Source: Thermotoga caldifontis AZM44c09
GTDB taxonomy: Bacteria; Thermotogota; Thermotogae; Thermotogales; DSM-5069
Direction of reading: 5' to 3'
Length of the DNA: 64,000 nucleotides
Assembly (NCBI RefSeq): GCF_000828655.1
Contig: NZ_AP014509.1
Location: 372,001 to 436,000 of the forward strand
In this document: one piece after another, positions 1 through 64,000 of the stretch
How positions within the stretch are numbered: the stretch's first letter is position 1
Layout: every line of letters starts with the position of its first letter
Notes under the pieces: model-generated
What the model was told of the DNA's origin: nothing
The model's input: only the letters and a program-made list of their open reading frames with translations
Databases searched by the model: none
Program-made: the position numbers and the translations under genes

Positions 1-824
1 AGATCGTCCACCCCAACGACGCTCATATCTTCCGGAACTCGAAGCCCTTGATCGTTCAGACACTTTATGGCCGCGTAGGCGAAGATGTCGTTGTAGCAGA
101 ACACCGCCGTTTCTCCACTCCACAGGTTCTTCAGGAAATCTTCGAACGTTCGGTAGGCATTTTCGAAACCCTCCGCAGAATTTATCACGCGGACCTGTGC
201 CTCATCACCCGCGCCGTTCAGGAAGCCTTTCAACCTCATCTGAGATGTGAACTTGTGCGGCAGGGAGTTCAGCATCACGATCTTTCTGTGACCCATCTGC
301 ACCAGATGTTTTGCAGCCAGATAGCCTGCCTTGATGTCGTCCGGCCTGACGGAGAGCAAGCCCTCATGGTGTGAACCAACCAGGACCACGTTTATTCCAG
401 TGTTTCGAACCCAGAGCAGAAAGTCCCAGTTCTGCTGCGTCGAGGTGATTATCAGACCATCGACACGCCGTTCGATCAACCTTATGAGTGCAACCTTCTC
501 CCTCTCTGGATCGCGGTAGCTGTTGACCAGGATCGTTTCGTAACCTTCCGCGTACGCGACTTCCTCTATACCCCTCAACACGTCTGCGTAGAACGGGTTC
601 GAATTGTCGACTATCACGACGCCTATGATCCTGGTCTGACGGTTCCTCAAAGAGAGCGCCGTCTTGTCCTTGTAATAACCTATCTTCTCGGCGATCTGCA
701 GGATCTTCTGCTTCGCCTCCGCACTCACGTAGCCTCTTCCTCGCAGCGCCCTCGACACGGTGTTTATGGAATATCCACTGAGCGATGCGATGTCCTTGAT
801 CGTGGGTCTCTTCGCTTTCCTCAT
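1..824 (-). CDS. LacI-family transcriptional regulator (C-terminus cut by window edge)
   Basis: This is a DNA-binding repressor of the LacI/GalR family. The N-terminus reads MRKAKRPTIKDIASLSGYSI and continues NTVSRALRG, a classic LacI helix-turn-helix; a periplasmic-binding-protein-like effector domain follows (RQTRIIGVVIVDNSNPFYAD, later CYNDIFAYAAIK and VVGVDDL). The reading frame is open at base 1, so about 274 residues of an expected 330-340 are present. ATG at 822-824 is the only sensible start, since a GTG just upstream runs into a stop. It lies 12 bases downstream of the isomerase gene as the last visible gene of the sulfoglycolysis-type operon. By inference it controls that operon through the palindrome at 10738-10755. 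Confidence 0.93.
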   Translation of the reverse strand, partial: MRKAKRPTIKDIASLSGYSINTVSRALRGRGYVSAEAKQKILQIAEKIGYYKDKTALSLRNRQTRIIGVVIVDNSNPFYADVLRGIEEVAYAEGYETILVNSYRDPEREKVALIRLIERRVDGLIITSTQQNWDFLLWVRNTGINVVLVGSHHEGLLSVRPDDIKAGYLAAKHLVQMGHRKIVMLNSLPHKFTSQMRLKGFLNGAGDEAQVRVINSAEGFENAYRTFEDFLKNLWSGETAVFCYNDIFAYAAIKCLNDQGLRVPEDMSVVGVDD

Positions 825-836
825 TTTTTCACCCGC

Positions 837-2246
837 TCAACACACGCTGTTTTCCGAATATGGAACCGTCTCAAGTAATTCTACACCGAGCCACCGGAAC
901 ATCTCCACCAGGTGCTTCGCCCAGTGGCCTCGCACGACCGCGAAGTGGTGTTCCAGCCTGTGACACATCAGCGTGTTCACGAGGTCCAGAACTTGAAGTT
1001 TCCTGCCCGTATGGTCCTTCAGGTTGGAGAACCAGCCCCTGCTGCCGTCGAAGGAAGGTTTCACATCGCCGAGGAATTCGCCTTCGAAGACGAACGCTTT
1101 TGTTCCGTTCTCAGTCAATCTCAGAACGGTCGCGGGCATCGGATCAACCACCATCTCCGAAACCGGCGCCACCTCCAGCCAGCCTTTCTCAGGATCGTAA
1201 GGACCCGGATTGAAATGTTTCTTCATGAACAGGCGGTTCGAATAAGACTTCATACCAACACCGCAGTGCCAGAACAGCAGGCTCTCGTCTTTCAGATCCA
1301 GGCTCACAACGTCGAAGAGCATCGCTGGATGATTGCTGATGAGTTTCAAAACGAGCATGCTCAGGGCTCCAAGCACATCCCCTTCGCACGCCACGACGAA
1401 GCCTTCATCGTTGAGGTAACCCATCGAAGCGCACGGCACCATGGAAAGTTCGCTCCTGAACCTGGGCCAGCACAACAGTGCGATCGCTCCACACTTTTCA
1501 GTTTCACAGATTTCTCTGAGCGTTCTTATCAGAGATGCGGCTGGACCGAGCGTTCTTTCGGAGAGCGAATCGATGCTTTCATGCCTCCGTTTCAGGTCCG
1601 CAACGACATCTTCAACGTCTTTCTGTTTTTGCATGAGATCTTTCAGCGTCTCGAACGGTACTTCTTTGATGTGCACACCGAAGATCTCTCTGATCCTTTC
1701 CGCATCGTACGCCAGACTGTCGAATCCTGGCGCGTGACCTCCGATCTGAACGATCCTTTTATCTTTCAGATTCTTCAGGGCGCTCAGGGCCCTGATGGTC
1801 ATGGAAAATCTCTCACGAAAAAGTTTTTCCTCCGCGTAACCGTAGAACCATTTGAATTTTTTGTGCGGGGCCGCGAGCTTCATCAAACTCGCGTTGAGAT
1901 TCATTGCGCAGAAAGAGTTCTGCGGCAAGGGGCCTGAATCCGATTGCTCTGGGACGGACCACAGGCCTATGAATGCATCCGTCTGAGCCAGAGTTTGTAC
2001 CAGATAACCAGATGCGAACGAAACGTTCAGAATCAGAAGAAAGTCCACAGCCTGGCTTTCGATCTCTTCTTTAGCTTTCTTCGCCTCGTTCACATCGCTC
2101 AGCAGTTTCGAATAAGAAAACAGTTCGAAGCCGAGCTCTTCTGAAAGCTCTTTCAAACCTTCCACGCACCTTCTGTAGACACTTTCCTTGTCGCCTCGAA
2201 AGTTCGGTTGCATCAGGCCAACAAGTCCGACCTTTACTTTCACCAC
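837..2246 (-). CDS. L-fucose/L-arabinose isomerase-like protein, candidate sulfoquinovose isomerase
   Basis: A 469-residue protein with the two-part fold of the fucose/arabinose isomerase family, which interconverts aldoses and ketoses with a divalent metal. Family-like C-terminal signatures are visible: VACEGDVLGALSM (metal-ligand Glu region), SLDLKDESLLFWHCG (Asp and the HCG motif) and HHFAVVRGH near the end. It overlaps the end of the family 31 glycosidase by 7 bases, so it is translationally coupled to it. Inside an operon with a YihQ-like glycosidase, a transaldolase and a sulfolactate lyase, the inferred reaction is sulfoquinovose to 6-deoxy-6-sulfofructose. The family itself does not prove this; an isomerase for an ordinary hexose or pentose is the alternative. 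The first two codons are both GTG (2246 or 2243). Confidence 0.8.
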   Translation of the reverse strand: MVKVKVGLVGLMQPNFRGDKESVYRRCVEGLKELSEELGFELFSYSKLLSDVNEAKKAKEEIESQAVDFLLILNVSFASGYLVQTLAQTDAFIGLWSVPEQSDSGPLPQNSFCAMNLNASLMKLAAPHKKFKWFYGYAEEKLFRERFSMTIRALSALKNLKDKRIVQIGGHAPGFDSLAYDAERIREIFGVHIKEVPFETLKDLMQKQKDVEDVVADLKRRHESIDSLSERTLGPAASLIRTLREICETEKCGAIALLCWPRFRSELSMVPCASMGYLNDEGFVVACEGDVLGALSMLVLKLISNHPAMLFDVVSLDLKDESLLFWHCGVGMKSYSNRLFMKKHFNPGPYDPEKGWLEVAPVSEMVVDPMPATVLRLTENGTKAFVFEGEFLGDVKPSFDGSRGWFSNLKDHTGRKLQVLDLVNTLMCHRLEHHFAVVRGHWAKHLVEMFRWLGVELLETVPYSENSVC

Positions 2247-4210
2247 TTCATCTCACTCCCCGCCCTGATGAAGAACGGTGGTCGACCGATCGGCGCTTCG
2301 ACTTCGTGCACGCCACCGCGCAGCAGTTTACCGCTCCAGTAATGTATCCATTCGTCCTGCGGGAGATAGACCTGCCATCTATCCACGTTCGGTTTGAGCA
2401 CGGGCGCCACAAGGATGTCCCTGCCGAGCAAAAATTCGTACTGTTCCGTCCAGCACCTCTCTTCGTGTGGATAGTGGAGAAACAGGGGCCTGAAGAGTGG
2501 CAATCCTTTTTGCTGGTATTCCTTCAGGCACGCGAGGAAATAATTCTTCAATTTCACATGAAGATCCGTCATCTCGACGAAGTGCCTTATCGTTTCTTCG
2601 TCAGAATCGAACTGCCAGTTCTCGTCCGGCCAGTTACCTTCGTGCGTCCTCATGACTGGTTCGAACACGCTCAGCTCGGTCCACCTCATGAACAGCTCTT
2701 TCGTTCTGACCGTCCTGATCATTTCTGGAACGTTTTTCGCGAGCGTGGTGTAACCGCCTATGTCGGAATGTATCTGAGAAACTCCGCACATGGAAAGCGA
2801 CAGCTTTGCAGGTATCACGGAAGCTATACCATCGTCCACGGACCAGTTGACCAGCTGGTCTCCGTGCCAGTAGAGCGGGGTGAACCTGGAACTGTTCAGA
2901 TAACCCGAGCGCATGAAGAAGACCAGATCGGATCTTCCGCTCTCTTTCACAGCTTCATAATTCAACCTCGCCCATTCCACGGGGAACCTGTTGTGGAACG
3001 TCTCCGCCGGCTCACCGCTGGACAGGACGGCGTCGGTGGGGAGGTATTCTCCGTAGTCTGCCATCCAGCCGGACAGACCTATTCCGATCATGTTCGATTT
3101 GATGATGCCTTTGAGCCACTCGAACGCTTCAGGGTTCGTCACATCGACGATCGCCGCCGGGAAGGTCGTCACAACGATGTGGTATTCCTGTCCGTTCGAT
3201 CTTTTCACCAGATAGTTCTTCGCTGAAGCTTCCCTGTAAAGTGATCCTTCGAGTGCAAGAAAGGGATTGATGTAGCCCAGCGCCCTGATTCTTTGTGAGT
3301 GCAGATCCTCTATGGTTTTCGGCAGATTCGGATACAACTCTTCAGAGTAAACCCAGTTCCACATCAACTGTTTTCCAAAGCTCGTCACGCGTTTTCCTTC
3401 CCAGTCCTGGATCCACACGCCCGCCATCTTCAAACCGTTCTTTGACATCTTCTCGATCTTTTCGAGCATCGTTTTCGTTCCGCCCTGAATGCCGAGGATC
3501 GCACCATCCAGGACCCATTCTGGAAGGACGGGCTGTGTTCCCAGAAGCTCGCTCAACTTTCCAAAGAGGTCCGACCAGTCATCGCTTCTGTAAAGGATGA
3601 TCTCGATCGGCATCTGCCAGACGCATATTTCAAAAACGTCCGGTTTTCTGAAATCGAACTCCATGTACGAAGAACCGTTCACGATGCAGAAATAGCCTTT
3701 CGAACTGACGAACACTGGCTGTGGATAGTAGGTCGTGTACCAATCTCCCCCGGCATCGTAAGCCCAGTCCGCGAACAGTGTGATCAGGTCCTTCCTGTTG
3801 CGTCCCACTCCCTGTTCCGAAACCCAGATGGGTAGTTTCCTGCCCCTGAGGTTGAAGTGAGAGTACTGCTCCCCACAGCCGTAGACGAACTCGTTCTCCG
3901 ACGCGGGCAATCTGAACCAGAGCCTGTTGAAACCATCCTGGAGTGGTTCGAATCTCACGTGTAATTTTCCGTCTTTCTCTGTGAGACTCATTTTTATCGT
4001 TTCATCAAACAAAACAACGTTTTCGTTCACACTGAAACGTTTTGCAGGGTACTTGCAGAACAGTTCGTCTTCCATTCTGAAGTTCCCGTGCGACATCTGG
4101 TAAGTCGCCGTCCCGCGTCCGTAATGGATCAGGGGCCTTTCGAGAGTGTGTTCGAGGATCAAGTCTTTGTGCTTCACGCGAAAGCCGGCGCTCGAAGTCT
4201 CGATGTTCAT
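2240..4210 (-). CDS. yihQ: Glycoside hydrolase family 31, YihQ-like sulfoquinovosidase
   Basis: A 656-residue retaining alpha-glycosidase. Along its whole length it matches the remembered E. coli YihQ sequence, including WVSEQGVGRN, GIQGGT, TSFGK.-MWNW, GWMADYGEYLPTD, HSDIGGYTTL, RTHEGNWP and LLGRDILVAPV. The catalytic nucleophile is Asp385 (in GWMAD) and the acid/base is Asp451 (in HGDQ). Of the five residues reported to bind the SQ headgroup in E. coli, four are present: Gln242, Gln268, Trp284 and Tyr487. The fifth, Arg301 of E. coli, is Gln281 here (codon CAG). The family releases sulfoquinovose from sulfoquinovosyl glycerol or lipids. No signal peptide is visible, so it is cytoplasmic and works after import. 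ATG 4210 follows GGGAGGTGAC. Sulfoquinovosidase is favoured over plain alpha-glucosidase by overall similarity and neighbours. Confidence 0.85.
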   Translation of the reverse strand: MNIETSSAGFRVKHKDLILEHTLERPLIHYGRGTATYQMSHGNFRMEDELFCKYPAKRFSVNENVVLFDETIKMSLTEKDGKLHVRFEPLQDGFNRLWFRLPASENEFVYGCGEQYSHFNLRGRKLPIWVSEQGVGRNRKDLITLFADWAYDAGGDWYTTYYPQPVFVSSKGYFCIVNGSSYMEFDFRKPDVFEICVWQMPIEIILYRSDDWSDLFGKLSELLGTQPVLPEWVLDGAILGIQGGTKTMLEKIEKMSKNGLKMAGVWIQDWEGKRVTSFGKQLMWNWVYSEELYPNLPKTIEDLHSQRIRALGYINPFLALEGSLYREASAKNYLVKRSNGQEYHIVVTTFPAAIVDVTNPEAFEWLKGIIKSNMIGIGLSGWMADYGEYLPTDAVLSSGEPAETFHNRFPVEWARLNYEAVKESGRSDLVFFMRSGYLNSSRFTPLYWHGDQLVNWSVDDGIASVIPAKLSLSMCGVSQIHSDIGGYTTLAKNVPEMIRTVRTKELFMRWTELSVFEPVMRTHEGNWPDENWQFDSDEETIRHFVEMTDLHVKLKNYFLACLKEYQQKGLPLFRPLFLHYPHEERCWTEQYEFLLGRDILVAPVLKPNVDRWQVYLPQDEWIHYWSGKLLRGGVHEVEAPIGRPPFFIRAGSEMKW

Positions 4211-4214
4211 CGCG

Positions 4215-5633
4215 TCACCTCCCGGTTTCGAACACGACCGTCTTCAGTTCTGTGAGCTCTTCTATTGCGAACCTCATGCCTTCCCTTCCTATGCCGCTGT
4301 CTTTGTAACCACCATAGGGCATGAAGTCCGCCCTATACCTGGTGCCCTCGTTGATCAGCACGCCTCCGAACTGCAACTTTCTGATGGCCTCGAACGCTTC
4401 GAACAGATCGGAGGTGAATATCGAAGCCTGAAGACCGTAACGGGTCGAGTTCGCTTCGTCTATGGCCTCCTGCAACGTTTCGAAGCTGTTCACGGCGACA
4501 CCAGGTCCGAAGAGTTCCTCTCTCATGATCTTTGTCTTCCCGGGAACTTCGAGCAGGACCGTTGGCTCAACGAGCGTGTAGTTTCTTCGACCACCCGTTG
4601 CGAGTTTCGCGCCGGCCTGGATCGCTTCGTCGAACCACTCCACGATCCTCTGTGCGTTCTGCTCGTCTATCACGGGACCCATGTCCGTCGTTTCGAGTTT
4701 CGGATCACCGACCTTCAATTCTTTCACAGCCTTCAACAGAAGCTCCACGAACTCTGAAAAGACTTCCCTCTGAACGTAAACCCTCTGGACGGATATACAT
4801 ACCTGACCTGCGATGGAGTAACCTCCGGAAACCACGGCCTTAACAGCCTTTTGAAGGTCTGCACTCTTCGTGATTATGACGGGAGAGTTAGAACCAAGTT
4901 CCATCAGAATCTTCTTCAGTCCAGCGTTCTTCGCTATTTCCTCTCCAACGCCGACGCTCCCCGTGAAGCTCACAACACGGACCCTTCTGTCTCTGACCAG
5001 TTTCATTCCCACTCCACCACCCGGTCCGGTGAGAACACTAAGCGCCTGCGGCGGTAGCCCAGCTTCGAGCAACGTCTCACCCAAAAGGAGTGTGCTCAAA
5101 GGGGTTTTGGAAGCCGGCTTGACGATCACGGCGTTGCCTGCAGCGATGGCCGGACCGATCTTGTGAGCACACAGTGCCAGCGGTACGTTGAACGGTGTTA
5201 TCGCCACGACGACGCCGGCCGGTTCTCTCACGAAGTAACCAGTTTTGTGTTCTGAACCCTTTAGCGAGTCGAAGGGGATGGTTTCTCCGTGTATCCTCTT
5301 CGCCTCTTCACTGCACAGTTCGAACAGTTCGGCCGTCCTCACCACTTCGGCTCGTGCTTCCTTAACTGTCTTTCCAACCTCCATAACGATCGTGTCAGTG
5401 AACTTTGCCTCGTTCTGACGGATCAAATCCGCCGTGCGCTTCAGAATCGTGGATCTTTCATAGGCGGAGAGATTGCGCATCAACTGTGCACCTTCTACGG
5501 CACTTTCCAGGGCTCGCTCGACGTCTTCCTCTTCGGCCACGGGTACCGTATCGACCACACTACCGTCGTAGGGGAAAAGGACCTCTATCTTTCTGTCCCT
5601 GTCGATCCACTTTCCTGCTACAAGCATCTTCAT
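4215..5633 (-). CDS. NAD(P)-dependent aldehyde dehydrogenase, candidate sulfolactaldehyde dehydrogenase
   Basis: A 472-residue member of the aldehyde dehydrogenase superfamily, which oxidises an aldehyde to the acid through a cysteine thiohemiacetal. The catalytic Cys279 lies in GQVCIS, the general base Glu245 in MELGSNS, Asn148 in TPFNVP, and the nucleotide-binding FTGSVGVGEEI near 223-233. It resembles the GapN/lactaldehyde dehydrogenase branch, to which SLA dehydrogenases also belong. ATG 5633 is chosen because GGGGTGA sits the right distance upstream; the frame extends to 5654 but would then start inside the end of suyB. Placed between suyB and the sulfoquinovosidase gene, it most simply converts 3-sulfolactaldehyde to 3-sulfolactate. 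Lactaldehyde or glyceraldehyde phosphate are alternative substrates. Confidence 0.85.
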   Translation of the reverse strand: MKMLVAGKWIDRDRKIEVLFPYDGSVVDTVPVAEEEDVERALESAVEGAQLMRNLSAYERSTILKRTADLIRQNEAKFTDTIVMEVGKTVKEARAEVVRTAELFELCSEEAKRIHGETIPFDSLKGSEHKTGYFVREPAGVVVAITPFNVPLALCAHKIGPAIAAGNAVIVKPASKTPLSTLLLGETLLEAGLPPQALSVLTGPGGGVGMKLVRDRRVRVVSFTGSVGVGEEIAKNAGLKKILMELGSNSPVIITKSADLQKAVKAVVSGGYSIAGQVCISVQRVYVQREVFSEFVELLLKAVKELKVGDPKLETTDMGPVIDEQNAQRIVEWFDEAIQAGAKLATGGRRNYTLVEPTVLLEVPGKTKIMREELFGPGVAVNSFETLQEAIDEANSTRYGLQASIFTSDLFEAFEAIRKLQFGGVLINEGTRYRADFMPYGGYKDSGIGREGMRFAIEELTELKTVVFETGR

Positions 5634-5646
5634 GCGCTTCACCCCG

Positions 5647-6801
5647 CTACGCACTCGGATAGAGCTTGGTCGGCACGAACTCTCTGTGGTTCAGGATTTC
5701 AGCCTTCACGAATCTGCCACACGCAGTTTCAACGACCCTGCTGAACAATCTTTCCGTAGCTTCGTCCAAGGAGATCTTGAGCCGAAGCAGATCGGAGACG
5801 TCCACATCGATGTGCTCGGACATGGACTGCGCCGTCTTCGGATTGGCGGTGATCTTTATGACGGGCACGATCGGATTGCCTATGGGATTGCCCTGGCCGG
5901 TCGGGAACAGATGGATCGCGGCCCCTGCGGCTGCGAAGAGCGTCACCGCCTCGGCTGCAGCCGAAGAAGTGTTCATGAAGTAAAGGCCTTTTGCTGGTGG
6001 TCTTTCTGCCGGCTCGAGCACGCCGTCCACCATCGCGTTCCCTATCTTCTGCAAGTTACCGAGAGCTTTTTCTTCTATTGTGCTCAACCCTCCAGCTATG
6101 TTTCCCTGCGTCGGCTGTGAACCGAGCAGGTCCACGCCCTGAGATTTCACAAGCTGCTGGTACTCGTCGAACATCCGGATGAATTTCTGTCTCTCCTGTT
6201 CGGACTTTATCCTCTGGATCAAGATGTGCTCCGCACCGGTAAGTTCCGTCGTTTCACCGAACAGCACCGTGCCACCCATCTCCAGAAACCTTTCCGTGAA
6301 CCTGCCCACAACCCTGTTGGCACCCAGACCGGACGTCGTGTCGGACTCTCCACACTTCAAACTCACGATCAACTCTGACAGATCCACCGTTTCCCTCTTC
6401 AGGTTCGTTGCATCTTCCACGAACTTCACTGCCGTGCGCGCGGCTCTTTCGATCGTTCTGAGCTGTCCGAAACCTTCCACCCAAAAGGCTTCAACCCATT
6501 TTCCACTCTTCGCGATTTCTTCCGCCACCTTGCAAGTCCATTTCGGTTCTACCCCTATAACGACCACGGCTGCCACGTTCGGATTCAGGCCCGTCCCGAT
6601 CAGAGTTTTGAAGAACAGTTCCAGATCCTTTCCGAACTGCAATCTACCGTAAGGATGTGGGATCGCGAGAGTGCCGTTCACAACTTTTTCAACCGCCTCG
6701 GCCACCGCGTTTGATATGTCATCTATGGGAAGTATCAGAACGTAGTTTCTCACACCGACTGAACCATCGGGTCGTCTGTAGGCCAGTATTTCTCTCTTCA
6801 T
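5647..6801 (-). CDS. suyB: UxaA-family large subunit, SuyB-like sulfolactate sulfo-lyase
   Basis: A 384-residue protein of the altronate dehydratase/SuyB family. It begins with the family signature AYRRPDGSVGVRNYVLI and carries VSLKCGESDTTSGLGANRVV and FPTGQGNPIGNPIVPVIKI. SuyB is the catalytic subunit of (2R)-3-sulfolactate sulfo-lyase, which makes pyruvate and sulfite; UxaA instead dehydrates altronate. Two things favour SuyB here: the small SAF subunit is a separate gene just upstream, and the operon has no uronate isomerase or altronate oxidoreductase but does have sulfosugar-type genes. ATG 6801 follows GGTGAT with 4 bases between; the frame extends to 6816 but that start lacks spacing. 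Altronate or galactarate dehydratase is the alternative. Confidence 0.8.
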   Translation of the reverse strand: MKREILAYRRPDGSVGVRNYVLILPIDDISNAVAEAVEKVVNGTLAIPHPYGRLQFGKDLELFFKTLIGTGLNPNVAAVVVIGVEPKWTCKVAEEIAKSGKWVEAFWVEGFGQLRTIERAARTAVKFVEDATNLKRETVDLSELIVSLKCGESDTTSGLGANRVVGRFTERFLEMGGTVLFGETTELTGAEHILIQRIKSEQERQKFIRMFDEYQQLVKSQGVDLLGSQPTQGNIAGGLSTIEEKALGNLQKIGNAMVDGVLEPAERPPAKGLYFMNTSSAAAEAVTLFAAAGAAIHLFPTGQGNPIGNPIVPVIKITANPKTAQSMSEHIDVDVSDLLRLKISLDEATERLFSRVVETACGRFVKAEILNHREFVPTKLYPSA

Positions 6802-6806
6802 TCCGA

Positions 6807-7088
6807 TCACCCCCATCTCAAACTTCGAATGTTGTGTACGTGAACGTGCGCGCCCTTAGCGATGTTGTCAGTCGCCACGCCGATGATCTCGCCGTACTCG
6901 ATGATTTTCTCACCCTTCTGGATGTCCCTCAGCGCAATCTTGTGGCCCAGGGGGATGTCCTGAACCGCGTCGAGCTCGTAACTGAACTGCCCATCGACGG
7001 TCTTTCCGGAAACGTGTTCATTCTTCTTGATGTCTCTGACCGCCACGCCCACATGATCGCCGTCTCTGTGTACCAAGAAATCCACCAT
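6807..7088 (-). CDS. suyA: SAF-domain small subunit, SuyA-like sulfolactate sulfo-lyase
   Basis: A 93-residue SAF-domain protein with the signatures of the UxaA N-terminal domain and of SuyA: DHVGVAVRDI, PLGHKIALRDI, IIEYGEIIGVATDNI and AKGAHVHVHNIRSLRW. The ending VHNIRSLRW resembles remembered SuyA C-termini (KRW) more than UxaA. It pairs with the large subunit encoded 5 bases downstream. The gene starts directly at the end of the transaldolase gene, with GGAGGGTCCTGA ahead of ATG 7088. The inferred role is the small subunit of the lyase that cleaves the C-S bond of sulfolactate. Confidence 0.8.
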   Translation of the reverse strand: MVDFLVHRDGDHVGVAVRDIKKNEHVSGKTVDGQFSYELDAVQDIPLGHKIALRDIQKGEKIIEYGEIIGVATDNIAKGAHVHVHNIRSLRWG

Positions 7089-7760
7089 TCAGGACCCTCC
7101 CTTCCTGTAAAGCTCGTTCCAGGCGTTACAGAAGATGTCCAGACCCATCTGCGTGTATGGATTTTCGAAACATCTCTTGTAGACTTCCCAGGATGCCGTG
7201 ACGATGTCCGCACCGGCGAGGGCGGCGTCAACGATGTGCTTCGCAGATCTGATCGCAGCGACCAGGACTTTGGACGAGAAGTTGTAGTTTTTGATTATCT
7301 TCACGATCTTCGACACCAGCTCAGCGTCGAAATCGCCCCTCTCCTCTTTCCAGCCCACAAAAACGCTTATGTAATGGGCTCCGAGTCTCGCCGCCTGAAG
7401 TGCCTGGAACGGAGTGAAGATCAGCGTCATGTTCACTTTCACACCCTGTTTCGCCAAACGCGCGAGCGCCTCGAAGCCGGCCTCGGTGGCCGGCACCTTG
7501 ATGACGAAGTTTGGACTGAGATATGCCAGGCGTCTGGCTTCTTCGACTATCTCGTCGGCGGTTTTGAGGTGGGGGTTCACCTCAAGGCTGACGCTTATAT
7601 CGGTACCCTCAACGATCCTCTTGATTTCCTCTGCAAACCGTTCCACGGTCATGTTCGCGGCGAACAGATGTCTCGGATTCGTGGTGATCCCATCGATGTG
7701 CCATTTTTCGATGGCGTACTTTATCTCTTCCAGCTTCGCACTGTCCAGGAACAGTTTCAT
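7089..7760 (-). CDS. TalC/FSA-type transaldolase, candidate sulfofructose transaldolase
   Basis: A 223-residue small transaldolase with a class I aldolase TIM barrel. The Schiff-base lysine is Lys88 in FVIKVPAT; Asp6 in FLDSA and Asn28 in TTNPR are the other expected active-site residues. Compared with remembered E. coli FsaA and T. maritima TalC, the Arg of the FVGR phosphate-site motif is Trp137 (FVGW) and the Ser of AASIR is Ala169 (VAAIR). Those residues hold the phosphate end of fructose 6-phosphate, so their loss suggests a different C6 group. In this operon the likely reaction transfers dihydroxyacetone from 6-deoxy-6-sulfofructose to glyceraldehyde 3-phosphate, giving sulfolactaldehyde and fructose 6-phosphate. 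A simple sulfofructose aldolase is also possible. GGAGGTGA precedes ATG 7760. Confidence 0.85.
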   Translation of the reverse strand: MKLFLDSAKLEEIKYAIEKWHIDGITTNPRHLFAANMTVERFAEEIKRIVEGTDISVSLEVNPHLKTADEIVEEARRLAYLSPNFVIKVPATEAGFEALARLAKQGVKVNMTLIFTPFQALQAARLGAHYISVFVGWKEERGDFDAELVSKIVKIIKNYNFSSKVLVAAIRSAKHIVDAALAGADIVTASWEVYKRCFENPYTQMGLDIFCNAWNELYRKGGS

Positions 7761-7773
7761 CCGCTCACCTCCA

Positions 7774-8586
7774 TCAACCTTTCAGCCCTCCGCTCGATAG
7801 ACCCCTTATGATGTATTTCTGAAATCCCAGCGTGATGGCGAACACGGGAATGAGCATGATCGTCGCACCTACAGAAAGCTGTCCCCACAATGGCGCGTAT
7901 TGGCCCAGAAAGGCGTTCACAACGATAGGAGCGGTTTTTGATCTTGGCCCGCTCAAAACCAGAGCGTAGAGGAACTCGTTCCAGGACATCAGGAACGCGA
8001 AAACTGCTGCCACCACGATGCCGGGTGCTGCGAGCGGGAAGAATATCCTCCAGTAGATCGAAAAAGGTTTGCAACCGTCCACCCTTGCGGCTTCTTCGTA
8101 CTCTTTTGGTATGCTCGCGAAGAAGGGTAAGAGGAGCGCTATCACGTAGGGTAGATTGAAGCTTGTGTGTGCCACTGCAAGTCCCATCACCGTGTCTTTC
8201 AGCCCAAGGTTTCTGAAAAGGATGTAGAAAGGAAGGGCAAGGGTGATCTGAGGAATCATTCTCAGCATCAGGATAAGAAATATCAAGAACGTGTTTATTC
8301 TGAAACGGAACCTTACCAGTCCAAAGGAAGCCATCGAACCGAAGAACACCGACACGGCCATGGAACTGGTCGCGACGATCAGCGAGTTCTTCAGCGCGAG
8401 ACGAAAGTCTGAATTCTCAAACACTGCTCTGTAACTTTTCAACGTCGGTTTGAAGTAAAAAGGCCCCCTGGCCCAGATGTCTATGTCCCTTTTGAAGCTG
8501 TTCGTTATCACGACTCCTATCGGCACCAATTCGATGGCCACCAGGATCAGGCACAAAATCAGCCTCAGGGACTTTGCTTTTTTCAC
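7774..8586 (-). CDS. Sugar ABC transporter permease, MalG type
   Basis: A 270-residue inner-membrane protein of the CUT1 sugar importer family with about six membrane segments. The cytoplasmic EAA loop that contacts the ATPase is clear: PKEYEEAARVDGCKPFSIYW followed by RIFFPLAAPG. The end GLSSGGLKG is typical of MalG-type permeases. It starts with GTG in a GTGA overlap with the end of the first permease gene, after GGGGTGA. It works with the permease and binding protein encoded just upstream. No ATPase gene lies in the operon, so a shared MsmX-like ATPase elsewhere is likely. Context suggests uptake of sulfoquinovose or sulfoquinovosyl glycerol. Confidence 0.93.
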   Translation of the reverse strand: MKKAKSLRLILCLILVAIELVPIGVVITNSFKRDIDIWARGPFYFKPTLKSYRAVFENSDFRLALKNSLIVATSSMAVSVFFGSMASFGLVRFRFRINTFLIFLILMLRMIPQITLALPFYILFRNLGLKDTVMGLAVAHTSFNLPYVIALLLPFFASIPKEYEEAARVDGCKPFSIYWRIFFPLAAPGIVVAAVFAFLMSWNEFLYALVLSGPRSKTAPIVVNAFLGQYAPLWGQLSVGATIMLIPVFAITLGFQKYIIRGLSSGGLKG

Positions 8587-9479
8587 GACACTTCACCCCT
8601 GAAACTCACTCTGACCAGGTAGAACGAGAGTGCGAGAGAAACTGCCAGGAGGAAGACCGAAGCAGCCGAGGCGTAGGCCACCTTTCCGAATTCGAAGGCC
8701 TGCTTGTGGATGTACAGAGGAAGCAGGAGCGTCGCGTTCGCAGGTCCCCCATAGGTCATCACATACACTTCGGAGAAGATCCTCAGAGCGTCGATCATCC
8801 TCAAGAGCACCGCCATCGTCATCACCGGTCTCAAGAGCGGAAAGATGATGTGAAAGACCCGTTGCCAGAATTTCGCGCCGTCGATCTGTGCTGCTTCCAG
8901 ATACTCGCTCGGAAGTGAAGACAGGCCGGCGTAGATGATCATGAACATGAACGGCCACATGCGCCAGATATCCTGCAGCACGACAGTCACGAAGGCGTAT
9001 TTCGTGTCTGCGAGCCAGGCTTTCGGACCGAGAGAAATGGAGTTGAAAAAGCTCGCCAGAAGACCGTATCCAGGCTGCAGCATCAACCTCCAGGTCAATC
9101 CAGACACGACAGGCAGAATGAAGACAGGAAGCATGAGCAACGATCTGAGCAACCTACACAGGGGAAAATCTTTCAAGAAGAGAAGGGCCACCAGAAAACC
9201 AACAAACAGTTCGAGAGGGATCGCGAACGCCATGAAGCTCAGCTGAAGCTTCAGAGAATGCCAGAAAAGCTTGTCCGATACGACGTTAGAGTAGTTCGAG
9301 AAACCGACGAATTTCGGTGCGCGCAGATAGAGGAGTGTCCTGTCTGTGAAAGAGAGATACAGCGAGAAGATGACAGGATAGATCGAGACGGCGAAGATGA
9401 CGATTAGGGCCGGAAAAACAAACAAGAAGAGAGGGCCGAGCCCCCTCTTCTTAATAGCCGTACTTCTTGAGAAGCTCAT
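8583..9479 (-). CDS. Sugar ABC transporter permease, MalF type
   Basis: A 298-residue CUT1 permease with a cytoplasmic N-terminus (TAIKKRGLGPL), membrane segments from about residue 17, and the EAA loop LPSEYLEAAQIDGAKFWQRV followed by FHIIFPLLRP. The motif VYVMTYGGPANAT is typical of MalF-like subunits. As drawn, the gene starts at ATG 9479, overlapping the end of the binding-protein gene by 29 bases. A strong hairpin (9424-9452) covers codons 10-19, so an alternative start at the in-frame TTG beyond the hairpin cannot be excluded. It forms the transmembrane channel with the MalG-type subunit that follows. Confidence 0.9.
   Translation of the reverse strand: MSFSRSTAIKKRGLGPLFLFVFPALIVIFAVSIYPVIFSLYLSFTDRTLLYLRAPKFVGFSNYSNVVSDKLFWHSLKLQLSFMAFAIPLELFVGFLVALLFLKDFPLCRLLRSLLMLPVFILPVVSGLTWRLMLQPGYGLLASFFNSISLGPKAWLADTKYAFVTVVLQDIWRMWPFMFMIIYAGLSSLPSEYLEAAQIDGAKFWQRVFHIIFPLLRPVMTMAVLLRMIDALRIFSEVYVMTYGGPANATLLLPLYIHKQAFEFGKVAYASAASVFLLAVSLALSFYLVRVSFRGEVS
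9424..9452 (-). terminator. Hairpin with T-rich tail between binding-protein and permease genes (attenuator)
   Basis: Arms at 9424-9436 and 9440-9452 form a 13-pair stem with one A/C mismatch and a 3-base loop. On the minus strand the stem is followed by GTTTGTTTTTCC. It overlaps the stop codon of the binding-protein gene and the start of the permease frame. It looks like a partial terminator or 3' mRNA stabiliser that gives the binding protein more expression than the permeases. Confidence 0.65.
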
Positions 9480-10722
9480 TGATCTCTCTCGCCATCCTGT
9501 CCACAGCTTCCTCGGGAGTCATCCGGTTGGAGATGGCGTTCAGCCAGTGCGTCCTTATGATGCTCGAAACCTCAGGATAGTGTTCGAATCTGGGCCTTTC
9601 CACCGCGTACTGCAACGATCTGTAAATGCCGGCGAACCACGGTCTGTCTTTGAGAAATTCTGGATCCTTGAGCAAGGATTCGCGTGCGGGTGTGAGACCC
9701 TTCGGTATGAGCTTCTTTCCCGTCTCGATGGACATCCACCAGTAGGCGAACTCCGCAGCTGCCTGCTTCTCCTTTGCGGCCTTCGGTATTGCGACGATCC
9801 AGGCACCCCTGATCGCGGCCTTCCCCGCGGGACCGGCCGGTGGCTCTGTGTACTCTATCTTGCCGTACACCAGAGACTTTTCAGGGTTTTCGAGATCCGG
9901 TATGAGTGCAGGCCAGTTGAACATGGAAAAGACCTTTCCGCTGGAGAAGGCAGCCATCCTCTCCGCGTGTCCCATATCAAGGGCGCCTTCCGGGGCATAC
10001 TTGAGCAACTCTTTGTAGAAGTTGATCGCCTGTATGGCCTTGTCTTTGTCGAGGGCGACTTTGTAACCGGTCTCGTCAACCTGCAGGACCTTGGTGCCGA
10101 AACTTTCGAACATCCAAATGGCTTCGCAGGTCGCACCCTCGGTCGGTTTTGTGAACGGTGCCCAGCCGTATATGCCTTTCTTCGCCAGGAACTTCGACAT
10201 GTCCAGCAGTTCGTTCAGCGTCTGAGGAACACGCATCTCGTAACCGTACTCTGCTTTGAACTCATCTTTGTACTTTTCGATGATGTCTTTCCTCGTCAGC
10301 CAGACGTAGATGTTCGCGTTCACCGGTAAGCCGAGGAACACACCTTTCCACTGACCTGCAGCGAAAGCCAGAGGCATGATGTCGTTCATGTCTGGCCTGG
10401 GGTAGACCCTCGTCTCGGGCCATTGATCGAACGGCAACAGTAGCGGTCCGACCATCGGGATGTTGGGTTCATCCACGGCCACCAGATCGTAATCTGCGCT
10501 CTGTGCCGTGATGCTCATCAGGGTTTTTTGAAGCAACGTTCCGCTCGGAACCAGTTCGAGGTTCACTTTGATGCCAGTTTGCTTTTCAAAATCGGGAAGT
10601 CCAGCCTTCAGAGCTTGGGTCAGAGCATCGTCCCACAGAAGCACGTTGATCGTGGTCTTGTACACTGCTGAGAGTGAGAGAACACTTACTAGCGCGAGGC
10701 AGAATACCAGCAACCTCTTCAT
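9451..10722 (-). CDS. Extracellular sugar-binding protein of ABC importer (CUT1)
   Basis: A 423-residue substrate-binding protein of the family 1 extracellular solute-binding proteins. It has an N-terminal Sec signal (MKRLLVFCLALVSVLSLSA), then TTINVLLWDDALTQALK and GLPDFEKQTGIKVNLELVP, the usual start of the first lobe. Later motifs such as GLPVNANIYVWLTRKDI and AAAEFAYWWMSIETGKKLIP are typical. ATG 10722 with GGGGGAGTTGT upstream is chosen; the frame continues to 10806 but that part contains the promoter and operator. It is the first gene of the operon. By context it captures a sulfoquinovoside outside the membrane; the sugar cannot be read from the sequence. Confidence 0.92.
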   Translation of the reverse strand: MKRLLVFCLALVSVLSLSAVYKTTINVLLWDDALTQALKAGLPDFEKQTGIKVNLELVPSGTLLQKTLMSITAQSADYDLVAVDEPNIPMVGPLLLPFDQWPETRVYPRPDMNDIMPLAFAAGQWKGVFLGLPVNANIYVWLTRKDIIEKYKDEFKAEYGYEMRVPQTLNELLDMSKFLAKKGIYGWAPFTKPTEGATCEAIWMFESFGTKVLQVDETGYKVALDKDKAIQAINFYKELLKYAPEGALDMGHAERMAAFSSGKVFSMFNWPALIPDLENPEKSLVYGKIEYTEPPAGPAGKAAIRGAWIVAIPKAAKEKQAAAEFAYWWMSIETGKKLIPKGLTPARESLLKDPEFLKDRPWFAGIYRSLQYAVERPRFEHYPEVSSIIRTHWLNAISNRMTPEEAVDRMAREINELLKKYGY

Positions 10723-10737
10723 ACAACTCCCCCATGA

Positions 10738-10755
10738 TGTGGTAACGTTACCACA
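10738..10755. promoter_or_regulatory. LacI-type operator, perfect 18-bp palindrome
   Basis: TGTGGTAACGTTACCACA is a perfect inverted repeat with the central CG typical of LacI/GalR operators. It lies just downstream of the -10 box and 16 bases upstream of the binding-protein start, where a bound repressor would block transcription. The LacI gene at 1-824 is the obvious candidate regulator. Confidence 0.85.
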
Positions 10756-10756
10756 C

Positions 10757-10787
10757 ATATTAGAACGCAGTTTCCATTTTTTGTCAA
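10757..10787 (-). promoter_or_regulatory. Sigma-70-type promoter of the sulfoglycolysis-type operon
   Basis: On the minus strand TTGACA (10787-10782) is followed after 17 bases by TCTAAT (10764-10759); TAATAT at 10762-10757 is an overlapping alternative. The start point would fall on or next to the operator. Confidence 0.75.
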
Positions 10788-10797
10788 GATGAAACAC

Positions 10798-10828
10798 CAA
10801 AAACAAAGGGCCCCATCACGGGGCCCTT
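10798..10828 (-). terminator. Rho-independent terminator upstream of the operon
   Basis: AAGGGCCCC and GGGGCCCTT pair at 10806-10814 and 10820-10828 around a short loop. On the minus strand the stem is followed by TGTTTTTGG. It ends minus-strand transcripts coming from the symporter region and insulates the next operon, whose promoter lies immediately downstream. Confidence 0.75.
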
Positions 10829-10862
10829 CATCCTGTGTGGAACACCTTATTTATTTTTTACT

Positions 10863-11045
10863 TCAGAACCTTCCCGCACCACGTTCGCCAGCTCGATACA
10901 ACCGTTCTACGATCTTTAAAGATTGGTACAGTGCCAACGTTTGTTTTCTCTCTTCACCAACAAGATAAACGTTTCTTGAGCTCATCACGTGTCCATCGAT
11001 TTCCATGACGATGGGACATTCTATGACTTTCAACTCTTGATCCAC
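10863..11045 (-). pseudogene. panC fragment (pantothenate synthetase relic)
   Basis: This 60-codon frame matches the internal part of the intact panC at 23879-24721. Shared runs include [31 protein letters not shown] and LYRAGER, and the DNA is also very similar. It covers only about one fifth of PanC, lacks the HxGH nucleotide-binding start and ends without the C-terminal domain, so it cannot be a working enzyme. It is probably a leftover of a duplication or a rearrangement that moved panC. Confidence 0.85.
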
Positions 11046-11225
11046 TCACACTTCAGCTGTGACAGCATCGTAGAGCGTTTCCAATGGTTCAAGCCAAGCA
11101 AAGTACGAGCCAAACCACCACTTACCTCTGTGGCTTTCTGGGAACGTTCCCCACTTGTTAGATACGAAGGATTTCTTTGAGAGCGTGTAACGGTACACTG
11201 AATCGACTGTGTCAATAAGCATCAT
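11046..11225 (-). CDS. Small unrecognised ORF coupled to the symporter gene
   Basis: This 59-residue frame begins MMLIDTVDSVYRYTLSKKSF and ends WLEPLETLYDAVTAEV. Its ATG overlaps the symporter stop codon in an ATGA arrangement, which is typical of translational coupling. It is not recognised. The composition (aromatic-rich middle, KWWFGSYFAWL) looks protein-like rather than random. It could be a real small protein, or the C-terminal relic of a lost gene, since a panC relic follows directly. Confidence 0.35.
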   Translation of the reverse strand: MMLIDTVDSVYRYTLSKKSFVSNKWGTFPESHRGKWWFGSYFAWLEPLETLYDAVTAEV

Positions 11226-12415
11226 GCTTTCTCCGAGCGGTGGATCACCAGCGCGCCCACCATGTCGCCCGTGACGTTCACACAGGTTCTTCCCATGTCC
11301 AGGATCCTGTCGATACCAGCGATCAAGGCGATACCTTCCATGGGAAGACCCACAGACGTGAGCACCATCGTGAGCATGATCAAACCTGCGCCTGGTACAC
11401 CGGCTGTACCTATGGACGCCAAGGTGGCCGTGAGCACGATCAAAAGCTGTTGCGAAAAGTTCAGCGATATTCCAAAAATCTGCGCGACGAACAGGGCACA
11501 TATACCTTGATACAGCGCCGTGCCATCCATGTTTATCGTTGCACCGAGGGGCAAGACGAAACTGCTTATCGATTTTGGAACGTTCAGTTCTTTCTCGGTC
11601 ACTTCCATCGTCACCGGTAGCGTTGCGGAACTGCTGCAGGTTGTGAAGGCGACCAGCATCGCCGGTGCAACCTTTCTGAAGAATTCACCCGGGCTCATCT
11701 TACCCAAACCCTTCACCAACAGTGAATAGACCAAGCCGGCGTGGATCGCGAGTCCTATGTAGAGTGCGATTATGAGTTTCAGCATCGGAAGGAGCGCCTT
11801 TGCACCGTGCGTTGCCACGACCGGAACGATCAGCGCGAACACGCCGATCGGCGCGTACCACATGATGATGCGAACGATCTTGTAGCTCACTTCAGCCAAG
11901 CCATCGAAGAAGTTGAGCAAAACCTTCGCTCTTTCTCCCACCAACGTGATGCCGATACCCACGAAGATCGCGAACACGATTATCTGGAGCATGTTCGCAT
12001 CGACCATCGCCTTGATGGGGTTGGTGGGCACCAGGTTCAAAAGAACATCCACCAGTGAGGGCGGTTTGGCAGCAGTCACTTTCGCGTCGGACGGAAGCGT
12101 CAGACCTGAGCCGGGTTGCATCAGATTTCCCATGATCAATCCTATGGTGACAGCCAACGCTGTGGTCAGAAGATAGTACGCGATGGTTTTAGCTCCCAAT
12201 CTGCCAAGCTTTCTGACGTTCTCAACGCTCGCCGTACCGACCACAAGAGAGGCGAGCACCAAGGGCACAATGATCATTCTGATGAGGTTTAAAAACAGAT
12301 CTCCAAACGGTTTGATGTAGCTCTGTGCGAATTTTGGAAAAGGTTGAAGGATCAAGCCAACAACCACTCCGACCAGTAAACCCACCAAGATCCTTGAGGT
12401 TATACCTAACTTCAT
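11222..12415 (-). CDS. Dicarboxylate/amino acid:cation symporter (GltP/DctA family)
   Basis: A 397-residue membrane transporter of the DAACS family (SLC1-like fold), which imports glutamate, aspartate or C4-dicarboxylates with H+ or Na+. Family hallmarks are the re-entrant serine-rich loop CSSSATLPVT, the NMDGTALYQG motif, and the C-terminal MGRTCVNVTGDMVGALV, where Asp and Asn would bind substrate and cation. The RTCVNVTGD form of the last motif is the usual one. It is followed by the panC relic and a minus-strand terminator, and is preceded by the terminator of the protease gene, so it is probably a single transcription unit. Substrate choice between glutamate and dicarboxylates is not decided. 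Confidence 0.93.
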   Translation of the reverse strand: MKLGITSRILVGLLVGVVVGLILQPFPKFAQSYIKPFGDLFLNLIRMIIVPLVLASLVVGTASVENVRKLGRLGAKTIAYYLLTTALAVTIGLIMGNLMQPGSGLTLPSDAKVTAAKPPSLVDVLLNLVPTNPIKAMVDANMLQIIVFAIFVGIGITLVGERAKVLLNFFDGLAEVSYKIVRIIMWYAPIGVFALIVPVVATHGAKALLPMLKLIIALYIGLAIHAGLVYSLLVKGLGKMSPGEFFRKVAPAMLVAFTTCSSSATLPVTMEVTEKELNVPKSISSFVLPLGATINMDGTALYQGICALFVAQIFGISLNFSQQLLIVLTATLASIGTAGVPGAGLIMLTMVLTSVGLPMEGIALIAGIDRILDMGRTCVNVTGDMVGALVIHRSEKA

Positions 12416-12440
12416 GCCGTCTATCCCTCCTTAAGTGAAT

Positions 12441-12472
12441 TATAAAAAAATGGAGGGGGTGATCCCCTCCAT
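12441..12472 (-). terminator. Rho-independent terminator after the subtilisin gene
   Basis: ATGGAGGGG and CCCCTCCAT pair at 12450-12458 and 12464-12472. The minus strand continues TTTTTTTATA, a good termination tail. It ends the transcript of the two lipoprotein genes to the right. Confidence 0.85.
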
Positions 12473-12493
12473 CAGAAGACCAGTTATGCAAGA

Positions 12494-14149
12494 TTAGAAT
12501 TCGAAGATTTCGATGAAATTGTTGTCTCCATTGTAAACTGTTATCTTTCTGTGTTTGGTTTTCTGCATGGACACAGGCATTTCCAAATAAGCTGCATCTC
12601 CAAAGGCCATATACACATCGTAGGTGCCAGGCTCGATCCCAACGAAGGGTAGGAAGCCGGCATCGTCTGATTTTCCGTAATACACAGGCACAGTTTCGTT
12701 TTCTGGGTACATCGTTACGTAGACCTGCGGAGCTCCGAGCAATTCTCCTTCGATGTTCACATAGAACTTGAAATAAACATTTGCGCCTTTGTCAGACGGT
12801 AAGGGCTGTGTCAACGCCTTAAGCGCATTCACCCTGCCCCATCCGCTGTCATGGTCAAAACCGGGCGCCATGATGTCGTCCGCCGTCGCAGCAACATGTT
12901 TCCTGATCTGATAGACTGTGTAATCCACTCCTTCTTCGTCCAGTTTCTCAAGCAGCAAAGCCACCAAGCCAGAAACATGCGGGGTTGCCATGCTCGTTCC
13001 ACCGTAGAAGGCGTACGGATTTTCACCGTCGAAGAATTCGTCAGTGTCCCATAATGGCACAGTGGAAAGGATCGTGTAATCACCAGGTGCAGCAACCGTG
13101 ACCCACCTACCGCGTGTGGAGAAATGGGTGATACCATCGACCGCGGTGCTCGCAGCAACGTTTATAACTCCAGGATGACATGATGGGTAATGAATTTCAT
13201 CTACATGGCCGTTACCAGCAGAAGCAACGACAACACCTCCAGACCAGATGACGTACGCGATTGTATGGGCCAACGTTATTGAATAGCCTTTTCCGCCCCA
13301 GCTGTTTGAAAACACCCTTGCACCGTTTTCTAACGCCCACAAAAACCCTTCTGCAACATAATCGTCGCCTATGTATCCATCTTCATCAAATATCACTATC
13401 GGCATGATCTTGGCGTTTGGAGCCACACCGACAACACCAATTCCATCCTTCTTTGCAGCTATTGTTCCAGCAACGTGAGTTCCATGAGCGCCACCGAAAG
13501 AACTGTCTGAATCTGGTGGCAAAGTTTCACCTGTCGAAGGTCTGTAGCCCTCGACAAGCTGGCCCTGTAAATCCGGATGAGTACCATCCACACCCGTATC
13601 TATCACCGCAACTATGATTCCTTCACCTGTGTAACCGAGTTCCCACGCTTCGGGCGCTTTCACTTTTCTTATACCCCAGAGCCATTTCCAGAACTCTTCT
13701 TCCTCTTCGACAGTGATCGCTTTTGTCTTCAATGTAGATTCGAGCAGGTCCTTGGCATTGTCGTTCTTGACAGGTTCTATCAGGTATCTTTTGTAGCTCG
13801 GTTCGACGTAACTTATCTTTTCTCTCAGATCAGCGTTCTTTTTGAGCTCCTCCATGATCTCTGTTCTGATCTGTGAGTAAGGCAAAGACGTTTTGAAACT
13901 TATCGCGTTGATCTCTTCAAGATCTGCCCTAACCGTTGCCGTGGGGTCTATCTTGCTGACAAGGTCTATGGCATCCTGTTTATTGGCTTTGTATCCAACT
14001 ATGACGATGCCTTCCATGATCTCTGCGTCTTCATCGATGGGAACCACGATGTTTTCAATGTTCGAATTCGGCGACGTGTTCTGATTGATCATACAGCTTG
14101 AGAGTGCAAGAAGAAGGACAGCTAACACAAACATCAATATCTTTTTCAT
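12494..14149 (-). CDS. Subtilisin-like serine protease (S8), lipoprotein
   Basis: A 551-residue secreted protease. The lipoprotein signal peptide ends at ALSSC (Cys19), so it is likely anchored on the membrane surface. Residues about 45-125 resemble an inhibitor I9 propeptide (GIVIVGYKANKQDAIDLV). The catalytic triad is Asp184 (VIDTGVDGTHPDL), His222 (AHGTHVAGT) and Ser386 (GGTSMATPHVSG), with oxyanion Asn313 (SAGNGH). A C-terminal beta-sandwich from about 465 resembles a carboxypeptidase regulatory-like domain. ATG 14149 is preceded by AAGGGGGGAAGAAG; a GTG at 14167 overlaps the neighbour stop and is less likely. It is co-transcribed with the fibronectin-type lipoprotein gene upstream. Confidence 0.95.
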   Translation of the reverse strand: MKKILMFVLAVLLLALSSCMINQNTSPNSNIENIVVPIDEDAEIMEGIVIVGYKANKQDAIDLVSKIDPTATVRADLEEINAISFKTSLPYSQIRTEIMEELKKNADLREKISYVEPSYKRYLIEPVKNDNAKDLLESTLKTKAITVEEEEEFWKWLWGIRKVKAPEAWELGYTGEGIIVAVIDTGVDGTHPDLQGQLVEGYRPSTGETLPPDSDSSFGGAHGTHVAGTIAAKKDGIGVVGVAPNAKIMPIVIFDEDGYIGDDYVAEGFLWALENGARVFSNSWGGKGYSITLAHTIAYVIWSGGVVVASAGNGHVDEIHYPSCHPGVINVAASTAVDGITHFSTRGRWVTVAAPGDYTILSTVPLWDTDEFFDGENPYAFYGGTSMATPHVSGLVALLLEKLDEEGVDYTVYQIRKHVAATADDIMAPGFDHDSGWGRVNALKALTQPLPSDKGANVYFKFYVNIEGELLGAPQVYVTMYPENETVPVYYGKSDDAGFLPFVGIEPGTYDVYMAFGDAAYLEMPVSMQKTKHRKITVYNGDNNFIEIFEF

Positions 14150-14163
14150 CTTCTTCCCCCCTT

Positions 14164-16023
14164 TCACTCACCAGTAGTGAACCTGTTGAAATGATCGGCG
14201 TCATTTACCCACCGGTCGAATTCACGATAATAGTCTATGGTTGCCGAGAACCATATTCCATCGTCTGTTTCATAATAAGCAACTGCTATGTCCAAGCCCC
14301 ATTCGTAGGTTTTGAACTTTTCAAGTGGATCGAGCTGATAATCGTAACTGTAGTCTGGGTAGATTCTGATCCATGAACCAGAGGTTGGATCGAACGGCAG
14401 GCTCACCAGTTGTGGTCCCTCGGTGTAAGTGAAAGCATCGTAGAAGATATGTTGATCACTCACGGCCGTATCGTAAATCCAAGGACCGTAATAGACGAAG
14501 GTTATTTCTTCATCCGGTATTTCGTTTCCACCAATATGCGGTGTTGATGTCCAGTCTCTCCAGTCGACCGGTTTCCAGACGAACGTTGGTGTGCGGGACA
14601 CGTTGGTCTCGTTGTCTGCAGGCGAAATCAATTTGACCTTGAACAGATCAAGCGGTACAACTTCAACAACGTTGCTGTTTTCTGATTCAGTTCCATCTAC
14701 ATAAACTGTTCTTACAGTGTAATAATACTTTTTGCCCGGTTCAAGATCAAAGCCTTTGTCAAATCTGAAGTAAGATGTGGTAAACGCTACCTTTTCCCAA
14801 TTTTCACCATCGGTTGATCTGTAAATGTTGTACCCGGCTCTGTTAGTGCTTGGTGCATGCTCCCAGGCAAGTTGAACAAAGATGTTTGTTTCAGGTATGT
14901 TGTGTTCTGGCTTATAACCCTTAAGTTCTTCGATCATTTCTTTTGGCAGTTTTTCTTCAAGTATTTGTTTTATTGGACTTGGCAGGCTGTAGTATTCCAC
15001 ATCGGCATCACTTGTCCAACCAGCATACCAAAGTCCTGTAGGAGCATACCTTGCAGTAACTTCTGGTGGTGTTCTGTCGATTGTAAGATAAACAATTTTG
15101 TCAACTCTTGTATCGTTCGGTGTGTAAACAACCACATGCATCGGCACCGTGACATTGTCGAACCTCGTAAGAGACAACGTGGTTGTGAACTCATACGTGT
15201 CTAAAGCAATAGCATCTCTTGCAACAGCACTTGGTACGTAATCCAAACCAATGTACATCACATACATCACTTCAGAGCTTGTCACCTTAACTTTTACAGA
15301 GTCAAATGTCAATGTTGTGGCCTCTGGATCAGGTATAGGAGCACCTTGTGGGGTGAACAGTTCTACTGTAACATGTGGAACAACATCATAATCTGTCATG
15401 GCCCTTCTGGAAAGCGTTTCAATGGTCCTTAGAATGCTTGGATCGTAGTTTTGAACAACACTCGTGGCCCTTCCCTCACCGGTGATCTTGACATCGTATC
15501 TACCATCTGGCAGGTAAAATTTTGCATGCCCATTTTCGTCTGTTGTGGTTGAAATAACTACATCTGAATTTTGGAGAATATCAACGGTTGCCCCAACGGT
15601 TGCTTTTCCAGTTGTGAAATCAAGTACTTTCACTATTGAGAGGTTTTCACCCACCGTGAAGCTCCAGACAGGACTTTCCACAGAGTTTGTTCCATCAGAA
15701 ACGACGACCTTCCAGTAATAAGTCTGTCCAGGTGTCAGATCATTGACGGTGTACTCCGGCCGGTGGGTTTCTCCAACTTTGTTCAGATTCGTAGGACTCG
15801 TTCCAAGGTAAAGCGCAAAAGTCAGAGCTTGATCATCAAGATCCTCGGCACTGGCTTTGAAAGTGACAGCTTTGGTGGAAGCAAGAACGGCAACGTGAGA
15901 ACCGTCTTCAGGCTGGATCAGGGAGACTTCCGGCGGACGGTCGATCCGAGCAACGCATCCATAGAGTACTATGAGCAGGAGAACTGCAAAACTGAGGAAC
16001 TGCTGGACGCCCTTCCACCTCAT
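14164..16023 (-). CDS. Fibronectin type III-like surface lipoprotein
   Basis: A 619-residue lipoprotein with signal MRWKGVQQFLSFAVLLLIVLYGC and predicted lipid-bearing Cys23. Residues about 33-125 and 345-440 look like fibronectin type III domains (GQTYYWKVVVSDGTNSVESP; GYNIYRSTDGENWEKV with PGKKYYYTVRTVYVDGTES). A carboxypeptidase-regulatory-like segment lies between them (TTGKATVGATVDILQNSDV). No catalytic motif is seen. It is likely a structural or binding protein of the cell surface or toga, made with the protease that follows. GGGGGTGTATCC precedes ATG 16023. Confidence 0.85.
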   Translation of the reverse strand: MRWKGVQQFLSFAVLLLIVLYGCVARIDRPPEVSLIQPEDGSHVAVLASTKAVTFKASAEDLDDQALTFALYLGTSPTNLNKVGETHRPEYTVNDLTPGQTYYWKVVVSDGTNSVESPVWSFTVGENLSIVKVLDFTTGKATVGATVDILQNSDVVISTTTDENGHAKFYLPDGRYDVKITGEGRATSVVQNYDPSILRTIETLSRRAMTDYDVVPHVTVELFTPQGAPIPDPEATTLTFDSVKVKVTSSEVMYVMYIGLDYVPSAVARDAIALDTYEFTTTLSLTRFDNVTVPMHVVVYTPNDTRVDKIVYLTIDRTPPEVTARYAPTGLWYAGWTSDADVEYYSLPSPIKQILEEKLPKEMIEELKGYKPEHNIPETNIFVQLAWEHAPSTNRAGYNIYRSTDGENWEKVAFTTSYFRFDKGFDLEPGKKYYYTVRTVYVDGTESENSNVVEVVPLDLFKVKLISPADNETNVSRTPTFVWKPVDWRDWTSTPHIGGNEIPDEEITFVYYGPWIYDTAVSDQHIFYDAFTYTEGPQLVSLPFDPTSGSWIRIYPDYSYDYQLDPLEKFKTYEWGLDIAVAYYETDDGIWFSATIDYYREFDRWVNDADHFNRFTTGE

Positions 16024-16059
16024 GGATACACCCCCTTAATAAGGTTGAGTTCAGCTCTC

Positions 16060-16089
16060 ATTATAACACAACAGAATATATAATTGCAA
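16060..16089 (-). promoter_or_regulatory. Promoter of the lipoprotein-protease operon
   Basis: On the minus strand TTGCAA (16089-16084) and TATAAT (16065-16060) are separated by 18 bases, 37 bases upstream of the lipoprotein start codon. Confidence 0.7.
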
Positions 16090-16108
16090 GAGTTCGATTC
16101 TGTCCAAT

Positions 16109-16660
16109 TCACCTAGATCGTGAAGCGTTGCACCAAGCGAAGTATTCCTGTGCCAGCACGCCCATCACGATGACGTCGTGGTACTCGCCCTTCAAATACC
16201 TCGCCTTTCTCAAGACGCCTTCTTTCACAAAACCACACTTTTCGTAAACGTGGATCGCGCGGGGATTGTAATCGTACACCCTCAGCTGAACGCGGTTCAG
16301 GTTGAGATATTCAAAGGCGTATTTGAGTGTGAGGCGTGTCGCTTCCGTCCCGAGACCCTGGTTCCAGAAATTTTTGTCGGTTATCGCGATACCGAACTCG
16401 GCGCACCTGTTCACCCAGTCGATGCTGTGCAAACCCGTCGTTCCAACCAGCTGGTTCGTCTCCAGCGGTACGACGGCGAAGACGATGTCTCTCTGGTTCG
16501 AATAGAGATTCCTGATCCACTCCTCTTCCCTGATCCTGTTCAAAGGAAAAACGCTCAAAAGATACTGTCTCACTTCTTCATCGTTGATGTTCAAAAGTCT
16601 GTCGAGGTCAGAGAGCTCGACTGGTCTCAGCATGATTTTTTCACCTTTCAGTATCACCAT
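16109..16660 (-). CDS. GNAT acetyltransferase (RimJ/RimL-like)
   Basis: A 183-residue acetyl-CoA-dependent N-acetyltransferase of the RimJ/RimL type, which acetylates protein N-termini or small amines. The start ILKGEKIMLRPVELSDLDRL is typical, and the acetyl-CoA-binding region is NFWNQGLGTEATRLTLKYAF (Q/RxxGxG/A type), followed by NLNRVQLRVYDYNPRAIHVY and EKCGFVKEGVLR. ATG 16660 is chosen because AGGAGGTGCGA precedes it; a GTG six bases earlier overlaps that site. It is divergent from rpmB. The substrate is unknown. Confidence 0.92.
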   Translation of the reverse strand: MVILKGEKIMLRPVELSDLDRLLNINDEEVRQYLLSVFPLNRIREEEWIRNLYSNQRDIVFAVVPLETNQLVGTTGLHSIDWVNRCAEFGIAITDKNFWNQGLGTEATRLTLKYAFEYLNLNRVQLRVYDYNPRAIHVYEKCGFVKEGVLRKARYLKGEYHDVIVMGVLAQEYFAWCNASRSR

Positions 16661-16704
16661 TCGCACCTCCTCGGCGTAGTTTTATGTACATTTTACCTTG
16701 GTTC

Positions 16705-16733
16705 TTGAAAACTTTAAAGGTATCTGGTAATAT
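16705..16733 (+). promoter_or_regulatory. Promoter of rpmB
   Basis: TTGAAA (16705-16710) and TAATAT (16728-16733) are separated by 17 bases, 32 bases ahead of the rpmB start codon. Confidence 0.75.
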
Positions 16734-16765
16734 TGTCTCGGCTGGAAGGGAAAGGGGTATGCGAC

Positions 16766-16966
16766 ATGGCGAAGAGGTGTGAGATCTGCGGAAAGGGCCC
16801 TGTGGCTGGCAAGAACGTGAGCCATTCGAACAGGCACACACCGAGGATGTTCAGGCCGAACATCCAGAGGGTGAAGGTGGTACTCGAGGACGGCACGATC
16901 AGGACGATGAGGGTGTGTGCCAAGTGCCTGAAGGCAGGAAAAGTCAAGAAAGCAGCAACAGTCTGA
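16766..16966 (+). CDS. rpmB: 50S ribosomal protein L28
   Basis: A 66-residue ribosomal protein. [20 protein letters not shown] and [15 protein letters not shown] are diagnostic of L28. Cys5 and Cys8 with the CAKC pair near residues 53-56 form the zinc-binding version found in many thermophiles. ATG 16766 is used; the frame is open further upstream but that stretch holds the -10 box. It is monocistronic: the stop codon is part of the terminator hairpin. Confidence 0.98.
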
Positions 16967-16998
16967 TCGCGCGGAGGAACCGCGCGATCTTGTTTTTT
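16965..16998 (+). terminator. Rho-independent terminator of rpmB
   Basis: GATCGCGCGG and CCGCGCGATC pair at 16965-16974 and 16980-16989 and are followed by TTGTTTTTT. The hairpin begins inside the rpmB stop codon. Confidence 0.92.
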
Positions 16999-17041
16999 GC
17001 TAAAATGTAGTTGTGAGACTTGTAAAAGGACGGTGGGCGCT

Positions 17042-17554
17042 GTGGATCTGAAGGATTTCATCAGGGATATTCCCGACTTTCCCACGAAAGGGATCATCTT
17101 CAGGGACGTCACCCCGCTGCTGAGAAACCCTGCGGCCTTTCAAAAAGCGATCGACGAGATGACCAGGACCATCCAGGATATGAACTTCGATCTCATCGTT
17201 TCGCCAGAAGCGCGTGGTTTCATCTTCGGTGCGGCTCTCGCTTACAGGCTTGCTAAAGGTTTCGTACCGGTGAGGAAGCCGGGAAAGCTTCCGTACCAGA
17301 CTGTTTCTGTCGAGTACAGCCTGGAGTACGGAACAGCACAGCTTCACATGCATTCGGACGCCGTACAGAAGAACCAGCGCGTGGTCATCGTCGACGATGT
17401 TCTGGCGACCGGAGGTACGGCCGCGGCGATAGTGGATCTGGTGAAAAGCGTCGGCGGCGAAGTGGCGGGAATGTGTTTTCTCATAGAGCTGAGTTATCTC
17501 AGTCCGCGTGAAAGGCTCAAAGGTTATGATGTGCGTTCAGTCCTGGTCTACTGA
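17042..17554 (+). CDS. apt: Adenine phosphoribosyltransferase
   Basis: A 170-residue purine-salvage enzyme that makes AMP from adenine and PRPP. The N-terminus MDLKDFIRDIPDFPTKGIIF is typical of Apt, and the PRPP-binding motif is VVIVDDVLATGGTAAA. SPEARGFIFGAALA and FVPVRKPGKLPY are further family motifs. GTG 17042 is chosen by alignment with other Apt starts; the open frame further upstream runs into the rpmB terminator. The pgi start codon follows 12 bases after its stop. Confidence 0.95.
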   Translation: MDLKDFIRDIPDFPTKGIIFRDVTPLLRNPAAFQKAIDEMTRTIQDMNFDLIVSPEARGFIFGAALAYRLAKGFVPVRKPGKLPYQTVSVEYSLEYGTAQLHMHSDAVQKNQRVVIVDDVLATGGTAAAIVDLVKSVGGEVAGMCFLIELSYLSPRERLKGYDVRSVLVY

Positions 17555-17566
17555 GGAGTGGTGTTC

Positions 17567-18922
17567 GTGCTCAAATTCGATTTCAGTTTCATGTTCGAGC
17601 CCAACGTGAAGGGTGGTATAAGCGAGGAAGAATTCTCGAAGCTCGAGCCGACGATGAGTCAGCTCGTTGAAGAAGTTGCGAGAGAAAGACCCGCGTTCGT
17701 GAAGGTTCTCTTCGACAGGAACCTGCTGGACAGCGTAGAGGATCTCAGGGAGTGGATATTGAACTTCGACAACTTCGTCGTGATAGGCATAGGTGGTTCC
17801 AGTCTCGGTGCGGCCGCTCTGGCTAATGCTTTGAAACCTTTCGACTGGAACTATCTTTCGAAGTCCGAAAGGGGAGGTTATCTGAGGATCTTCTTCCTTG
17901 AGAACGTCGATCCGGACTACACGGCGAGCGTTCTCGATAGAATAGATCTGAAAGCGACAATCTTCAACGTCGTTTCCAAGTCCGGTTCGACCGCAGAATG
18001 TCTGGCACACTACCAGATCGTTCGTGGCCTGCTCGAGGTCCGTGGATTGAAAGTCTCGGAACACGTGGTGTTCACCACGGATCCGAAGAAGGGCTTGCTC
18101 AGAAGGATAGCCGAAAGGGAAAAGATCGTCGTGCTGGACATACCACCAGAGCTCGGAGGCAGGTTCAGCGTTCTCTCACCCGTGGGGCTTCTTCCCGCGA
18201 TGGCCATAGGCGTGGACATAAAAGCTTTAGTGGACGGGGCGAAGGATGCGTACACCAAGTGTGTCGTGCTCGATGTGTGGAAGAATCCTGCGGCGATGAT
18301 GGCGGCGTGCCACTATCTGCACAAGATCAAGGGCAGGCGCATCAGCGTCATGATGCCTTATTCGAACAGGCTCTACACGCTCGCGGACTGGTTCAGACAG
18401 CTGTGGGCGGAAAGCCTCGGCAAGAAGTACTCGTTGAGCGGTGAGGTCGTTCACGAGGGACTCACACCGATAAAGGCACTCGGTGTGGTGGATCAACACT
18501 CTCAGCTGCAGCTCTACAACGAAGGACCAGACGATAAGACCATAACGTTTTTGGAAGTTGAGAAGTTCGACAGGAACGTTCTGATACCTTCCATCCACGA
18601 CGATGAGGAGATCTCTTACCTCGGTGGAAAGAGACTCTCCGATCTGCTGAGGAGCGAACTTTTCGGAACGGAAAGATCGCTCGCCTTCAACGGCAGGCCG
18701 AGCATGCGCGTGATCTTTCCAGCGATCGATGCGTACAATCTCGGCCAGTTCTTCATGTACTACGAGTTCACAACGACGTTGATGGGAAAGCTTTTGAAGA
18801 TCAACCCGTTCGATCAGCCTGGAGTCGAGCTCGGTAAGCAGATCACTTACTCTCTGATGGGCAGAAAAGGTTTCGAGAAGATGGAATTTCCAGAACCGGT
18901 GAGGAAGGTTGTGATCGAATGA
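17567..18922 (+). CDS. pgi: Glucose-6-phosphate isomerase
   Basis: A 451-residue glycolytic isomerase converting glucose 6-phosphate to fructose 6-phosphate. Signatures include VIGIGGSSLGAAALANAL (SIS domain), NVVSKSGSTAE, GGRFSVLSPVGLLP, QLWAESLGKK and GLTPIKALGVVDQHSQLQL. GTG 17567 (giving MLKFDFSFMFEP) is chosen because GAGGAG lies 8 bases upstream and it matches the T. maritima start; a GTG at 17558 would fall inside that site. It overlaps the next gene by 4 bases. Fructose 6-phosphate from the proposed sulfofructose transaldolase would enter metabolism here. Confidence 0.97.
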   Translation: MLKFDFSFMFEPNVKGGISEEEFSKLEPTMSQLVEEVARERPAFVKVLFDRNLLDSVEDLREWILNFDNFVVIGIGGSSLGAAALANALKPFDWNYLSKSERGGYLRIFFLENVDPDYTASVLDRIDLKATIFNVVSKSGSTAECLAHYQIVRGLLEVRGLKVSEHVVFTTDPKKGLLRRIAEREKIVVLDIPPELGGRFSVLSPVGLLPAMAIGVDIKALVDGAKDAYTKCVVLDVWKNPAAMMAACHYLHKIKGRRISVMMPYSNRLYTLADWFRQLWAESLGKKYSLSGEVVHEGLTPIKALGVVDQHSQLQLYNEGPDDKTITFLEVEKFDRNVLIPSIHDDEEISYLGGKRLSDLLRSELFGTERSLAFNGRPSMRVIFPAIDAYNLGQFFMYYEFTTTLMGKLLKINPFDQPGVELGKQITYSLMGRKGFEKMEFPEPVRKVVIE

Positions 18923-19149
18923 CGCAGAAGATCGTTGAAATATTCAAGCCAAAGAGTCTGTACCACGTGGACGAAGGTCCCCTGGGTGAGAACGTCTACG
19001 TTGTGGTCGTGAGCGACGGGATCGATCTGGAAAAGAAGTTCGTCGAGTTCTACGAACAGGTCGGAACGGAGCCTGCGCTGATCGTCGTGACCGAAGAAGA
19101 GTTCGAGCAGATCAGCTCGCTCCTCGGTAAGGGGGAGAAGATCCTCTGA
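18919..19149 (+). CDS. Conserved-looking small protein, function unknown
   Basis: A 76-residue acidic protein, MTQKIVEIFKPKSLYHVDEG through SLLGKGEKIL, with an alternating beta/alpha pattern (VYVVVVSDG; ALIVVTEEEFEQI). It is not recognised. It overlaps pgi by 4 bases and coaE by 4 bases, so it is translationally coupled on both sides and almost certainly real. Confidence 0.8.
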   Translation: MTQKIVEIFKPKSLYHVDEGPLGENVYVVVVSDGIDLEKKFVEFYEQVGTEPALIVVTEEEFEQISSLLGKGEKIL

Positions 19150-19724
19150 GACTGGTCGTTGGTCTGACTGGAAAGATGGGCTGTGGAAAGAGCACCGTGG
19201 CGGGCATGTTCGAAGAGCTCGGAGCCAGGGTGATAGACGTTGACAGAATCGGTCACGAAGTTTTGAAAGACCGCTCAGTCAAAGAAGAATTGAAAAAGCT
19301 GTTCGGTGAGATCATCTTCAACGAAGATGAGATCGACAGGAAAAAACTCGCGAAGATCGTTTTTGAAGATGCCGAAAAGCTGAGTGCGTTAGAGAGGATA
19401 GTTCATCCCATCATCAGAGAGAAGGTTCGAAGGTTGGTCGAGGATTCAACCGGCGTGGTGGTTCTGGACGCGGCACTCTTGAGAAGAATAGGGCTGGACA
19501 AATTGTGCGATGTGATCGTAACGGTGAAATGCGACGAAGAAAAGATCGTTGAGAGGTTGAAGAAGAAAGGTTTCACAGAGGAAGAGATCAAAAGAAGGCT
19601 CGCCGCGCAGAGAGACGTCGTCGAAGAAGGTGTAGTGATCGAAAACAACTGTGATCTTGTCTCTCTGAGAAGAAAGGTGAGGGATATCTACAACCGTTTG
19701 CTTGGAGGAGGTGTTGGTGGATGA
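19146..19724 (+). CDS. coaE: Dephospho-CoA kinase, apparent CTG start
   Basis: A 192-residue P-loop kinase that makes CoA from dephospho-CoA in the last step of CoA synthesis. The Walker A motif is GLTGKMGCGKST, followed by GARVIDVDRIGHEVL, HPIIREKVRRLV and AALLRRIGLDKLCD. No ATG, GTG or TTG lies in frame ahead of the Walker A strand; the only in-frame candidate is CTG at 19146, which overlaps the previous stop codon and has GGGGGAG 8 bases upstream. An ATG at 19176 would delete the P-loop and is rejected. PanC of the same pathway is encoded at 23.9 kb. Confidence 0.9.
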   Translation: MRLVVGLTGKMGCGKSTVAGMFEELGARVIDVDRIGHEVLKDRSVKEELKKLFGEIIFNEDEIDRKKLAKIVFEDAEKLSALERIVHPIIREKVRRLVEDSTGVVVLDAALLRRIGLDKLCDVIVTVKCDEEKIVERLKKKGFTEEEIKRRLAAQRDVVEEGVVIENNCDLVSLRRKVRDIYNRLLGGGVGG

Positions 19725-20977
19725 GGAAGTTTCTCGTGTTGCTGGCGGTGCTGCTGGCCGTCCTCACGATGGCAAAGGTCAAGGTCACGTTCTGGCACGC
19801 GATGGGTGGAGGACACGGTCAAACTTTGCAGGAGATAGTGAACTTCTTCAATCAACAGCATCCAGACATCGAAGTGGAAGCGATTTACATCGGAAACTAC
19901 TCCGCACTGCAGCAGAAACTGCTCGCCGCGGCACAGGCTGGACAACTGCCCACGATATCGCAGGCTTACTCCAACTGGACCGCGAAGCTCATCTATTCTG
20001 GTATCGTGGAACCTCTGAACGCCTACATCAACGATCCAAAGATAGGCCTTTCCAAAGCGGAGTGGGAAGACGTCTGGGAACCGATGAGACTGAACTGCAT
20101 GTGGGGCGACAAGATCTACGCCGTGCCGTTCAACAAAAGTATCTACGTCCTGTACGTGAACACCGACGCACTCGCACTGGCCGGATTGAAGATACCGGAA
20201 ACGATCGGTGAACTGAAGAAAGCTGCGATACTTTTGACCGAAGATTTCAACAACGATGGTACCATCGATCAGTACGGTTTTGGTTTCAGATCCACCGTCG
20301 ACCATTTCCAGGTGTTCTTGGCGCTCAACGGTGGTTCGATACTCAAGAAGGGCCCGGACGGCAAATGGATGGTGACCATCAACAGTCCAGAAGCGAAGGA
20401 AGTGCTGGAATTTCTGCTCAGCCTCAAGGACAAGTACGCGCTCGTGCAGGGTGGTTATCTGGACGGACCGTTCGGTGAGGGCAAAATAGCGATGTTCATC
20501 GAGACTGTGGCGAGCAAACCTTACGTGGATTCTGCTTCGAAGGGTAAACATGGCTGGACCTGGGCACCGGTACCGGTATGGAAGACGAGAAACGTTCAGT
20601 TCGCTGGAACGGACGTGATCATGTTCAGCACCGCGAAACCTGAAGAGAAGAGAGCTGCGTGGGAGTTCATGAAGTTCCTGATCTCTCCAGAGATCACCGC
20701 GTACTGGGCGGTGAAGACCGGATATCTGCCCGTGAGAAAGAGCGCGACCGAGACGGCGATCTGGAAGAAGTTCGTCGCGGAAGATCCTGCCGCAGGAGTG
20801 CCATTGGTCCAGCTCCCGCACGGTGTTTTCGATCCTCAGATCGGTGTCTGGGCTGAGATAAGAAACATCGTTGGGACGATGGTGAGCGACGTTCTCTACG
20901 GTAAGAAGACCGTGGAAGAAGGTCTGGCCTGGGCTGAGGCGGAGATCAAGAGGCAACTCGAAAAAGAGGGCATGTGA
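19721..20977 (+). CDS. Orphan sugar ABC transporter binding protein (UgpB-like)
   Basis: A 418-residue extracellular solute-binding protein with a Sec signal (MRKFLVLLAVLLAVLTMA) and the family start KVKVTFWHAMGGGHGQTLQE and IVNFFNQQHPDIEVE. GKIAMFIETVASKP and KTGYLPVRKSATET resemble glycerol-3-phosphate or sugar-binding UgpB proteins. It overlaps coaE by 4 bases and is followed by a terminator, so no permease or ATPase genes accompany it. It must dock on permeases encoded elsewhere; its ligand is unknown. Confidence 0.92.
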   Translation: MRKFLVLLAVLLAVLTMAKVKVTFWHAMGGGHGQTLQEIVNFFNQQHPDIEVEAIYIGNYSALQQKLLAAAQAGQLPTISQAYSNWTAKLIYSGIVEPLNAYINDPKIGLSKAEWEDVWEPMRLNCMWGDKIYAVPFNKSIYVLYVNTDALALAGLKIPETIGELKKAAILLTEDFNNDGTIDQYGFGFRSTVDHFQVFLALNGGSILKKGPDGKWMVTINSPEAKEVLEFLLSLKDKYALVQGGYLDGPFGEGKIAMFIETVASKPYVDSASKGKHGWTWAPVPVWKTRNVQFAGTDVIMFSTAKPEEKRAAWEFMKFLISPEITAYWAVKTGYLPVRKSATETAIWKKFVAEDPAAGVPLVQLPHGVFDPQIGVWAEIRNIVGTMVSDVLYGKKTVEEGLAWAEAEIKRQLEKEGM

Positions 20978-20990
20978 GAAGAAAGTTCAG

Positions 20991-21016
20991 GCGGGGGGCT
21001 TCAACCCCCGCTTTTG
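20991..21016 (+). terminator. Rho-independent terminator after orphan binding protein
   Basis: GCGGGGG and CCCCCGC pair at 20991-20997 and 21005-21011 and are followed by TTTTGT. It ends the apt-pgi-coaE transcription unit. Confidence 0.85.
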
Positions 21017-21032
21017 TCTCGGAGGGATGAGC

Positions 21033-22070
21033 GTGAGAGGAGATCCGTTCGGCAGACACAGGGTGATCGAACCGGCGGGGAAACTTCCACAACCTGCCTG
21101 GAGATTGGACAACGACACGGGCAAGCTTTACGACAACGAGATGCTGATCGACGTGATCAAGCTCAACGTGGATGCGGCGTCTTTCGCGCAAATAAAGAGC
21201 GAAGTGGGAGCGGACGAGCAGAAAGTCGCCGAAAAGATCATGCAGATCGTTCAGCAACGTGGCAAACTGCACAACCCGGTTACCGGTTCTGGAGGTATGC
21301 TCGTCGGCAGGGTGAAAGCGATCGGTAAAGATCTGAACGTTGATGTGAAGGTTGGAGACAAGATCGCCACCCTCGTTTCGTTGAGCCTCACACCTCTGAA
21401 TTTGAAAAAGATAAAGAAGGTGCATTTGGATAAAGACCAGGTGGACGTCGAGGCCGAAGCCATACTGTTTGAAACCGGTGTTTTTGCACGCTTGCCGGAA
21501 GATATGCCCGAGTCTGTGGCGCTCGCGGTGCTCGACGTTGCCGGTGCTCCAATTCAAACTGCGAGGCTCGTCTCGCCTTCCGACCTCGTGCTCATCGTAG
21601 GTGCTGGTGGTAAATCTGGGGTGCTGTGCAGCTATGTGGCGAAGAAATACGCAGGTCCCACGGGTAGAGTCGTCGCACTGGTTCATTCTGAAAGGTCTGT
21701 CGAACAACTCAAGAAGCTCGGTTTCGTTGACGACGTCTTCGTATCGGACGCGCAGGATGCGGTTGCATCCTACGAAAAGTTCATCCAGATCACGAACGGA
21801 AGGCTCGCGGACGTCGTCATCAACGTGGTGAACGTGCCGGACACCGAGATGACCTCGATACTCTGCGCAAGAGAAAGGGGAAAGATCTACTTCTTCTCGA
21901 TGGCGACGAGCTTCACCAAAGCCGCCCTCGGTGCCGAAGGTATTGGGAAGGATGTGGACATGATCATAGGCAACGGCTATGCGAAGCACCACGCCGAGTT
22001 CGCCCTTCAGATTTTGAGGGAGAACGAGAGGCTGTATCAGCACTTCCTTGAAAGGTACGGTGAAAAATGA
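21033..22070 (+). CDS. kdd: Kdd-like 3,5-diaminohexanoate dehydrogenase
   Basis: A 345-residue NAD(P)-dependent dehydrogenase. The N-terminal GDPFGRHRVIEPAGKLPQPA and WRLDND are characteristic of L-erythro-3,5-diaminohexanoate dehydrogenase of lysine fermentation. A Rossmann motif VLIVGAGGKSGVL lies near 190. GTG 21033 is chosen because GGAGGG ends 6 bases upstream; the ATG at 21027 directly touches that site. The other lysine-fermentation genes (kamA, kamDE, kce, kal) are not in the window. It may therefore complete a pathway encoded elsewhere or act on another diamino acid. Confidence 0.8.
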   Translation: MRGDPFGRHRVIEPAGKLPQPAWRLDNDTGKLYDNEMLIDVIKLNVDAASFAQIKSEVGADEQKVAEKIMQIVQQRGKLHNPVTGSGGMLVGRVKAIGKDLNVDVKVGDKIATLVSLSLTPLNLKKIKKVHLDKDQVDVEAEAILFETGVFARLPEDMPESVALAVLDVAGAPIQTARLVSPSDLVLIVGAGGKSGVLCSYVAKKYAGPTGRVVALVHSERSVEQLKKLGFVDDVFVSDAQDAVASYEKFIQITNGRLADVVINVVNVPDTEMTSILCARERGKIYFFSMATSFTKAALGAEGIGKDVDMIIGNGYAKHHAEFALQILRENERLYQHFLERYGEK

Positions 22071-22561
22071 CACTGTTGGACAACTTCACGGTGCGTTACG
22101 TGAACAAGCGTGTCGAGAACGAAACGGTGAAACAGTTGATGTCCCTTCAGGGACCTTCTTTCAACTCTCCACACCTAGGCACCTTCAACGTGTGTCTCTA
22201 CACCTATCAAGGTTCATCGCCGAGGATCTTGGTTTCTCTGGTGATGTTCGGCGAGGAGAGTTTGGAGAGTTTCACGAACGAAGGGATAGAATTTGGAAAG
22301 ATCAAGCGAATGACCCAGTTCAGACTTTTCGATGGAAACAGCGAAGCTGCAGTGATCGATGCAACCTTAGTCGATGATGAATTCGTGATCCTTCAGATCG
22401 GGCCGCGCGATCTGATCTGTCTTGCGCCGTACGAGAAAATAAAATCTTTCAGCAGGGAGCAGCTGGCGAAGTTGCTGGTCGAAGAATACTTCAGAAGGTT
22501 CTACGATTACGAGGCGGAGTACAGCGTGCAGATTCAAGACAACTCAATCCTTGAACCGTAG
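22067..22561 (+). CDS. Unrecognised protein coupled to kdd
   Basis: A 164-residue soluble protein starting MTLLDNFTVRYVNKRVENET and ending IQDNSILEP. No motif, signal or membrane segment is recognised; the middle is beta-rich (FNVCLYTYQGSSPRILVSLV; EFVILQIGPRDLICLAP). Its start overlaps kdd by 4 bases, which indicates a functional partnership or at least joint translation. The promoter of the next gene lies in its last codons. Confidence 0.8.
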   Translation: MTLLDNFTVRYVNKRVENETVKQLMSLQGPSFNSPHLGTFNVCLYTYQGSSPRILVSLVMFGEESLESFTNEGIEFGKIKRMTQFRLFDGNSEAAVIDATLVDDEFVILQIGPRDLICLAPYEKIKSFSREQLAKLLVEEYFRRFYDYEAEYSVQIQDNSILEP

Positions 22562-22579
22562 TGTAAGCTCGTATATAAT
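22551..22579 (+). promoter_or_regulatory. Promoter of the alcohol dehydrogenase-tRNA-panC unit
   Basis: TTGAAC (22551-22556) and TATAAT (22574-22579) are separated by 17 bases, 26 bases ahead of the start codon at 22606. Confidence 0.78.
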
Positions 22580-22605
22580 TTGTCTTGAGTCGCGGGGTGA
22601 CCCAT

Positions 22606-23769
22606 ATGGAAAACTTCGTTTTTCACAACGAAACGAAGCTGATCTTCGGTAAGGGTACGATAGGCAAGATTGGTGAGGAGATCAAATCCGCGGGGTTCAA
22701 AAAGGTACTGATGCTCTGCGGTGGTGGATCTATAAAGAAGAACGGTGTGTACGACCAGGTCGTCGCTTCGCTGAAAAAGAACGGTGTCGAATGGGTCGAG
22801 GTTTGGGGCGTGAAACCGAACCCGGTGCTTTCAAAAGTTCACGAGGCCATCGAGGTCGCAAGGAAAGAGAAGGTCGAGGCGATCTTAGGTGTCGGCGGTG
22901 GGAGCGTCATAGATTCTTCCAAGGCTGTCGCGGCTGGTGTCCTGTACGAAGGTGACATCTGGGACGCTTTCATCGGCAAATACAAAGTTCAAAAGGCGCT
23001 TTCTGTCTTCGCCGTGCTGACGATATCGGCCACCGGCACGGAGATGAACGGAAACGCGGTGGTGACGAACGAGAAGACCTTAGAGAAATTCGCGGTCAGT
23101 TCCAAGGCCCTCTATCCCAAGGTTTCGATAATCGATCCTTCGGTCCAGGCGAGCCTCCCGATGGAACAGACAGTGTACGGAGCAGTGGACGCGATCGCGC
23201 ACATCCTCGAATACTATTTCGACGGGTCCGATTCTCTCGCACAAAACGAACTGAGTGAAGGGCTCATCAGAACGATCATGACCTGCACGGAAGGGTTGTT
23301 GGAAGATCCGAACGATTATGAATCGCGTGCGAACTTCGCCTGGAGCGCCACGCTCGCGCTCAACGGTCTGACGGCCGCGGGAAGGCGCGGCGGAGACTGG
23401 GCGTGTCACAGGATCGAACATTCTCTCAGTGCCATCTACGACATAGCCCACGGTGCCGGACTCGCGATCGTTTTCCCAGCCTGGATGAGATACGTCTGGA
23501 GGGAAAAGCCCGAACAGTTCGTCAGGTTTTCGAAAAAGATCTTCTCGATCGAAGGTGATGGTGAGCAAGCCGTTTTGAAAGGTATCGAAGCGTTCAAGGG
23601 TTGGCTCAAAAAGGTCGGCGCTCCCGTATCGCTGAAGGATGTGAACATTCCGGCGCAAGATCTGGACAAAATAGTGGACAACGTTTTCAGAAGGGACATA
23701 CCGTTCGGGACTCTGAAAAAACTTGGCAGGTCTGATGTGAGAAAAATCCTTGAAATTGCGTTAGAATGA
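22606..23769 (+). CDS. Iron-containing (butanol-type) alcohol dehydrogenase
   Basis: A 387-residue group III alcohol dehydrogenase of the YqhD/BDH type, which reduces aldehydes to alcohols with NAD(P)H. MENFVFHNETKLIFGKGTIG is the usual start. GVGGGSVIDSSKAVA binds the nucleotide, and the metal ligands are the expected Asp and His of MEQTVYGAVDAIAHILE, HRIEHSLSAIYDIAHGAGLA. ATG 22606 follows GGGGTGA. It is 5 bases upstream of a tRNA-Ser gene and probably co-transcribed with it. Physiological substrate is not evident. Confidence 0.94.
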   Translation: MENFVFHNETKLIFGKGTIGKIGEEIKSAGFKKVLMLCGGGSIKKNGVYDQVVASLKKNGVEWVEVWGVKPNPVLSKVHEAIEVARKEKVEAILGVGGGSVIDSSKAVAAGVLYEGDIWDAFIGKYKVQKALSVFAVLTISATGTEMNGNAVVTNEKTLEKFAVSSKALYPKVSIIDPSVQASLPMEQTVYGAVDAIAHILEYYFDGSDSLAQNELSEGLIRTIMTCTEGLLEDPNDYESRANFAWSATLALNGLTAAGRRGGDWACHRIEHSLSAIYDIAHGAGLAIVFPAWMRYVWREKPEQFVRFSKKIFSIEGDGEQAVLKGIEAFKGWLKKVGAPVSLKDVNIPAQDLDKIVDNVFRRDIPFGTLKKLGRSDVRKILEIALE

Positions 23770-23774
23770 AATGC

Positions 23775-23863
23775 GGAGGCGTGTCCGAACTGGCTAAGGA
23801 GCCGGTCTCGAAAACCGGTGGGCCGCGAGGCCCTTGTGGGTTCGAGTCCCACCGCCTCCGCCA
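23775..23863 (+). tRNA. tRNA-Ser (anticodon CGA)
   Basis: An 89-base class II tRNA. Acceptor arms GGAGGCG and CGCCTCC pair at both ends, with discriminator G and an encoded CCA. The anticodon loop CTCGAAA between CCGGT and ACCGG gives anticodon CGA (reads UCG). A long variable arm (GGGCCGCGAGGCCC) and a GGTTCGAGTCC T-loop region are present. It sits between the dehydrogenase and panC genes with gaps of 5 and 15 bases. Confidence 0.97.
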
Positions 23864-23878
23864 GAAGAAGGTGGTTCT

Positions 23879-24721
23879 GTGATCGTTGTCGAGACGGTTT
23901 CCAGAATGAAGCAGATCTCCGAGTCGGAACGAGCCGCGGGCAAGAAGATCGGTTTCGTTCCAACGATGGGCTATCTCCACGAAGGCCACCTTTCGCTGGT
24001 TCGACGTTGCCGCCAGGAGAACGATGTGGTCGTCGTGAGTATATTCGTGAACCCGACGCAGTTCGGCCCGAACGAAGATTACGCGAGCTACCCGAGAGAT
24101 CTCAATAGAGATCTTTCCATGCTCCAGGCCGAAAACGTCCATTACGTGTTCGTGCCGAGCGTGGAGGAGATGTACCCGCCAAACTATTCAACCTACGTGG
24201 TGGAGGAGAGTTTGTCGAAGTATCTGTGTGGTAAGTCCCGCCCGACACATTTCAGGGGCGTTTGTACCGTTGTGACGAAACTGTTCAACATCGTCAAGCC
24301 ACACCGGGCTTACTTCGGTCAGAAGGATGCGCAGCAGTTCAGAATCATACGCAGAATGGTCAGAGATCTGAACATGGACGTGGAAGTCATAGAGTGCCCC
24401 ATCGTCAGGGAACCAGATGGACTTGCGATGAGTTCAAGAAACGTCTATCTTGTTGGTGAAGAGAGAAAACAAGCGTTGGCCTTGTACCAATCTTTAAAGA
24501 TCGCAGAACAGTTGTATCGAGCTGGCGAACGCAGTGCGGAAAGGATCAAAGAGAAGATGCTGGAACACTTCGCGAAGTTCAACCTCGTCAGAGTGGATTA
24601 CGTCGAGATCGTGGACGAAGAGACGCTGCAACCTGTGGAACGTCTGGAAGGAAAAGTGCTCGTCGCCGTGGCGGCCTGGGTCGGAAAGGCCAGGCTGATT
24701 GACAACACGATACTCGGATGA
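23879..24721 (+). CDS. panC: Pantothenate synthetase
   Basis: A 280-residue ligase joining pantoate and beta-alanine with ATP in CoA synthesis. The nucleotide-binding motif is [15 protein letters not shown], followed by [28 protein letters not shown] and the KMSKS-like [11 protein letters not shown] 23879 follows AAGGTGGTTCT and gives [12 protein letters not shown]; the open frame upstream passes through the tRNA and is not used. Part of this gene is duplicated as a relic at 10863-11045. It overlaps the next gene by 4 bases. Confidence 0.97.
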
Positions 24722-25221
24722 TCCTGGACGTTTTTGCCGTCTCGTTGGTTCTTTCTTTGATCTTCAAAAGGAGGATCTTCCATCTGCACCAGACGGACAT
24801 CAGATTCGTCTATCTTTTCCCGCTACCTTTCGTTCTGCAGTTCCTGCCCATCGAAAATAGAGTTTTGATGATGGTCATCTCTTATTCTCTGTTACTGTTT
24901 CTCCTCGCATTCAACTGGAACATCCCCGGTTTCAAGTTCATCGTGATAGGCTCGATCCTGAACTTCGTCGCCATCTTGCTGAATGGAGGGAGGATGCCCG
25001 TCTACGGACCACTCGCAGCCGCGATGGGACTGAGAGCCAGCATCAAGCACGCGTTGCTGGAAAATTTCGAACCGATCCTGTTGATCGGCGACATCATACC
25101 TGCCTACACACCCTGGGGCAGGAAGTTCTTGATCAGCGTCGGTGACGTGCTGGTCTACATCGGCCTCATGGTCTTCATGCTCACCAGACCGAAAGGTTCA
25201 TCTCTCGAACGTGCCCTCTGA
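24718..25221 (+). CDS. DUF5317-like integral membrane protein
   Basis: A 167-residue membrane protein with about five hydrophobic segments. The conserved-looking motifs [24 protein letters not shown] and [10 protein letters not shown] are those remembered for the DUF5317 family, whose function is unknown. It overlaps panC by 4 bases and its 3' end overlaps the convergent GntR gene by 24 bases. Confidence 0.85.
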
Positions 25222-25950
25222 CCTGAGTTCCATTTTGAACCTGTATTTGTCCCCGCGATAGATCGAGCGGACGAACTCCACACATTTCCCGTTCGATGTG
25301 TACGTGTAGCGTTTTCTCAGAAGCGCACACGCGCCGGGCTGCAAACCGAGATGTTTCGCGTCCGAAGATGAAACGTGTGTCAGTTCCAGTTCTTCAAGCG
25401 CTCTGATAAGGGGTATCTTCAACTCGCTTCTGAGAAACTCGTACAGCGATTCTTTCGACATGTCCTTTTTCAAGATGCTCAGAATCCTGACGTCCACAGC
25501 GGGATTGAGGTATGCGGCTTCGATGGCTACAGGCTCGTCGTTGAGGAAGCGCACGCGCCTGAGCAACACGACCATCGCACCCTGTTCAAGGCCGAAGACC
25601 TGGCAGAGTTCGGGAGGTATTTCGACGAGCCTGTTTTCAAGAACGTGCGATCTGACGTTCAGGCCTTCTTCCTTCGCTTTGTCTGTGAAACCTTTGAGCA
25701 CGTTCATGGATTCCTCTTCTTTCTTGCCGACGATGAACGTTCCTTTACCTTTGTGACGCGAGATGAGCCCTTCGGATTTCAACTCTTCCAGCGCGCGCCT
25801 TATGGTGAGCCTGCTCACCCCAAACGCCTTCACCAGCTCGATCTCCGGTGGGATCCTGTCGCCCGGCTTGTATTCACCCTCAGAAATCCTGCGCTTCAAT
25901 TCCCTATAGACGCGATAATAGAGAGGAACAGGATATTCTTCCACGTTCAT
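25198..25950 (-). CDS. GntR-family regulator with UTRA domain
   Basis: A 250-residue repressor of the HutC/FarR branch. The winged helix is PLYYRVYRELKRRISEGEYK through FGVSRLTIRRALEELKSEGL; a UTRA effector domain follows (residues about 85-245, ending RSIYRGDKYRFKMEL). The start codon overlaps the murQ stop in an ATGA; a GTG two codons further has better spacing from GGGGGG. It is the last gene of nagZ-murQ-regulator, so it probably senses an amino-sugar phosphate and controls cell-wall sugar recycling. Confidence 0.93.
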   Translation of the reverse strand: MNVEEYPVPLYYRVYRELKRRISEGEYKPGDRIPPEIELVKAFGVSRLTIRRALEELKSEGLISRHKGKGTFIVGKKEEESMNVLKGFTDKAKEEGLNVRSHVLENRLVEIPPELCQVFGLEQGAMVVLLRRVRFLNDEPVAIEAAYLNPAVDVRILSILKKDMSKESLYEFLRSELKIPLIRALEELELTHVSSSDAKHLGLQPGACALLRKRYTYTSNGKCVEFVRSIYRGDKYRFKMELRSEGTFER

Positions 25951-26846
25951 CCCCCCAGCATCGTGAGTGCCTTTCTCAAACTCGGCTCCACACTCAGTAT
26001 TCTCTGGCACTCCTTCAGATCTTTCTTCGAAACTAAGTGCAACACCGCGAGCTTCACGTTGTAGTTGGTCTTCTCAAGGACGATTTTAGCAGTTTCTTCA
26101 TCCACACCGGTCAGTTCTGTCACGATGTTTATGGCCCTCTTTCTGAGTTTCTCGTTGAGTACCAGGACATCGACCATGAGATTGTCGTACACTTTGCCGA
26201 GTTTTATCATCACTGCCGTGCTGAGCATGTTCAAAACCATCTTTTGTGCCGTACCGGCTTTCATACGTGTGCTGCCCGCGATCACTTCTGGCCCTGTGAT
26301 GACACTCACAACGATGTCTACGAACTGTGCAAGTGGAGGGTTGTCCACGTTACAGATCAGCGCTGTTTTACAGCCTAGTTGTTTTGCATACACCAGTGCC
26401 CCCCTCACGTACGGTGTGCTGCCACTTGCGGTTATGCCTATGACGAGATCTTTCGCCTGCAACTTGTGGCTCATGAGATCTTTTTGCGCTTCGTCCACGA
26501 GATCTTCAACACCTTCGATGGATCTGCGCAGCGCCTCAAAACCACCCGCGATGATGGGCACGAAGATGCCTTCTTCAAGACCGTAAGTCGGTACGAGCTC
26601 CACGGCGTCCATGAACGCTATGCGACCGCTGGTGCCCGCGCCAACGTAAAAAATCCTTCCGCCAGAGTTCAGCGTCTCAACGCACACCTCAACGAGCTTC
26701 TCTATCTGTGGCAGCGCTTCGCGGACCGCCAGGGCGACTAAGGCATCTTCCTCGTTTATGATCCTCAAAATCTCAGCCACGCTCTTTTCGTCTATTCTCT
26801 GAGATTTTGGGTTCCTCATCTCCGTGATCGTTCTGTTCTCGTTCAT
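25947..26846 (-). CDS. murQ: N-acetylmuramic acid 6-phosphate etherase
   Basis: A 299-residue SIS-domain etherase that removes lactate from MurNAc 6-phosphate to give GlcNAc 6-phosphate. Signatures include IFYVGAGTSGRIAFMDAVEL, TASGSTPYVRGAL, GPEVIAGSTRMKAGTAQK and the C-terminal LEKTNYNVKLAVLH. The overlap with nagZ is 4 bases. No MurNAc PTS or kinase gene is in the window, so the supply of MurNAc 6-phosphate must come from elsewhere. Confidence 0.97.
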   Translation of the reverse strand: MNENRTITEMRNPKSQRIDEKSVAEILRIINEEDALVALAVREALPQIEKLVEVCVETLNSGGRIFYVGAGTSGRIAFMDAVELVPTYGLEEGIFVPIIAGGFEALRRSIEGVEDLVDEAQKDLMSHKLQAKDLVIGITASGSTPYVRGALVYAKQLGCKTALICNVDNPPLAQFVDIVVSVITGPEVIAGSTRMKAGTAQKMVLNMLSTAVMIKLGKVYDNLMVDVLVLNEKLRKRAINIVTELTGVDEETAKIVLEKTNYNVKLAVLHLVSKKDLKECQRILSVEPSLRKALTMLGG

Positions 26847-28345
26847 CTGAACACCTCCACGGGCAGTTTGCCCACGGGCTTCAACTCACCGAGCATGACC
26901 TTCAGTAACGCTTCCTGTGAAACCATTTCGTAGCCGTAGGTGCACAGGCTCGAAGACTCTATCAAGCTGCAATCGTACGGATTTCTGAGCGCGACGAGCA
27001 GAACTCTTTTGAAGTTTTTGCGCACCTGGATCAAGAACTCCTTCTGCCAATTGGAAAGATGCGCGTTTTCGGTGAACACGACGCACTTCTCAGCCTTCGG
27101 AATTTCTAGCCCTTCTTCGAGAATGAAAAGTTTGCAAGCGAACCTCTTCGAGATCTCTTTCGCCACCCAGGGAACACCGATATCGGTTTCCTGAACCTGC
27201 ACCGATCTGCTCAGTCTCACGGTGAAGACGTAATCGTCCTTATCCAGTTTGAGCGGTAACATGCCATCGCTGTCGCGTACGAGCGTGATCGAGCGCTCTG
27301 CGATCTGTCGCATGGTCTGTTCATGCTCTAGATCGAAACGGATCACTTCGGGCGGTTGCTTCACCGCGAACCTTTCCTTGAACTGTTTGATTCTTCTGAG
27401 CGATTCTTCAAGCCTCCTCTGCAAGAATGAATCCTGTTCGATCTTTTTGACAAGCACCTTCTTCGCCGCCATCTGCGCGTCGGGTTCGTGACAGACGGTC
27501 AGAACATCCATGCCCGCCATGAAGGATCTCACGACGGCTTCTTCCACCATCATGTTCTTGACGATGCCCCCCATCAAAAGATCGTCCGCGACCAGAACAC
27601 CGTCGTAACCGAGCTTTTTTCTCAAAATCTCGCTCAATACTTCGTACGAAACGGTGGCAGGTTCTCTTCTGGTTTGAACCTTTGGAAGGTACACATGTGA
27701 AGGCATGATGCTGTCTATACCTTTTTTGATCAACGTCTTGAAGGGTACAAATTCCCAATTTTCGAGTTCTTCGAGACTTTTTTCAAGCGTCGGCATTTCG
27801 AGATGTGCGTCCAACGACACACTCCCTTTTCCAGGAAAATGCTTCGCACACGCCGCAACGCCTTCTTCTTTCAAACCCTCGTAGAAGCGCGTTGTGAACT
27901 TCGAGACGACTTCAGCTTTGTCGGAAAAGCTCCGCACACCTATGCCAGGATTGTTGGGATTGTCGTTGATGTCCACAACCGGTGCGAGGTTCCAGGTCAC
28001 ACCGACTGCTTTCATCTCTCGCGCCAACACCTTCGCGGCACGGTAGGCGTTCTCTGGATCGTTAGTGGCCGCTATCGCCATCGCGCCGGGTGACACAGCG
28101 AAACCATCTCTGAAGCGTGTCACGATGCCACCTTCCTGATCCACCGCGAAGATCACGTCCTCACCAACGATCGATCTGATCTGATTGACAAGGTCAAGCA
28201 CCTGCGCTGGTCTCTCCACGTTCCGCGCGAAGAGGATCACGAAACCCGGTTTGACAAACCTCAGCGTGTTGAGCGTTTCCTGGTCGATCTCCTTGCCCCT
28301 GATACCTATCAAAAACAATTGGCCGACCAAACGATCAAGGTTCAT
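26843..28345 (-). CDS. nagZ: Family 3 beta-N-acetylhexosaminidase (NagZ)
   Basis: A 500-residue GH3 hydrolase. AVDQEGG, NLAPVVDINDNPNNPGIGVR, the KHFPGKGSVSLDAH loop (His of the Asp-His acid/base pair at 181) and the nucleophile region LVADDLLMGG (Asp254) are typical of NagZ, which removes GlcNAc from muropeptides. There is a C-terminal domain as in B. subtilis NagZ. No signal peptide is visible, so it is cytoplasmic. ATG 28345 is favoured over GTG 28354, which overlaps the GAGGTG site. It leads the murQ-regulator operon. Confidence 0.93.
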   Translation of the reverse strand: MNLDRLVGQLFLIGIRGKEIDQETLNTLRFVKPGFVILFARNVERPAQVLDLVNQIRSIVGEDVIFAVDQEGGIVTRFRDGFAVSPGAMAIAATNDPENAYRAAKVLAREMKAVGVTWNLAPVVDINDNPNNPGIGVRSFSDKAEVVSKFTTRFYEGLKEEGVAACAKHFPGKGSVSLDAHLEMPTLEKSLEELENWEFVPFKTLIKKGIDSIMPSHVYLPKVQTRREPATVSYEVLSEILRKKLGYDGVLVADDLLMGGIVKNMMVEEAVVRSFMAGMDVLTVCHEPDAQMAAKKVLVKKIEQDSFLQRRLEESLRRIKQFKERFAVKQPPEVIRFDLEHEQTMRQIAERSITLVRDSDGMLPLKLDKDDYVFTVRLSRSVQVQETDIGVPWVAKEISKRFACKLFILEEGLEIPKAEKCVVFTENAHLSNWQKEFLIQVRKNFKRVLLVALRNPYDCSLIESSSLCTYGYEMVSQEALLKVMLGELKPVGKLPVEVFR

Positions 28346-28397
28346 TGGTTCCACCTCACTTTTTCATTATACACCCGGCGAACCTTTTGTTCTTACA

Positions 28398-28426
28398 TTG
28401 ACCTTTTAAATGGTATAAAATAAAGA
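28398..28426 (+). promoter_or_regulatory. Possible promoter of the etfBA-dehydrogenase operon
   Basis: TTGACC (28398-28403) lies 17 bases ahead of TAAAGA (28421-28426); TATAAA at 28414-28419 is a competing -10. A minus-strand TATAAT at 28371-28366 may serve nagZ in the same divergent gap. Confidence 0.4.
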
Positions 28427-28446
28427 CAAGAAAGGGGGAGCCATGC

Positions 28447-29247
28447 GTGAACTTCCTCGTGCTCGTCAAGCAAGTCCCCGACACGGAAAAGGTGAAGATA
28501 GATCCAAATACAGGCACACTGGTTCGCGAAGGACTGGACATCACGATGAACCCCCTCGACGCACACGCGTTGGAACTCGCCGTCTCGCTGAAAGAAAAGT
28601 TCGGCGGGAGTGTGACGGTCCTGAGCATGGGACCAATGAACACCGTGGACGTTTTGAGGAACGCGATCGCTTTGGGTGCGGACCGCGCGATTCTGCTGAG
28701 CGATGTGGCTTTGGCTGGTTCGGACACGTGGGCCACGAGTCTTGCACTCGCCAGAACGATACAGAAACTGTCCATCCAATACGATCTACTGATCTGCGGT
28801 GAAAAATCGATTGACGGGGAAACGGGACAGGTGGGTATAGAACTCGCCACGCTTTTGAACCTGCCCGCGATCAGCTACGTGTCTGAACTGATCGAAATTG
28901 GGAGAGATTTCGTCCTCGTGCGACGTTCGGTCGAAGATGCCCACGAGATCTGGAAGGCACCGCTTCCTGTATGTCTGTGTGTGCTCAAGAGTGTCGCCGA
29001 ACCGAGACTGCCCACGTTGAGCGGAAAGAAAAAGGCGATGGATGCGAAGATAGAAATCTACAACGTGAAAGACATCAAAATAGATCCTGAAGAGGTCGGC
29101 TTGAAAGGTTCTCCCACGCGCGTTGTGAAGGTGTTCAACACGAAAGTTTCTCGAAACTGCACCATCTATGAAGATAAAGATGTTCCTGAAGGGATCAACA
29201 GGCTCGCTGAACTGATCAGGCGCACTTTGGCAGGTGAGCCGGTATGA
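28447..29247 (+). CDS. etfB: Electron transfer flavoprotein beta subunit
   Basis: A 266-residue EtfB. MNFLVLVKQVPDTEKVKIDP, the MNPLDAHALE motif and CGEKSIDGETGQVGIELA are family marks. GTG 28447 follows GGGGGAG with a 6-base gap. It forms a heterodimer with EtfA, encoded next with a 4-base overlap, and with the FAD dehydrogenase that follows. This B-A-dehydrogenase order matches the lactate dehydrogenase/Etf complex of Acetobacterium woodii (LctBCD), which drives lactate oxidation by electron confurcation. Confidence 0.95.
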   Translation: MNFLVLVKQVPDTEKVKIDPNTGTLVREGLDITMNPLDAHALELAVSLKEKFGGSVTVLSMGPMNTVDVLRNAIALGADRAILLSDVALAGSDTWATSLALARTIQKLSIQYDLLICGEKSIDGETGQVGIELATLLNLPAISYVSELIEIGRDFVLVRRSVEDAHEIWKAPLPVCLCVLKSVAEPRLPTLSGKKKAMDAKIEIYNVKDIKIDPEEVGLKGSPTRVVKVFNTKVSRNCTIYEDKDVPEGINRLAELIRRTLAGEPV

Positions 29248-30209
29248 TAGTCGTTCTGAACAACAGAGTAGATCGAAACAGCTTCGAGTTGCTTTCGAAG
29301 GCGAGAAAACTCGCGGATAAAGCTTTCATGAAGCTCGTGTTCCTGCTGATATCGAACTCGAAGAAGAACATCGAAGAACTCGTTCGTTTCGGGCCCGATG
29401 TGGTCATTCTGGCACTGCATGAAAGGTTCGAAAGGTTCTCGCTCGATCCCTTCCTCTCAACTTCGAAGAAGATCCTTGAAAAGTATTCTCCGTCCATAGT
29501 TTTGGCACCCGCCACGACCTTTGGAAGGACCCTGATGCCCGCCCTCGCGGCGAGTTTTCGCACGGGACTCACGGCGGACTGCACCGAACTGGACGTGGAC
29601 GAAAAGGGAAACCTTCTTCAAACCAGACCCGCCATCGGGGGGAACGTGATGGCCACCATCGTCACTCCCTTCCATCGACCCCAGATGGCGACGGTCAGAC
29701 CGGGCGTGTTCGAGATCGAAGAGCAGAAAAAGAGGAACACGATCTTCGTCGAAGAGCCGGTTGAAAATCCTGAGGATAGATGCCAGCTCGTCCGTGTCGA
29801 ACCGAAGCAGGCCGGTGCGAAACTTGAGGAAGCGAAGATCATCGTTTCCGTGGGTAAGGGACTGCGTAAGAAGGAGAACGTGGAGCTGGCGTTCAGACTG
29901 GCAAGTTTAGTGAAAGGTGCCGTTGGTGCTTCGCGCGCCGTTGTGGATGCCAGGTGGCTCTCGCACGATCATCAGGTGGGTTTGAGCGGAAAGACGGTGA
30001 AACCGAAGATCTACATAGCGGCGGGCATATCCGGTGCTGTTCAGCACCTGGCAGGCATGCAGACTTCAGAGATCGTAGTCGCCATAAACAAAGACAGGCA
30101 CGCCCCCATATTCAGAGTTGCCGACATCGGAATAGTTGCCGACGCGAGCTGGGCGCTGAGTGAGCTCATAAGAAGGCTGGAGCGTGATGATGATGGATCT
30201 CGTCGATGA
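29244..30209 (+). CDS. etfA: Electron transfer flavoprotein alpha subunit
   Basis: A 321-residue EtfA. The C-terminal FAD domain is clear: GASRAVVDARWLSHDHQVGL, SGKTVKPKIYIAAGISGAVQ, HLAGMQTSEIVVAINKD and ADIGIVADASW. It has no N-terminal ferredoxin domain. It overlaps the dehydrogenase gene by 26 bases. Confidence 0.95.
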   Translation: MIVVLNNRVDRNSFELLSKARKLADKAFMKLVFLLISNSKKNIEELVRFGPDVVILALHERFERFSLDPFLSTSKKILEKYSPSIVLAPATTFGRTLMPALAASFRTGLTADCTELDVDEKGNLLQTRPAIGGNVMATIVTPFHRPQMATVRPGVFEIEEQKKRNTIFVEEPVENPEDRCQLVRVEPKQAGAKLEEAKIIVSVGKGLRKKENVELAFRLASLVKGAVGASRAVVDARWLSHDHQVGLSGKTVKPKIYIAAGISGAVQHLAGMQTSEIVVAINKDRHAPIFRVADIGIVADASWALSELIRRLERDDDGSRR

Positions 30210-31584
30210 ACTAATGCGGCTTTTTGGAAGCGAGAACGTGAAGTTCGATCACGAAGAGATCGAAAAATACTCCCGCGACGAGACGAGTGGTGTTGAAGGC
30301 GAAATTCCCCTGGCGGTGGTGTTCCCCACCAGCACCGAGCAGGTGTCACAGCTGATGAGATGGGCAAACGAAAGAAGAGTGGCCGTCGTACCGCGCGGGG
30401 CAGGAACGGGCCTTTCCGGCGGTGCGATACCGACGAAGAATTCCGTAGTGGTTTCCTTAGAAAGGATGAACAGGATCATCGAGCTCGACGAAAGGAACAT
30501 GACGATCGTTGTCGAACCGGGAGTCATCACGGGGGAAATCCAGAAGATCGCCGAGGAGCATGGCCTGTACTACGCAGGCGATCCTGCGAGCAGTGAGAGC
30601 TCTTCCATAGGTGGAAACGTCGCCGAAAACGCCGGAGGGGTGAAGGTCATAAAGTACGGCCCGACAGCTTTCCACGTGCTGGGCCTTGAGGTCGTTCTTC
30701 CTACGGGTGAAGTCGTTCACTTCGGTGGAAAGACGCTCAAGAACGTTACGGGCTACGACATGGTCAGACTGTTCGTTGGCAGTGAAGGCACGCTCGGTAT
30801 CGTGACGAAGATCGTTCTCAGACTCGTACCCAGGCCGAAGTATGCCGCGGTTCTTTTGGTCCCGTTCGGCGGCATCGAGGATGCTCTACTGTGTGTTCCG
30901 AAGCTGCTTTCTCAGTCCGGTTTGCTCCCGGCCTCGATCGAGTTCATGGATAGGTATTCCAGCGAGATGGCTTCAAGGTTCCTGAATGAAAGCATACCCA
31001 ATCCTGAAGCCGAATGCCACCTCATCTTCGAACTCGAATCGAGCGACAAACAGAATCTGGTGAAGGAATACATCGAGCTTGGAGAAACACTGATGCAGAT
31101 GAACGCCACAGAAGTCTACATCGCAGATGACAGGACACAGAGAATGAAGATCTGGCGTTTCAGGAAAGCCATAGCTGAGGGTATCATCGCCTTCAGACCT
31201 GTACACTGCATGGAAGACGTTGTGGTTCCCACCGCGAACATGCCGAAGCTCATCGTATCAACTTACCAGATAGCGCAAAAACGTGGTCTTGAAGTTCTCA
31301 ACTTCGGACACGTTGGAGATGGGAACGTCCACGTGACGTTCCTGAAACCGGAAAGAATGCAGAACGCCGTGTGGGAGCAAGCCCTGGAGGAAGCGCTCGA
31401 AGAGCTTTACAGGACCACCGTGCAGCTCGAAGGAAGCCTCACGGGCGAACACGGGGTGGGGTTGAAGCGGAAGAAGTATTTGAGGATGTTCCTCGGTGAG
31501 AAAGAGATAGAACTGATGAAACGTCTCAAGAGCCTCTTCGATCCGAACAACATCCTCAACCCTGGGAAGATTTTCCCGGATTGA
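30184..31584 (+). CDS. FAD-linked 2-hydroxyacid (lactate/glycolate) dehydrogenase, GlcD/LctD type
   Basis: A 466-residue flavoprotein of the VAO/GlcD family. The FAD-binding motif is VVPRGAGTGLSGGAIP; YAGDPASSESSSIGGNVAEN, LNFGHVGDGNVHVTF (metal and hydroxyacid site) and GEHGVGLKRKKYL are the other hallmarks. Length equals the LctD subunit of the A. woodii lactate dehydrogenase, and no iron-sulfur domain is present. GTG 30184 is chosen; three ATG codons follow closely. With EtfBA it would oxidise a D-2-hydroxyacid and pass electrons to NAD and ferredoxin couples. The neighbouring racemase and hydroxyacid dehydrogenases support a hydroxyacid substrate. Confidence 0.92.
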   Translation: MMMMDLVDELMRLFGSENVKFDHEEIEKYSRDETSGVEGEIPLAVVFPTSTEQVSQLMRWANERRVAVVPRGAGTGLSGGAIPTKNSVVVSLERMNRIIELDERNMTIVVEPGVITGEIQKIAEEHGLYYAGDPASSESSSIGGNVAENAGGVKVIKYGPTAFHVLGLEVVLPTGEVVHFGGKTLKNVTGYDMVRLFVGSEGTLGIVTKIVLRLVPRPKYAAVLLVPFGGIEDALLCVPKLLSQSGLLPASIEFMDRYSSEMASRFLNESIPNPEAECHLIFELESSDKQNLVKEYIELGETLMQMNATEVYIADDRTQRMKIWRFRKAIAEGIIAFRPVHCMEDVVVPTANMPKLIVSTYQIAQKRGLEVLNFGHVGDGNVHVTFLKPERMQNAVWEQALEEALEELYRTTVQLEGSLTGEHGVGLKRKKYLRMFLGEKEIELMKRLKSLFDPNNILNPGKIFPD

Positions 31585-31731
31585 AAAAAGAAAAAACGCA
31601 GAGTCTGCGTGAGAAAGATGAAGAATAAAAAACTTCAGCGCAGATTCCGACCAGATTTCACTGAAAACGCTGGCCAGATGGGTTTGACCAGCTCCGGGCT
31701 TTGCTGGTAGTCTCATTCTTGGTACTGAATC

Positions 31732-31752
31732 TGGTATTAGAAAGGTATACCA
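31732..31752. promoter_or_regulatory. Candidate GntR operator
   Basis: TGGTAT and ATACCA form an inverted repeat with a 9-base spacer, 15 bases ahead of the GntR start codon. A further TTGGTAC occurs at 31719-31725. The position suggests autoregulation of the transporter-aldolase operon. Confidence 0.5.
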
Positions 31753-31767
31753 AAAGAAGGGGATACC

Positions 31768-32439
31768 GTGCGGAGAGATCTGGGTGATCTGAAAGAAAAG
31801 ATCTATCTCGATCTCCGCGAGAAGATCCTCAGCGAAGAGATCAAACCTGGCGAATGGATCGTCGAGAGAAAGCTCACCGAGGTCTACGGTGTGAGCAGGA
31901 CTCCCATAAGGGAAGTTCTGCGCATGCTCATGGAAGACGGCCTGATAGAGCTGAACGGCAAGAAGGGCTACACCGTTCGAAAGCTCACACTCGAAGACTT
32001 CGTGGAGATATACACGGCGAGGGAGGCGATCGAGGGCGCCGCGGCACGGCTGGCCTGCAGAAACCGGAACGAAGAACTGATCCAGAAGCTCCAGAAGCTC
32101 AAACAGGAGCTCGAGCTCGTCGATATCGACAGCGATCCAGCTAAGGGTGTTGCGCTCGGAAGACAGCTTCACGATCTGCTCATAGAGTACAGCGGGAACA
32201 GGATCTTGAAGAAGTTTTACGAAAAACTCAGATTGCTCACCAACATGACGCGGAACATCACCAAAAGGTCTGTAGACATAGAGAAGAAATCCAGAGACGA
32301 ACACATCCAGATCATCGAAGCTGTTCTCAAAGGCGACGAGACTGAGGCAGAAGATTTGTTGAGAAAACATCTGCGTCGCACACTCTCGTCCGTGATCGAG
32401 ACGTACTATTCCTCGATCATGAAACACGCTCGCGCATGA
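31768..32439 (+). CDS. GntR-family regulator with FCD domain
   Basis: A 223-residue FadR/VanR-type regulator. The winged helix contains PGEWIVERKLTEVYGVSRTP and IREVLRMLMEDGLIEL; the all-helical FCD domain follows from about 75 (EIYTAREAIEGAAARLA, HDLLIEYSGN, DEHIQIIEAVLKGD), with the Asp/His pattern used to bind a metal and carboxylic acid ligand. GTG 31768 follows AAGGGGATACC. It heads the operon for a tripartite tricarboxylate transporter and hydroxyacid enzymes and likely senses their substrate. Confidence 0.93.
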   Translation: MRRDLGDLKEKIYLDLREKILSEEIKPGEWIVERKLTEVYGVSRTPIREVLRMLMEDGLIELNGKKGYTVRKLTLEDFVEIYTAREAIEGAAARLACRNRNEELIQKLQKLKQELELVDIDSDPAKGVALGRQLHDLLIEYSGNRILKKFYEKLRLLTNMTRNITKRSVDIEKKSRDEHIQIIEAVLKGDETEAEDLLRKHLRRTLSSVIETYYSSIMKHARA

Positions 32440-32451
32440 GGGGGTCAAAAC

Positions 32452-33957
32452 ATGGAAGTTCTGGTTCAAACCGTGACGGTGGGTTTTTCACAGATCTTTC
32501 AGCCGATCAATCTGCTCTTGTTGTTCGTCGGTGTTCTGTGGGGCATGATCTTCGGTGCGATCCCCGGGCTCACCGCAACCATGGGTGTGGCGCTGGCGAT
32601 TCCGTTCACGTTCAGCATGAAACCCATCTCTGGTCTGGTCCTGCTCACCGGCATTTACATAGGTGGAGTGTCTGGGGGTTTCATTTCTGCCACGCTTTTG
32701 AACATGCCTGGTACGCCGTCCTCGATCACGACCTGTTTCGATGCTTATCCGATGAGCAAGCAAGGAAAATCGGGTCTAGCCCTCGCACTCGGACTGTTTT
32801 CTTCCTTTTTTGGTGGCATGCTCGGCGTGTTTTTTCTCGTATCTCTGGCTTCTATGATCGCTCGGGCGGCTCTGAAATTTGGTCCATTCGAGTACTTTTC
32901 ACTCGCCGTAATGGCTTTCGTTGCGGTGAGCAGCATGCTCGGTGGAAACATTCTGAAGAATCTCATAGGCATCGCTTTGGGTTTGATTCTGAGCTGTATT
33001 GGTGCCGATCCGATCACGAGCATTCCAAGACTGACCTTCAGATTCACAGAACTTCAAAGTGGCATAGCCCTGCTACCGCTCCTGGTTGGATTGTTCTGCA
33101 TTCCAGAGATCATCGCCGATATCGAATCTGAAGCAGAGCGTATCGTTCCGGAAGAATCACGGGGCATGAAATTGTTTGAAGTCTTTGAAGCGGCGAAGAT
33201 ACTCTTCAAACAGATCGGAAACGCGTTGAGATCTTTCGCGATAGGTTTCATCATCGGTGTTTTTCCAGGCATCGGTGGTGCTACGGCGAACATCATCTCC
33301 TACGGTGTCGCGAGATCGAGTTCTAAATATCCAGAAAAGTTCGGCACCGGTATACCGGATGGAATCATCGCGAGTGAGGTTTCGAACAACGCCTCGGTCG
33401 GTGGAGCGATGGTGCCACTGCTCGCACTGGGCATACCTGGAGATGCGGTCACGGCTATCCTGCTTGGAGGCTTCATGATTCACGGAATAAACCCAGGGCC
33501 ACTGATGTTCAAATACAACCCCGATCTGGTCTTCGGTGTCTATGCGGCCCAATTCTGGGGTAACGTAGTGATGCTCTTGCTTGGAGTTTTACTCATGAAG
33601 TTCTATATCTACTCGTTGAGTTTCCCAAAGCATTACCTACTGCCGTTGATCACGGTGTGCGCGGCTGTGGGAGCCTTCGGACTGAACAACAGGATTTTCG
33701 ACATCTGGGTGATGCTGATCTTCGGCGTGGTGGGTTATGTGCTCAAAAAGCTCGATTTTCCGGTACTTCCAATCATAATTGCCTTCGTACTCGGTCCCAT
33801 AGCCGAATCCAACCTGAGACAGGGCTTAACGGCGAGTGCCGGATCCTTCGCACCCATTTTCACAAGGCCCTTGTCGCTCACACTCTTAATCCTCGCAGCC
33901 TTCCTGTTCGTTTTGGGGAGGGTACTTGTCAAGAAGGGTGAATCTTCAAAATGTTGA
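32452..33957 (+). CDS. tctA: Tripartite tricarboxylate transporter, large membrane subunit TctA
   Basis: A 501-residue protein with about 12 membrane segments. GAIPGLTATMGVALAIPFTF, NMPGTPSSITTCFDAYPMSK and IGVFPGIGGATANIISYG are TctA signatures; the two GxxPGxxG regions form the substrate path. TTT systems import carboxylates using an ion gradient and a periplasmic binding protein. Here the order is A-C-B rather than the common C-B-A. Confidence 0.96.
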   Translation: MEVLVQTVTVGFSQIFQPINLLLLFVGVLWGMIFGAIPGLTATMGVALAIPFTFSMKPISGLVLLTGIYIGGVSGGFISATLLNMPGTPSSITTCFDAYPMSKQGKSGLALALGLFSSFFGGMLGVFFLVSLASMIARAALKFGPFEYFSLAVMAFVAVSSMLGGNILKNLIGIALGLILSCIGADPITSIPRLTFRFTELQSGIALLPLLVGLFCIPEIIADIESEAERIVPEESRGMKLFEVFEAAKILFKQIGNALRSFAIGFIIGVFPGIGGATANIISYGVARSSSKYPEKFGTGIPDGIIASEVSNNASVGGAMVPLLALGIPGDAVTAILLGGFMIHGINPGPLMFKYNPDLVFGVYAAQFWGNVVMLLLGVLLMKFYIYSLSFPKHYLLPLITVCAAVGAFGLNNRIFDIWVMLIFGVVGYVLKKLDFPVLPIIIAFVLGPIAESNLRQGLTASAGSFAPIFTRPLSLTLLILAAFLFVLGRVLVKKGESSKC

Positions 33958-33969
33958 GGAGGTGTTTGC

Positions 33970-34917
33970 ATGGGTAAGAGGTTCTTCGTGATGCTGTTAA
34001 CACTCTTTGTGATCGTCAGTTTCGCGGCTTATCCGACTGGTCCCATCAAAGTGGTTGTTCCCTACGCCGCGGGCGGAGCGAGCGACGTGCAGGTGAGGAT
34101 CATCGCAAAGTACGTCAAGCAGTTGTTCGGTTGGGACTTCGCCGTGGTGAACATCACCGGTGGTGGAGGTAGTACAGGTGCGAGAGAAGTTCTCAAAGCC
34201 AAACCAGATGGCTACACGGTTTTGTGGTACCATCAATCCATCTTCTCTAACTTCCACGTTGGAACGGCCGAGTTCAACTACTACGACTTCACGCCGGTAT
34301 GCATCGCCACCAGGGGGAACCGTGTGGTGGTCACAAGACCCGATACACCCTGGAAGGATTTGAAAGATGCGATCGAGGATGCCAAGAAGAATCCAGGCAA
34401 GATCAGACTCGGGGCTGAAATCGGTGCGACCAGCCACTTCCAGGTGATACCGATGCAGATGGCCGCAAACAATGGGTTCATTCTGGCTGCGAGTTCCGGT
34501 GGTGACATGGACAGGATCACGAAGATCCTGGGTGGCCACATGGATCTCAGTCCAATCGCACTCTCTGCGGCCGTACCGTTCCTCAAATCCGGTGAACTGA
34601 AAGCGCTCGCAGTTCTCTCACCCGAGAGAGATCCGTTCTTGCCGGATGTACCGACCGCGAAGGAGCTCGGCTTGGAAGAACTCGTCTTCACCCAGGACCA
34701 GATGTTCTTCATGCCAAAAGGAACACCAGAGGAGATAGTGAAAACTTTTGCCAACGCGATCAAGCAAGTTATCCAGCTCAAAGAGTGCGTGGATGAACTG
34801 GCGGAGAAGGCCTTCGCTATTCCGATGTACATGGACGGCGAGGAGATGTTGAACTTCTTGAAGTGGGAAGATGAAAGGTTCGATCGGTTTGCGAAGGCTG
34901 CTGGCCTGAAGAAATGA
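33970..34917 (+). CDS. tctC: Tripartite tricarboxylate transporter binding protein TctC
   Basis: A 315-residue binding protein (Bug/TctC family) with a signal peptide (MGKRFFVMLLTLFVIVSFAA) and the family start YPTGPIKVVVPYAAGGASDV. Further marks are NITGGGGSTGAREVLKAKPD and GYTVLW. It binds a carboxylate outside the membrane. A stem-loop follows its stop codon, probably raising its level over the membrane subunits. Confidence 0.95.
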   Translation: MGKRFFVMLLTLFVIVSFAAYPTGPIKVVVPYAAGGASDVQVRIIAKYVKQLFGWDFAVVNITGGGGSTGAREVLKAKPDGYTVLWYHQSIFSNFHVGTAEFNYYDFTPVCIATRGNRVVVTRPDTPWKDLKDAIEDAKKNPGKIRLGAEIGATSHFQVIPMQMAANNGFILAASSGGDMDRITKILGGHMDLSPIALSAAVPFLKSGELKALAVLSPERDPFLPDVPTAKELGLEELVFTQDQMFFMPKGTPEEIVKTFANAIKQVIQLKECVDELAEKAFAIPMYMDGEEMLNFLKWEDERFDRFAKAAGLKK

Positions 34918-34925
34918 GATCGTCT

Positions 34926-34949
34926 GCTGGGGGCTCGGCCCCCAGCTTT
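34926..34949 (+). terminator. Intercistronic hairpin after tctC (attenuator)
   Basis: GCTGGGGGC and GCCCCCAGC pair at 34926-34934 and 34938-34946 around TCG and are followed by TTTG. The short T run suggests partial termination or mRNA protection rather than a full stop. Confidence 0.6.
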
Positions 34950-34964
34950 GTGGGGGTAATCGAG

Positions 34965-35408
34965 ATGCGCTTTGGCAAGGATTTCTACTCTGGTCTGGTC
35001 TTTGCCGTGATCGCTGGGTGGATGATCTCGGAGAGTCAAAAGATAAGAAGGCTGAGGTTCGATGTTCTGGACAACGCTTTCTTCCCAACGATGGCTGCGG
35101 TCCTGTTATTGATCTTTTCAGCTGGGCTGATCGTGCAGGCGTTGCTCAGCAAAGAGAAATCTTCTCCTTTCAGAGTCAAGAAACCGGTCAGGATCGTTCT
35201 GTTCCTTGCCAGCTGCATAGCTTACGTCCTTTTGATGGAACCTGCAGGTTTTTTGCTATCGAGTATTCTGTTCGCCTTGGCCACTTGTTTGATCATATCC
35301 TGGCCGTTCAAAGCTAAAACGATCGTTTATTCTGCGATCTTTTCTGTTGCGACGAGCTACGTGATCTGGTACGTTTTCGAGAAACTGCTTCGATTGGTGC
35401 TTCCCTGA
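34965..35408 (+). CDS. tctB: Tripartite tricarboxylate transporter, small membrane subunit TctB
   Basis: A 147-residue protein with four hydrophobic segments, typical of TctB (FYSGLVFAVIAGWMI; FPTMAAVLLLIFSAGLIVQA; IVLFLASCIAYVLLMEPAGF). ATG 34965 is preceded by GTGGGGGT; the frame is open to 34914 but that part contains the hairpin after tctC. Confidence 0.9.
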   Translation: MRFGKDFYSGLVFAVIAGWMISESQKIRRLRFDVLDNAFFPTMAAVLLLIFSAGLIVQALLSKEKSSPFRVKKPVRIVLFLASCIAYVLLMEPAGFLLSSILFALATCLIISWPFKAKTIVYSAIFSVATSYVIWYVFEKLLRLVLP

Positions 35409-35417
35409 GGTGAGAAA

Positions 35418-36692
35418 ATGACGATAAAGCTCGCTTACGACAAGGATAAACACCTCGAGATCGAAATACCAAATCGAAACCTTTTGTCCATCGCTCAGGC
35501 ACGTTTCCCCCGTGCGGCTGTCGATCCTACAGCCGAGTTGAAGAGATCTCTTCTTAATCCGATCGGTTCGGCAAGGCTGAGCGAGATCGTCGATAGTCGA
35601 AGCAGGGTCGCCATCGTTGTGACGGACATGACGCGGTACGCCATGGATGAAATCGTGAGCGAACTTTTACTGGAAGAGCTCCACAGATCCGGTGTGAAAA
35701 AAGAGAACGTTTTCTTTTTGATCGCCCTCGGTACGCACAGACCTATGAGTCGTGAAGAGATCGAAGAAAAGCTCGGGAAAAGGATCGTCAGTGAGTACGC
35801 CGTGTACAACCACGATTGTCGAAACGATCTGGTCTATCTTGGAGAAAGTTCTGCAGGCTTTCCGATGAAAATCAACAAAAGGTTGATGGAAGCGGATGTG
35901 AAGATCACCGTTGGTGTGATCGAACCACATTTGTTCGCCGGCTACAGTGGTGGTGTGAAGACCATCTGCGTTGGTCTAGCCGGGATGGAGACCATAGGTG
36001 CCACGCACAGTTTGAGGGTGCTTTCAGATGCGAGGACCAGGCTCGGTGTCATAGAAAACAACATCTTCAGAGAGTTTTTGAACGAGATGGCTGAGAAGGT
36101 GAGGATCGATTTCACGGTCAACCTTGTGTTGAACGAGGAAAAACAGCTCGTTGCAGCGTTCTCGGGCCATCCCATAAAATCCTTCGAGACCGCTGTGAAA
36201 TTCACAAGATCGTGCGTGGAGGTAAAGGTACCGGCGGTTGCGGACGTCGTGATCTCCTGCCCAGGTTATCCGAAGAGTGTGAATCTTTATCAGGCCACGC
36301 GCGCCGCGAACTCCGTGGTCCTTGGTCCCAAGCCAGTTGTGAAAAAGGGTGGGATCATTCTCATACCCGCACGGTGTGAAGACGGTCTTGGGGACGACAG
36401 TTACTACAGGTTCATGTCCAGTTTCGACAGCTTCGCCAGTTTCAGAGAGCACGTATTCACACACGGCTTTGGCGTCGGGGAGCACAAATCTTACGTTCTC
36501 GCGAGGATTTTGTCTCACGCTTCGATCGTTATGAGCGATTGTGAGATAGAAGACGATGTTTTGAGAAGGATCTTCCTTTCGAAGGTTTCCACGCTTCAAC
36601 GAGCTGTGGATCGGATTTTGAGTGAGAATCCCAACGCGGAGTTCCTCGTGATACCGAACGGTGTGCACACGATACCCATACTGGAGGGATAA
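35418..36692 (+). CDS. LarA-type nickel-pincer 2-hydroxyacid racemase/epimerase
   Basis: A 424-residue member of the LarA superfamily. The residues known for LarA are present: His107 (ALGTHRPMS), His171 and the cofactor-binding Lys181 (PHLFAGYSGGVKT), and His197 (GATHSLR). These enzymes invert the C2 hydroxyl of lactate, malate, other 2-hydroxyacids or gluconate with the nickel-pincer nucleotide cofactor. The cofactor genes larB, larC and larE are not in the window. Together with the dehydrogenases around it, it may convert one stereoisomer of the imported acid to the one the pathway uses. Confidence 0.9.
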   Translation: MTIKLAYDKDKHLEIEIPNRNLLSIAQARFPRAAVDPTAELKRSLLNPIGSARLSEIVDSRSRVAIVVTDMTRYAMDEIVSELLLEELHRSGVKKENVFFLIALGTHRPMSREEIEEKLGKRIVSEYAVYNHDCRNDLVYLGESSAGFPMKINKRLMEADVKITVGVIEPHLFAGYSGGVKTICVGLAGMETIGATHSLRVLSDARTRLGVIENNIFREFLNEMAEKVRIDFTVNLVLNEEKQLVAAFSGHPIKSFETAVKFTRSCVEVKVPAVADVVISCPGYPKSVNLYQATRAANSVVLGPKPVVKKGGIILIPARCEDGLGDDSYYRFMSSFDSFASFREHVFTHGFGVGEHKSYVLARILSHASIVMSDCEIEDDVLRRIFLSKVSTLQRAVDRILSENPNAEFLVIPNGVHTIPILEG

Positions 36693-36695
36693 GAG

Positions 36696-37667
36696 ATGAA
36701 GGTGATGATCGTTCAGCCAATCCATGAGAACGGTGTGAAAATGCTTCTGAACGCGGGTTTTGAGGTGATTCACGCGTCCAGTCCCGAACCGTCCGTCGTG
36801 GCGAGGGAGATCGTCGATTGTGACGGGGTCATCGTTAGAACAGCCCCTTTCACGGCCGAGATCATAAGAAGCGCTCCGAAACTCAAAGTCATCGCGAGGC
36901 ACGGCGTGGGAGTGGACAACATCGACGTTGAAGAAGCTTCGAAACACGGAATTTACGTCGTCAACACCCCGAACGCGAACGCACTCTCCGTGGCCGAGGC
37001 AACGGTCGCTTTCATACTCGCTCTGGCGAAGAAGCTCAAGGAGATGGACGTGGCCACTCGAAAAGGAGAATTCAAAATAAGGGACCTGTTCTCGACTATG
37101 GACATCGACGGCAAGGTCCTCGGAATAATCGGGCTCGGCAGGATAGGTTCGCTCGTTGCGAAGAAATGCCAGGCGGCTTTCTCCATGAAGGTTCTCGCTT
37201 TCGATCCTTACATCGACCCAGCCAGGGCGTTTGAGCTCGGCGTCGAGCTCGTTTCACTCGAACGATTGCTGAAGGAATCTGATTTCGTCACGATTCATGT
37301 TCCCCTGACTCCAGAAACGAAAGGTATGATAGGTGAGGCACAGCTGCGTTTGATGAAACCGACGGCCTACATCATCAACATGTCGCGGGGCCCGATATGG
37401 GACGAGCTCGCCGTGTTGAAGGCCGTTGAGGAAGGATGGATCGCTGGGGCGGCCACGGACGTGTTCGTCGAAGAGCCTCCAAAGCCCGATCATCCTTTCT
37501 TCAAATGCGAGAAGATCCTGCTCACTCCGCACAACGCCGCACTGACGAAAGAGTGTGTCGTCCGCATGGCCGAAGGTGCCGCCCAGGGTGTGATAGAGGT
37601 TCTGACGGGTAAAAGGCCGAGCTTTCCGGTGAATATGGACCTGCTCAAGAAGTACGGAAAGATATGA
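36696..37667 (+). CDS. D-isomer-specific 2-hydroxyacid dehydrogenase (SerA-like)
   Basis: A 323-residue NAD-dependent dehydrogenase. The cofactor motif is GIIGLGRIGSLV, and the catalytic Arg, Glu and His lie in NMSRGPIWDE, FVEEPPKPDH and LTPHNAALTKE. It begins 3 bases after the LarA-like gene. Family members act on phosphoglycerate, hydroxypyruvate, lactate or sulfolactate (SlcC is of this family). The substrate is not determined by sequence. Confidence 0.93.
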   Translation: MKVMIVQPIHENGVKMLLNAGFEVIHASSPEPSVVAREIVDCDGVIVRTAPFTAEIIRSAPKLKVIARHGVGVDNIDVEEASKHGIYVVNTPNANALSVAEATVAFILALAKKLKEMDVATRKGEFKIRDLFSTMDIDGKVLGIIGLGRIGSLVAKKCQAAFSMKVLAFDPYIDPARAFELGVELVSLERLLKESDFVTIHVPLTPETKGMIGEAQLRLMKPTAYIINMSRGPIWDELAVLKAVEEGWIAGAATDVFVEEPPKPDHPFFKCEKILLTPHNAALTKECVVRMAEGAAQGVIEVLTGKRPSFPVNMDLLKKYGKI

Positions 37668-37676
37668 GGGAGGGAC

Positions 37677-38573
37677 ATGAAGATGTCGTTCGTTCCGAAG
37701 GGAGTCATTCCGGCAGTCGTCACTCCGATGAACAAAGATGAGAGCATCAACGAATCGGCGTTCAGAAAGCTCTTAAACTACCTCGTTGACAACGGCGTTC
37801 ACGGGGTTTTCATCATAGGAAGCCAAGGAGAATTCTATGCACTGACGAGAGAAGAAAAGATTAGGCTCATGGAAATAGCCGTGGAAGAAGTGAACGGTCG
37901 AGTCCCCGTCTATGCGGGTACAGGTGGCATAACCACGCGTGAGGTCATCGAACTCAACGATGCTGCAGAGAAGATCGGAGTCGATGCGGTTTCGATCATC
38001 ACACCATACTACATCAGCCCCTCTCAGGAAGAACTGTACGAACATTACGTGAAGATCGCTAAGGCCACGAAGCTTCCTGTGCTGCTTTACAACAATCCCG
38101 GAAGGACAGGCGGTGTGAAGCTCGAACCAAGGACAGTGGAAAGGCTCGCGGAGATAGACAACATCGTCGGTATAAAGGACAGCAGCGGCGATTTGACCAA
38201 CACCAGCGATTACATAAGGAGGACCAAAGGTAAGAACTTCCACGTGCTCGCGGGCAGAGACACGCTCATACTCGCGACGCTTCTGTACGGCGGAACCGGT
38301 TCGATCGCAGCCACGGCGAACGTCGCGCCGAAACTGGTTGCGAGCATATACGACTACTTCGTGAAGGGTGATCTCGAGAACGCAAAACGTGCCCAGGAAG
38401 AACTCACACCGCTGAGGCTCGCCTTCGAACTTGGAACGTTCCCGGTGGTCATCAAGGAAGCGTTGAACATGATCGGTATCGAGGCGGGTCCAGCGCGTGG
38501 ACCAATAAGATCACTGAGCGAGGAGAAGAAGGCGGAACTGAGGAAAGTTCTTCAGAACATGAAACTTCTGTGA
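37677..38573 (+). CDS. DapA-family aldolase/dehydratase
   Basis: A 298-residue class I aldolase of the dihydrodipicolinate synthase/N-acetylneuraminate lyase family. The Schiff-base Lys167 is in VGIKDSSGD and the catalytic Tyr138 in LLYNNPGRTG, with IGSQGEFYALT replacing the usual GTTGE loop. Arg143 (NPGRTG) is present as in true DapA. Location in a carboxylate-catabolic operon, away from lysine genes, favours a 2-keto-3-deoxy acid or 4-hydroxy-2-oxo acid aldolase. DapA itself remains possible. Confidence 0.9.
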   Translation: MKMSFVPKGVIPAVVTPMNKDESINESAFRKLLNYLVDNGVHGVFIIGSQGEFYALTREEKIRLMEIAVEEVNGRVPVYAGTGGITTREVIELNDAAEKIGVDAVSIITPYYISPSQEELYEHYVKIAKATKLPVLLYNNPGRTGGVKLEPRTVERLAEIDNIVGIKDSSGDLTNTSDYIRRTKGKNFHVLAGRDTLILATLLYGGTGSIAATANVAPKLVASIYDYFVKGDLENAKRAQEELTPLRLAFELGTFPVVIKEALNMIGIEAGPARGPIRSLSEEKKAELRKVLQNMKLL

Positions 38574-38583
38574 GGTGAAAAGG

Positions 38584-39369
38584 ATGCTTCGGGAGAACAG
38601 AACGAAAAAGCTTTTGAAGGAAGGAAAACACGCGATAGGCATCATGGTGAGTGAGATAAGGACTCCCGGCATAGCCCAGATGCTGGCGACGGCGGGATTC
38701 GATTTCTTCGTGATCGACATGGAACATTCCCCATTCAGTCTCGAAACCGTTCAGGACATGGTGTGGGCCGCGAGGGCTGGGGGCATAACTCCCATCGTGA
38801 GGGTGCCCACCAGGTACGGCCATCACAACCTCTCGAGGCCTCTCGACAGTGGTGCGGAGGGTTTGCTCGTACCGCAGGTTCAGACGCGCGAAGAAGTCGA
38901 AGAGATAATCAGGGCGACCAAGTATTATCCTCTCGGCGAAAGGGGCATGGCGCTCAGGAGGACCCCCACAGGATTCGCCTCCTACAAGGGTGAGGAAGTG
39001 ACTCGGTGGGCCAACGAGAACACGCTGATCATACTGCAGATAGAAAGCAAAAAAGCCATAGATCATCTTGAAGAGCTCATCATGCCCGGTGTCGACGCGT
39101 GCCTCATAGGACCCAACGATCTCTCTCAGAGTCTTGGCGTGCCTGGCGATACGAAACATCCTCTCGTACAGGAGTACGTAGAAAAGTTCGTGGAAAAGTG
39201 CTTGAAACTGAACGTTCCTTGTGGTATACATCTTCCTAGCCCGGAAGCTCTGCAGCCCTGGATCGAAAAGGGCATGAAGCTTCTGATGTGTTCGAGTGAT
39301 ATCAACTTGATCGTCGATAACGGCAAAAAGATCGTCGACACGTTGAAACAGATGACCCAAGGGAGGTGA
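38584..39369 (+). CDS. HpcH/HpaI-family class II aldolase
   Basis: A 261-residue metal-dependent aldolase that splits 2-keto-3-deoxy acids to pyruvate and an aldehyde (HpaI, GarL, RhmA). Catalytic residues are His48 (DMEHSPFS), Arg73 (RVPTR), Glu153 (QIESKKA) and Asp178 (GPNDLSQS). ATG 38584 follows GAGGTGA; a GTG at 38575 lies in that site. The aldehyde product could be reduced or oxidised by the neighbouring dehydrogenases. Confidence 0.93.
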   Translation: MLRENRTKKLLKEGKHAIGIMVSEIRTPGIAQMLATAGFDFFVIDMEHSPFSLETVQDMVWAARAGGITPIVRVPTRYGHHNLSRPLDSGAEGLLVPQVQTREEVEEIIRATKYYPLGERGMALRRTPTGFASYKGEEVTRWANENTLIILQIESKKAIDHLEELIMPGVDACLIGPNDLSQSLGVPGDTKHPLVQEYVEKFVEKCLKLNVPCGIHLPSPEALQPWIEKGMKLLMCSSDINLIVDNGKKIVDTLKQMTQGR

Positions 39370-39373
39370 ACGA

Positions 39374-40315
39374 ATGTATCCCTGGCACGACACGTTCCAC
39401 ATGGGACTGATACACTTCATGGCTTACCCCGGCGCGAAGAGCGAAGAAGAGATACTTTCAACGGTGAAAAGAGTGCTCGCCGATGAGTTCTTTCAGGCCA
39501 TAGAGGTGAGTGCCCTCGTTGAGGAAGACACTTTGAAAAAGATCGGAAAGATGTGTGAGGTCGCCAGAGTCGAACTGCTCGTCGCGGCACAACCGCTGGT
39601 CCTCTCTAAGAAATTGAATCTGAACTCTCTCAACGAAGAAGAAAGAAAAGCCGCCGTACAGGAAATCAAAAAGGCGATCGACAAAGCCTACACGGCGAAC
39701 GCGAAAGCGATAGCCTTTCTGAGTGGTAGGATGCCTGAAAGGGACAGGCTCGAGACGGCCAAAGAAAGGTTGATCGATTCTCTTTGTGAAATATGTTTCT
39801 ACGCGAAAGAAAGATCGGCGCAGTACGGTTACACGCTGGCTGTGAACCTTGAGGTGTTCGATTACTCGATCGAGAAGAACGCGCTCGTAGGTCCCGCACC
39901 GATCGCCTTCGAGGTAGCATCGAGGGTCAGAGCTTTCCACGACAACTTCGGTTTAACGATCGATCTTTCGCACCAGCCACTCGTGTTCGAAGATTCGTTC
40001 TACACGCTCGGCTTGCTTTCACCCTTCGTGACGCACATCCACGTGGGCAACGCCGTGCTCGAACCGGGCCATCCAGCCTACGGAGACCAGCATCCAAGGT
40101 TTGGAATAAAGGGTGGAAAGAACGATGTGGATGAACTCGCCTATTTCTTGAAGGCGCTCTACAAGATCGGTTACTTCGATAAAAAAGTTGCCACAGAGAA
40201 ACCAATCGTATCCTTCGAGGTCAAACCCTTGGCAGATGAAGATCCCGATCTTGTGGTTGCGAACGCGAAGAGAACTTTCTTGGCGGCCTATGCAAAATTT
40301 CTGAAGGAGGTTTGA
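39374..40315 (+). CDS. Xylose isomerase-like TIM-barrel protein
   Basis: A 313-residue protein of the sugar phosphate isomerase/epimerase superfamily. Metal-ligand-like positions are seen in VNLEVFDY (Glu), LTIDLSHQP (Asp, His), THIHVGNAV (His) and VSFEVKP (Glu). Relatives isomerise or epimerise sugars and keto acids. The exact function is unknown; the operon suggests a sugar-acid intermediate. Confidence 0.85.
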   Translation: MYPWHDTFHMGLIHFMAYPGAKSEEEILSTVKRVLADEFFQAIEVSALVEEDTLKKIGKMCEVARVELLVAAQPLVLSKKLNLNSLNEEERKAAVQEIKKAIDKAYTANAKAIAFLSGRMPERDRLETAKERLIDSLCEICFYAKERSAQYGYTLAVNLEVFDYSIEKNALVGPAPIAFEVASRVRAFHDNFGLTIDLSHQPLVFEDSFYTLGLLSPFVTHIHVGNAVLEPGHPAYGDQHPRFGIKGGKNDVDELAYFLKALYKIGYFDKKVATEKPIVSFEVKPLADEDPDLVVANAKRTFLAAYAKFLKEV

Positions 40316-40318
40316 GGA

Positions 40319-41308
40319 ATGAAGAGGTTCAAAGTTTTCGTGACTCGCCAGATCCTTCCAGAGGGTTTGAACATGCTCAAAGAAAAGTTCGACGTCGAGG
40401 TCAGCGACTACGACGGGGTCATTCCGAGGGACGTGCTGTTGAAGAAGGTTAGAGGTGTCGATGCGTTGCTCTGTTTGCTCACCGACAACATAGACGCAGA
40501 GGTCATGGACGCAGCCGGGCCGAATCTGAAGATCATAGCGAATTACGCCGTCGGTTACAACAACATCGATGTTGAAGCGGCGACCAAGAGAGGCATCATG
40601 GTGACGAACACACCGGGAGTTTTGACCGAAACCACGGCGGATTTCGCCTGGGCACTCTTGATGGCCATAGCGCGCAGGGTCGTCGAGGCGGACAAGTTCG
40701 TGAGGGCTGGAAAGTTCCGCGGCTGGGAACCCATGCTCCTTCTCGGTAACGATGTCTACGGTGCGACGCTCGGTGTCGTTGGTTTCGGGCGTATAGGTCA
40801 GGCCGTGGCGCGCAGGGCACTCGGCTTCAACATGAGGGTGCTCTACTACGACAGCAAGAGGGTGCCGGAAGAGATCGAGAAAGAATTGAAAGCAACCTTC
40901 GTCGATCTTCCAACGCTCCTGAAAGAATCAGATTTCGTCACACTCCACGTTCCACTCACCAAGGAAACCTATCATTTGATAGGCGAAAAAGAACTCAAGA
41001 TGATGAAAAAGGAAGCCTATCTCATCAACACCGCGAGAGGACCCGTCGTGGACGAAAAGGCGCTCGTGAAGGCTCTGAAGGAAGGCTGGATCAAAGGAGC
41101 TGCCTTGGACGTCTTCGAGAACGAACCTGAAATCGAGCCCGAACTGCTCACCTTGGACAACGTTGTGCTCGCACCACACATCGCGTCTGGTTCTTACGCG
41201 ACCAGATCGAAGATGTCGATCATGGTTGCCGAAAACATCATCAAAGCCTTGAACGGAGAAGTACCACCCAACCTGGTCAATCCGGAAGTGCTTCAGAAGA
41301 GAAAGTGA
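40319..41308 (+). CDS. Glyoxylate/hydroxypyruvate reductase-like 2-hydroxyacid dehydrogenase
   Basis: A 329-residue NAD(P)-dependent dehydrogenase of the GyaR type: [66 protein letters not shown] and LAPHIASGS. The TARGP Arg, ENEP Glu and APHI His are the catalytic set. It could reduce glyoxylate or hydroxypyruvate made by the aldolases in this operon. It is the last gene before a terminator. Confidence 0.93.
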
Positions 41309-41331
41309 GGGCTTTCGCCCTCACTTTTTTT
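41303..41331 (+). terminator. Rho-independent terminator of the transporter-aldolase operon
   Basis: AAGTGAGGGC and GCCCTCACTT pair at 41303-41312 and 41317-41326 around TTTC and are followed by TTTTTT. It may also work on the minus strand for the convergent antiporter gene, whose tail is weaker. Confidence 0.9.
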
Positions 41332-42883
41332 ACGAAGTGAGCTTTTTCATGGAGTTCACATGGAGCATTCTTGCCAGAACTATGAGGACAGCTATTCCGA
41401 TGGGCAGCAGAACGAACGGGCTGATCTTGAAGATACCATACAGCAGATACATCACCAGCGCCACCACCGCGCAGACTATGGCGTATGGAAGCTGTGTGTT
41501 CACGTGGTCCATGTGGTCACAACCTGCGAAGATCGAAGACAGAACAGTCGTGTCGGAGATCGGAGAGCAGTGGTCACCGAAGATGGCACCTGCGAACACC
41601 GCTCCCGCCATCACCGTCGTTGATAGCCAGGGATCTTTTGTGATGTTGTACGCCACAGGTATCGCGATGGGTGTGAGGATCGCCATCGTGCCCCAGGAAG
41701 TTCCCGTCGAGAAAGAGATTAACATGCCTATCGAGAAGACGATCGCGGGCACCAGAGCGAACGAAACGTTCTCACCAACCAGAGAGACGACGTAGTCTGC
41801 AAGCTTCATATCCTTCGTCACAGTCCCGATCGACCATGCCATCACCAGTATTGCACACGCCAGGAGCATGAGTTTGAAGCCTTCGAGAAGCGTTCTCATC
41901 GCTTCCGCAACGTTCATCAACCTGAATCCGAGTGCTATCACGATTCCGACCAGAGACATCGCGAAAGCGCCCCAGAGCAACGCAGTCGCCGCATCGGCAT
42001 TCCCAAGTTTTTCGATGAGCGTTTCACCGCCCGCCGATGCGCCCGTGTAGTAGAAACCGAATATGGTAACCCCCACGAGCGCCACTATGGGAAGAACGAA
42101 GGTCATTATCATGGGTTTCTTCTCGATGGGTTTTCCGAGCTCGAAGTCTATGTTCAACATGGGCATGGCACCGTCTCTGGAAGTTTTCCCCTCTCTTTCT
42201 GCCCTGATTTCCGCCTTCAGCATGGGACCGAAGTCCCAGCCGCTCAGAGCGATTATCCCGACGAAGAGGACGGTGAAGATGCAGTAGAAGTTGAACGGAA
42301 TGCTCGCTATGAAAGCGGCCATGGGAGCGACGGTCGTTATTCCCGCCGCTGTCAGACCGTTCTGGATCATCGCGAGCTGGTACGCTATCCAGTCGGAGAT
42401 GAAGAACGTGGCGACCGGCGCGGATGTGGAGTCGAGGATGTAAGAAAGCTTCTCCTTGGAGATCTTGCGCTGTTCGAAGATGTCCCTCATCACGTTTCCA
42501 ACGATCGCCGAGTTGATGTAGTCGTTGAAGAACACGATCACACCCAGGAGCCACGCCCACACGTTGGCCGACCTTCTGGACTTTATCTTCACGCGCGCCC
42601 AGTCCGCCAGCGCCTTGCTACCACCCAGTCGCCAGATGAAGGCGATACCCGAACCCATGAGCAGGTTGAACAACAGAAGCTTCGCGTTCCATTCGTCCGC
42701 CATGGAGCCGATGATCTTCTCGAGTGAGTAAACCACGCCTGCGATGGGGTTGAAATTGTTCAAAAGTAATCCACCAGTGAAGATACCGAGAAACAGAGAG
42801 AGTACGACGTTCTTTGTTATGAAGCACAGGACGATGGCCACGAGCGGAGGAAGGATGGACCACGCAGTACCTTCCACGTTCAT
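41330..42883 (-). CDS. NhaC-family Na+/H+ antiporter
   Basis: A 517-residue membrane protein with about 11-12 hydrophobic segments. FNDYINSAIVGNVMRDIFEQ, SDWIAYQ, FSTGTSWGTMAILTPIAIPV and AIFGDHCSPISDTTVLSS are marks of the NhaC superfamily, which includes Na+/H+ and malate/lactate exchangers. ATG 42883 sits one base from a G6 run; GTG two codons later has better spacing. A minus-strand TATAAT is at 42918-42913. Its place next to the carboxylate operon makes a malate/Na+-lactate-type exchange worth considering. Confidence 0.92.
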   Translation of the reverse strand: MNVEGTAWSILPPLVAIVLCFITKNVVLSLFLGIFTGGLLLNNFNPIAGVVYSLEKIIGSMADEWNAKLLLFNLLMGSGIAFIWRLGGSKALADWARVKIKSRRSANVWAWLLGVIVFFNDYINSAIVGNVMRDIFEQRKISKEKLSYILDSTSAPVATFFISDWIAYQLAMIQNGLTAAGITTVAPMAAFIASIPFNFYCIFTVLFVGIIALSGWDFGPMLKAEIRAEREGKTSRDGAMPMLNIDFELGKPIEKKPMIMTFVLPIVALVGVTIFGFYYTGASAGGETLIEKLGNADAATALLWGAFAMSLVGIVIALGFRLMNVAEAMRTLLEGFKLMLLACAILVMAWSIGTVTKDMKLADYVVSLVGENVSFALVPAIVFSIGMLISFSTGTSWGTMAILTPIAIPVAYNITKDPWLSTTVMAGAVFAGAIFGDHCSPISDTTVLSSIFAGCDHMDHVNTQLPYAIVCAVVALVMYLLYGIFKISPFVLLPIGIAVLIVLARMLHVNSMKKLTS

Positions 42884-42918
42884 ACCCCCCAACAAAGTTT
42901 GTGGTTGCTATTATTATA

Positions 42919-43119
42919 GCGTTGTGCTTCCGGACTCGTGAGTTGCAATATTCGAAAAGGAAAAGAACAATTTTTTGACCCTCCCGACCAGAGGGTATGA
43001 AATTTCTGCGTGGTACGCACAGTTGCTTCAAAAGCAAGTGCGTTCCTGCTTCGCGCACGAGACATCGCTGTGATGACTTTCTGTACTTGTGGACTGAGCT
43101 TGAAGGAAAATGAAAACGT
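42919..43119. other. Intergenic stretch without a recognised gene
   Basis: About 200 bases between the antiporter and the opp operon. It holds the weak inverted repeat CCCTC..GAGGG at about 42980-42995. No start codon with a good ribosome site and no clear RNA were seen. Confidence 0.5.
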
Positions 43120-44094
43120 TCAGCTCTTTCCGTACAGATGGCACGCCACGGTGTGACCGGGCGCCACTTCCATCAACACCGGTTCCACTTCGCTGCAGAC
43201 AGGCATCGCGTAGGGACATCTGGTGACGAACCTGCATCCCTGTGGGGGATTCAGCGGACTCGGCACGTCTCCCTTGAGGATTATCTTCTTTCGTTTGAGC
43301 TTCGGATCAGGAACAGGAACGGCAGAGATGAGGGCTTTCGTGTAAGGATGGAGGGGATTCAGATAGAGTTCTTCACTGTCGGCAACTTCCACGAGCTTTC
43401 CAAGGTACATCACACCGATCCTGTGCGAGATGTATTTGACGACGTTCAAAGCGTGAGAGATGAAGAGGTAAGCCACGCCGAGTTTGGCCTGGAGGTTCTC
43501 CAGGAGTTTGAGTATCTGACTCTGTATGGAAACGTCCAGCGCAGAAACGGCTTCATCACAAACGATCAAATCGGGCTGCGTTGCGAGCGCTCGGGCGATG
43601 CAGATCCTCTGCCTCTGACCGCCGGAAAACTCGTGTGGATATCTGTTCATGTGTTCCGCGGAGAGTCCCACCATCTCGAGGAGTTCTTTCAATCTCAGTT
43701 CCACTTCTTTTCCCTTCGCGAGTTTGTGGTAAGCGATGGCTTCACCCACGATCTCTTTCACAGGAAGCCTGGGATTGAGAGAACTGAACGGGTCCTGAAA
43801 GACTATCTGCATCTTCGGTCGGAGCGATCTGAGCTGTTTCTGAGTCAGTTTCGTTATGTCCACACCATTGAACAGGATCTCACCGCTCGTCGGTGTTTCG
43901 AGCATGAGGACACATCTTCCGGTGGTCGTTTTTCCACAACCGCTCTCGCCGACCAGACCGAAGGTTTCTCCGCGCTTTATGTGAAAGCTTACCCCATCGA
44001 CTGCCTTCACCACGGCAACCGTTCTTTGAAGTATGCCTGCTCTGACTGGAAAGTGCTTCACCAAGTTCCTCACTTCCAGCAGTACTTCGTTCAT
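43120..44094 (-). CDS. oppF: Oligopeptide ABC transporter ATPase OppF
   Basis: A 324-residue ATPase. Walker [16 protein letters not shown], signature [16 protein letters not shown], Walker [15 protein letters not shown] and the C-terminal oligopeptide-type extension [17 protein letters not shown]-like region and [16 protein letters not shown], where cysteines may bind an Fe-S cluster. It pairs with OppD, overlapping it by 4 bases. ATG 44094 is preferred over the longer frame to 44226. It is the last gene of the opp operon. Confidence 0.96.
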
Positions 44095-45080
44095 GCTTTC
44101 ACTTCCTCCGGTTCGGACCCTCTCAGAAAGCACCTGACTCTCCTGTGTTCGTTCACATTTATCAACGCTGGAACCTTCTCTCTGCACAGGTCGAACGCGT
44201 AAGCGCAGCGTGGATGGAACCTGCAACCGGCCGGTAGGTCCATGGAGTTGGGAACGTTCCCTTCTATGGTGTAGAGTGGCTTTTTGCCGGGTTCGAGTTT
44301 GGGTATGGACCTCAAGAGTCCTTCGGTGTACGGATGGAGCGGTGATTCAAACAGATCGACGCAGGGAGCTTCTTCCACTATCTGGCCCGCGTACATCACG
44401 ATGACCCTATCGCACATCTCGGCGATGACACCAAGATCGTGCGTTATCAACAACACGCTCATGCCGAAAGTTTTCTTCAGCTGAGCGATGAGATCGAGTA
44501 TCTGAGCTTGAACCGTCACATCCAGCGCCGTGGTCGGTTCATCCGCGATCAAAAGTCTTGGATTGCACGCAAGCGCCATGGCTATCATGGCGCGCTGTCT
44601 CATACCGCCGGACATTTGGTGTGGATAATCGTTGTAGCGTTTCTCGGGATTGGGAATGCCCACGAGCCTGAGCAGCTCGATCGCTTTCTTTTTAGCCTCC
44701 TCTGAGCTCACGTTCTGGTGTGCTGTGATGGCTTCCGCGATCTGTTTTCCCACGGTGATGACGGGATTGAGCGATGTCATGGGTTCTTGAAAGATCATCG
44801 AGATCGCGTTCCCCCTGATCCTTCTCATTTCAGCCTCGGGAAGCTCGAGCAGGTTTTTCCCGTCGAAGAACACTTTGCCAGAAACGATTCTGGCCGGAGG
44901 AACCGGCAGGAGCCTCATTATCGCCAAGGAAGTCACAGACTTCCCACAGCCCGATTCCCCCACCATCCCCAGCACCTCTTCCGTTCCGACGGAAAAACTC
45001 ACCCCATCCACGGCATGAACGATCCCGTCACTGGTGAAGAACTTGACGGTGAGATCTTCCACACGGAGCAGTTCTGCCAT
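44091..45080 (-). CDS. oppD: Oligopeptide ABC transporter ATPase OppD
   Basis: A 329-residue ATPase with Walker [16 protein letters not shown], signature [16 protein letters not shown], Walker [16 protein letters not shown] and the C-terminal [19 protein letters not shown] 45080 has GGTGAT with 4 bases between; upstream ATG and GTG codons overlap that site. It energises peptide uptake together with OppF. Confidence 0.96.
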
Positions 45081-45085
45081 AGACA

Positions 45086-46228
45086 TCACCTTTGAGGTAT
45101 TATCCTTCTGGCTCCTATGTACTTTCTATCCAGATCCGCCGAATAGTCCGGATCGCTGGGATCGAAGCTGTTTATCGCAACACCCTTGCTACCCGAGTGT
45201 ATGTACTTCATGTTTCCCATGTAGATACCGACGTGCGACGGCCCAGCCTTGTAGGTTTGGAAGAACACAAGATCGCCTGGTTTCAGTTCCTTCCTATCCT
45301 GCACGGGTTCACCCTGCTGGAACTGCATGTCCGCATCGCGTCTCAGGAAATAACCCGCCATTTTGAAGCAAAACTGTGTGAAGCCAGAGCAATCGAACCC
45401 GTAAGACGTGGTGCCCGCCCAGAGGTAGGGCAAGCCAAGATGTTGCTTCGCCAGTTCGATGATGTACTGGGCATCCTTCTTCGTGGCGAACACCTTGTCA
45501 CGGCTTTCGAACAGTTCCGCATCCTTCGAAGCCACGAAGAATTCTCTACCATCGGGCAACTTCAAGATCAACCATTCGTCCTCCGCTTTGATGCACGGTA
45601 GAGTCGTTCCCTGCACGAGGTTCTCCCGCGTTCTTGCCTGTGGTTCCGGCGCCGTGTAAAGCTGTGCGAACCTGGCAACGATAAGTGCGAAAGGACCCGA
45701 AAGGTAATTTTTGAGTTCCTCATCGTTCATCGTCACGATCTTCGACCCATCGATCCATCCCAAGTACGAATCTTCCATCTGCACAAGGTACCAGTCTCCA
45801 TCCTTCTTCAGAAGTTTCAGTATCTCTCCCATCCGCGCCTGTGTCACGGCGTTCTTCTGAAGGGTTCTTCCTGGTGCGTCCATCAGGTTCGCAACGACCA
45901 CGTTCACCACCGCGTGTTTCTTCTCTCCAACAGACTCGTCCGGAAGGAGCTTTATTTTGTCCTCGAACGTGACGTTGAGCTCTTTCAGTCTTTCGACCAG
46001 AAGGGTTTTCAACTCTGCGTTCGAGACTTCTCCGAACAGGCTCAGCCTTCCACCTTCTGCCGCAACTTTGACATCGAACACCGTCTCCCTCGGCTCGACG
46101 TTGAATTCTCTTTTAAACAACTCGATCTGTTGCTTCACCGTCTCCAGCCCTTCCACGCTAACACCACTCCCAAAGAGCGATATGACGATCAGGATAGAGC
46201 AGATCAAAATCATCCTCTTCACCTTCAT
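45086..46228 (-). CDS. Secreted NlpC/P60 endopeptidase with SH3-like domain
   Basis: A 380-residue cell-wall peptidase with a signal peptide ([20 protein letters not shown]). A BON-like segment lies at about 45-95, an SH3b-type domain at about 105-165, and the NlpC/P60 domain at the C-terminus with Cys280 (GFDCSGF), His332 ([10 protein letters not shown]) and His344 (YIHSGSKG). Relatives such as YkfC cut gamma-D-Glu-diamino acid bonds in murein peptides. It sits inside the opp operon between oppC and oppD, so it likely trims wall peptides before or during import. Confidence 0.93.
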
Positions 46229-46237
46229 CGCTTCCCT

Positions 46238-47119
46238 TCATTGTTTCAGTCTCGGATCGAAGGCATCCCTGAGTCCGTCTCCGAGAAGGTTGAAGGCAAA
46301 AGTGGCCAGCATGAGCACCACACCGGGCCAGACCGCGTACCAGGGTTGGATTCGCAAATACGCGCTCGCAGACCTTATCATGTTGCCCCAGCTCGGTGTT
46401 GGTGGAAGGATGCCCAGTCCGAGGAACGAAAGACCGGCCTCCGCAAGGATCGCACCGGGTATGCCGAGCGACACCGAGACGATGATCGGACCCATGCAGT
46501 TCGGAAGAATGTGCTTAACGATGATGCGAAAGTCTGAAAGTCCCTGCGCTCTCGCGGCTTCGACGAATTCGGTTTCCTTCAGATATATGACCTGGCTCCT
46601 GACCAGTCGTGCCTTGCCCGCCCATCCGATCACCGAGAGCGCTATGAACATGTTCGTCAAACCCGGACCGAGTGCGAACATCATGCCTATGTAAAAGAGG
46701 AGCTCCGGAAACGCGAAGAGCATGTCCGCAACTCTCATCGTCACCATGTCGATAACCCCGCCGTAGTACCCTGCCAGAGAGCCGACGATGATCCCTATGG
46801 CCGTGGTGATGAGCTGGGTCATGACACCAACAGTCAACGAAATCCTCGCACCGTAGATCAACCTTGAAAGGATGTCCCTGCCGTACTCGTCGGAGCCGAG
46901 CAGGTACACACCGTTCTTGCAGATCCGCGAAGGTGAGCCCATGGGTTTCAAACGGTTTTGAAGATCGATCTTGTTCGGATCTGCGGGGGCAAGCAAAGGT
47001 GCGAATATGGCAACGAACGTGACGAAGATGACGAAGATCAGTCCGAACATCGCAGCCTTGTTCTTTCTCAACCTTCTGAAGGCGTCTGAGTACAATGAAG
47101 CGGCCTTCCTCTCAGCCAC
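46238..47119 (-). CDS. oppC: Oligopeptide ABC transporter permease OppC
   Basis: A 293-residue permease with the N-terminal cytoplasmic RRLRKNKAAMFGLIFV, LLGSDEYGRDILSRLIYGAR and the EAA loop FVEAARAQGLSDFRIIVKHI. The C-terminus GDGLRDAFDPRLK is diagnostic. GTG 47119 follows GTAGGAGGTAATC. It pairs with OppB. Confidence 0.96.
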   Translation of the reverse strand: MAERKAASLYSDAFRRLRKNKAAMFGLIFVIFVTFVAIFAPLLAPADPNKIDLQNRLKPMGSPSRICKNGVYLLGSDEYGRDILSRLIYGARISLTVGVMTQLITTAIGIIVGSLAGYYGGVIDMVTMRVADMLFAFPELLFYIGMMFALGPGLTNMFIALSVIGWAGKARLVRSQVIYLKETEFVEAARAQGLSDFRIIVKHILPNCMGPIIVSVSLGIPGAILAEAGLSFLGLGILPPTPSWGNMIRSASAYLRIQPWYAVWPGVVLMLATFAFNLLGDGLRDAFDPRLKQ

Positions 47120-47132
47120 GAAAGATTACCTC

Positions 47133-48053
47133 CTACTTCAACCTGACCCTCGGGTTCAAAAAGGCGTAGGATATGTCCACGATCAAGTTTCCCAGAATGT
47201 AAACGATCGCCGTGAAAACCACCGTTCCCTGCACGAGTGGGAAATCGCGTTGAGACAGCGCCCAGACAGACAACCTTCCGAGTCCCGGTATTGCGAAAAC
47301 AGTTTCGGTCAGGATCGAACCTGTCAGGAGCCCGCTCAGCTGCATTCCGAGGATCGTGACGACTGGTATCATCGCGTTCTTGAGTGCGTGTACGAAGATC
47401 ACCCTCCTCTCCGCCAGACCTTTGGCCCGGGCGGTTCTTATGTAATCCTGTCTTATCACGTCCAGCAGGGCGCTTCTGGTGTAACGCGCGATCGAAGCGG
47501 CGAACCTCGTACCCAGAACGATCGCCGGCAAGATCATGTGTTTGAAACTGTAGTAACCAGATATCGGAAACCAGCCGAGCTTCAAACCGAAGATCAGTTG
47601 GGCCACGACTGCAACCCAGAACACCGGTGCGCTTATTCCGGCGAGCGCCAGGATCATCATGAACCGATCCAGGAAAGAGTACTGCTTCACGGCGGAGATG
47701 ATGCCGGTAGTCACCCCGAGCGCTATCGCCACCAGGTACGAACTGAGGGCCAGCTTGAGCGTGGTCGGGAACGTGTCGGCGATCATCTTCGAAACGGGCA
47801 GATTGGTTTTGAACGATCTGCCAAGATCTCCCCTCAGGAGGTTGAACAGGAATCTGAGATACTGCACCACGAGAGGATCGTTCAACCCGAGCTGTTCTCT
47901 GATCTGCTGGATCGTTTCTGGATCCGCATACTTTCCAACCATTTCCAGAACCGGGTCCCCGGGCACAACGTTGAGCAGGATGAAGGTTATCAATGTTACA
48001 CCCACAATGACCGGTATGGAATAGAGCAATCGGCGGACGATGTATTGAACCAC
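47133..48053 (-). CDS. oppB: Oligopeptide ABC transporter permease OppB
   Basis: A 306-residue permease starting MVQYIVRRLLYSIPVIVGVT, with NVVPGDP, the EAA loop YIRTARAKGLAERRVIFVHA and the end SYAFLNPRVRLK, all typical of OppB/DppB. It starts 45 bases after the binding-protein gene, with a hairpin between. Confidence 0.96.
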   Translation of the reverse strand: MVQYIVRRLLYSIPVIVGVTLITFILLNVVPGDPVLEMVGKYADPETIQQIREQLGLNDPLVVQYLRFLFNLLRGDLGRSFKTNLPVSKMIADTFPTTLKLALSSYLVAIALGVTTGIISAVKQYSFLDRFMMILALAGISAPVFWVAVVAQLIFGLKLGWFPISGYYSFKHMILPAIVLGTRFAASIARYTRSALLDVIRQDYIRTARAKGLAERRVIFVHALKNAMIPVVTILGMQLSGLLTGSILTETVFAIPGLGRLSVWALSQRDFPLVQGTVVFTAIVYILGNLIVDISYAFLNPRVRLK

Positions 48054-48072
48054 TATCGTTTTCCCCCTGAAA

Positions 48073-48092
48073 GGGCGGGCGAGGGCCCGCCC
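48073..48092 (-). terminator. Intercistronic hairpin after oppA (attenuator)
   Basis: GGGCGGGC and GCCCGCCC pair at 48073-48080 and 48085-48092. The minus-strand tail is only TTTC, so partial termination or 3' protection of the binding-protein message is more likely than a full stop. Confidence 0.55.
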
Positions 48093-48098
48093 GAAGGT

Positions 48099-49652
48099 TC
48101 ACTCTTTGTAGGCGTAGAGGTATACCGTTATTCCCGTTGGGTGCGCGATTATACCGTGCACGTTCTTCTGAGTTGCGAGCAGGTATTTCAGGTGGAACAG
48201 CGGTATGACTGCCACGTCTTCTCTGATGATTTTGTATTCTATCTCTCTGTACATCTGCGCTCTCTTCTCAGGATCTACTTCAACCCTTGCCTTCTTGATC
48301 ATTTCCTGAACCTCTTTGTTGTTGTAGCCTGAGGACATCTGGTTGTTCTCACCGAAGAACACGCCGATGTAGTTGTCTGGATCTGGAATGTCGGCCCACC
48401 AGTTACCGTAGTTCGCAGGTATTTTGCCCTCGCGCCTTGCCTGCCGGAACGCCGCACTTTCAACGGGTATGATCTCCAGGTCTATACCGACTTCCTTCGC
48501 CATCGCCTGGATTATGATGTTCGGTTGCGACAATGTATCTCCACCCCATTGCCAGGCCGTGACCTTTCCGATGTTTCCAAGCTGTGCAACCAGCTTTTTC
48601 GCTTCCTCGGGGTTGTAATCGTACGCGGGTCCCTGACCGAGCGGGTAGGAACCTGGAATACCGGGTGTGACGAAACTGGTGGCGACCGTCGCCCTGGGAC
48701 CGAAGACTGCCTCTGCGAGTTCTTTCTTGTTGATCGCCATCGCCATGGCCTTTCTCAGGATCGGGTTGGACCATTTCGGATCGCTCATGTTCATGAGGAA
48801 GTAGTAGGTGTTCAGCGCTTCTTTTTCAATGATGTTGTACTTGCCGGAGGCTTTCAACCTCTCGTACTCGAGCACGGGTATCGTCACCAGATCGAGCGTT
48901 CCCGCTTCGAACTCCATCAACGCCGTGGTGGAGTCTGGGACTATTCTGAAGACTATCCCGTCTAAGTACGGAAGGCCCTGCTCGAAATAGTAGGGGTTCC
49001 TTTCGAAAACGATCTCGGTGTTGGGAACGTGTCTCTTCAGCCTGAACGGACCCGTACCAACCGGGTTGAGCCTCCAGTTGTCACCTGCGGCCTTGACGAG
49101 TTTTTCCGAATAGATGGACGCACCGGGCACCGCCAGGTGGTACAGGAACGGCGCGTAGGGTTCTTTCAGGATGATCTGGAATCTGTAGTCGTCGATCTTC
49201 TTGAAGCCTTCCAGGCTCGTCGATTGACCTTTCATGAATGCTTCCGCGCCGAGTATCGGCTCGAACAGCCACTTGCTCGCCCCGCGACCCTTGGGATTGA
49301 GCATCCTCTCGATCGTGAATTTCACATCGTCGCTGGTGAGTTCCGTCTTTCCATCGTGGAACTTGATACCCTTCTTCAGCTCGAACGTGTACACTCTGCC
49401 GTCTTCGGATATCTCCGGCATTTTCGCGAGCAATTCTGGTTCGAGTTCGAGCGTCTCACCCTTGTACCTCACCAAGGTGCTGAACAAAAGCCTCGCCATC
49501 GCGTAGGTCTGCAGCGTGGTGTCTTCCTGCGGGTCGAACGTCATTCTGTCGGTCGTGAAGTAATCGTGCAGCACGCCGCCTCTCTTCGGAGCCTGTGCGA
49601 AGAACGTTGCCACTGCGAAGATCAGCACCGCTACCAGAAGGACCTTTCTCAT
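48099..49652 (-). CDS. oppA: Oligopeptide-binding protein (family 5)
   Basis: A 517-residue family 5 solute-binding protein with a signal peptide (MRKVLLVAVLIFAVATFFAQ). GGVLHDYFTTDRMTFDPQED, the YTFELKKGIKFHDGKTELTS motif, PVGTGPFRLK and MAMAINKKELAEAVFG are family signatures. GGGGGTGTTCGT precedes ATG 49652. Together with the NlpC peptidase and diaminopimelate dehydrogenase genes it may bind murein peptides, though family 5 proteins also bind oligosaccharides in Thermotogales. Confidence 0.95.
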   Translation of the reverse strand: MRKVLLVAVLIFAVATFFAQAPKRGGVLHDYFTTDRMTFDPQEDTTLQTYAMARLLFSTLVRYKGETLELEPELLAKMPEISEDGRVYTFELKKGIKFHDGKTELTSDDVKFTIERMLNPKGRGASKWLFEPILGAEAFMKGQSTSLEGFKKIDDYRFQIILKEPYAPFLYHLAVPGASIYSEKLVKAAGDNWRLNPVGTGPFRLKRHVPNTEIVFERNPYYFEQGLPYLDGIVFRIVPDSTTALMEFEAGTLDLVTIPVLEYERLKASGKYNIIEKEALNTYYFLMNMSDPKWSNPILRKAMAMAINKKELAEAVFGPRATVATSFVTPGIPGSYPLGQGPAYDYNPEEAKKLVAQLGNIGKVTAWQWGGDTLSQPNIIIQAMAKEVGIDLEIIPVESAAFRQARREGKIPANYGNWWADIPDPDNYIGVFFGENNQMSSGYNNKEVQEMIKKARVEVDPEKRAQMYREIEYKIIREDVAVIPLFHLKYLLATQKNVHGIIAHPTGITVYLYAYKE

Positions 49653-49686
49653 ACGAACACCCCCTAAACTGAGTTGTGGGAAAACA

Positions 49687-50595
49687 TCACAGCAGTTTGC
49701 AAATCAAATCCTCTTTCTCTCCGAACAGCAGATCGATCAAGGGTATCTCGAGCAACGTATAGCAACCAGGCTTCTGTTTGACACTCGCCCTGGCTGCGGC
49801 CACCATGACCTGTGCCGTCGCAGCCGGGTTGTTCACAGACATGTGGTACTCCATCTTCTGGTTACAGGCACCTGCGGATGTCCCCTTCCTTTCAATTTTC
49901 ACACAGTGGCCCATGTCGATCAAGTCCTTCACGCTGTTCACCTGGTTTATGTAGACCTCATCGTGACAGAAGTAGGGATCTTCGGCGATCTTCTTCGCCA
50001 CGTCTGCGAAATCGTAGCCTTCCTCCAGCTCGACGTAAACGAGCCTCGCGTGCACACCCATACCCTTCGGGCAGGTGATCGAAACGGCGTCCCTCACCCC
50101 TTCGATCCTCTTCACCGCTACCGTGTGACCCATGCTCATACCGGGTCCAAAGTTCGTCCAGGTGATTCCCCTTGGTGCGATGATCTGCATGATCGCCCTC
50201 ACGAGCGAATCGGTCCCGGGGTCCCACCCCGCAGACACGATCGCCACGCAGTTGTTTTCTTTGGCTATCTCATCTAACTGTTTCTTCAACCTCAGGGCGC
50301 CTTCAGAACCGTGTATGTCGTACGCATCCACCGTGTTGATGCCTTTGAAAAGGAATTTCGACGCAACGTTCGGCACCGCCCGACTGTCGATCGCCAGAAT
50401 CGCGACGTCTGGTTTCTCAAGCTGGTCGATGTCGCTCGTCACAGGCAGCTCGCTGAACTGACCAGCGATCTGAGCCACCCGTTCTGGCAACTCCACGATC
50501 CCCACAGGCTGCATATCTTCTGACTCTCTCACCGCTTGAAGAACGTACCTTCCGACGTTCCCCATGCCGACGATGGCCACCTTGATCTTTTGCAT
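49687..50595 (-). CDS. ddh: meso-Diaminopimelate D-dehydrogenase
   Basis: A 302-residue NADP-dependent dehydrogenase acting on the D-centre of meso-diaminopimelate. The Rossmann start KVAIVGMGNVGRYVLQAV, VSAGWDPGTDSLVRAIMQ and NFGPGMSMGHTVAVKRIEGV with DAV are Ddh marks, as is YHMSVNNPAATAQVMVAAAR. It can run toward lysine synthesis or toward breakdown of meso-DAP. Lying first in the direction of the opp-NlpC genes (34 bases ahead of oppA), a catabolic role on imported wall peptides is plausible. ATG 50595 follows GAGGGGG. Confidence 0.92.
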   Translation of the reverse strand: MQKIKVAIVGMGNVGRYVLQAVRESEDMQPVGIVELPERVAQIAGQFSELPVTSDIDQLEKPDVAILAIDSRAVPNVASKFLFKGINTVDAYDIHGSEGALRLKKQLDEIAKENNCVAIVSAGWDPGTDSLVRAIMQIIAPRGITWTNFGPGMSMGHTVAVKRIEGVRDAVSITCPKGMGVHARLVYVELEEGYDFADVAKKIAEDPYFCHDEVYINQVNSVKDLIDMGHCVKIERKGTSAGACNQKMEYHMSVNNPAATAQVMVAAARASVKQKPGCYTLLEIPLIDLLFGEKEDLICKLL

Positions 50596-50609
50596 TTTCC
50601 CCCTCGCTT

Positions 50610-50673
50610 TCTACGAAACACATCGATGAACTCTACGAAACACAGGTTACCACATTTTAATACATAAAGTCAA
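50610..50673 (-). promoter_or_regulatory. Promoter region of ddh-opp with two 13-bp direct repeats
   Basis: TCTACGAAACACA occurs at 50610-50622 and 50632-50644, exactly 22 bases apart, or two helical turns. On the minus strand TTGACT (50673-50668) lies upstream with a poor -10 (TAACCT, 50649-50644) after 18 bases. The repeats would lie at or just after the transcription start, which fits a tandem-binding regulator. Confidence 0.6.
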
Positions 50674-50976
50674 GAAACAGACTTAACATACAAATCTTAT
50701 AAGCTTTGAAGTAACCCTTTGCGTTTCTTTTCCAGATGGAGAGAATTCTTAACACGATCGTTACCTGCAAAAGCAAAGCATAACTTTGAGTGATGTTATA
50801 AAACAAGTAGAAACATATTTGAGCCCTTTGCACAGTCGCTCTGAGCGTAATTTTGCCAAATTTTTGTAACTGAGTTTCATACCAGGTAACTAGGAACGGT
50901 GGAGATTGCGGCTAAAGCGGCTAAAGATGAAACGTAGAGCCAAGAATCTGATATCTGATAAAGAGGAGGCGGAAAC
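50674..50976. other. AT-rich intergenic region ahead of the GntP gene
   Basis: About 300 bases without a credible gene. It contains TATAAA-like boxes (near 50797) and a 9-base tandem repeat GCGGCTAAA at 50908-50925, then the ribosome site GAGGAGG ahead of 50977. A promoter for the GntP gene should lie here but no clear box pair stands out. Confidence 0.5.
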
Positions 50977-52320
50977 ATGGCGGTTTGGATGGTTGTTTTG
51001 TTGTTCCTGGCGATTGTTTTTATCATTTATTCCACCGTTCGCTGGAAACTACATCCATTTCTCGCGTTGATTTTTGCTGCATTTTTATATGGGTTACTGT
51101 CTGGGATGAAGTTGGGCGACATAGTAAAATCCATCACGGATGGTTTTGGTGCAACTGTGAGTTCCATAGGTATAGTGATTACTGCGGGAACGATCATTGG
51201 TTTTTTTCTTGAAAGATCCGGTGGAGCATTTACAATGGCAGAGTCTGTGTTAAAACTGACAGGTAAGAGAAATGTACCGTTAGCTATGAGTATTATAGGA
51301 TACATAGTTTCTATTCCTGTTTTCTGCGATTCTGGTTTCGTTATTCTAACCCCCCTCAACAAAGCTTTGACAAAACGTGCGAACCTTTCACTTGCAACAA
51401 CTGGAATAGCACTGAGCCTGGGGCTTTACGCAACGCACACTATGGTTCCACCAACCCCGGGCCCAGTTGCCGCTGCAGGTGCCTTGGGTGCGGATTTGGG
51501 TCTCACAATATTGATGGGTTTGATAGTATCTGTTCCAGCGATAATCGTAGGGTGGTTGTTCTCAATAAAACTCGCTTCAAAAATATACATAGACCCCGAG
51601 CCGGAATTGACGGAGGAAGAGATCCATAAGAAGATGAAGGAAGCACCATCGGCGGCGAGTGCGTTTCTTCCAATTGTTCTTCCGATAATTCTTATTGTTT
51701 TAAAATCTATTTCCGACTTTCCGACGAAACCGTTTGGTCAGAGTCTGTTCCGCGATTTTGTTGGCTTCCTTGGTCATCCAGTAACGGCACTGATGATAGG
51801 GGTACTCGTTGCGTTTTTGCTGCCGAGGAAGCTCGACAGTGAGATATTCTCGATGACAGGCTGGGTTGGTCAAGCTGTACAACAGGCTGGCTTTATAATT
51901 CTTATTACTGCGGCTGGTGGCTCATTTGGCAGAGTTCTACAGAATTCTGGTATAGCGAACGTCATAGGTCAGTATCTTTCGACTGCGAACCTTGGAATGT
52001 GGCTACCTTTCATAATAGCTGCGGCAATCAAAACGGCTCAGGGTTCATCCACAGTGGCTATAATAACCACTTCATCCCTGTTGGCTCCTCTTATGGATTC
52101 TTTAGGGTTCACCTCTGCGATGGCAAAAGCTCTCGTCGTCGTAGCGATAGGAGCAGGCTCTATGGTCGTATCACACGCTAATGATAGCTATTTTTGGGTA
52201 GTCTCACAGCTTTCAAAGATGGATGTTAAAACAGGTTACAGGCTCCAAACTTTCGGCACACTAATCGAAGGTATTACAGCTGCGGTTGTAGTCTGGGTTT
52301 TGAGTCTTCTCCTGATATGA
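50977..52320 (+). CDS. GntP-family permease (gluconate/hydroxyacid:H+ symporter)
   Basis: A 447-residue membrane protein with about 12-14 hydrophobic segments. GTIIGFFLERSGGAFTMAES, SIPVFCDSGFVILTPL, THTMVPPTPGPVAAAGALGA and QGSSTVAIITTSSLLAPL are GntP signatures. Substrates in the family are gluconate, glycerate, idonate and similar acids. It is flanked by its own terminator and looks AT-richer than the neighbouring operons, so it may be a later arrival. Confidence 0.93.
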   Translation: MAVWMVVLLFLAIVFIIYSTVRWKLHPFLALIFAAFLYGLLSGMKLGDIVKSITDGFGATVSSIGIVITAGTIIGFFLERSGGAFTMAESVLKLTGKRNVPLAMSIIGYIVSIPVFCDSGFVILTPLNKALTKRANLSLATTGIALSLGLYATHTMVPPTPGPVAAAGALGADLGLTILMGLIVSVPAIIVGWLFSIKLASKIYIDPEPELTEEEIHKKMKEAPSAASAFLPIVLPIILIVLKSISDFPTKPFGQSLFRDFVGFLGHPVTALMIGVLVAFLLPRKLDSEIFSMTGWVGQAVQQAGFIILITAAGGSFGRVLQNSGIANVIGQYLSTANLGMWLPFIIAAAIKTAQGSSTVAIITTSSLLAPLMDSLGFTSAMAKALVVVAIGAGSMVVSHANDSYFWVVSQLSKMDVKTGYRLQTFGTLIEGITAAVVVWVLSLLLI

Positions 52321-52342
52321 TCAATCATATCATTTGGTAAAC

Positions 52343-52375
52343 AGACCCCGAGGCGCTGACCTCGGGGTCTTTGCA
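52343..52375 (+). terminator. Rho-independent terminator of the GntP gene
   Basis: AGACCCCGAGG and CCTCGGGGTCT pair at 52343-52353 and 52360-52370 with a 6-base loop, followed by TTGC. The stem is strong but the T run is short. Confidence 0.7.
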
Positions 52376-52649
52376 AAATTTAAGGATATTGTTTTCCAGC
52401 GCAGGAGCGGCTCTACAGAGTGTATTCGGCTCGCAAGGAAAAAAGCCATGGGCGAATTACCTTGGTACCATACCATCTGTGGGCGAACAGAGAGGCAGGG
52501 CCCATGGTGGTCTGGCTGAACGTTGTTTGTTGAACCGTGCTCACAGGCGAAGATGTCACTCAGTGATAGTGGTCGGGCAAGAGAAATTAAAACTAATTGG
52601 CACTCGTTGACAAAAATTCGACTGTACAAGAACTATCCTTTGTGCAAGT
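52376..52649. other. Intergenic stretch, no gene recognised
   Basis: About 270 bases between the GntP terminator and the ClC stop codon. Short frames exist on both strands but none has a ribosome site or recognisable motif. It could be the decayed end of a gene. Confidence 0.4.
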
Positions 52650-53963
52650 TTAGGCGGGGTCTGTGCCCTCGCCTTCTCTCTCAGCAGAAAGCTCTGCTTC
52701 TTGGCTGTCTGCATACGGATGAGTGCTCTGTGAAACCATTTTGAGTAATTCATCGTAGACTGGTTTTGTTTCGAGAAATCCCGATGCTATGTAAGCGACG
52801 ATTGATACAAGCAGTAGAGTCATGAAATGCCCGAATGACCCTACAAGCTCGGCGGTGAGCACAACACTGGTCAATGGAGCCCTCACAACGGCGGTGAGAA
52901 AACCTGCTATGCCTAAGATTGCGAAATTCGGCAGATAGAAAACATCAACAATCCCCACAGAAGTAATCGCCTGGTGATACAGCGAACCTATCATGGCACC
53001 GATCGCAACCATCGGTAAAAAGATCCCACCGGGTGCCCTTGAGCCGTAACTGATCAACGTAAAGAAAAACTTGCAGATGAGTAGAATCAAAATAGTCCTC
53101 AGAGAAAATAAACCGGCCGAAACACCATCTACCAGTTCGTGACCACCACCCAATACCTGTGGCAGACTCAACATGAAAAACCACGCCAGGGCTGTTGGAA
53201 TCAAGATATGGAACCTCTTGATTTTCTTAAAGATGTCAACAAACCACAAAAGTGATCTCTCAAAAAGCCATCCTGATACCCCGAGAAGAGTTCCCAATAG
53301 CACAACCAATCCATAATACTTAACAGGCAAAACGCCTTCCAAATGAATGGAAAATACTGGACCTGTACCAAAAAACAATTTGGAAACGAGATCAGCACTG
53401 ACCACCGCAACCGCACAATTCAAAGCATTTTGTAGAGAAAAACTTCTTTGAAGTTCTTCCACTGAAAAGGCAATCGCTGCCAAGGGTGCGTTGAAAGCTG
53501 CGGCAAGCCCGGCACAAGCACTAACTGTTATGAATTGCTCTCTTTGAGAATCGAGACCACCAAACTTGTTGTAGAACCAGTGTCCAACCGTCGAGCCGAT
53601 ATGTATGGACGGTCCCTCTCTCCCAAGCGAAAGACCATTGAAGATTGCCAGTATACCCCCGACGAATTTGCCAGTCAATACCTTCAGTGGATCGTAATCC
53701 ATCTTCTTTGCGATCAAAGCCCTGACCTGTGGTATACCACTACCACTGATGAAAGGAAGCCTTCGAACAACAACCTCTAAGATGAGAGCAATGAATATTG
53801 ACAGTATTACCCACAGGAGGAAGCTGTGATTCAGCGCCAGTAGCGTTCTAACGTTATCTACCTTGACTATGCAAAGTCTGTACAAAGCGACAATGACACC
53901 GGCGACAGATCCCATCAGAGCGCTTCGCAATAAGGCGTACAAAAAATTCGAACGCTGATCCAC
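52650..53963 (-). CDS. ClC-type chloride channel/exchanger
   Basis: A 437-residue ClC protein. The three selectivity motifs are present: GSGIPQ, GREGPSIHIGSTVG (gating Glu) and APGGIFLPMVAIGAMIGS. The internal Glu of AFSVEELQRSF matches the proton-path Glu of the E. coli exchanger, so Cl-/H+ exchange is likely. GTG 53963 is chosen with GGGAG 5 bases upstream; TTG 53981 and GTG 53975 are alternatives. Fluoride-type ClC proteins have a different selectivity motif, so a fluoride role is unlikely. Confidence 0.93.
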   Translation of the reverse strand: MDQRSNFLYALLRSALMGSVAGVIVALYRLCIVKVDNVRTLLALNHSFLLWVILSIFIALILEVVVRRLPFISGSGIPQVRALIAKKMDYDPLKVLTGKFVGGILAIFNGLSLGREGPSIHIGSTVGHWFYNKFGGLDSQREQFITVSACAGLAAAFNAPLAAIAFSVEELQRSFSLQNALNCAVAVVSADLVSKLFFGTGPVFSIHLEGVLPVKYYGLVVLLGTLLGVSGWLFERSLLWFVDIFKKIKRFHILIPTALAWFFMLSLPQVLGGGHELVDGVSAGLFSLRTILILLICKFFFTLISYGSRAPGGIFLPMVAIGAMIGSLYHQAITSVGIVDVFYLPNFAILGIAGFLTAVVRAPLTSVVLTAELVGSFGHFMTLLLVSIVAYIASGFLETKPVYDELLKMVSQSTHPYADSQEAELSAEREGEGTDPA

Positions 53964-54086
53964 CTTTTCTCCCACCTGCAAATTCGTCTGGTTTCAATCA
54001 GCAGAGTAACATCCATTTTTTTCAGTGAATTGACAGTTTGGTAGAGCCAAAACAAAATCACTTGTCACAAAGGAGTACCTTGGAAG

Positions 54087-54449
54087 GTGCCACTTGGTTT
54101 TAAAAGAGAACTCGAGAGAGACTGGGCAGCAACGCAAATGGGTGAATCCGCCATGCAGTACTTTTTGAAGATCATACTTCCACTTTCAAGACCCATAATT
54201 GCCGGTGCTGCGATCATAAACTTCACCTACGCGTGGAACATGTACCTCTGGCCCATGATCGTGGCCATGGATGATAGGATGAAGACCGTGCAGGTGGCCA
54301 TCAACATGATCATAAACGCGGAATCTTCGAACAACTGGGGAATCATAATGGCAGGAACAATGATCGCGCTCGCACCGACACTGCTCTTGTTCTTCTTCCT
54401 GCAGGATCTCTTCGTCAAATCGCTCACGAGCAGTGGAATAAAAGGTTGA
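54087..54449 (+). pseudogene. Truncated sugar ABC permease (MalG/UgpE type)
   Basis: The frame contains only the C-terminal half of a CUT1 permease: GESAMQYFLKIILPLSRPII (end of the EAA loop), AWNMYLWPMIVA, NNWGIIMAGTMIALAP and the ending TSSGIKG. The first half, including four membrane segments and the EAARIDG part, is missing; upstream codons up to about 54140 do not belong to the family. It is a decayed gene left between the ClC gene and the YfcC promoter. Confidence 0.85.
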
Positions 54450-54543
54450 AGCTTTCGAAGGTTGTCACCCGGCTGGTAAGATCCTGAGCGATCTATTCTT
54501 AAAACGAACGTTCCACGTTTCGATCGTTTTCATTCTTTCCAAT

Positions 54544-54573
54544 TTGGACAAAAAGGCGTTCAAATGATAGAAT
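54544..54573 (+). promoter_or_regulatory. Promoter of the YfcC-peptidase operon
   Basis: TTGGAC (54544-54549) and TAGAAT (54568-54573) are separated by 18 bases, 35 bases ahead of the start codon. Confidence 0.65.
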
Positions 54574-54608
54574 AACCAGAAAGAAAGGATGAGTCAGGGG
54601 GCGATTTC

Positions 54609-56003
54609 TTGCAAAAGTCTGCCTTCTCAATCAATAGAAATGTTTTCATTTCTTCTTTCTTAATACTGTTCGTTCTGCTCATCGTTGCTGGTTTTCTGAC
54701 ACGCGTGCTTCCGACAGGAACCTTCGAGAGGCATACCATAGATGGGAAAACATTTGTCGACTTCAATTCCTATAGACCTCTTGAGACAAAGAGGTTGCCC
54801 ATCTACAGGTGGTTCACGGCACCGATCGAGGTCCTGCTGAGCCCGGATGGACCGAGGATCGTGGCCCTCCTGTTGCTCTTACTCGTGGTCGGCGGTTCTT
54901 TCTCCATCCTTCACGAAACGTCCGTTCTGAACTACGCCGTTTTCTCTCTGATCGTTCGCTTCAAAAACAGGAAGAATCTTCTCATCGCGATGGTCACCTT
55001 GGTTTTCATGTTGTTCGGTTCCATGCTGGGTCTATTCGAGGAAGTTGTTCCATTCGTACCCATCGTGGTTCAGCTTTCTTTGCAGATGGGCTGGGGCGAA
55101 TTTCTGGGCCTTGGAATGAGCATTCTGGCGGCAGGCTTTGGATTTTCTGCTGCCACGTTCAATCCCTTCACGGTATTGCTGGCGCAGAGCCTCGCAGGAC
55201 TTCCCGCATTTTCGGGTTTGCTGTTCAGAATCTTGATTTTCGTAGCGATCTATTCGCTCTTGATTTTCTTCCTTCTGAGATATTCGAAGAAGTTCGGTAG
55301 GAACGCGAGTGTGAACGAACAGAACATCGAAACTGTCGACAGTACTACCAGGAGGGCTTTCAGAACGTTCGTGTTTTTCGTGATTTTGATGGTCGCAGTC
55401 ATCCTTATAGCATTTTTCTTCACAGCGTTGCAGACTTATCTGGTCCCTGTGATCGCTCTGATCTATCTCTTGATGGGTTTCTTCTGTGGGCTTTCTGCGA
55501 AGGCTGGTTTTTTGAACGTTCTCAAAATCTTCTCCAGAGGCCTTTTGACCATCTTACCATCGACGCTGTTGATACTGCTCGCGGCGAGCATCAAGCATGT
55601 CGTTGAGCGAGGTATGGTCATGGACACGATCCTCCATCGAGCTGTCGGTCTGCTTGGAAGTGGACATATAAGAGTTGCACTGATGGTCTATCTCATCGTG
55701 CTGGTTTTGAATTTCTTCATCCCTTCCGCTTCGGCGAAGGCGTTTTTGTTGATGCCCCTGCTGGTTCCTATCGCCCAGCTCACGGGACTTTCCAGGCAAG
55801 TTCTGGTGCTGTCCTTCATCTTCGGAGATGGTTTCTCCAATATGATCTTTCCAACGAATCCCGTGCTCTTGATATCTCTATCGCTGGCGAGTTTCAGCTA
55901 CTTTAAGTGGTTCAAAAAGACGATATCGCTGCAGATTCTCGTTTTTCTTGTGACTGTTATCTTTCTCATCGTGGCAGTTCTGATCGAGTACGGTCCTTTC
56001 TGA
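54609..56003 (+). CDS. YfcC-family membrane transporter
   Basis: A 464-residue protein with about 11-12 membrane segments. It begins with a cytoplasmic NRNVF segment, then FLTRVLPTGTFERHTIDGK, typical of YfcC/ArcD-like carriers, with SMLGLFEEVVPFVPIVV, GFSAATFNPFTVLLAQSLAG, PSASAKAFLLMPLLVPIAQL and FGDGFSNMIFPTNPVLL. Members move amino acids, peptides or dicarboxylates. TTG 54609 after CAGGGGG is the start. It is followed 10 bases later by a metallopeptidase gene, which suggests uptake of a peptide or acylated amino acid. Confidence 0.88.
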   Translation: MQKSAFSINRNVFISSFLILFVLLIVAGFLTRVLPTGTFERHTIDGKTFVDFNSYRPLETKRLPIYRWFTAPIEVLLSPDGPRIVALLLLLLVVGGSFSILHETSVLNYAVFSLIVRFKNRKNLLIAMVTLVFMLFGSMLGLFEEVVPFVPIVVQLSLQMGWGEFLGLGMSILAAGFGFSAATFNPFTVLLAQSLAGLPAFSGLLFRILIFVAIYSLLIFFLLRYSKKFGRNASVNEQNIETVDSTTRRAFRTFVFFVILMVAVILIAFFFTALQTYLVPVIALIYLLMGFFCGLSAKAGFLNVLKIFSRGLLTILPSTLLILLAASIKHVVERGMVMDTILHRAVGLLGSGHIRVALMVYLIVLVLNFFIPSASAKAFLLMPLLVPIAQLTGLSRQVLVLSFIFGDGFSNMIFPTNPVLLISLSLASFSYFKWFKKTISLQILVFLVTVIFLIVAVLIEYGPF

Positions 56004-56013
56004 GGTGATGGGC

Positions 56014-57312
56014 ATGGACAAAATTGAAAGGCTTTCGGAATCGATACGTTTTCGAACCGTTGCGGGGAAATGGGAGGAATTTCTGAAGTTCCACGAATTT
56101 CTTGAAAGGTCGTTCCCGCTGATCCATTCGAAACTGAAGGTTCACAGGATCAACCAGTACGCGCTACTCTACGAGTGGGACGTGGGTGCCGAGGAGTCAC
56201 TGCTGTTTTTGGCTCACATGGATGTGGTACCTGCGGAGGAAGAAGGCTGGATCCATCCTCCTTTTTCTGGGAAAATTTCAGACGGTTATGTCTGGGGTCG
56301 TGGTGCTCTGGACGACAAGTCCAGTTTGATGGCACTCATGGAAGCTGTGGAGGGCTTGCTGGAAAGGAATTTCACGCCGAAGCACAATCTTCTGCTCGCG
56401 TTCGGCTTCGACGAAGAAACGAAAGGCTATATGGGTGCGCAGAAATTGGCGGAACATCTTGAAAACAGAAAGATCAGAATCAAGGCCATCCTCGACGAAG
56501 GTTCCGCCATCGTTGAGAGCGTTTTTCCCGGCGTGGACAAACCCCTGGCGCTGATTGGCATCGCGGAGAAAGGGTTTGCGAGTTTCGATTTAGTGGCGAA
56601 AGGCCCTGGTGGTCATTCTTCCGCTCCCTACAGAAACGCTCCCATTGAACGGATGGCTAAAGCGATAACGCGTATCTCGAAATACAGATCGAAACCGATC
56701 CTGATCGGTGCCGTGGAGGATTTTCTGAAAACGCTGGGCCATTTCACAACCTTTCCGTTGAGCGTTGTTCTGAAACATCCGCGATTTTTCCTACCTCTGA
56801 TCGACCTTTTCTTTTCGAAGTTGCCGACAGCCAGCGCGATGCTCAGAACAACCATGTGTGTGACGATGCTGAACGCGGGTGTCGCCGACAACGTCATACC
56901 CGAACAGGTCACGGCAACGGTGAACTGCAGGATCGTTCCGGGTGAAACTGCGAAGGAAGTTTTCGAAAGGATAAGAAAGATCGTTGAGGATCTCGATGTA
57001 GAGGTTGTGAGAAGCGAAAAGTGGGAAGTTTCAGATCCTGTGGAACAATCAAACACCGAAACGGACTTTTACCAGAAACTCGTCGAAACGATGGAGAACG
57101 TCTTTCCCGATGCCGTGATTTCAACTTTTCTGACCATAGGTGGAACCGATTCGAGACATTACAAACATCTGTGCAAAGACATATACAGATTTTCTCCAAT
57201 AAGGATGACGAAGCGGGACCTCGAGACCGTACACGGAAGGAACGAGAGGATATCCATTCAGGCTTACCAACACATGTGTGACTTCTACTCGGAGTTGATG
57301 CGAAAACTTTGA
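56014..57312 (+). CDS. M20-family metallopeptidase (ArgE/DapE/CPS1-like)
   Basis: A 432-residue zinc peptidase/deacylase. Metal-binding motifs are LAHMDVVPAEEEGW, GRGALDDKSS, GFDEETKGYMGA and the C-terminal VHGRNERISI; the catalytic Glu is in DEETKG. A dimerisation domain (GPGGHSSAPYR) is present. Length and WIHPPFSGKISDGYVWGRGA resemble carboxypeptidase S relatives. ATG 56014 has GGTGAT with 4 bases between. With the transporter it may cleave a small peptide in the cytoplasm. Confidence 0.94.
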   Translation: MDKIERLSESIRFRTVAGKWEEFLKFHEFLERSFPLIHSKLKVHRINQYALLYEWDVGAEESLLFLAHMDVVPAEEEGWIHPPFSGKISDGYVWGRGALDDKSSLMALMEAVEGLLERNFTPKHNLLLAFGFDEETKGYMGAQKLAEHLENRKIRIKAILDEGSAIVESVFPGVDKPLALIGIAEKGFASFDLVAKGPGGHSSAPYRNAPIERMAKAITRISKYRSKPILIGAVEDFLKTLGHFTTFPLSVVLKHPRFFLPLIDLFFSKLPTASAMLRTTMCVTMLNAGVADNVIPEQVTATVNCRIVPGETAKEVFERIRKIVEDLDVEVVRSEKWEVSDPVEQSNTETDFYQKLVETMENVFPDAVISTFLTIGGTDSRHYKHLCKDIYRFSPIRMTKRDLETVHGRNERISIQAYQHMCDFYSELMRKL

Positions 57313-57313
57313 T

Positions 57314-58315
57314 TCAGGCGGACTCCCTCACGATCAGTTCGACGTCCATGATCGTACGCTTCGGCTTTTTTCGTCTTCCGGTCATTCTCTGAAAAAGCAT
57401 TTTGAACGCTTCAAAGCCAAGGCCGAACTTGTTTATCCTGATCGTCGTGAGAGAAGGTCTGTAGTACGAAGAGAGGGTCACATCGTCGTAACCCACCACG
57501 GCAACGTCCTGTGGCACTCTTTTGCCGAGTTCTTCGAGCGCCCTGATGGCTCCGAACGCGAACATGTCGTTATAGCAGAAGATGCCATCGAAAGGAAGTT
57601 TCTTCTCCACAGCTTTGAAAACGGCACGATAACCTGCTTCCATGTTGGGATCGGCAGTCACGATGATGTAATCTTCCGGAAGGAAAACCTTGGCCTCACG
57701 CAATGCTTTTCGGTATCCTTCCTCTCGCATCCTCGCGGCGGAATTTTCCGGTACGGAGTTTATAAACAGTATGTTCTTTCTGCCCTTTGAAAGCAGATGT
57801 TTCGTTGCCAAATATCCTCCCTTCACCTCATCGCTGTGTATCTCATCGAGCTGCAAGCCTTCAAAATGCCTTCCAACGATGACGACGGGCACGTTGATCG
57901 AGGCCAGTTTTTCCAGATCGCTCAAACCGTTTTCTGAGGGGGTTATCACGATGCCTTCGACCCTTCTTTCCAGAAGCGTCTGTATGGCCTCTCTCTGCTT
58001 TTTCGGATCGGTCCCAGTGTTCATGAGCAGCAACTGATAGTTTTGCTTCCTCGCCGCTGCTTCTATACCTTTCATCACTTCGGCGAAGAACAGATTCGTG
58101 ATGTCTTCGAGTATGACACCGACGATCCTCGTCTGGCGGCTGCGCAATGCCGAAGCGGTCACGTTCTTTATGTAACCCAGTTCCTTTGCGATCTTCAATA
58201 TCTTTTCGCGTGTCTCCTTGCTGATGTCCGGTTTGTTGTTCAGCACCCTCGAGACCGTGTTCACAGAAACGCCGGCTCTCTCGGCGATGTCTCTCATGGT
58301 GACGTATTTTCTCAC
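57314..58315 (-). CDS. LacI-family transcriptional regulator
   Basis: A 333-residue regulator with the helix-turn-helix TMRDIAERAGVSVNTVSRVL, then an effector-binding domain (RIVGVILEDITNLFFAEVMK; GIFCYNDMFAFGAIRALEEL; VAVVGYDDVTLSSYYRPSLT). GTG 58315 follows GGTGAT with 4 bases between; ATG 58321 and GTG 58324 lie in that site. It converges on the peptidase gene with a 1-base gap. It may control the family 2 glycosidase/ABC permease genes to the right, but no operator is visible. Confidence 0.94.
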   Translation of the reverse strand: MRKYVTMRDIAERAGVSVNTVSRVLNNKPDISKETREKILKIAKELGYIKNVTASALRSRQTRIVGVILEDITNLFFAEVMKGIEAAARKQNYQLLLMNTGTDPKKQREAIQTLLERRVEGIVITPSENGLSDLEKLASINVPVVIVGRHFEGLQLDEIHSDEVKGGYLATKHLLSKGRKNILFINSVPENSAARMREEGYRKALREAKVFLPEDYIIVTADPNMEAGYRAVFKAVEKKLPFDGIFCYNDMFAFGAIRALEELGKRVPQDVAVVGYDDVTLSSYYRPSLTTIRINKFGLGFEAFKMLFQRMTGRRKKPKRTIMDVELIVRESA

Positions 58316-58360
58316 GTGCATCACCTAAGCAATAATATAGCAAAATTGGATCATCGTGCC

Positions 58361-58456
58361 GATCGAGGAGTTTTCCGTATTCATGGTGGATGGACATCTT
58401 TCGAAACCAACAATTCGTCCGTCGTTAACTCTCCAAGTCTCACAGCAACGTTGCGA
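58361..58456 (-). pseudogene. Degenerate copy of the 3' part of the GH2 gene
   Basis: About 95 bases here match 60216-60312, inside the 3' part of the family 2 glycosidase gene. Both contain GAGTTTTCCGTATTCATGG and CTCTCCAAGTC in the same order with scattered differences and a small insertion. No open frame remains. It marks an old duplication of a glycosidase gene end. Confidence 0.8.
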
Positions 58457-58668
58457 GAAGAGCGCGCCGTCGAGCGTCTCGCTTACAAACATGACAACGA
58501 ATCTGAACGCGAACGTGTTACAGAAGCCCTACTCCCGCTGAAGAGTCTCAAACTGGAAAAAGATCATCGTCTGTGTGATTCATGAGCAACAGTTTGGAAA
58601 GAAAAGAGTAATATTCGAGTACTATTATGAAACGCTTAGAAACACTCAGTAAGTGGGGAGGTGTGTTT

Positions 58669-59874
58669 ATGAATCTCAGAAGGGGGATTTTGCTTCTCGT
58701 CATCTTGGGAATTTTCTCAACACTCTTCGCAGAGGAGGGCATGTCCGTGCGTAGCGTAACTCTTGTTACAAAGGTTTTTCCAGACGTCGAGAGGGTCTTC
58801 GCCGTTGTCATCGAATATCCTGTCGAAATCGACGGTCAAAAGCTTTCACCGAATCAGTTCGTCGTGAGAGCGAAAAGTGGTGATACCTATTCTCCAAGAA
58901 CGATCACAAAAGTCTACGCGAACAACACCGGTGAAGTTTCTTTCAGCGTCTTCAGAAACCGCGGAAAGTACGTGATCTTGGAACTCGACCCTTGGGATCC
59001 AAACGCAGGTACCTTTATTTATGGATCGCCTAATGTGCGTGCAAAACTGGACTACATCGTCTCGCAGCTCGTTCCGATCTTGGATGTGGACGGGAAAGAG
59101 GTTGAACCTTTTGTGTCGAAACAGACGGGTGAAAGGCATCTCATCATCGATGATTTTCTTGCCTTCACTTTCAAAGATGCAGAAAAGAATATTGAAATAG
59201 CTTACAGACTCTTCGTACCAAAAGATGTGGATGCTAACAAGAAATATCCACTGGTTGTCTTCCTGCACGGAGGAGGAGAGAGGGGAACGGACAACTACAT
59301 ACAGCTTGCATCGAACCGTGGGGCAGTTGTCTGGGCGGAGCCAAGACACCAGCAGGTTCATCCGTGCTTCGTCCTTGCACCGCAGTGCCCTCCGAACAGC
59401 TTCTGGTCCCTGGATACGATTCGTGTGGTGGTGAATCTCATAAAGAAACTCAAGAAGGAATACAACATAGACGAAAAGCGAATTTACGTCACCGGACTGT
59501 TCATGGGAGGAGCCGGAACCTGGACTGCCATCATGGAATTTCCTGAACTCTTCGCGGCGGCGATACCGATATGTGGAGGAGGAGACGTCAACAAAGTTGA
59601 AAGGATAAAGGACATACCTATCTGGGTCTTCCACGCGGAAGATGATCCCGTTGTTCCGGTGGCAAGCTCTCGAATTCTTGTCAAGAAGCTCGCAGAGATC
59701 GGTGGAAAGGTCAGATACACCGAATACGAGAAAGGATTCGTGCTGAGATACTTGAAACAACTTGGGTGGAGAACTGACAACCCTGGACTCGAAGACTGGG
59801 TACCTCATTCGTCTTGGCAACCCACCTACGATAATCAAGAAGTGATAGAATGGCTGTTCTCACAGAGTAAATAA
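58669..59874 (+). CDS. EstA-like secreted esterase lacking the catalytic serine
   Basis: A 401-residue protein with a signal peptide (MNLRRGILLLVILGIFSTLF), an N-terminal immunoglobulin-like domain (about 30-160) and an alpha/beta-hydrolase domain. It matches the remembered T. maritima EstA over nearly its whole length (VVFLHGGGERGTDNY, FVLAPQCPPNS, MEFPELFAAAIPICGGGD, HAEDDPVVPV). The nucleophile motif GLSMGG reads GLFMGG: residue 278 is Phe (TTC at 59500-59502). The Asp (AEDDP) and His (VPHSSW) remain. A loop after PNSFWSL is shorter than in EstA. ATG 58669 follows GGGGAGGTG. Either it is a non-catalytic binding protein or a recently inactivated gene. Confidence 0.9.
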   Translation: MNLRRGILLLVILGIFSTLFAEEGMSVRSVTLVTKVFPDVERVFAVVIEYPVEIDGQKLSPNQFVVRAKSGDTYSPRTITKVYANNTGEVSFSVFRNRGKYVILELDPWDPNAGTFIYGSPNVRAKLDYIVSQLVPILDVDGKEVEPFVSKQTGERHLIIDDFLAFTFKDAEKNIEIAYRLFVPKDVDANKKYPLVVFLHGGGERGTDNYIQLASNRGAVVWAEPRHQQVHPCFVLAPQCPPNSFWSLDTIRVVVNLIKKLKKEYNIDEKRIYVTGLFMGGAGTWTAIMEFPELFAAAIPICGGGDVNKVERIKDIPIWVFHAEDDPVVPVASSRILVKKLAEIGGKVRYTEYEKGFVLRYLKQLGWRTDNPGLEDWVPHSSWQPTYDNQEVIEWLFSQSK

Positions 59875-59893
59875 CTGTGAAAGTCATACTTTC

Positions 59894-59922
59894 AAGAGAG
59901 CCCCTCGCGGGCTCTCTTTTCG
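59894..59922 (+). terminator. Rho-independent terminator of the EstA-like gene
   Basis: AAGAGAGCCC and GGGCTCTCTT pair at 59894-59903 and 59909-59918 with a 5-base loop, followed by TTCG. Confidence 0.85.
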
Positions 59923-60084
59923 ATTCTCAGAGGGTGAGAAGGATGTAACAAACAAACTCATGGGCTTTAAAAGCCGCAAAAAGTTTGGTGGAGAGCCGCG
60001 AACTGACGCAGACCACAGCGATCGTGGCGGATCGTTCGAGAGTTCAGATGAGATGACGATTGTTACTCGAGCAATGAGCGTGAA

Positions 60085-62445
60085 TCAGAGTATTTCTCGG
60101 ATCAAGCTCTCTGAAAGTTCGCAACGTTTCAACGTCGTGAGGATCTGTTTTTTGTGGTCATTTTCCCGAACGTACAGGAGCGATGCACAGGCGTAACCCC
60201 AGCCGATTATCTTACTGATCAAGGAGTTTTCCGTATTCATGGTGGATGGATCCTTCGAAAACAGCAATTTGTCTGTCGCCAGCTCTCCAAGTCCCCAGAG
60301 CAACGCAGCGAGGTTGACGTGCCTTTTTGTGTTGAATATCGTTATGGCGCTCAGCCAGTCTCCAGAAAAGTCGAGCACCCCGTAGATCTTATCGTTTTCG
60401 TTGATGCAGAAAAGTTCATCATCGTTGAAGTTTTCTGCATCCACCCAGACTATGTCTATGTCGTTTCCCTTCTTTTTTCCAAGCACCATCACCGGATAGA
60501 AGTTTCGACTCAGAAGTTCTTCACCTTCGAAGAGCTCCAGAAAAACGTACTGCGCATTCGGCTCGATCTGAGCCTGTACGTTTGCAACTTTCTGTGCCGA
60601 CCAAGGTTCCAGTTTCACACAAACCTTCTTCAGAATGTTCCTTTCTGTTCGAACCAAGAGTTCGGCTTCCAGTTGCTTTAAGGTGTTGTTCACAGCGTAA
60701 ATCTGAGCCCGGTACTCCTCAGCTTCGAGCAGTATCGATCTGTGATCGGGCACAACGCACACCACAGGTTGATTGATCGTCTTCATCAGATGGTGGAAGA
60801 ACTTCGGAGATCTGTTGTAATCCAGCAGGCCGTTCGCCTCCCAGGCGATGTCGGAGAACTCGGTGATCACGTAACCACTTATCGTGGATTGTAAGCGTAT
60901 CGCTTCAGCCTGATATTTCAATCCGAAGAACTGATGTAGCTGTGCTTGGTAGATCAGATCGTCCAGGTTGTGAAACTGTGCCATCTTCTCCATCGCCTTG
61001 GCAGGTTCAGAACCTTCAAAGCTTTTACCCATCACGGTGATGGGAAATTTCGACCAATCTTTTGTCCAGCCCTTCGGGTCCGAAAGTCCCCAGACGCCGA
61101 ATTCCGAAACGAGCTTTGGAAGCTTGCGGGTGGGCCTTTCAAGGAAAGTTTCGTAGCTACCAATGGCGAAATCTTCGATTCTCTTTTTCCACTGCTCGTT
61201 GTGGTACGGAAAGGCGTTGTAGAAGTGGTAGTCATCGATGTCGGACACAACGTGGTAGTTCCATGGACAGGCGGAGTTGTCCACGTAGAGACGCGTTGGG
61301 TCTATGGATTTCGCTCTTTCGTAGAGACTCCTTATCCAGTTCTTCGTTTCTTCGGAGGCGTTCTTCGAAAGGTCTATCCCCCAGCTTTCGTTGATCAGGC
61401 TCAGAATCACGAAAGATGGATGGTTCACGTGGCGTTTCAGCACGTTTTCCAGAAGGTTCTCCAGATACTTTCTGCCATCTTCATCCAGTTCTCTCGCGTA
61501 CGGAAGATCGATCCATACTAAGATCCCAAGCTCATCCGCGACTTCAAGGTAGTCCTGGTCGGGTACCTTCACGTGATACCTGAGCAGGTTGAGCCCCATC
61601 TCTTTGGCTTTGAGCATCTCGTGGAGGAGCTTTTCCCGCTCTGGAAGAATATAGTGCGTGTCGGGGTAGAAGTTCTGATCGAGCGCTCCGAAGATGTAGA
61701 CAGGTTCCCCGTTGAGGAGTATTTTCCCATCTTCTGCTTCGACGTATCTGAGGCCGAACCTCACCTCCAGCTTTTCATTTGCAAATTCCACGATCAGTCT
61801 GTAGAGTCTCGGATTGGACAGATCCCAGAGCATGGGATTTTCGACTTCGAACGTGAATCTGTCGTGGTTGTAATTCCTTTGCCAGACTTCGCGTCCCAGA
61901 GGATCTATGAGAACGGCTTTGAATTCGTGTGGCTTTCCGTCTGAAAAATGAACTTCGCAGTCGACGGTCCTCAGATCTTTCCTCGGAAGCACCCTGATCG
62001 AATCTACATACGTTTCTTCAACGATCCAGAGCTCAACTTTCTGGACCATTCCACACGCGTTACCGTACCAGTCCTGCTTGCCCGCAACGATGTTGGATTG
62101 CTCTGAAAGATCGACGTCCGAAACGAATATCTTCAGACTGTCTTTCCCGTTGAACCTCAATTGGTCGGTGATGTCCACCTTGAACGCATCGTAGCCGCCC
62201 ACGTGGTGTAACAGCTCAGAATCGTTCACGAAGATCACAGAATCGTAGTCGATCCCATGGAAATAGAGGAGTATTCTCTTCTTTTCGAATCCTCTCAGAT
62301 CGAGCGTTTTTTTGTAGATGACATGATTGCATCGATCTTTCACCTTCTCCCAGGGCACCTCGTGTGGCAGGTTCACTTCACTGTAATGAATTCCATCCAG
62401 AGAGAAGCTCCAGCCCTCGTTCAGGTTCAACCTCAACTTCACCAC
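60085..62445 (-). CDS. Glycoside hydrolase family 2 (beta-galactosidase/glucuronidase/mannosidase type)
   Basis: A 786-residue retaining beta-glycosidase. A jelly-roll sugar-binding domain (about 1-145), an immunoglobulin-like domain (about 150-235) and a TIM barrel follow in order. The acid/base is Glu353 (LSLINESWG) and the nucleophile Glu448 (LVSEFGVWG). KEMGLNLLRYHVKVPD is typical of the barrel. No signal peptide is seen, so it acts on imported sugars. The C-terminal 250 residues are less recognisable. Two permease genes directly upstream (3-base gap) supply the substrate. The sugar is not defined by sequence. A piece of its 3' end is repeated at 58.4 kb. Confidence 0.92.
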   Translation of the reverse strand: MVKLRLNLNEGWSFSLDGIHYSEVNLPHEVPWEKVKDRCNHVIYKKTLDLRGFEKKRILLYFHGIDYDSVIFVNDSELLHHVGGYDAFKVDITDQLRFNGKDSLKIFVSDVDLSEQSNIVAGKQDWYGNACGMVQKVELWIVEETYVDSIRVLPRKDLRTVDCEVHFSDGKPHEFKAVLIDPLGREVWQRNYNHDRFTFEVENPMLWDLSNPRLYRLIVEFANEKLEVRFGLRYVEAEDGKILLNGEPVYIFGALDQNFYPDTHYILPEREKLLHEMLKAKEMGLNLLRYHVKVPDQDYLEVADELGILVWIDLPYARELDEDGRKYLENLLENVLKRHVNHPSFVILSLINESWGIDLSKNASEETKNWIRSLYERAKSIDPTRLYVDNSACPWNYHVVSDIDDYHFYNAFPYHNEQWKKRIEDFAIGSYETFLERPTRKLPKLVSEFGVWGLSDPKGWTKDWSKFPITVMGKSFEGSEPAKAMEKMAQFHNLDDLIYQAQLHQFFGLKYQAEAIRLQSTISGYVITEFSDIAWEANGLLDYNRSPKFFHHLMKTINQPVVCVVPDHRSILLEAEEYRAQIYAVNNTLKQLEAELLVRTERNILKKVCVKLEPWSAQKVANVQAQIEPNAQYVFLELFEGEELLSRNFYPVMVLGKKKGNDIDIVWVDAENFNDDELFCINENDKIYGVLDFSGDWLSAITIFNTKRHVNLAALLWGLGELATDKLLFSKDPSTMNTENSLISKIIGWGYACASLLYVRENDHKKQILTTLKRCELSESLIREIL

Positions 62446-62448
62446 CCC

Positions 62449-63255
62449 TCACCTGAGACTCAGCACCACTCCACGTGTCAAATACCTTTGCATGAAGACG
62501 TAAACCACGATCACAGGTAAGGAAGCTATGACGTTTGCCGCCATTATAGGTCCATAGCGTATGTTCACATCCGAGCCAGCGAGTGCCACCAAACCTACCG
62601 GTAACGTGTACATCTTGTCAGAAGTCATCACTATGAGTGGCCAGAAGAAGTCGTTCCAGATCCATGTGAAGTGTAGGACCGCCACGGTCACCACCGCGGG
62701 AAGCGACATGGGCAGGATCACCTTCAGCATGATGTCGAGTTCGCTCGCTCCATCCAGACGTGCGGCTTCTTCGTAATCCAAGGGTATCGCCTTCATGAAT
62801 TGCGAGAGTATGAACACGGCCATCGAAGAAGGCAGGGCGGGGATGATTATGCCGAGCAGGTTGTTCACCAAACCGAACTTTCTGACCACCAGATACAGCG
62901 GTATCACGATCGCTGGGGTAGGTATCATGAAACCTGTCAGCGAGAGCAGATACAAAATCCTTCTTCCGGGGAATTCCATTCGACTCACCGCATAAGCCGC
63001 AGGAATGCAGATCACAAGGATGCCCACCGTTGCCCCCACGGACGAGATCAAGCTGTTCGTGAACCAGGCCCTCATTTTGGCTCTCTGAAGAACTATCTTG
63101 TAATTCTCCACGAACCATTGGCTCGGTATCCACTTGCCGGCGAGTATGTCCTTCTCGGTTTGAAAGTAAGCCAAGCTCATCCATATGAGTGGTACAAGAT
63201 ACAGCAAAGCGAGTGCGACCGCAAAGATCGTGAGTAGATACTTTTTGAGTCTCAT
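62449..63255 (-). CDS. Sugar ABC transporter permease, MalG type
   Basis: A 268-residue CUT1 permease with about six membrane segments and the EAA loop IPLDYEEAARLDGASELDIM followed by LKVILPMSLPA; FTWIWNDFFWPLIVMTSDKM and the end RYLTRGVVLSL are typical. It abuts the next permease gene (63256) and the glycosidase gene (62445), forming an operon for uptake and hydrolysis of a beta-glycoside. Confidence 0.94.
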   Translation of the reverse strand: MRLKKYLLTIFAVALALLYLVPLIWMSLAYFQTEKDILAGKWIPSQWFVENYKIVLQRAKMRAWFTNSLISSVGATVGILVICIPAAYAVSRMEFPGRRILYLLSLTGFMIPTPAIVIPLYLVVRKFGLVNNLLGIIIPALPSSMAVFILSQFMKAIPLDYEEAARLDGASELDIMLKVILPMSLPAVVTVAVLHFTWIWNDFFWPLIVMTSDKMYTLPVGLVALAGSDVNIRYGPIMAANVIASLPVIVVYVFMQRYLTRGVVLSLR

Positions 63256-64000
63256 TCATATCAGCTCCTCTTTGGCAGAGGTCATCATGAGACGGAGCTG
63301 TAAGTATGCGAACACGAGCATGACCAGGAAAAGCACGAAAGCCATGGCCTGCGCGTAGCCCATACGGAAGTATCGAAAGCCTTGTTCATACACGTACTGC
63401 ATCAAGGTTCTGGTCCTACCGGCAGGCCCTCCACCGGTCATTATGTACACCTGACCGAAGATCTGTAACGATGCGATGATCTGTGTAACGAGTACCAGCA
63501 CATGAACTCGCTTGAGGAGGGGAATCGTTATGTAGAACATTCTTTGGAAACCGTTCGCCCCATCCAACTCGGCTGCTTCGTAGTAAGAAGCAGGAATCTG
63601 CTGGAGACCCGCAAGGTAAAGTACAATACAAAAACCAATTGTCCACCAAACTGTGGTGATGACGATCGCCGGCATCGCCCACACTGGGTCTGCTAACCAG
63701 TTGATGGGTTGAAGCCCAACGGCTTTCATCATCCTTCCGATCAATCCAAAGTACGGGTTGTACAGCATTTGCCAGGTCAGACAAACCACGGATATGGTGA
63801 GTGTGTAAGGCAGATAAAAAGCGCTCCTGAGAAAACCTTTGAAACTGATCCTTGAATTTATCAACAAGGCTATGAGGAAGGAGAGTACCACGATTGGTGG
63901 CACCGTCAATATGACGAAATAGACTGTGTGCCACAGGCTCGACCAGAAAACTTTATCAGACATCATTCTTGTGAAATTTCCGAGGCCAATGTATTTCGGA
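63256..64000 (-). CDS. Sugar ABC transporter permease, MalF type (N-terminus beyond window)
   Basis: At least 248 residues of a CUT1 permease. The frame is open to the right edge, where it reads PKYIGLGNFTRMMSDKVFWS, a typical periplasmic segment near residue 50, so about 50 residues are missing. The EAA loop is IPASYYEAAELDGANGFQRM followed by FYITIPLLKR, and VYIMTGGGPAGRTRTLMQYV is the usual MalF-type motif. A binding-protein gene is expected further right. Confidence 0.92.
   Translation of the reverse strand, partial: PKYIGLGNFTRMMSDKVFWSSLWHTVYFVILTVPPIVVLSFLIALLINSRISFKGFLRSAFYLPYTLTISVVCLTWQMLYNPYFGLIGRMMKAVGLQPINWLADPVWAMPAIVITTVWWTIGFCIVLYLAGLQQIPASYYEAAELDGANGFQRMFYITIPLLKRVHVLVLVTQIIASLQIFGQVYIMTGGGPAGRTRTLMQYVYEQGFRYFRMGYAQAMAFVLFLVMLVFAYLQLRLMMTSAKEELI

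Follow-up and report, generated by a model that had tools for sequence, protein, structure and literature searches.

The closest described relative of the enzyme studied here is the sulfofructose transaldolase (SF-TAL) of Bacillus megaterium, BmSF-TAL or SqvA (8bc2, 8bc3, 8bc4 and 8c4i). The passage on this enzyme in PMC11659671 names D6, E61 and K89 as catalytic residues and N111 and S133 as residues that orient the sugar. The same passage describes a WAR motif, attributed to Snow et al. 2023 and postulated to orient the sulfonate; the WAR motif of BmSF-TAL is therefore already known. In FSA, the putative phosphate-recognition region consists of Ser30, Arg134, Ser166 and Lys168 (PMC13259622). 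FSA also has a water network of Gln59, Thr109 and Tyr131, and swapping its organising residues interconverts aldolase and transaldolase, according to the account of Stellmacher 2015 given in PMC13259622. At the level of gene clusters, SuyAB was identified in Cupriavidus pinatubonensis (PMC12890257), and SuyAB is already described as part of the sulfo-TAL clusters of Thermotogae and Chloroflexi, a sign that the carbon of sulfoquinovose (SQ) may be used completely (PMC9594981).

We analysed a 64,000-nucleotide stretch of Thermotoga caldifontis AZM44c09 DNA (the window), in which an uninterrupted reading frame on the reverse strand (7089-7760) encodes a protein of 223 residues with the TalC fold. 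A sequence-only reading of this gene had claimed that the Arg and Ser of the phosphate site in TalC/FSA enzymes were replaced by Trp137, the last residue of an FVGW motif, and by Ala169, within a VAAIR motif that covers Ala168-Ala169-Ile170-Arg171. Alignment with the real sequences bears this out, and the FsaA and TalC motifs that it had cited for comparison were correct. Trp137, Ala169 and Arg171 correspond to Arg134, Ser166 and Lys168 of Escherichia coli FsaA; the three columns hold Arg (FVGR), Ser and Arg (GASFR) in E. coli TalB and Arg, Ser and Arg (AASIR) in Thermotoga maritima TalC (TM0295, 1vpx), and the first two hold Arg and Ser in Thermus thermophilus Tal. Thus the Arg/Ser/Arg phosphate site of the TalC type is absent from the window transaldolase in this alignment, and the WAR sulfonate-orienting motif is present in the form of Trp137, Ala169 and Arg171. 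The further suggestion that the pocket had been rebuilt holds for the Trp/Ala change; the pocket has not simply been stripped of its phosphate contacts, since the third phosphate-site residue, Arg171, is retained and residue 30 is Arg, where T. maritima TalC has Thr30.

The likeness to BmSF-TAL extends over the whole protein. The best PDB matches were the BmSF-TAL entries 8bc2, 8bc3 and 8bc4 (E about 1e-68, as compared with 1e-44 for T. maritima TalC), and the characterised enzyme shows FVGW and VAALR at the corresponding places. Asp6, Glu60, Lys88, Asn110 and Ser132 of the window protein match D6, E61, K89, N111 and S133 of BmSF-TAL, and the two share the catalytic Asp6/Glu/Lys/Phe set. An AlphaFold model of the window transaldolase (mean pLDDT 95.8) gave BmSF-TAL as its top Foldseek match, at 1.0 A over 217 columns and 50% identity, and T. 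maritima TalC at 1.8 A and 39% identity. The latter enzyme shares the fold, the catalytic residues and membership of a decamer-type family, but differs in its Arg/Ser/Arg phosphate site, in Thr30 and Leu31, and in its clade, and TalC-type genes have no SQ genes alongside. E. coli FsaA likewise has the fold and the Schiff-base lysine in common with the window enzyme but differs in its Gln59/Tyr131 aldolase pair and its Arg134/Ser166/Lys168 phosphate site.

In order to place these residues among relatives, we aligned 167 sequences, comprising a Thermotogota survey, loci of named genomes and three reference chains. The survey covered 103 genomes chosen without regard to the motif and carries the evidential weight. 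A further 80 loci came from an alignment-based contig scan and were picked by similarity; their uniform WAR is in part a product of selection, because the most similar loci were taken, and is not independent evidence. Fourteen of the 103 survey genomes hold a copy at 55-99% identity, in one case divided between two frames; the remaining matches lie at 45% identity or below. The split copy (L144; genome G062, contig C31, 84764-85418) is a WAR transaldolase interrupted by either a frameshift or a sequencing error. Across the 167 sequences the triad reads WAR in 94, WSR in one (from a Planctomycete), RSR in 61 and RSK, the FSA-like form, in 11. Within the W/A/R clade Trp is conserved in 95/95 and Ala in 94/95 proteins. 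The pair was also sought in transaldolases specific for fructose 6-phosphate, where its presence would have counted against a sulfonate role: it is absent from T. maritima TalC, T. thermophilus Tal, and E. coli TalB and FsaA, and neither Trp nor Ala occurs at these columns in any of the 72 RSR/RSK relatives.

Near-complete differences between WAR and RSR proteins fall at seven positions (7, 31, 64, which is an insertion, 85, 137, 139 and 169). His31, the Pro63-His64 insertion and Glu139 are specific to the WAR side. Of the 95 WAR proteins, 78 carry Arg or Lys and 15 carry Asn as residue 30, which in every RSR protein is Thr or Ser; with a basic residue there in most WAR proteins, the pocket keeps a positive charge. 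In a tree of 79 rows, built by a quick search with SH-aLRT support and no bootstrap, the WAR proteins form one side of a single branch (SH-aLRT 99), with BmSF-TAL among them.

These data bear directly on whether the window gene encodes a conventional pentose-phosphate-pathway transaldolase for fructose 6-phosphate in which the phosphate site has drifted. The shared fold and the 39% identity to T. maritima TalC would fit such an origin, as would the finding that this is the sole PF00923 (TAL/FSA-family) protein of the complete 2.01-Mb genome (G000). However, the window enzyme lies in the SF-TAL clade and outside the TalC clade, an SQ operon surrounds its gene, and in other Thermotogota families some genomes carry the TalC and SF-TAL types side by side. 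Judged from the sequences, the substitution at Trp/Ala does not look like drift, as both residues are fixed in one clade across several phyla. We therefore regard a drifted TalC as extremely unlikely.

The sequence-only reading had also allowed that the reaction might be a simple aldol cleavage, with dihydroxyacetone released from sulfofructose as FSA does with fructose 6-phosphate. The Pfam family is indeed shared with FSA, and weak aldolase activity is possible in transaldolases. The FSA-type Gln/Tyr pair that organises the catalytic water is, however, absent in the alignment, where the window transaldolase has Glu60 and Phe134, as do TalC, TalB and BmSF-TAL. All RSR proteins and, with few exceptions, the WAR proteins have equivalents of this Glu/Phe pair; in the RSK proteins the first column holds Gln, His or Lys and the second Tyr. 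Because Glu60 and Phe134 constitute the transaldolase pair, simple aldol cleavage is disfavoured and an aldolase seems very improbable.

The genes around the transaldolase point to its substrate, and all lie on the same (reverse) strand. An ABC sugar importer occupies 7774-10806, with permeases at 7774-8586 and 8583-9479 and a solute-binding protein at 9451-10806. On the other side, the start codon of a SuyA-like small subunit (6807-7088; 93 residues, SAF domain) directly follows the transaldolase stop codon, a layout like that of the 94-residue gene ahead of a SuyB homologue in C. pinatubonensis. The adjoining SuyB-like large subunit (5647-6816; 389 residues, Pfam GD_AH), a predicted (R)-sulfolactate sulfo-lyase, is 58% identical to the UxaA-family gene that lies beside hpsN and hpsO in the hps/suy-type cluster of C. 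pinatubonensis. This two-subunit UxaA-family pair resembles that of C. pinatubonensis and is predicted to be SuyAB on this likeness. Next come an aldehyde dehydrogenase (4215-5654), whose putative substrate would give it the role of the sulfolactaldehyde dehydrogenase SlaB, a GH31 sulfoquinovosidase of the YihQ type (2240-4210; profile PRK10426), a divergent homologue of the SQ isomerase SftI/SqvD with a fucose-isomerase fold (837-2246; Fucose_iso_C) and, as the last gene of the run at the left window edge, a LacI-type regulator (3-836). From the transaldolase to the isomerase, intergenic gaps or overlaps are about 13 bases or fewer. The locus carries the SQ gene set, with an isomerase (below its curated cut-off), a sulfoquinovosidase and an SLA-processing enzyme.

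The isomerase scored 156.9 bits against the SftI model NF048012, below the curated cut-off of 700, and its putative role is supported by operon conservation rather than by profile score. A match to the SftI profile occurs in 11/11 long Thermotogota WAR clusters. Furthermore, isomerase, GH31, aldehyde dehydrogenase, SuyB and SuyA are each present in 11/11 long Thermotogota WAR loci versus 0/20 RSR loci, with a Fisher p of about 1e-8 for every gene. Of the 51 long WAR loci from outside this phylum, 45 contain the isomerase or GH31, and the six that lack both indicate that WAR does not always accompany the SQ route.

A divergent isomerase would also be expected if the operon and enzyme served another 6-sulfo sugar, such as sulfofucose, and the GH31 protein offers a second hint in this direction, since the residue equivalent to YihQ R301, in the sulfonate pocket, is Gln. 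In contrast, the same protein reaches 856.8 bits with the YihQ model, for which the cut-off is 553, finds its best PDB matches in 8r56, a family 31 hydrolase, and in YihQ itself (5aed), and retains YihQ D405, D472, Q288, W304 and Y508, the catalytic residues included. The R301Q change was set aside as a sign of a different substrate because it is common among WAR-cluster sulfoquinovosidases, appearing in every GH31 read from a Thermotogota WAR cluster and in many from Bacillota. The published sulfofucose route, moreover, resembles the Entner-Doudoroff pathway and relies on a different set of enzymes (PMC12421959). Taken together, these observations make another sulfosugar quite improbable.

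We conclude that the window protein is very probably a sulfofructose transaldolase (class I, Schiff-base) of the SftT/SqvA family, encoded within an operon for sulfoquinovose, a sulfur-containing plant sugar. From the observed residues, clade, fold and operon conservation we infer the substrate, the kinetics, the role of Arg30 and the end products. Lys88 would form a Schiff base with 6-deoxy-6-sulfofructose, with Asp6 and Glu60 likely to provide acid-base chemistry; sulfolactaldehyde would be released, and fructose 6-phosphate would arise by transfer of the dihydroxyacetone unit to glyceraldehyde 3-phosphate. Trp137, Ala169 and Arg171 would orient the sulfonate in place of the Arg/Ser/Arg or Arg/Ser/Lys phosphate site, and Arg30 probably restores part of the lost charge. 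The earlier suggestion that the C6 pocket suits a sulfonate thus agrees with the position of the enzyme in the SF-TAL clade and with its operon. Importer, sulfoquinovosidase, isomerase, transaldolase, aldehyde dehydrogenase and SuyAB would act as one tight sulfoquinovose operon, and the last two enzymes are predicted to oxidise sulfolactaldehyde to sulfolactate and to split this into pyruvate and sulfite.

Compared with BmSF-TAL, which shares the WAR triad, FVGW, a fold within 1.0 A and the partner roles of SQ isomerase, GH31 and SLA dehydrogenase, the window enzyme belongs to a Thermotogota branch, its operon adds SuyAB and an ABC importer, and its isomerase is divergent. The window cluster does not differ in any essential way from the extended, SuyAB-containing sulfo-TAL clusters of Thermotogae and Chloroflexi, as Liu 2020 is presented in PMC9594981: the roles are equal, the phylum is the same, and it is one of them. 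Since SuyAB-bearing sulfo-TAL clusters have been published, the window enzyme is a member of a known family in a known type of cluster. The general family models tested match it only as fructose-6-phosphate aldolase/transaldolase, each below cut-off, and miss sulfosugar transaldolases. The pocket substitution noticed by eye, WAR versus RSR, is a dependable marker for these enzymes and helps to locate sulfoquinovose users in genomes. Fresher leads come from related loci, where one gene may encode a new type of sulfolactate racemase and where Asgard archaea carry sulfoquinovose genes.

As the only PF00923 protein in its genome, the SF transaldolase may also serve the pentose phosphate pathway. 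Such a dual role extends the best explanation, and confidence in the one does not exclude the other. In four other genomes (G002, G003, G006 and G010) the SF-TAL type is likewise the only PF00923 kind, and SqvA can hand its unit to erythrose 4-phosphate (PMC9594981). Two genomes of the same family (G008 and G009) lack both the TalC and SF-TAL types, however, and keep only a distant RSK-type protein, so the loss of TalC is tolerated without SF-TAL; the LacI regulator in the cluster also suggests inducible expression. We consider this second role somewhat unlikely. Most genomes of the window organism's family also lack canonical TalC.

The predicted end of the pathway raises a question of stereochemistry. 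The reported activity of SuyAB is towards (R)-sulfolactate, but the product of sulfoglycolysis is the S form, which SlcC/ComC invert elsewhere. The genome contains no member of the ComC family (PF02615). Seven Thermotogota SF-TAL clusters outside the window's family contain a LarA-family gene (PF09861) between suyB and the aldehyde dehydrogenase gene (L142, 11547-12818; also L138, L139, L140, L141, L143 and L144), and in two Chloroflexota WAR loci such a gene directly follows suyB (L060, 8734-10077; L069, 11435-12751). The seven Thermotogota genes form one clade (100/99) adjacent to the LarA genes of the Chloroflexota WAR loci. The closest solved relative of the cluster LarA is the malate racemase Mar2; malate corresponds to sulfolactate with a carboxylate in place of the sulfonate. 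We therefore suggest, from position and relationship, that the LarA-type gene adjoining suyB in two phyla encodes a candidate sulfolactate racemase. Against this, only three of the seven Thermotogota genomes with the cluster LarA gave a match for LarC, the protein that inserts nickel.

The cluster LarA gene is absent from the window's own SF-TAL cluster, where SuyAB itself or an unlinked enzyme would therefore have to handle the S form. A siroheme sulfite reductase (PF01077), sought as an explanation for the use of sulfite, was not found in the genome, which has one TauE-type exporter away from the cluster. Considered jointly, it is a tentative proposal that one anaerobic thermophile takes sulfoquinovose to pyruvate and sulfite with an SF transaldolase as its only transaldolase, and that a dedicated LarA-family racemase inverts S- to R-sulfolactate ahead of SuyAB in seven Thermotogota and two Chloroflexota clusters.

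The window does hold a LarA gene elsewhere (35418-36692), which was rejected as a sulfolactate racemase because it belongs to another clade and another gene neighbourhood. This homologue of a second type lies within a hydroxyacid cluster with an FAD-linked oxidase, a tripartite tricarboxylate-type transporter, 2-hydroxyacid dehydrogenases and a DapA-like aldolase.

WAR proteins were also found in four Asgard metagenome-assembled genomes (L070, 8629-14055; L073, 10001-10657 and 13686-15026; L059; L066). For two of these genes the contigs are 170 and 354 kb long, and Ras-family GTPases are encoded on them as well. On the 170-kb contig (L070), an MFS transporter, the transaldolase, an SftI-like isomerase and a YihQ-type GH31 follow one another in a row. 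A review of January 2026 records no characterised SQ pathway in archaea (PMC12890257).

A different arrangement is seen in L087 (9995-15895) and similarly in L084, L085, L098 and L119, where a WAR transaldolase occurs with a LarA-like protein of about 500 residues and neither an SQ isomerase nor a sulfoquinovosidase lies nearby. L087 additionally encodes a TIM-family protein and an NMT1-type ABC importer. Loci of this type possibly serve another sulfonate route.
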